DNA of 12,054 nt. Origin: Verrucomicrobiota bacterium. Its GTDB lineage: Bacteria > Verrucomicrobiota > Verrucomicrobiia > Opitutales > Opitutaceae. A program made the translations under genes and the position numbers. The notes under the pieces were generated by a model. The model was not told the origin of the DNA. It saw only the letters and a program-made list of their open reading frames with translations, and searched no databases. The stretch lies in NCBI GenBank assembly GCA_030916665.1, contig JAUPWC010000133.1:1-12054 (forward strand). The letters are read 5' to 3'. Positions within the stretch are counted from its first letter, which is position 1. Each line of letters opens with the position of its first letter. Below, one piece after another: positions 1 through 12,054 of the stretch.

Positions 1-1175
1 GGCACCCAGTAGGTGACGGGCTGCTCCATGCCCTCGCGCGCGGTTTCTCCGGTGATGGGCGAGCCGTCGTAGTTCATGCCGTAGGTGATGACAGGCCAAC
101 CGTAATTGATTCCGGGGCGGATGAGGTTGAGTTCGTCTCCGCCGCGCGGGCCGTGCTCGGTTTCCCAGAGCAGGCCGGTGCGCGGGTCGAAGTCGAGGCC
201 CTGCGGGTTGCGGTTGCCGTAGGTCCAGATCGAGGGAAACGCGCCGGGCGTGTTGACGTAGGGGTTGTCGGCCGGGATGCGGCCGTCGTCGTGGATGCGG
301 TGAATTTTGCCGTTGGGGCGCGCGAGGTCCTGCGCGTCCTGCTGGCGGCCGCGTTCGCCGTGCGAGAAATACACGTAGCCGGCGCCGTCGAAGGCGATGC
401 GGCAGCCGTAATGCACGCCGCCGCCGGGCCGGTAGAGCTCCAGCGGGGCCTGCCAGATTTTTTCCTCATCGACCCAAGCGCCGTCCTTGAGGCGGCCGCG
501 CACGAGCTTGGTGAGGCTGACATCCTTGCCGTCCTTGTCCTTCGCGGGGTCGGAGTAGGCGAGGTAGATCCAGCCGTTCTTTGCGTAGTCGGGATGCGCG
601 GCGACCTCGAGCAGGCCGCCCTGGCCGGCGTCGCGCACCGCGGGGGTGCCGGTGATGGCGGCGCTCTGGAGCTTGCCGCCGGCGATGACGCGGAGCCGGC
701 CCGGTTTCTCGGTCACGAGCGTGCGACCGTCGGGCAGGAAGGCGATGCTCCACGGGGTGGACAGACCCTCGGCGACGGTCTCGATGCGGTAACGGTGCTC
801 GGCGGTGGCGATGACGCCGCCCGGGACCTCCTGGGTTTTGCGGCTGCGCTGGTAGCGCGCCCGCTGTTCGCGGATGAAGATGACCATCGCGCGGACATCG
901 GCGTCGCTCATCAGCGAGTGGAAGGCAGGCATGCCCTTCTCCAGCACGCCGTCGCTGATTACCCGGGCGAGGTCCGCATCGGTGCCGCTGCCGCTGGCCC
1001 ACTGGTCGTCGAGCATCGAGGGGGCCTGGCCGCCCTCGAGCTGGGCGCCGTGGCAGTTGGCGCAGATTTCCTGGTAGATCTTGGCGACGTCCTTGCGCGG
1101 GGCGGGCTGGGCGGCGAGGGTGGCGGTCAGGCCGCAGGCGGCGAGGGTGAGGAGAACACGGGCGGGGGTGTGCAT
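1..1175 (-). CDS. Cytochrome c / PQQ-dependent glucose-sorbosone dehydrogenase fusion (C-terminus beyond window)
   Basis: Probably a periplasmic sugar or aldose dehydrogenase that passes electrons from a PQQ-type beta-propeller to a covalently attached heme. Reading from ATG at 1175 gives an open frame of 391 codons that leaves the window. The N-terminus has a short hydrophobic signal (residues 1-22). Then comes a class I cytochrome c domain with CANCH at 38-42 and the likely axial methionine in GMPAF (Met82). From about residue 127 there is a GSDH-type propeller with STPWSIAFLPDG, RDAGQGGLLEVAAHPDY, a GGGVHYGCRIAFD strand and EHGPRGGDELN. Substrate and PQQ dependence are inferred from the family. 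It lies 73 nt downstream of the DUF885 gene on the same strand, so co-transcription is possible. No clear Shine-Dalgarno precedes the ATG. The missing part is probably the last blades of the propeller. Confidence 0.9.
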   Translation of the reverse strand, partial: MHTPARVLLTLAACGLTATLAAQPAPRKDVAKIYQEICANCHGAQLEGGQAPSMLDDQWASGSGTDADLARVISDGVLEKGMPAFHSLMSDADVRAMVIFIREQRARYQRSRKTQEVPGGVIATAEHRYRIETVAEGLSTPWSIAFLPDGRTLVTEKPGRLRVIAGGKLQSAAITGTPAVRDAGQGGLLEVAAHPDYAKNGWIYLAYSDPAKDKDGKDVSLTKLVRGRLKDGAWVDEEKIWQAPLELYRPGGGVHYGCRIAFDGAGYVYFSHGERGRQQDAQDLARPNGKIHRIHDDGRIPADNPYVNTPGAFPSIWTYGNRNPQGLDFDPRTGLLWETEHGPRGGDELNLIRPGINYGWPVITYGMNYDGSPITGETAREGMEQPVTYWV

Positions 1176-1248
1176 GGAAGAGGGGAAGGGGCGCACCGTG
1201 CGCTGGTCGGGGGTTTTCGCAACGGGAAAGGCGGGTTGCTGCGTGCGA

Positions 1249-3024
1249 TTAGTAGCGCGCAACGTGCCGGCCCTGCCGGGCGGCGATGTGGTCGTCGATG
1301 ACGGTTTCGAGCACGGCGAGCGGCACGGTGCCGGCGCGAAGCACGGCGTTGTGAAATTCCTTCAGGACGAAACGGTCGCCGAGCGCCTGCCGGGCCTTTT
1401 CGCGCAGCTCGAGGATGCGGATCATGCCGATCTTGTAGGAGCAGGCCTGGCCCGGGGCGGCGACGTAGCGGTCCACTTCGCGCGGCAGGATGCCGTAGTC
1501 GATGGCCTGCTGGCGGGTCCACTTCATGGTGTGCAGTCCGGTGTCCACGACCAGCCGGCGGGCGCGGAAGAGTTCTGCCTCCAGCTGGCCGATCAGGCCC
1601 ACGGGGTCGCCTTCATACCAGTTGTTCTCCGCGGCGAGCTGTTCGGAGTAGAGCGCCCAGCCTTCGCCGTGGGCGGAGATGAAGCCGAAGATGCGGTCGC
1701 GCCGGAAGCGCGGGAGCTCGGCCTGCTCCTGTTGGAGCGCGATCTGGAAGTGGTGGCCGGGGATGCCCTCGTGGTAGGTAAGGGTGCGCATGTAGGGGAT
1801 GCGATAGACCGGGCCGGCGAGGTTTGCCCAAAAGGTGCCGGGGCGGGTGCCGTCCTTGGCCGGCGTGGTGTAGTGGTTGGCGGAGTTGCTCTCGGAGAAC
1901 GGCGGAATGCGCCGGACGACGCAGGGCGCGGCGGGGCGCAGATCGAAGAGCGACTCCGAGCGCTGCACGGCGTCGGCGAGGATTTCCTCGTGGCGGGCGA
2001 GCAGGGCGGGGCGCGGGTCGGGGTCGGCGGGGGGCTGAAGGTCCTGGTTCAGCCGGTCGTAGCGCTCCTTGATCGAGCCTTCCTTGTAGCCGAGCGAAAC
2101 GAACAGGCCTTCCATCTTCGCCTCGATGCGGGCCACCTCGGCCAGGCCGATCTCGTGGATTTTCTCCGGAGACAGGTCGGTGGTGGTGTAATGCCGGAGC
2201 GCGGTGACGTAGGCTTCCCGGCCACCGGGCAGGCGCCAGAGGCCGGCGTCTTCGGTGGCGGTGGCCAGCTGGGAGTTGAGGAGGGCGTGGACCTGCGCAA
2301 AGGCGGGCAGCACGGCGTCGCGCACGATGCCCGTGGCGGTCGCGACGAAGGCCGCGCGGTCCGCGGCGGGCAGCTCCTTGAGCAGGCCGGCGCGTTCGTC
2401 GAGCGAGGTCACGAGGATGTTCTTCTCCGCTCCGCCTTCCAGGAAGCGGTCGAACTGCGCGAGCGTGGCGGTGAGGATGAATTTCGGGGGCAGGAAACCG
2501 CGGGCGCCACGGTCCTGGGCCTGGGCCCGCGCCCCGTCCATGTAGCCGGCGACCTGGCCGAGCCGGGCGAGGTAGTTTTCGATGTCACGGCGGTTGCGGA
2601 TGGGGTGGGTCTGGCTCAAGCCATCCACCAGCTCGCGCTGCACGCCGTCGAACTGGTTGAACACAAACACCTGGTCCGTGAAGGCATCCCGGCGGACGAC
2701 GGTGTCGAGCTGCCACGCGAGCATGTCGGCCGAAACGCGCTGGATGGCGTCGAGCTGCCTGCGATCGAATCCGGCGATACGCTTCAAGCCGGCTCGTGCG
2801 CAGGCGACCTGGGCGGCCCGCGCGGCGGCGGAGTAGGGCGTGAGCCGACGGTCGAGGGCGTCCTGCTCCGCGCCGCTGAAATACTGGGCCTCGGTCGCGG
2901 CCATTGGGTCGGCTCGCATCCATTCGGCGGAGAAATCGTCCACCCAGGTGTCGAAGGTGGGATCGCCGGCCAACAGGGCGACGGGGAGCAGGAACAGAAC
3001 GGCCAGCACGCGGGGAATTTTCAT
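1249..3024 (-). CDS. DUF885 family protein, secreted metallopeptidase-like
   Basis: A 591-residue exported protein of the DUF885 family, which resembles zinc metallopeptidases; no substrate is known to me. Residues 1-20 (MKIPRVLAVLFLLPVALLAG) form a Sec signal peptide. The family hallmark HEGIPGHH lies at residues 418-425, and a second conserved block, GEGWALYSEQLA, begins at 453. His418, His424 or His425 and Glu454 are plausible metal ligands. The length is normal for exported family members. The gene is divergent from the esterase at 3120 across a 95-nt gap. It probably heads a two-gene transcript with the cytochrome/GSDH gene. The ATG at 3024 directly precedes the signal peptide, and no Shine-Dalgarno is visible. 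The family assignment is strong; peptidase activity is inference. Confidence 0.93.
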   Translation of the reverse strand: MKIPRVLAVLFLLPVALLAGDPTFDTWVDDFSAEWMRADPMAATEAQYFSGAEQDALDRRLTPYSAAARAAQVACARAGLKRIAGFDRRQLDAIQRVSADMLAWQLDTVVRRDAFTDQVFVFNQFDGVQRELVDGLSQTHPIRNRRDIENYLARLGQVAGYMDGARAQAQDRGARGFLPPKFILTATLAQFDRFLEGGAEKNILVTSLDERAGLLKELPAADRAAFVATATGIVRDAVLPAFAQVHALLNSQLATATEDAGLWRLPGGREAYVTALRHYTTTDLSPEKIHEIGLAEVARIEAKMEGLFVSLGYKEGSIKERYDRLNQDLQPPADPDPRPALLARHEEILADAVQRSESLFDLRPAAPCVVRRIPPFSESNSANHYTTPAKDGTRPGTFWANLAGPVYRIPYMRTLTYHEGIPGHHFQIALQQEQAELPRFRRDRIFGFISAHGEGWALYSEQLAAENNWYEGDPVGLIGQLEAELFRARRLVVDTGLHTMKWTRQQAIDYGILPREVDRYVAAPGQACSYKIGMIRILELREKARQALGDRFVLKEFHNAVLRAGTVPLAVLETVIDDHIAARQGRHVARY

Positions 3025-3119
3025 GCGGCGGAAGCTAGGCCGCGCACCCGTTGATGTCCAGTGACCAGCGGGTGGGTCGCCCGACTTGCACGCGGGCTGG
3101 ACCTGCGCAGGCTGAGGCC
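3025..3119. promoter_or_regulatory. Divergent intergenic region (probable back-to-back promoters)
   Basis: This 95-nt gap lies between two genes transcribed away from each other, so it should hold both promoters and any shared regulation. I could not identify convincing -35/-10 pairs on either strand. The stretch TGAGG, a few bases before the ATG at 3120, is the only ribosome-binding-like signal. The call rests on gene orientation alone. Confidence 0.35.
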
Positions 3120-3887
3120 ATGCCCCGCCACCCCCTGCGCGCCCTGCTGGCGTGCCTGTTGCTCATGGCCGCGTTCACCGCTTCCGCCCAGACTCCGCCT
3201 GAAAACATGAAAATCTTCCTGCTCATCGGGCAGTCCAACATGGCCGGGCGCGGCAAGGTTGAGACGGAGGACAAGGCGCCGCATCCGCGCGTGCTCGTGC
3301 TGAACAAGGAACTCACGTGGGTGCCGGCCGTGGACCCGCTGCATTTCGACAAGCCCGAGCGCACGGGCACGGGCCTCGGCAAGACCTTCGGCACCGTCAT
3401 CGCCGAGGCCGCTCCCGGCGCGGTCATCGGCCTCGTCCCCGCGGCCTTCGGTGGCCGCGCGCTTGACGAGTGGGTGCCGGGTCAGCCGCACTATGTGAAC
3501 GCCGTCGCCCGGGCCCGCGAGGCGCTCAAGCGCGGCCGGCTCGCCGGCATTCTCTGGCATCAGGGCGAATCTGACCGCGAGCCGGACAAAGCGGCGACCT
3601 ACGCCGACCGTTTCGCAAAGTACATCGCGCAGCTCCGCGCCGACTTCGGTGCCCCGGATGTGCCCGTGATCGTCGGCGAGATCGGACGCTTTTGTCCCAA
3701 CGAAGGCCCGGTCAACGCCGCCATCCGCAGTCTGCCCGCGCGGGTGCCGCGTTGCGCGCTGGTTTCGTCGGAAGGCCTGCCGGGACGGCCCGAGGCGCCG
3801 GAGGTGTTGCACTTCGAGTCGCCGGGCTTCCGCGATCTCGGCCGCCGCTACGCGAAGGCGTGGCTGCAAATGAATATTCACCGATAA
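3120..3887 (+). CDS. Secreted SGNH/SASA-type carbohydrate O-acetylesterase-like protein
   Basis: A 255-residue exported esterase of the sialate O-acetylesterase / carbohydrate esterase 6-like SGNH group, predicted to remove acyl groups (probably acetyl) from polysaccharide. The ATG at 3120 is preferred because it starts directly at a signal peptide (residues 1-23, ending TASA). A longer frame from 3051 would place 23 polar residues in front of it. The nucleophile block is LLIGQSNMAGRG with Ser39. Other family blocks are FGGRALDEW and WHQGESD (His147 to Asp152). The C-terminal block APEVLHFESPGFRDLGRRYA supplies catalytic His231. Relatives usually have DxxH at that place, but here Asp is replaced by Glu228. 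The hydroxyacid dehydrogenase follows on the same strand after 76 nt. Export and family are well supported; the substrate is unknown. Confidence 0.9.
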   Translation: MPRHPLRALLACLLLMAAFTASAQTPPENMKIFLLIGQSNMAGRGKVETEDKAPHPRVLVLNKELTWVPAVDPLHFDKPERTGTGLGKTFGTVIAEAAPGAVIGLVPAAFGGRALDEWVPGQPHYVNAVARAREALKRGRLAGILWHQGESDREPDKAATYADRFAKYIAQLRADFGAPDVPVIVGEIGRFCPNEGPVNAAIRSLPARVPRCALVSSEGLPGRPEAPEVLHFESPGFRDLGRRYAKAWLQMNIHR

Positions 3888-3963
3888 AAATTACCGGGAG
3901 AGCCGGCTTTCCGCGAAATATCCGTGGCCATCCGCGCAATGCGTGGCTTACCCTTTCTGCTCT

Positions 3964-4848
3964 ATGAATCCCAGAATCGCCTTTGTCGGAGTCGGTCGCA
4001 TGGGGGCCAACATGGCCCGCCGCCTCAAGGATGTCGGCTACGCCGTCACGGCGGTTTACGACGTGAACACCGCCGGTGCCGCCGCGCTCGCGACGGAACT
4101 CGGGGCACAGCACGCCACGAAGCTGGCCGACGTCACGGCCGCGGCCGACCTGATCTTCACGGTCGTCACCGACGATGCGGCGCAGCTGGCGGTCTTCGCC
4201 GAGTCCGGTGACTCGCTGCTGGCCGGCGCGCAGGGCCGGACCTTCGTGAACTGCGCCACGATCACGCCGGCCACGCACGTCGAGGTCGAGCGCCGGGCCA
4301 AAGCCGCGGGCGCGGTGTCGCTCGAGGGCTGCATGGCGTCGTCGATCCCGCAGGCGCGCAACGGCACGCTTTACCTGATGTGCGGCGGTGACCGGGCGGC
4401 GTTTGAAAAGGTCAAACCGGTGTTGGAAAAACTCAGCACGGCGCTGCGCTACATCGGCACGGCCGGGCAGGCGGCGCAGGTGAAGGCGCTCGTGAACATG
4501 GTGATGAACATCAACACCGCCGGCCTCGCCGAGGGCCTGGGGCTGGGCGCCGCGCTCGGGCTCAACCTCGACATGCTGCGGGAGGTGTTCGCCCAGACCG
4601 GCGCCAATTCGCAAGTGCTCAAGACCGATGGCGAGGACATGCAGAACCGCGCCCACGACTGCTATTTCTCCGGCGCGCACGCGGCGAAGGACTCGGGTAT
4701 TGCCGCCCAGCTCGGCCGCGATGTCGGCCTGAAGCTGCCGCTCGCCGAGGCGACCAAGGCACAGTTCGACCGCATGGTTGCGCTGGGCCTCGGTGGCCTC
4801 GACAAGAGCGGCGTCGCCGAGCTGACCTTCAAGGGCCGCCACGGGTGA
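3964..4848 (+). CDS. NAD-dependent beta-hydroxyacid dehydrogenase (3-hydroxyisobutyrate dehydrogenase family)
   Basis: A cytosolic oxidoreductase of 294 residues that should interconvert a 3-hydroxyacid and its semialdehyde or ketone. The N-terminal Rossmann fold has GVGRMG at residues 9-14. The second strand ends in YDVN (Asp33), which favours NAD over NADP. Catalytic Lys174 sits in GTAGQAAQVKALVN, at the start of the all-helical C-terminal domain. The substrate loop that normally reads D-A-P-V-S-G-G is E-G-C-M-A-S-S-I here (121-128), so the Ser is kept but the Gly pair is lost and the substrate cannot be assumed. ATG at 3964 begins exactly at the first beta strand. An in-frame GTG at 3943 would add seven residues. 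No Shine-Dalgarno is visible. It lies 76 nt after the esterase on the same strand, possibly in one operon. Confidence 0.9.
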   Translation: MNPRIAFVGVGRMGANMARRLKDVGYAVTAVYDVNTAGAAALATELGAQHATKLADVTAAADLIFTVVTDDAAQLAVFAESGDSLLAGAQGRTFVNCATITPATHVEVERRAKAAGAVSLEGCMASSIPQARNGTLYLMCGGDRAAFEKVKPVLEKLSTALRYIGTAGQAAQVKALVNMVMNINTAGLAEGLGLGAALGLNLDMLREVFAQTGANSQVLKTDGEDMQNRAHDCYFSGAHAAKDSGIAAQLGRDVGLKLPLAEATKAQFDRMVALGLGGLDKSGVAELTFKGRHG

Positions 4849-4856
4849 GCGATTGG

Positions 4857-4940
4857 CCCACCGAACACACGGAATACACGGAAGATGGCTGTCTCTGAAC
4901 TGGAGCCGGGCGCCCTCGCCCCGGTGGCTTGTTTTCCATG
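4857..4940. repeat. Dispersed intergenic repeat: GAACACACGGAATACACGG motif plus quasi-palindromic hairpin (copy A)
   Basis: The left part is a CACACGG/TACACGG motif at about 4859-4884. The right part, from TGGAGCCGGG at 4901 to CCCCGGTGG at 4926, can fold on itself. Its reverse complement resembles the hairpins at 10776-10802 and 11653-11682 (shared CCGG, central G/C loop, CCCGGCTCCA). The same pairing of an ACACACG motif with a hairpin occurs at 10721-10802, so the two parts may travel as one unit. The rest of the 271-nt gap at 4849-5119 holds only the hairpins listed separately. Confidence 0.55.
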
Positions 4941-4988
4941 TCCTCCGCGAGATTGCGGCACTTTCTGTTACAATTTTGCGCGAAGGAT

Positions 4989-5019
4989 AAAAAAGGTGGC
5001 GGCACGGCGAAACGTGCCG
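4989..5019 (-). terminator. Rho-independent-type terminator for the rhombosortase operon
   Basis: CGGCACG (5000-5006) pairs perfectly with CGTGCCG (5013-5019) around a six-base loop. On the minus strand the stem is followed, after five bases, by six consecutive T residues (plus-strand A at 4989-4994). It lies about 100 nt past the stop of the rhombosortase gene at 5120, in the right orientation to end that transcript. No comparable T-run serves the plus-strand dehydrogenase. Confidence 0.55.
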
Positions 5020-5055
5020 ATGTAGTGGGCCGTTAGCTGTAGTTTGTGTGTCCCA

Positions 5056-5081
5056 TTCGGCTGTTAGGGGTAACAGCCGGA
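5056..5081. other. Perfect intergenic stem-loop, GGCTGTTA-GGGG-TAACAGCC
   Basis: A nine-base perfect stem (CGGCTGTTA, 5058-5066, with TAACAGCCG, 5071-5079) encloses a GGGG loop and extends by one wobble and one A-T pair. It sits between the convergent ends of the dehydrogenase and rhombosortase genes and has no T-run. It could be part of the rhombosortase 3' untranslated region or of a small RNA. Function is unknown. Confidence 0.5.
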
Positions 5082-5087
5082 ACCTTG

Positions 5088-5116
5088 CCGCCGGGAACCC
5101 GTCACGGGTCCCGGCG
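5088..5116. other. GC-rich hairpin directly after the rhombosortase stop codon
   Basis: CCGCCGGGAACCC pairs with GGGTCCCGGCGG apart from one bulged A, giving about 12 pairs around a GTCAC loop. It begins four bases beyond the rhombosortase stop on the minus strand. Without a following T-run it is more likely an mRNA 3'-end stabilising structure than a complete intrinsic terminator. Confidence 0.5.
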
Positions 5117-5119
5117 GTG

Positions 5120-5704
5120 CTATTTCCGGGCAGTGCTTCCGCCTCCACCCAACCGGCTTAAACCCTGGTGAACCGCCGCCGCCACCGCGCCGGCGGCATG
5201 GGCGCTCCAGGCCGTGCGCACGCCGGCCGTTTCGTAGCGGCTGAGAGAGGCACCCCCGAACCAAGCTTCGGTCGTGATCTTGGCGGCGACCAAGGCGAGC
5301 AGGCCGGCCCAGAGCCAACGCGCTGCCCCCGGGGTGCGCAGCTGCTGCAGACCGAGCAGCACGACGACGCTGGTGGCGAGACCGGAGAGACCGCCGTAGG
5401 TTTGCAGGCCGGGCTCGGTGGCGAGGATCGCGAGGCTGATGAACGGGGCGGCGAACAAGGTGTGGCGCAGCAGCAGGCCGGGGCGCACGCGTTCCAGCCA
5501 GGCGCCGGTGCCGAGGAGCACGGCGAGATTCCAGAGACGGTGCGAAGGGGAGAAATGCACCCAATGACCCGTCCATAGGCGCCAGACCTCGCCGTCAGCC
5601 AAGGCGTCGCGGACGAGCAGCATTTGGGCGTGCCGGGCCGGGGCGAAAGCTTCGAGCATCGCCGGCAGGGCGAACAGCAGCAGGGGAACGCCGAGGGATT
5701 TCAT
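5120..5704 (-). CDS. rrtA: Rhombosortase (rhomboid-family intramembrane serine protease)
   Basis: A 194-residue multi-pass inner-membrane protease of the rhomboid superfamily. It has the rhombosortase hallmarks rather than those of a general rhomboid: WRLWTGHWVHFSPSHRLWNL (residues 41-60), the catalytic serine in YGGLSGLA (Ser107), an AAKITTEAW segment (140-148) and the catalytic histidine in SAHAAGA (His169). Rhombosortases are proposed to cleave C-terminal GlyGly-CTERM tails. The gene two positions upstream encodes a lipoprotein with exactly such a tail. The ATG (5704-5702) overlaps the TGA of the preceding small gene (5703-5701), so translation is probably coupled. Hairpins and a terminator follow. 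The family call rests on motif order and context; an ordinary small rhomboid is the alternative. Confidence 0.87.
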   Translation of the reverse strand: MKSLGVPLLLFALPAMLEAFAPARHAQMLLVRDALADGEVWRLWTGHWVHFSPSHRLWNLAVLLGTGAWLERVRPGLLLRHTLFAAPFISLAILATEPGLQTYGGLSGLATSVVVLLGLQQLRTPGAARWLWAGLLALVAAKITTEAWFGGASLSRYETAGVRTAWSAHAAGAVAAAVHQGLSRLGGGGSTARK

Positions 5705-6129
5705 TTCGCGTGCAGGCTGTTCCAGACGACGGTGACGGTGGGACCGCCGGGCTTTCCGAAACCGCCATAGATCAGGCCGTCGAGCGGGACGAAGTATTCC
5801 ACCCAGCCCTTGTTGAAGTGGAGCATCACGTTCAGCTTGTTGCCGTGTGGGGCGCCGTTGATCCGGGCCTCGGCTTCGCCGGAGTAGTGGCCGAGGACCT
5901 TTTGCTTGAACCGCACGACCAGATAGTCGGGTTGGCCGGGGCCTCGGGAGGCTTCGAGGTCGGTGTAGGTGGCGGGCCGCCAGGCATCATCCTCGGGGGC
6001 GGACAGGTGGCGGCGCAGTTCGGCTTTGGTGACGATCAGGGCTTCGCTGACGAGGTTGGCTTCGAGCGAGGCGGCCGAAGCACCGAGGGCCAGGGCGAAC
6101 AAACAGGCGAGGGTGGTCAGGAATTTCAT
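5701..6129 (-). CDS. Small exported protein of unknown function in the rhombosortase cassette
   Basis: I do not recognise this 142-residue protein. Residues 1-20 (MKFLTTLACLFALALGASAA) are a clear Sec signal peptide with an AxA-type cleavage site. The mature part is a compact mixed domain without cysteines or membrane segments. It includes PDYLVVRFKQKVLGHYSGEA and a C-terminal GGPTVTVVWNSLH strand. No GlyGly tail is present, so it is probably not itself a rhombosortase substrate. It begins 23 nt after the lipoprotein gene and its stop overlaps the start of the rhombosortase. Its position between target and protease suggests a periplasmic partner of one of them; that is inference from context only. 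Confidence 0.85.
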   Translation of the reverse strand: MKFLTTLACLFALALGASAASLEANLVSEALIVTKAELRRHLSAPEDDAWRPATYTDLEASRGPGQPDYLVVRFKQKVLGHYSGEAEARINGAPHGNKLNVMLHFNKGWVEYFVPLDGLIYGGFGKPGGPTVTVVWNSLHAK

Positions 6130-6152
6130 CGGAGGGATGGGCGGGGAGGGGA

Positions 6153-7037
6153 TCAGCGGGATTGGCGCAGGGCGCGGACGGCGGCGGTGCCGAGCAGGGT
6201 GAGGAGCAGGAGGGCAAAGGCGGCATCGAGCGAGCCGCCGCCGGTGTAGCCGGGCTTGTGCTCGATTTTCACGGTGTGGGGTTCCTCGCGGGCGCGGACC
6301 TTGAAGAGCTCCAGCTCCTGCGCGAGGTTGGCGGTCATCTGGGCCGCTGATTCCTCGAAGCTCCGGGCCGAGTCCTTGCGCAGCTCCGAGCTGTTGCGGA
6401 GGAGCGTGGCGTGACCCTTGACGGTGCTCGTGCCGGGCGCGCGGAAAAGCAGGCTGCGGCTGGAGATGTCATAGACCACGGCTTCCATCAGCGTGTGCGT
6501 GGCCTGGGACTGCGCCGGCACGACGTAGGCGCCGACGATGGTCCAGTAGGCGAGGCTGGCCTCGGTGTCGGTGGAGGTCTGGGCCTGGTCGTAGGCGATG
6601 AGGGCGATGACATCGATGCCGAGCATGGCGCGGAGCTGGTCGAGGTTTTCAAATCCGCCGCCCGGGCGCAGGTAGGTGGCGGGGATGATCTCGATGGATT
6701 GCACGAAAGGCAGGGCCTTGAACTGGCCGGCGACCTGGCGCATGAGCTCGGTCTTCTGTTGTTCCGTGAAACCGGCCTCGATGGGACCGAAGCCGCGCGT
6801 GCCCGCGGGCACGAAGGCCACGCCCACGCGCAGCGGCAGGCGCAGCGTGGGGATTTCCGGCTGCACGAAGGGCAGGGCCTTGTCGGGGTAAAGGAACTGG
6901 ACGACGCTGCTGGCCTCGTGGTGGCGACGCTGGCCCCAGAAGCCGGCGCAGCCGGTGAGGCTGAGGACGAGCGAGGCGGCGATCACGGCAGTGAACAGTC
7001 GGTGGACGGAACGGTGGGCAGGTTGGGTGGAGTTCAT
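6153..7037 (-). CDS. Rhombotarget-type lipoprotein with C-terminal GlyGly-CTERM tail
   Basis: A 294-residue lipoprotein that carries sorting signals at both ends. The N-terminal signal ends in a lipobox, LTGC, with lipidated Cys30. The C-terminus has GGG at 266-268, then a hydrophobic helix (about 272-287), then the basic tail VRALRQSR. That order (Gly cluster, membrane helix, Arg cluster) defines GlyGly-CTERM tails processed by rhombosortase. The central domain starts with LPLRVGVAFVPAG and contains LRAMLGIDVIALIAYDQ, which suggests an alpha/beta lipoprotein domain of unknown function. I recall a family called rhombotarget lipoprotein that sits beside rhombosortase genes, and this protein and its neighbourhood fit it. 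It is the first gene of the cassette. Cleavage by the neighbouring protease is inferred, not shown. Confidence 0.88.
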   Translation of the reverse strand: MNSTQPAHRSVHRLFTAVIAASLVLSLTGCAGFWGQRRHHEASSVVQFLYPDKALPFVQPEIPTLRLPLRVGVAFVPAGTRGFGPIEAGFTEQQKTELMRQVAGQFKALPFVQSIEIIPATYLRPGGGFENLDQLRAMLGIDVIALIAYDQAQTSTDTEASLAYWTIVGAYVVPAQSQATHTLMEAVVYDISSRSLLFRAPGTSTVKGHATLLRNSSELRKDSARSFEESAAQMTANLAQELELFKVRAREEPHTVKIEHKPGYTGGGSLDAAFALLLLTLLGTAAVRALRQSR

Positions 7038-7100
7038 GCCGCGACTCTACCCGCGGCCCCCGCGTTCGCGTTAGTCGATAAACCTGATGCGCGGCATCAG

Positions 7101-7132
7101 AAAAATTGCGGCGGCTCCGGAAGGTGGAGCCG
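7101..7132 (-). terminator. Intrinsic-type terminator downstream of the 7170-7655 lipoprotein gene
   Basis: CGGCTCC (7112-7118) pairs with GGAGCCG (7126-7132). On the minus strand the stem is followed by CCGC and then AATTTTT (plus-strand AAAAATT at 7101-7107). It lies 38 nt past the stop at 7170, in the correct orientation. A second perfect 7-bp stem with a GCG loop, CTGATGC/GCATCAG, abuts it at 7084-7100. Together they would insulate the lipoprotein gene from the rhombosortase cassette, whose own promoter should lie at about 7038-7085. Confidence 0.5.
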
Positions 7133-7169
7133 GTGCTCCGCGCAGGCTTCGCGCCCGGTCGCAATGGCC

Positions 7170-7655
7170 TCAGCGTTTCTTCGGTGTGAAGACGACGGGG
7201 TCGCCGAGGAGCGCGGGGTTGGCGAGGTTGGCGCTGATGAGCTGCTGCGCGGCGGCGGCGTCCTTGAGGTCGCCGGAGACGACCCGCGACTGGACGGTCT
7301 GCACGGCGAGCTGCCGGCCGTCGGTCGAGAGCGTCCAGGTGCAGTAGGCAAATTTCCCGTAGTCGTCGCCGGCCTGCAGGTTCTGGACGCTGACGAATGC
7401 GGTGCCAGCGAGGTCGGAATGGCTGACGCGGTAGAGGTCGCCGTCGAAGGCGATGATGTAGGTGGCATCGTCGAGGCGGCGCACGTGCAGCGGCCGCACC
7501 TGCTGGTCGTCGGGGTCGTAGGACACCCAGTCGCCGAGGAGGCGCGGGTCAATCGGATGGGTCGGCTTCGTTGTGAGCGGGAAGTCGTAGGTGCAGGCGG
7601 TGAGACCGAGCAGCGTGAACGCGAGTGCGGCGAGGAAGAGGAGGCGGGTTTTCAT
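7170..7655 (-). CDS. Small lipoprotein of unknown function
   Basis: A 161-residue predicted lipoprotein with no function I can assign. The ATG at 7655 is chosen because it begins directly at the signal peptide MKTRLLFLAALAFTLLGLTAC, whose lipobox LTAC places the lipidated cysteine at residue 21. The frame stays open upstream to 8138, but that part is non-coding in character and overlaps the divergent ORF6N gene. The mature part has a DPRLLGDWVSYD opening and alternating short strands (VRPLHVRRLDDATYIIAFDG, LYRVSH), consistent with a small beta-rich domain. No GlyGly tail is present. It is separated from the rhombosortase cassette by a 132-nt gap with two hairpins and is divergent from ORF6N. 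Confidence 0.82.
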   Translation of the reverse strand: MKTRLLFLAALAFTLLGLTACTYDFPLTTKPTHPIDPRLLGDWVSYDPDDQQVRPLHVRRLDDATYIIAFDGDLYRVSHSDLAGTAFVSVQNLQAGDDYGKFAYCTWTLSTDGRQLAVQTVQSRVVSGDLKDAAAAQQLISANLANPALLGDPVVFTPKKR

Positions 7656-7934
7656 GACGTTCGGGGAATCCCGGGAAGATAACCGCCTTCTCCCCGCCGC
7701 ACAAGCCTTCACCCGCCGATCAAACCGCCCTCGGCCACCAGAAGGCCCGCAAATGACACGAAACGCGCGAGGCATCACCGGTGCGGCTGGCGATTCACCG
7801 TGGCGGGTTTGCTCTTGGCGTCGATGGGTGGACTGGCTTGTTTCGGGACGGGCCGACGCATGCCGCTTGTCCCGCCGACGTCTTGCACGGAGGCGGACCG
7901 TCTCCGCGGTGAAACCAGAATCCAATGTCGTCCC
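7656..7934. promoter_or_regulatory. Divergent 279-nt intergenic region containing a hairpin
   Basis: This gap separates the minus-strand lipoprotein from the plus-strand ORF6N gene and must contain both promoters. I see no confident sigma-factor box. The main structure is an imperfect inverted repeat at 7844-7874, CGGGAC against GTCCCG, extended inward by two G-T wobbles and two G-C pairs. It ends 60 nt before the ORF6N start. A smaller CGGAG/CTCCG pair lies at about 7889-7907. Both could be part of a dispersed repeat or an operator. Confidence 0.35.
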
Positions 7935-8531
7935 ATGTCCTCCCCTGATGCCGATCCCCTGGCCGGCCGCATTTTCGCCATCCGCGGCCAGCGCGTGATC
8001 TTTGATACTGAACTGGCGAAACTTTACGGCGTGCAGACCATTCGTTTCAACCAAGCGGTGAAGCGCAACGCGGAGAAATTTCCGGAGGATTTTCGATTTC
8101 AGCTTACACGGGAAGAGTTCGTCGGCTTGAAATCGCAATTAGCGACAACGAGTGCGAATCAGTCTGATAACGAGGAAGATAGCACAAACTCATCACGATT
8201 TGTGATGAGTTCAAAACGCGGGGCGAACTATCGGCCTTGGGCTTTCACCGAGCATGGCTGCCTGATGGCGGCGACGGTGCTGAACAGCCCGCGCGCGGTG
8301 CAGATGAGCCTCTACGTCGTCCGGGCTTTCGTGCAGATGCGGGAAGCACTGACCACCAACCAAGCGGTGCTCCGGCGCCTCTCCGAGATCGACAAGACCT
8401 TGCTCGAGCACGACGCCGCGCTCCGGGCCCTGTGGGGCAAACTCCGGCCGTTGCTGACGCCTCCGCCGGAGCCACCGCGCAAGGAGCTGGGGTTTCATAC
8501 CGGCATCAAACGGCTGAAAGCAAAACGCTGA
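7935..8531 (+). CDS. ORF6N domain-containing (KilA-N-related) DNA-binding protein
   Basis: A 198-residue protein of the ORF6N family, phage-related putative DNA-binding proteins common in accessory regions. The domain runs from IFAIRGQRVIFDTELAKLYG (residues about 14-33) through FPEDFRFQLTREEF, and YRPWAFTEHG to SPRAVQMSLYVVRAFVQMRE. A C-terminal helical segment (VLRRLSEIDKTLLEHDAALRAL) may oligomerise. ATG at 7935 fits the family N-terminus; an in-frame ATG at 7800 would add 45 unlike residues. The central linker (LATTSANQSDNEEDSTNS) is coded by visibly lower-GC sequence and contains a perfect 10-bp inverted repeat (8187-8196 with 8202-8211). It converges on the DpnI-like gene with a 15-nt gap. 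The family is clear; its role here is unknown. Confidence 0.9.
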   Translation: MSSPDADPLAGRIFAIRGQRVIFDTELAKLYGVQTIRFNQAVKRNAEKFPEDFRFQLTREEFVGLKSQLATTSANQSDNEEDSTNSSRFVMSSKRGANYRPWAFTEHGCLMAATVLNSPRAVQMSLYVVRAFVQMREALTTNQAVLRRLSEIDKTLLEHDAALRALWGKLRPLLTPPPEPPRKELGFHTGIKRLKAKR

Positions 8532-8546
8532 GCGCGCGGCGCTGCT

Positions 8547-9314
8547 TCACACCCGCTCCCAGACGCCGCGGGAAGGCTGTCGCAGCAGGCCGCGGTCACG
8601 CAGGACTTGGAGTTGCTGCCGAATCTTGGGCTGGATGTGCCGGTTGTCAGGGTAGAGGCGGGCCAGCTCAGGCTCGAAGGCATAGATGTCGTCGTTTTTG
8701 AAAAATGGATTCGGCAGCGATTCCACGCAGCGAAGCACATCGAGAGTCCAACCGCGCTGTTCGGGCTTGAGGGTCTGGATTTTCGCGATGCGGGCGAATT
8801 TTTCGCGGACTTCACGACTAGGCCGTTCTGTCCCGTCGATGATAAGCGGGATCTTGGCGGAATCGGGAATCAGCGCCACGTTGAGCACGTAGCCGGTCCA
8901 ATGCTTCCGTGCGGCTGTGTCTGAAAGAGGTTTCCGTTTGATGATGACCGAAGGCGAAATGGCGAAGCGGGGGATGACCGAGAGGTTTCTCACCACCCAT
9001 TCGGGCAGCTGGTAATGCAGCAAAAAGAAGTTGGGCGAGCGGTTGTCCAGGATGGCCTCGAGCATCTTCTGGTAGTTTGACCCGAGAATCCTGCCGCCGA
9101 GCTTCTTGCTCTGGCTCTTGAGCTGGTAACGCTCGGCGCATTCCGGGCAGAGAAAGTCACTCACCTGGGCGTTGTTCGCCTGAGCGTCGAGTCGATCACT
9201 GCGACAAGCGCAGCAGTAAAGATTATCCTTTCCCCACGGCTCAGTTATGCGACGCGCCAGCTGCGAAGGATTTTTGTAGCCTTGGCCGAAATGCGTCGGG
9301 AGCCGCAGGTCCAT
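8547..9314 (-). CDS. DpnI-family restriction endonuclease with Gln in place of catalytic Glu64
   Basis: A 255-residue homologue of R.DpnI (254 residues), collinear over its whole length by comparison with the DpnI sequence as I remember it. The zinc site is kept at the same numbers: Cys34, Cys37, Cys56, Cys59 (YCCAC and LCPEC). The nuclease centre has Asp53 and Lys66 (SDF, YQLKS), but DpnI's Glu64 is Gln64, giving a D-QXK site. Such Q variants exist in active PD-(D/E)XK enzymes of the Mrr type. Trp139 matches the DpnI catalytic-domain tryptophan near the methyl pocket. Residues 187-255 (RGWTLDVL to the end, with IRQQLQVLRDRGLL) form the DNA-reading winged helix. DpnI cuts only Gm6ATC. Here a DpnA-like GATC methylase lies 33 nt upstream on the same strand, so altered specificity or loss of activity is likely. 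No clear Shine-Dalgarno is present. Confidence 0.94.
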   Translation of the reverse strand: MDLRLPTHFGQGYKNPSQLARRITEPWGKDNLYCCACRSDRLDAQANNAQVSDFLCPECAERYQLKSQSKKLGGRILGSNYQKMLEAILDNRSPNFFLLHYQLPEWVVRNLSVIPRFAISPSVIIKRKPLSDTAARKHWTGYVLNVALIPDSAKIPLIIDGTERPSREVREKFARIAKIQTLKPEQRGWTLDVLRCVESLPNPFFKNDDIYAFEPELARLYPDNRHIQPKIRQQLQVLRDRGLLRQPSRGVWERV

Positions 9315-9347
9315 GTGCCGCGACTAGATCAGTGCAGATCTGGAGCA

Positions 9348-10643
9348 TCAACTGGATTTCAGGCGCAGAATCTCCGTCTCGCAGCGGACGATGTGGGTGG
9401 TCTGGCGCTTTTTGCCATCGGGCGCGTGCGCCCAGGCTTCCTGTAGGGTGACGTCCACCGTGGTGTGGACCACGCTCGCCTGGCTGACATGGGCGCAGGA
9501 GAGGAACACGAACTTCGATTCGTGGAAAATGCAGTCGGTCTTGGGCGCGCCCTCGGTGGACATCGCCGGGATCGGATCGATCCGATCTGAAATCAGATCA
9601 AGATCATTTTGGGTTTCGACGAAGACATGGAGGCGAACCGCGAGGTTGAAGTGCGCGCTTTCCAGCCGGCGCAGGCTCAGGTCGAGGTAAACGGAATCAC
9701 GCTCGATGCCGACGCAGGTCCGGGCCAGCAGCGCGCAGACCAAGGCTGTCGTCCCACTGCCCATGAAGGGGTCGAGGACGAAATCGCCGGGATTGGTGGC
9801 GGAGAGGACGATGCGTTCGAGGAGGGCGACGGGCTTCTGCGTCGGGTGCTTGCCGAGGCGTTTCTCGTCGGGTTTGGGCGCGGTGAAGGTCCACACGTCC
9901 TTCATCTGCTTGTCGCCGTTGGCGCGCTTCATGTCCGCGTAGTTGAAGCGGTGCCGGCTCTTCTCGTTCTTCGCGGCCCAGAGGATCGTCTCGGTGGAGT
10001 GGGTGAAGTAGCGGCAGGCGAGGTTGGGCGGGGGATTGGGTTTCTGCCAGGTGACCTGGTTCAGCAGCTTCATGCCGAGCTGCTGCATGGCGTAGCCGAC
10101 AGAGAAAATGACATGGTGGGTGCCGCTGACCCAGAGCGTGCCGTTGGGCTTGAGGAGAGCCTGGCAGCGGCGGAGCCACTGGGTGTTGAAATGGTGGTTT
10201 TCTTCGGGGCCTTTGGATTTGTCCCAGTCGCCCTTGTCCACCTTCACCATCTTGCCGTTCTGGCAGGTGATGCCGCCGTTGGAGAGGAAGTAGGGCGGGT
10301 CGGCGAAAATCATGTCGAACACGCCGCCGGGATGCTTGGCGAGAAGGGTGTCCATCACCTCCAGGCAGTCGCCATGGTAGAGCCAGAGGCCGCGGGCGTC
10401 GTCGCGGTAGGCGAGTTTTGAGGGCTGGAGAACCTCGGGGCCTTCGGCGACGATGGCGTCTTCGGGGCGGAACTGGGCGTCGTAGTCGGGGTAGGCGGCA
10501 GACGCGGATTTAGCCGGCCTTGGCGGGGTTCGGAGACCCCGCCCTACAGAAGGACGAGGATGCGACTTCGTCGCAGAGCTTTCGGCGAGAACCACGTTGG
10601 GGTCAACGCGGTCCACCTTGGGGGCGGGCTTCTTCTTCGGCAC
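9348..10643 (-). CDS. DpnA-like beta-class adenine DNA methyltransferase (predicted GATC)
   Basis: A 431-residue N6-adenine methyltransferase. Motif IV, DPPY (115-118), precedes the SAM-binding motif DPFMGSGTT (291-299), which is the beta-class order. The core (about 86-331) matches DpnA (M.DpnIIB), as I recall it, through long stretches: DPPYFLSNGGI, VDKGDWDK, RYFTHSTETILWA, KQMKDVW and GKHPTQKP. GATC is therefore the expected target. Two parts are absent from DpnA. One is an N-terminal extension of about 85 residues, rich in Pro/Ala/Lys, that includes a translated hairpin repeat. The other is a C-terminal extension of about 100 residues (332-431) with no domain I recognise. The start is a GTG at 10643; no ATG, GTG or TTG occurs between the repeat and the core, so translation must begin upstream of the repeat. 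It is the first gene of a probable operon with the nuclease. Confidence 0.93.
   Translation of the reverse strand: MPKKKPAPKVDRVDPNVVLAESSATKSHPRPSVGRGLRTPPRPAKSASAAYPDYDAQFRPEDAIVAEGPEVLQPSKLAYRDDARGLWLYHGDCLEVMDTLLAKHPGGVFDMIFADPPYFLSNGGITCQNGKMVKVDKGDWDKSKGPEENHHFNTQWLRRCQALLKPNGTLWVSGTHHVIFSVGYAMQQLGMKLLNQVTWQKPNPPPNLACRYFTHSTETILWAAKNEKSRHRFNYADMKRANGDKQMKDVWTFTAPKPDEKRLGKHPTQKPVALLERIVLSATNPGDFVLDPFMGSGTTALVCALLARTCVGIERDSVYLDLSLRRLESAHFNLAVRLHVFVETQNDLDLISDRIDPIPAMSTEGAPKTDCIFHESKFVFLSCAHVSQASVVHTTVDVTLQEAWAHAPDGKKRQTTHIVRCETEILRLKSS
9570..9605. repeat. GATC cluster in the methylase 3' half (six sites in 36 bp)
   Basis: GATC occurs at 9570, 9575, 9579, 9584, 9596 and 9602. The first part, GATCGGATCGATCCG (9570-9584), is identical to 10649-10663 upstream of the methylase. 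It contains the 12-bp palindrome CGGATCGATCCG. The cluster encodes the NDLDLISDRIDPIP segment of the C-terminal extension, about 260 nt upstream of the nuclease start. It may be a methylation-sensitive control or operator site; that role is inference. Confidence 0.75.
10522..10548. repeat. REP-like hairpin repeat inside the methylase coding region
   Basis: GGCGGGGT (10522-10529) and ACCCCGCC (10536-10543) form a perfect 8-bp stem around a six-base loop, followed by CTACAG. The same element, with one extra loop base and CTGCAG, recurs at 11601-11628. Here it lies in the reading frame of the methylase N-terminal extension, coding GRGLRTPPRP. A TGCGAC/GTCGCA hairpin follows at 10561-10575 and may belong to the same element. 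Confidence 0.75.
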
Positions 10644-10690
10644 GCGATGATCGGATCGATCCGGCCGGAGAATTGATCAAGGCATTTTAA
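10644..10690 (-). promoter_or_regulatory. Methylase upstream region with four GATC sites and a palindromic operator candidate
   Basis: GATC sites lie at 10649, 10654, 10658 and 10675, 6 to 35 nt before the GTG start. CGGATCGATCCG (10652-10663) is a perfect palindrome, and TTGATCAA (10673-10680) is another. On the minus strand TAAAAT (10689-10684) resembles a -10 element, which would put the GATC sites at and after the transcription start. No well-spaced -35 was found. The arrangement would allow the methylase to sense its own product. Confidence 0.45.
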
Positions 10691-10720
10691 CCGCGAAGCG
10701 TGGCAAAGGCCGGAGATGGG

Positions 10721-10802
10721 TCACCACGAAACACACCCAACACACGAAAGTGAAGGAGTGTGGCATGTTGGGTTGGAAACCGGGACGGGACACCCCGGCT
10801 CC
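10721..10802. repeat. Dispersed intergenic repeat with hairpin (copy B)
   Basis: An ACCACGAAACACAC-type motif (10723-10748) is followed by GGAAACCGGGACGGG...CCCCGGCTCCA (10775-10802). The second part folds with CCGGG (10780-10784) on CCCGG (10794-10798). It is nearly identical to 11653-11682 and related, in reverse orientation, to 4901-4926. It fills most of the 228-nt gap between the methylase and the DUF6883-DUF4926 gene. Confidence 0.65.
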
Positions 10803-10871
10803 AGGGCTGTTTCCCATGAGAACCGCTCAGGGAGCTTCGCTCTGACGCGGGAGTGAGCGCGGCTGCGAATC

Positions 10872-11447
10872 TCAGGCGACGCTAAGGGTGCGGACGTGGG
10901 TGATGTCCTGCTTGCCAACGGGGCGGACTTGGGCGGCGGACAGGCTCGTAACGGCGATGGTTTCACCGGCGAGAGTCATGAATTCCACTTCGAATGCCTT
11001 GCCATCCTGATGAACCAGAACGATCACGCCGACATCACCGGCCTTGAGGCCGTCCTCGGCGACATCGGTGGTCAGGACGACACTGTCGTGTTCCTTCAGC
11101 ATGGCTGCACTATGCGCCATAAGCGGTGACCAAGCGAGGGGTTTTTGGTTCTCAGCGACGAACCAAATCGCGCAGACACGCGGATTGCGTCCATCCGGCG
11201 TCGGCAAAGGTCCGACTATCGCGTAGTTTACACCACGGCCGTCACGCGCCGGCCGGGACGATGCGACCGGGTTGATTCTGGCGTGCGTGAGCAAGGCTGC
11301 AGCAAAAGCTTCGGCCTGAGGCTTTGAAAAGCCGAAGCGTCGGAAGAAGGCGGCTTTGCCGCTGGCGCGCGGGTGGGTCGGATTCAGGAGATACTCCGTG
11401 ATCTTCTCCGGAGGAATGGTTGCCAGTTCAGCGTTGGGCAGCTGCAT
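10872..11447 (-). CDS. DUF6883-DUF4926 fusion protein
   Basis: A 191-residue protein made of two small domains of unknown function. The first, residues 1 to about 108, opens with MQLPNAELATIPPEKITEYL and continues with LNPTHPRASGKAAFF, the DUF6883 pattern; VNYAIVGPLPTPDGRNPRV forms its C-terminal strands. The second, residues 116-177, is a DUF4926 domain: EHDSVVLTTDVAEDGLKAGD, then KAFEVEFMTLAGETIAV and AAQVRPV. As I recall, relatives are usually separate adjacent small genes. Here one frame covers both without a stop. An internal ATG at Met110 or Met116 could still yield DUF4926 alone. ATG at 11447 matches the DUF6883 start. No signal peptide is present, so it is cytosolic. The pair is reminiscent of small two-gene accessory modules, but its function is unknown. 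Confidence 0.85.
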   Translation of the reverse strand: MQLPNAELATIPPEKITEYLLNPTHPRASGKAAFFRRFGFSKPQAEAFAAALLTHARINPVASSRPARDGRGVNYAIVGPLPTPDGRNPRVCAIWFVAENQKPLAWSPLMAHSAAMLKEHDSVVLTTDVAEDGLKAGDVGVIVLVHQDGKAFEVEFMTLAGETIAVTSLSAAQVRPVGKQDITHVRTLSVA

Positions 11448-11596
11448 GAAGCGAGCGCGTGGCCCAACGGCTCGCACGGAATCAACCGCCACCGCGGGCG
11501 AGGCGCAAAGCAAAACCGCGCGGAGAGCTTCGCGCCAAGCGGCTTGGGGTGGCGCGGAACATGGATACCGGGGTGAGGGCACCTTTGCTCCATGGG

Positions 11597-11623
11597 AAAA
11601 GGCGGGGTTGCGGAGACCCCGCC
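11597..11623 (-). terminator. REP-like hairpin serving as terminator for the pyrophosphatase gene
   Basis: GGCGGGGT (11601-11608) and ACCCCGCC (11616-11623) form an 8-bp perfect stem with a seven-base loop. On the minus strand it runs directly into TTTT (plus-strand AAAA at 11597-11600). It lies about 70 nt beyond the pyrophosphatase stop, as an intrinsic terminator should. The same repeat inside the methylase gene has no T-run. Confidence 0.6.
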
Positions 11624-11645
11624 CTGCAGGTGAAAGCCCGGCACG

Positions 11646-11682
11646 TTGGGGCGGAAACCGGGACGGGGACGCCCCGGCTCCA
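11646..11682. repeat. Dispersed hairpin repeat (copy C)
   Basis: GCGGAAACCGGGACGGGG and ACGCCCCGGCTCCA match copy B at 10775-10802 with few changes. CCGGG (11658-11662) pairs with CCCGG (11673-11677), with a further CG/CG pair inside. It lies between the pyrophosphatase stop and the terminator hairpin. The remaining upstream part of this 245-nt gap (11448-11596) shows no gene or convincing signal. Confidence 0.65.
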
Positions 11683-11692
11683 TTCGAGAGCA

Positions 11693-12054
11693 TCAGCTCT
11701 TCTGCATCTGGTGCTCGACGACTTCGCCGTCCTTTTCGTTCACGGGGATGCGCATGCTGTAGAAGCTGCGATAGACGAACACCAGGCCGATGACGAAGAT
11801 GGCGCCGCCGATGGCGTGCTTGAGGCCGGCGGGCATCTTCACGGCGATCTCGACGGCGAGCAGGCCGAAGAGCGTGGTGAACTTGATGACGGGGTTGAGC
11901 GAGACGGACGAGGTGTCCTTGAACGGATCGCCCACGGTGTCGCCGACGACGGTGGCGGCGTGCAGCGGCGTGTTCTTCATCTTCAGCTCGACCTCGACGA
12001 TCTTCTTGGCGTTGTCCCACGCGCCGCCGGCGTTGGCCATGAAGATGGCCTGGA
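11693..12054 (-). CDS. hppA: Membrane-bound ion-translocating pyrophosphatase, C-terminal 119 residues
   Basis: The end of an H+ or Na+-pumping inorganic pyrophosphatase, an integral inner-membrane enzyme that couples PPi hydrolysis to ion export. The frame is open to the window edge (QAIFMANAGGAWDNAKK...), so the ATG at 12040 is internal. Hallmarks are NAGGAWDNAKK and the last acidic motif, VVGDTVGDPFKDTSSVSLN. Two hydrophobic segments follow (FTTLFGLLAVEIAV and AIGGAIFVIGLVFVY). A charged cytoplasmic tail (MRIPVNEKDGEVVEHQMQKS) extends beyond what I recall for short family members. The residues that distinguish K+-dependent from K+-independent and H+ from Na+ pumps lie outside the window, so the type cannot be given. 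Confidence 0.95.
   Translation of the reverse strand, partial: QAIFMANAGGAWDNAKKIVEVELKMKNTPLHAATVVGDTVGDPFKDTSSVSLNPVIKFTTLFGLLAVEIAVKMPAGLKHAIGGAIFVIGLVFVYRSFYSMRIPVNEKDGEVVEHQMQKS

Follow-up and report, generated by a model that had tools for sequence, protein, structure and literature searches.

A GATC cassette of Opitutaceae pairs an intact DpnA-like methylase with a DpnI-family nuclease predicted to cut methylated GATC

The window, by which we mean the whole 12,054-nt stretch of DNA analysed here, carries a methylase gene followed by a nuclease gene, with the end of hppA as a flank. A sequence-only reading had described the two genes as an adjacent pair, and this holds: they lie on the same strand, methylase first, with a stop-to-start gap of 33 nt, and both open reading frames (ORFs) are intact. 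The features are as follows.

8547..9314, minus strand: DpnI-family nuclease of 255 aa with PD-(D/E)XK and winged-helix domains, predicted to be Gm6ATC-dependent
9323..9331, minus strand: TGATCTAGT, a GATC-containing element resembling an extended -10, upstream of the nuclease start
9337-9340, minus strand: second GATC before the nuclease start
9348..10643, minus strand: beta methylase of the DpnA class with orfC fused to it, 431 aa, GTG start
9348..9563, minus strand: orfC, the last 71 methylase residues, with an internal ATG and a small-protein family match
9570..9599, minus strand: GATC array 2, spaced as array 1, inside the methylase ORF; the orfC ATG lies 6 nt further
about 9651-10388, minus strand: catalytic part of the methylase
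10649..10678, minus strand: GATC array 1, four GATC sites at offsets 0, 17, 21 and 26; the methylase GTG lies 5 nt further
11693..12040, minus strand: C-terminal end of an H+-pyrophosphatase (hppA), a flank outside the cassette

DpnI together with GATC methylation is a textbook case of two activities expected to be incompatible within one cell. The earlier assignment of the nuclease as a DpnI homologue is upheld by both DpnI-type domains in Pfam (PF06044, 3.7e-54; PF17726, 8.5e-25) and by DpnI itself in the PDB (4esj/4kyw, E 1e-48, residues 3-253), and the protein also matches mREase_II in PADLOC (1.6e-65). Its likeness to DpnI of Streptococcus pneumoniae and Drg of Neisseria covers both domains at full length and the residues that read the methyl group and GATC in DpnI. 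With residue roles after the available part of PMC4117772, Q18, N48, R126, L129, R135, W138 and G140 are all kept, as are K229 and R231 of the winged helix and the catalytic D53 and K66. Glu64 of DpnI is Gln in the window nuclease, whose activity is uncertain for that reason. We considered this exchange as the mark of a dead or converted nuclease and rejected it: Gln stands at position 64 in 12/12 methylase-linked and 49/69 other sequences, and since it is the commoner state in those other relatives it is not peculiar to the pair. At the DpnI key residues the 12 linked and 69 other relatives do not differ (L124 and L137, with broken nuclease frames, were excluded from residue counts and tree). 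Gonococcal Drg is more divergent from DpnI and its cleavage is still GmATC-only. The window nuclease is thus predicted to cut only Gm6ATC, and the unchanged reading residues argue against the earlier idea that it had been converted to cut unmethylated GATC.

The methylase has a beta-class N6_N4_Mtase domain (PF01555, 2e-59) with DPPY and DPFxGxGT motifs, and is closest to DpnA-class methylases among the records compared. It shares 54.9% identity with the second methylase of a Dam-methylase/methylase/REase operon on plasmid pSRQ700, which we take to be LlaDCHI, with GATC as its target, versus 40-44% for the alphaproteobacterial matches listed. The earlier naming as a DpnA homologue agrees with this similarity, but CcrM comes first in two databases: in the PDB (2.7e-56, with two H. 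pylori chains named DpnA behind at 3e-33) and in NCBIfam (233 of 830 bits, far under the cut-off). The target of CcrM is GANTC. In related cassettes, a Dam-family methylase stands in place of the DpnA-like one (L077), one REase type (PDLC03513) has a DpnA-like methylase as partner in G079 and a Dam-family methylase in G074, and one GATC array pattern lies upstream of both methylase types. The MutH/Sau3AI-like partner beside the methylase in G037 and G068 weakly supports m6A GATC methylation, since a Sau3AI homologue may also accompany a C5 methylase, according to the part of PMC10305163 at hand. Judged by its relatives and neighbours, the methylase probably acts on GATC. As the nuclease also keeps its Gm6ATC-reading residues, the conflict between their predicted activities looks real.

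This arrangement departs from known systems in several respects. DpnI and Drg function where no active GATC methylase is present (PMC3573125 and PMC4269198, in the portions available), whereas the window nuclease follows orfC and an intact, probably GATC-specific methylase that ends 33 nt upstream. GATC restriction-modification (R-M) systems of the DpnII/LlaDCHI type share the class of their second methylase with the window, but the cassette has neither their Dam-type first methylase nor their DpnII-type REase; it has a DpnI-type nuclease downstream and orfC fused to the methylase C-terminus. In a survey of winged-helix nucleases, as far as its accessible text goes, 87% of DpnI-type nucleases have no methylase within three genes, directly adjacent 4mC/6mA methylases are frameshifted, and tight expression is named as a way round the conflict (PMC11037411). 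Here, in contrast, the methylase is intact, conserved and tied to GATC arrays.

Alternative GATC cassettes occupy one chromosomal position beside hppA in Opitutaceae. Among 20 loci, the hppA end (73-83% identity) was present in the window, L026, L029, L030, L033, L168 and L169, and a more distant pyrophosphatase in L024 and L032. The cassettes on the hppA side comprise methylase-orfC-DpnI, orfC-DpnI, methylase with a MutH/Sau3AI-like ORF, Dam-type methylase with REase, and a methylase relic. The likeness to the pneumococcal DpnI/DpnII locus lies in such alternatives beside one gene, but the window cassette holds both opposing activities at once.

Looking for further adjacent DpnI- and DpnA-family pairs, as had been proposed, proved productive: the intact pair occurs in 7 of 252 Opitutaceae genomes and, elsewhere, in loci from Acidobacteria, another verrucomicrobial MAG and Sumerlaeaceae. 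Intact pairs span three named phyla and come with the third gene and conserved GATC sites. Pairwise dN/dS was 0.22-0.34 for the Opitutaceae methylase copies and 0.04-0.23 for the methylase C-terminal part. For the nuclease, five of six genome pairs gave 0.10-0.13, and the sixth was saturated. The pairing goes beyond chance, and both ORFs and orfC are under purifying selection.

Eleven Opitutaceae genomes carry the nuclease. The nuclease search covered all 252 available family genomes and the methylase search 150 of them, with the methylase of the eleventh nuclease genome (G507) checked through locus L071. In four of the 11 (G039, G049, G149 and G507) the nuclease has no adjacent DpnA-like methylase. 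Genome-wide, neither a Dam-family (PF02086) nor a close DpnA-like methylase was found in G039 and G149; G049 has a D12-class methylase and G507 a Dam-family match under the cut-off, so these two may have another GATC methylase, which slightly weakens the reading that we prefer below. Methylase remnants occur among the methylase-less family genomes. This persistence without an adjacent methylase does not fit a conventional type II R-M system and counts again against a converted nuclease. More widely, we compared 80 nuclease loci, the top 80 among at least 562 confirmed relatives and no random sample. The methylase is truncated in L098, L101 and L108, and the nuclease is broken in L137. L088, whose DpnA-like methylase lies 3.4 kb upstream, was grouped with L064, L069, L071 and L073 as 'relic or distant-methylase'. 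Not counted as linked were L119 (DpnA-like methylase on the opposite strand), L094 (shortened methylase), and L093, L096, L102, L103, L128, L132 and L135 (weak matches to other beta-class proteins). Such recurrent loss or disruption of one partner points to a costly pair.

The gene starts of the cassette are marked by GATC sites. The four-site arrays form a GATC cluster at a regulatory position, as in opvAB-type Dam-controlled switches, where the part of PMC6677893 available gives four GATC sites in a regulatory stretch as precedent; in the window, by comparison, the methylase would belong to the controlled cassette itself. Across 150 family genomes the array pattern occurred 20 times, with 16 occurrences in such cassettes or relics, against 0 for the reversed control, and 14 arrays in 18 loci compare with 0 in 20 second-order Markov simulations. 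At the nuclease, a GATC lies 13-16 nt upstream of the start within TGATCTA, and we read TGATCTAGT as a putative promoter element; no sigma-70-like promoter was found in 8400-10900. TGATCTA lies no more than 80 nt from the nuclease start in 7/10 methylase-linked loci, 5/5 relic or distant-methylase loci, 1/2 Dam-linked loci and 4/63 others, the full motif being absent from three of the ten linked loci. Any GATC near the start occurs in 10/10 linked loci and 28/63 others (summed expectation for the others, 17.5). The four other TGATCTA loci are L076, whose genome has a DpnA-like methylase on another contig, L091 (at -47), and L107 and L112, which keep the motif although no DpnA- or Dam-type methylase was found in their genomes.

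The third component, orfC, appears to be an undescribed small protein, a separate gene in one locus and the fused methylase C-terminus in the window. Its predicted structure is a good model (mean pLDDT 88.3), and no convincing structural relative was found in the PDB (best match E 1.2). Three other orfC proteins tried in Pfam had no match there, the sole entry being DUF6834_C at 0.14 for the L088 protein, and the three tried in NCBIfam and PADLOC had none. We regard orfC as a candidate regulator or nuclease inhibitor.

The reading that we prefer, while giving it somewhat less than an even chance, is a three-part GATC cassette whose methylation-controlled expression would keep methylase and nuclease from acting together. 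Of its parts, methylase, orfC and DpnI-type nuclease, the last would be a Gm6ATC-only enzyme in the usual restriction-enzyme slot. The methylase would make Gm6ATC, and methylation at the start-region GATC sites would alter transcription; promoter methylation at CfrBI is reportedly a precedent. The nuclease would be off while its own start region is methylated and would be made only in an unmethylated cell, so that the two activities would be kept apart, either over time or between cells. The option of a silent nuclease in the sequence-only reading comes nearest to this; of that reading as a whole, the apparent conflict is supported and the conventional restriction enzyme is not. Several points speak against methylation-controlled expression: passage from the unmethylated to the methylated state would include a phase with both enzymes, the promoter search was negative, CcrM ranks first for the methylase, Glu64 is Gln, the pair seems costly, and TGATCTA is incomplete in some linked loci and kept in L107 and L112, with any GATC common among the others. 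If such control is real, one locus would combine restriction with Dam-type epigenetic switching and possibly abortive defence, and a conserved cassette with both enzymes intact, orfC and GATC-marked gene starts may be a way for a genome to carry both. We think it rather doubtful that the cassette goes further and forms a self-contained epigenetic toggle, a single cassette encoding the two immune states that in pneumococcus belong to different strains. Methylated start regions would then leave the nuclease silent and the cell DpnII-like, unmethylated ones would have the nuclease made and the cell DpnI-like, and orfC would separate the two states; phage from a cell in one state would be restricted by sister cells in the other.

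Alternatively, DpnI-type genes may enter GATC methylase operons by cassette exchange, after which one partner, being silent, is eventually lost; the intact pairs would represent a transitional stage. The family genomes with methylase remnants or none, the truncated methylases and the broken nuclease agree with such slow decay, as does the interrupted gonococcal methylase. The methylase-linked label is also spread over the nuclease tree, with 8 changes against a mean of 7.8 after shuffling. Slow decay is at odds with the purifying selection seen for both ORFs and for orfC, and with intact pairs in three phyla that have conserved GATC sites and the third gene; we consider it improbable.

Similarly unlikely in our judgement is a suicide system in which the methylase is normally off and infection turns it on, phage and host GATC sites are methylated, and the nuclease destroys the DNA. 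Pgl is a model for such marking and killing, alongside abortive infection. Both enzymes are intact and conserved, the nuclease is predicted to be GmATC-dependent, and the gene-start GATC sites are equally compatible with methylation-activated transcription. However, methylation inside a -10 element more often lowers transcription, no infection sensor was seen, and the array is not special to killing, since it also precedes methylases without a DpnI-type nuclease (G068, G074, G079 and G121).

A methylase target other than GATC, such as GANTC, would remove the conflict. CcrM leads in the PDB and NCBIfam, and specificity from sequence is never certain; the 55% identity to the pSRQ700 methylase versus 40-44% to the alphaproteobacterial group, the exchange with Dam-family methylases, and the REase type and GATC array common to both make this earlier option very unlikely. 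Least credible is a conventional R-M system whose DpnI fold cuts unmethylated GATC while the methylase shields the host, for which the operon-like layout and the nuclease slot held by other nucleases or REases in relatives speak, but not the unchanged methyl-reading residues, the four of 11 genomes without an adjacent methylase, or the two in which neither a Dam-family nor a close DpnA-like methylase turned up.

Some further comparisons concern the setting of the cassette. GATC avoidance was uninformative (observed/expected 0.64-1.10 in 20 Opitutaceae loci, estimated as GAT*ATC/AT). The available part of a Lake Biwa metaepigenome study mentions no GATC methylation for its Verrucomicrobia bins and has no link to the cassette (PMC6329791). 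We rejected a phage origin: searches of viral contigs gave no orfC and one partial nuclease match, and phage records gave one partial match. A distinct clade of methylase-linked nucleases was likewise rejected, as 348/500 shuffles were as low as the observed label changes (12 linked versus other labelled rows, with 60 unlabelled rows not counted). All 12 linked nucleases nevertheless fall in one half (42/83 rows) of the midpoint-rooted tree.

The methylase and nuclease are adjacent, intact ORFs at the positions assigned by the sequence-only reading. The window spans the entire contig that carries them (C363; 12,054 bases), from a 4.29-Mb assembly of 698 contigs that is 85% complete. Their arrangement is as follows:

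8547-9314, minus strand: DpnI-family nuclease, intact ORF
9323-9331: TGATCTAGT, before the nuclease start
9348-10643, minus strand: DpnA-class methylase, intact ORF, 33 nt from the nuclease
11693-12040: end of hppA, flanking the cassette

In the seven intact pairs the methylase alignment runs to residue 430 or 431; of the methylases without a DpnI-type nuclease, five align only to 328-333 and a further three give shorter partial matches. The extra C-terminal part, orfC, starts at an internal ATG (9563) and is 71 residues long. A search limited to short proteins, in which fused forms are too long to appear, gave 64 matches, 43-122 aa in length and including fragments. Its confident structural model contains strands and two helices, and a search for PDB relatives of this model found none. 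orfC was detected in 4 of 387 phylum genomes, all four Opitutaceae with a DpnI-family nuclease. Among the best 80 of 562 DpnI-like loci, full-length orfC was present only with an intact DpnA-like methylase (seven of one form, four of the other), with remnants in L064 and L073. In G049, which lacks the methylase, orfC still precedes the nuclease with little protein change (dN 0.12, dS 1.96 to the window). The Acidobacterial form is divergent but probably related to orfC (hhalign E 1.9e-4, probability 47%). L110 encodes the equivalent separately, in a frame other than that of the methylase, whose end it overlaps. A zinc-ribbon-like ORF of 50-62 aa replaces orfC before two nucleases (L071:5817-5978 and L077:1172-1357).

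Upstream of the methylase GTG, at a distance of 5 nt, is TTGATC-N11-CGGATCGATCCGATC, which recurs with identical spacing 6 nt ahead of the orfC ATG. In 28 loci we counted 17 arrays of this kind. Alignment rows were picked by their GATC columns, hence GATC is conserved by selection of rows, but CG and C between the GATCs and TT in front are invariant too, though not selection criteria; conservation averages 0.68 across the 13-nt spacer and 0.55-0.59 in the flanks. Such arrays stand in front of DpnA-like methylases and a Dam-family methylase (G074), before orfC in the window and G001, and before the L071 zinc-ribbon-like ORF; in G149 the array follows the start codon region of the methylase and precedes the nuclease. 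Relaxing the pattern gave 20 occurrences, spread over 18 of the 150 family genomes (reversed control, 0): 12 at DpnA-like methylases or relics, two at orfC, one each at a nuclease and a Dam-family gene, and four elsewhere. The window genome has two, both at the cassette. Within the best 80 of 562 loci, GATC lay ≤80 nt before the nuclease start in 10/10 linked loci (those whose nuclease follows an intact, co-oriented DpnA-like methylase) versus 28/63 others, and TGATCTA in 7/10 versus 4/63. We read TGATCTAAT as a putative extended -10 element; a standard promoter scan around it found no promoter. GATC sites (e.g. agatctttagatca) also lie ~45 nt or closer before the DpnI-like genes of ten loci, mostly from archaeal MAGs, for which we counted neither a DpnA- nor a Dam-type methylase nearby (L084, L086, L092, L099, L104, L106, L120, L124, L128, L134).

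The cassette genes begin at GATC sites which their own methylase should modify. Methylation of these sites would gate expression, making methylase and nuclease mutually exclusive, a tentative reading to which we give somewhat less than even odds and whose direction and dynamics we infer. Promoter methylation has reportedly been published as control of the CfrBI R-M system. Passages of the opvAB report (PMC6677893) describe a bistable switch with four GATC sites, which we offer as precedent, and a winged-helix survey names tight expression as a route round the methylase/nuclease conflict (PMC11037411). Such control may extend beyond the methylase-orfC-DpnI cassette.

A search for further pairs, suggested by the sequence-only reading, returned an intact, co-oriented DpnA-like methylase upstream of the nuclease in ten of the best 80 of 562 loci: five Opitutaceae or Opitutae MAGs, L079 (Verrucomicrobia), L082, L085 and L110 (Acidobacteria), and L087 (Sumerlaeaceae). 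The nuclease was present in 11 of 252 Opitutaceae genomes, immediately downstream of an intact methylase-orfC in seven. The other four (G039, G049, G149, G507) retain orfC, part of it or a GATC array, which suggests deletion or exchange. Genome-wide searches of G039 (93% complete) and G149 (98%) for PF02086 and a close DpnA-like methylase found neither; G149 has other PF01555 methylases, G049 a D12-class methylase, and G507 a Dam-family match under cut-off. In the best 80 of 562, the nuclease is intact and the DpnA-like methylase truncated at three loci (L098, L101, L108), one has a methylase with a broken nuclease (L137), and two pair the nuclease with a Dam-family methylase (L077, L133). In the L133 Flavobacterium MAG (4997-6771) this methylase is intact and ends 2 nt before the nuclease; GATC sites are sparse there and form no array. 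The methylase following drg in N. gonorrhoeae is interrupted; as stated in parts of PMC4269198, Drg is GmATC-specific and FA1090 DNA lacks GATC methylation.

Such repeated breakage of one partner keeps alive the unlikely alternative that the pair is debris, a conflict in slow decay. Selection on the genes and their breadth of occurrence speak against it. A mark-and-kill role for methylase and nuclease together is, in our judgement, rather improbable.

The methylase is beta-class, with motifs DPPY and DPFMGSGTT. In a comparison with plasmid records, identity reaches 54.9% to the second methylase of pSRQ700, whose neighbours on either side are a DNA adenine methylase and a type II REase; for the alphaproteobacterial matches listed it is 40-44%. 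Relatives without a DpnI-type nuclease adjoin a MutH/Sau3AI-like ORF in G037 and G068 and a PDLC03513-type REase in G079; in G102 the neighbour is a 178-aa ORF that weakly matches PD-(D/E)XK. The PDLC03513-type REase of G074 is partnered by a Dam-family methylase, and in L077, a Methylacidiphilum MAG, a Dam-family methylase (TIGR00571, 8.5e-71), likewise preceded by a GATC-site cluster, substitutes upstream of the nuclease. Because of the pSRQ700 similarity and this exchange of partners, GATC is the probable target. CcrM, the top PDB and NCBIfam match (NCBIfam score far under cut-off), counts against GATC, but these associations make a different methylase target, as the sequence-only reading had allowed, very improbable. 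Between the window and G073, G096 and G133, synonymous divergence was 0.34-0.83 for the methylase versus 1.2-1.7 for the nuclease, a ratio of about a third to a half. By eye, the variable N-terminus of the methylase (10510-10580) carries an apparent in-frame, palindromic REP-like insert.

PF06044 and PF17726 span the full nuclease, which matches DpnI in the PDB (E 1e-48); its nearest relatives in named records come from Opitutaceae MAGs. According to sections of the DpnI structural study (PMC4117772), L129, R135 and W138, the last packing on G140, bind the methyl groups, R135, N48 and R126 hydrogen-bond the guanines and Q18 the centre, and the winged-helix double mutant K229A/R231A is impaired in DNA binding. 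All nine residues are kept in the window nuclease, a predicted Gm6ATC-dependent enzyme. Among 83 aligned proteins (two Dam-linked set apart), these residues did not separate 12 methylase-linked from 69 others: N48 is Gly in 1/12 and 11/69. Catalytic E64 is Gln in the window, 12/12 and 49/69. The retained residues and the nuclease genomes that lost the methylase leave the main proposal of the sequence-only reading, a DpnI fold converted to a conventional R-M enzyme, the least probable of all. We favour methylation-gated control because residues and methylase losses oppose conversion, associations oppose another target, and selection and breadth oppose debris.

Neither enzyme is of a new kind. 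What appears to be new is their intact, conserved combination, along with the third protein and the arrangement of GATC sites. Searches of open-licence main texts yielded no description of orfC, nor of a cassette that keeps DpnI and a methylase intact and bears GATC arrays. The same hppA end lies beside several different GATC cassettes in Opitutaceae (window, L026, L029, L030, L033, L168, L169), recalling the exchangeable pneumococcal cassettes described in portions of PMC3573125. On its other side the cassette adjoins an ORF6N-domain gene (PADLOC PDC-S05; 7935-8531, plus strand); related genes occur at the G096 and G133 loci.
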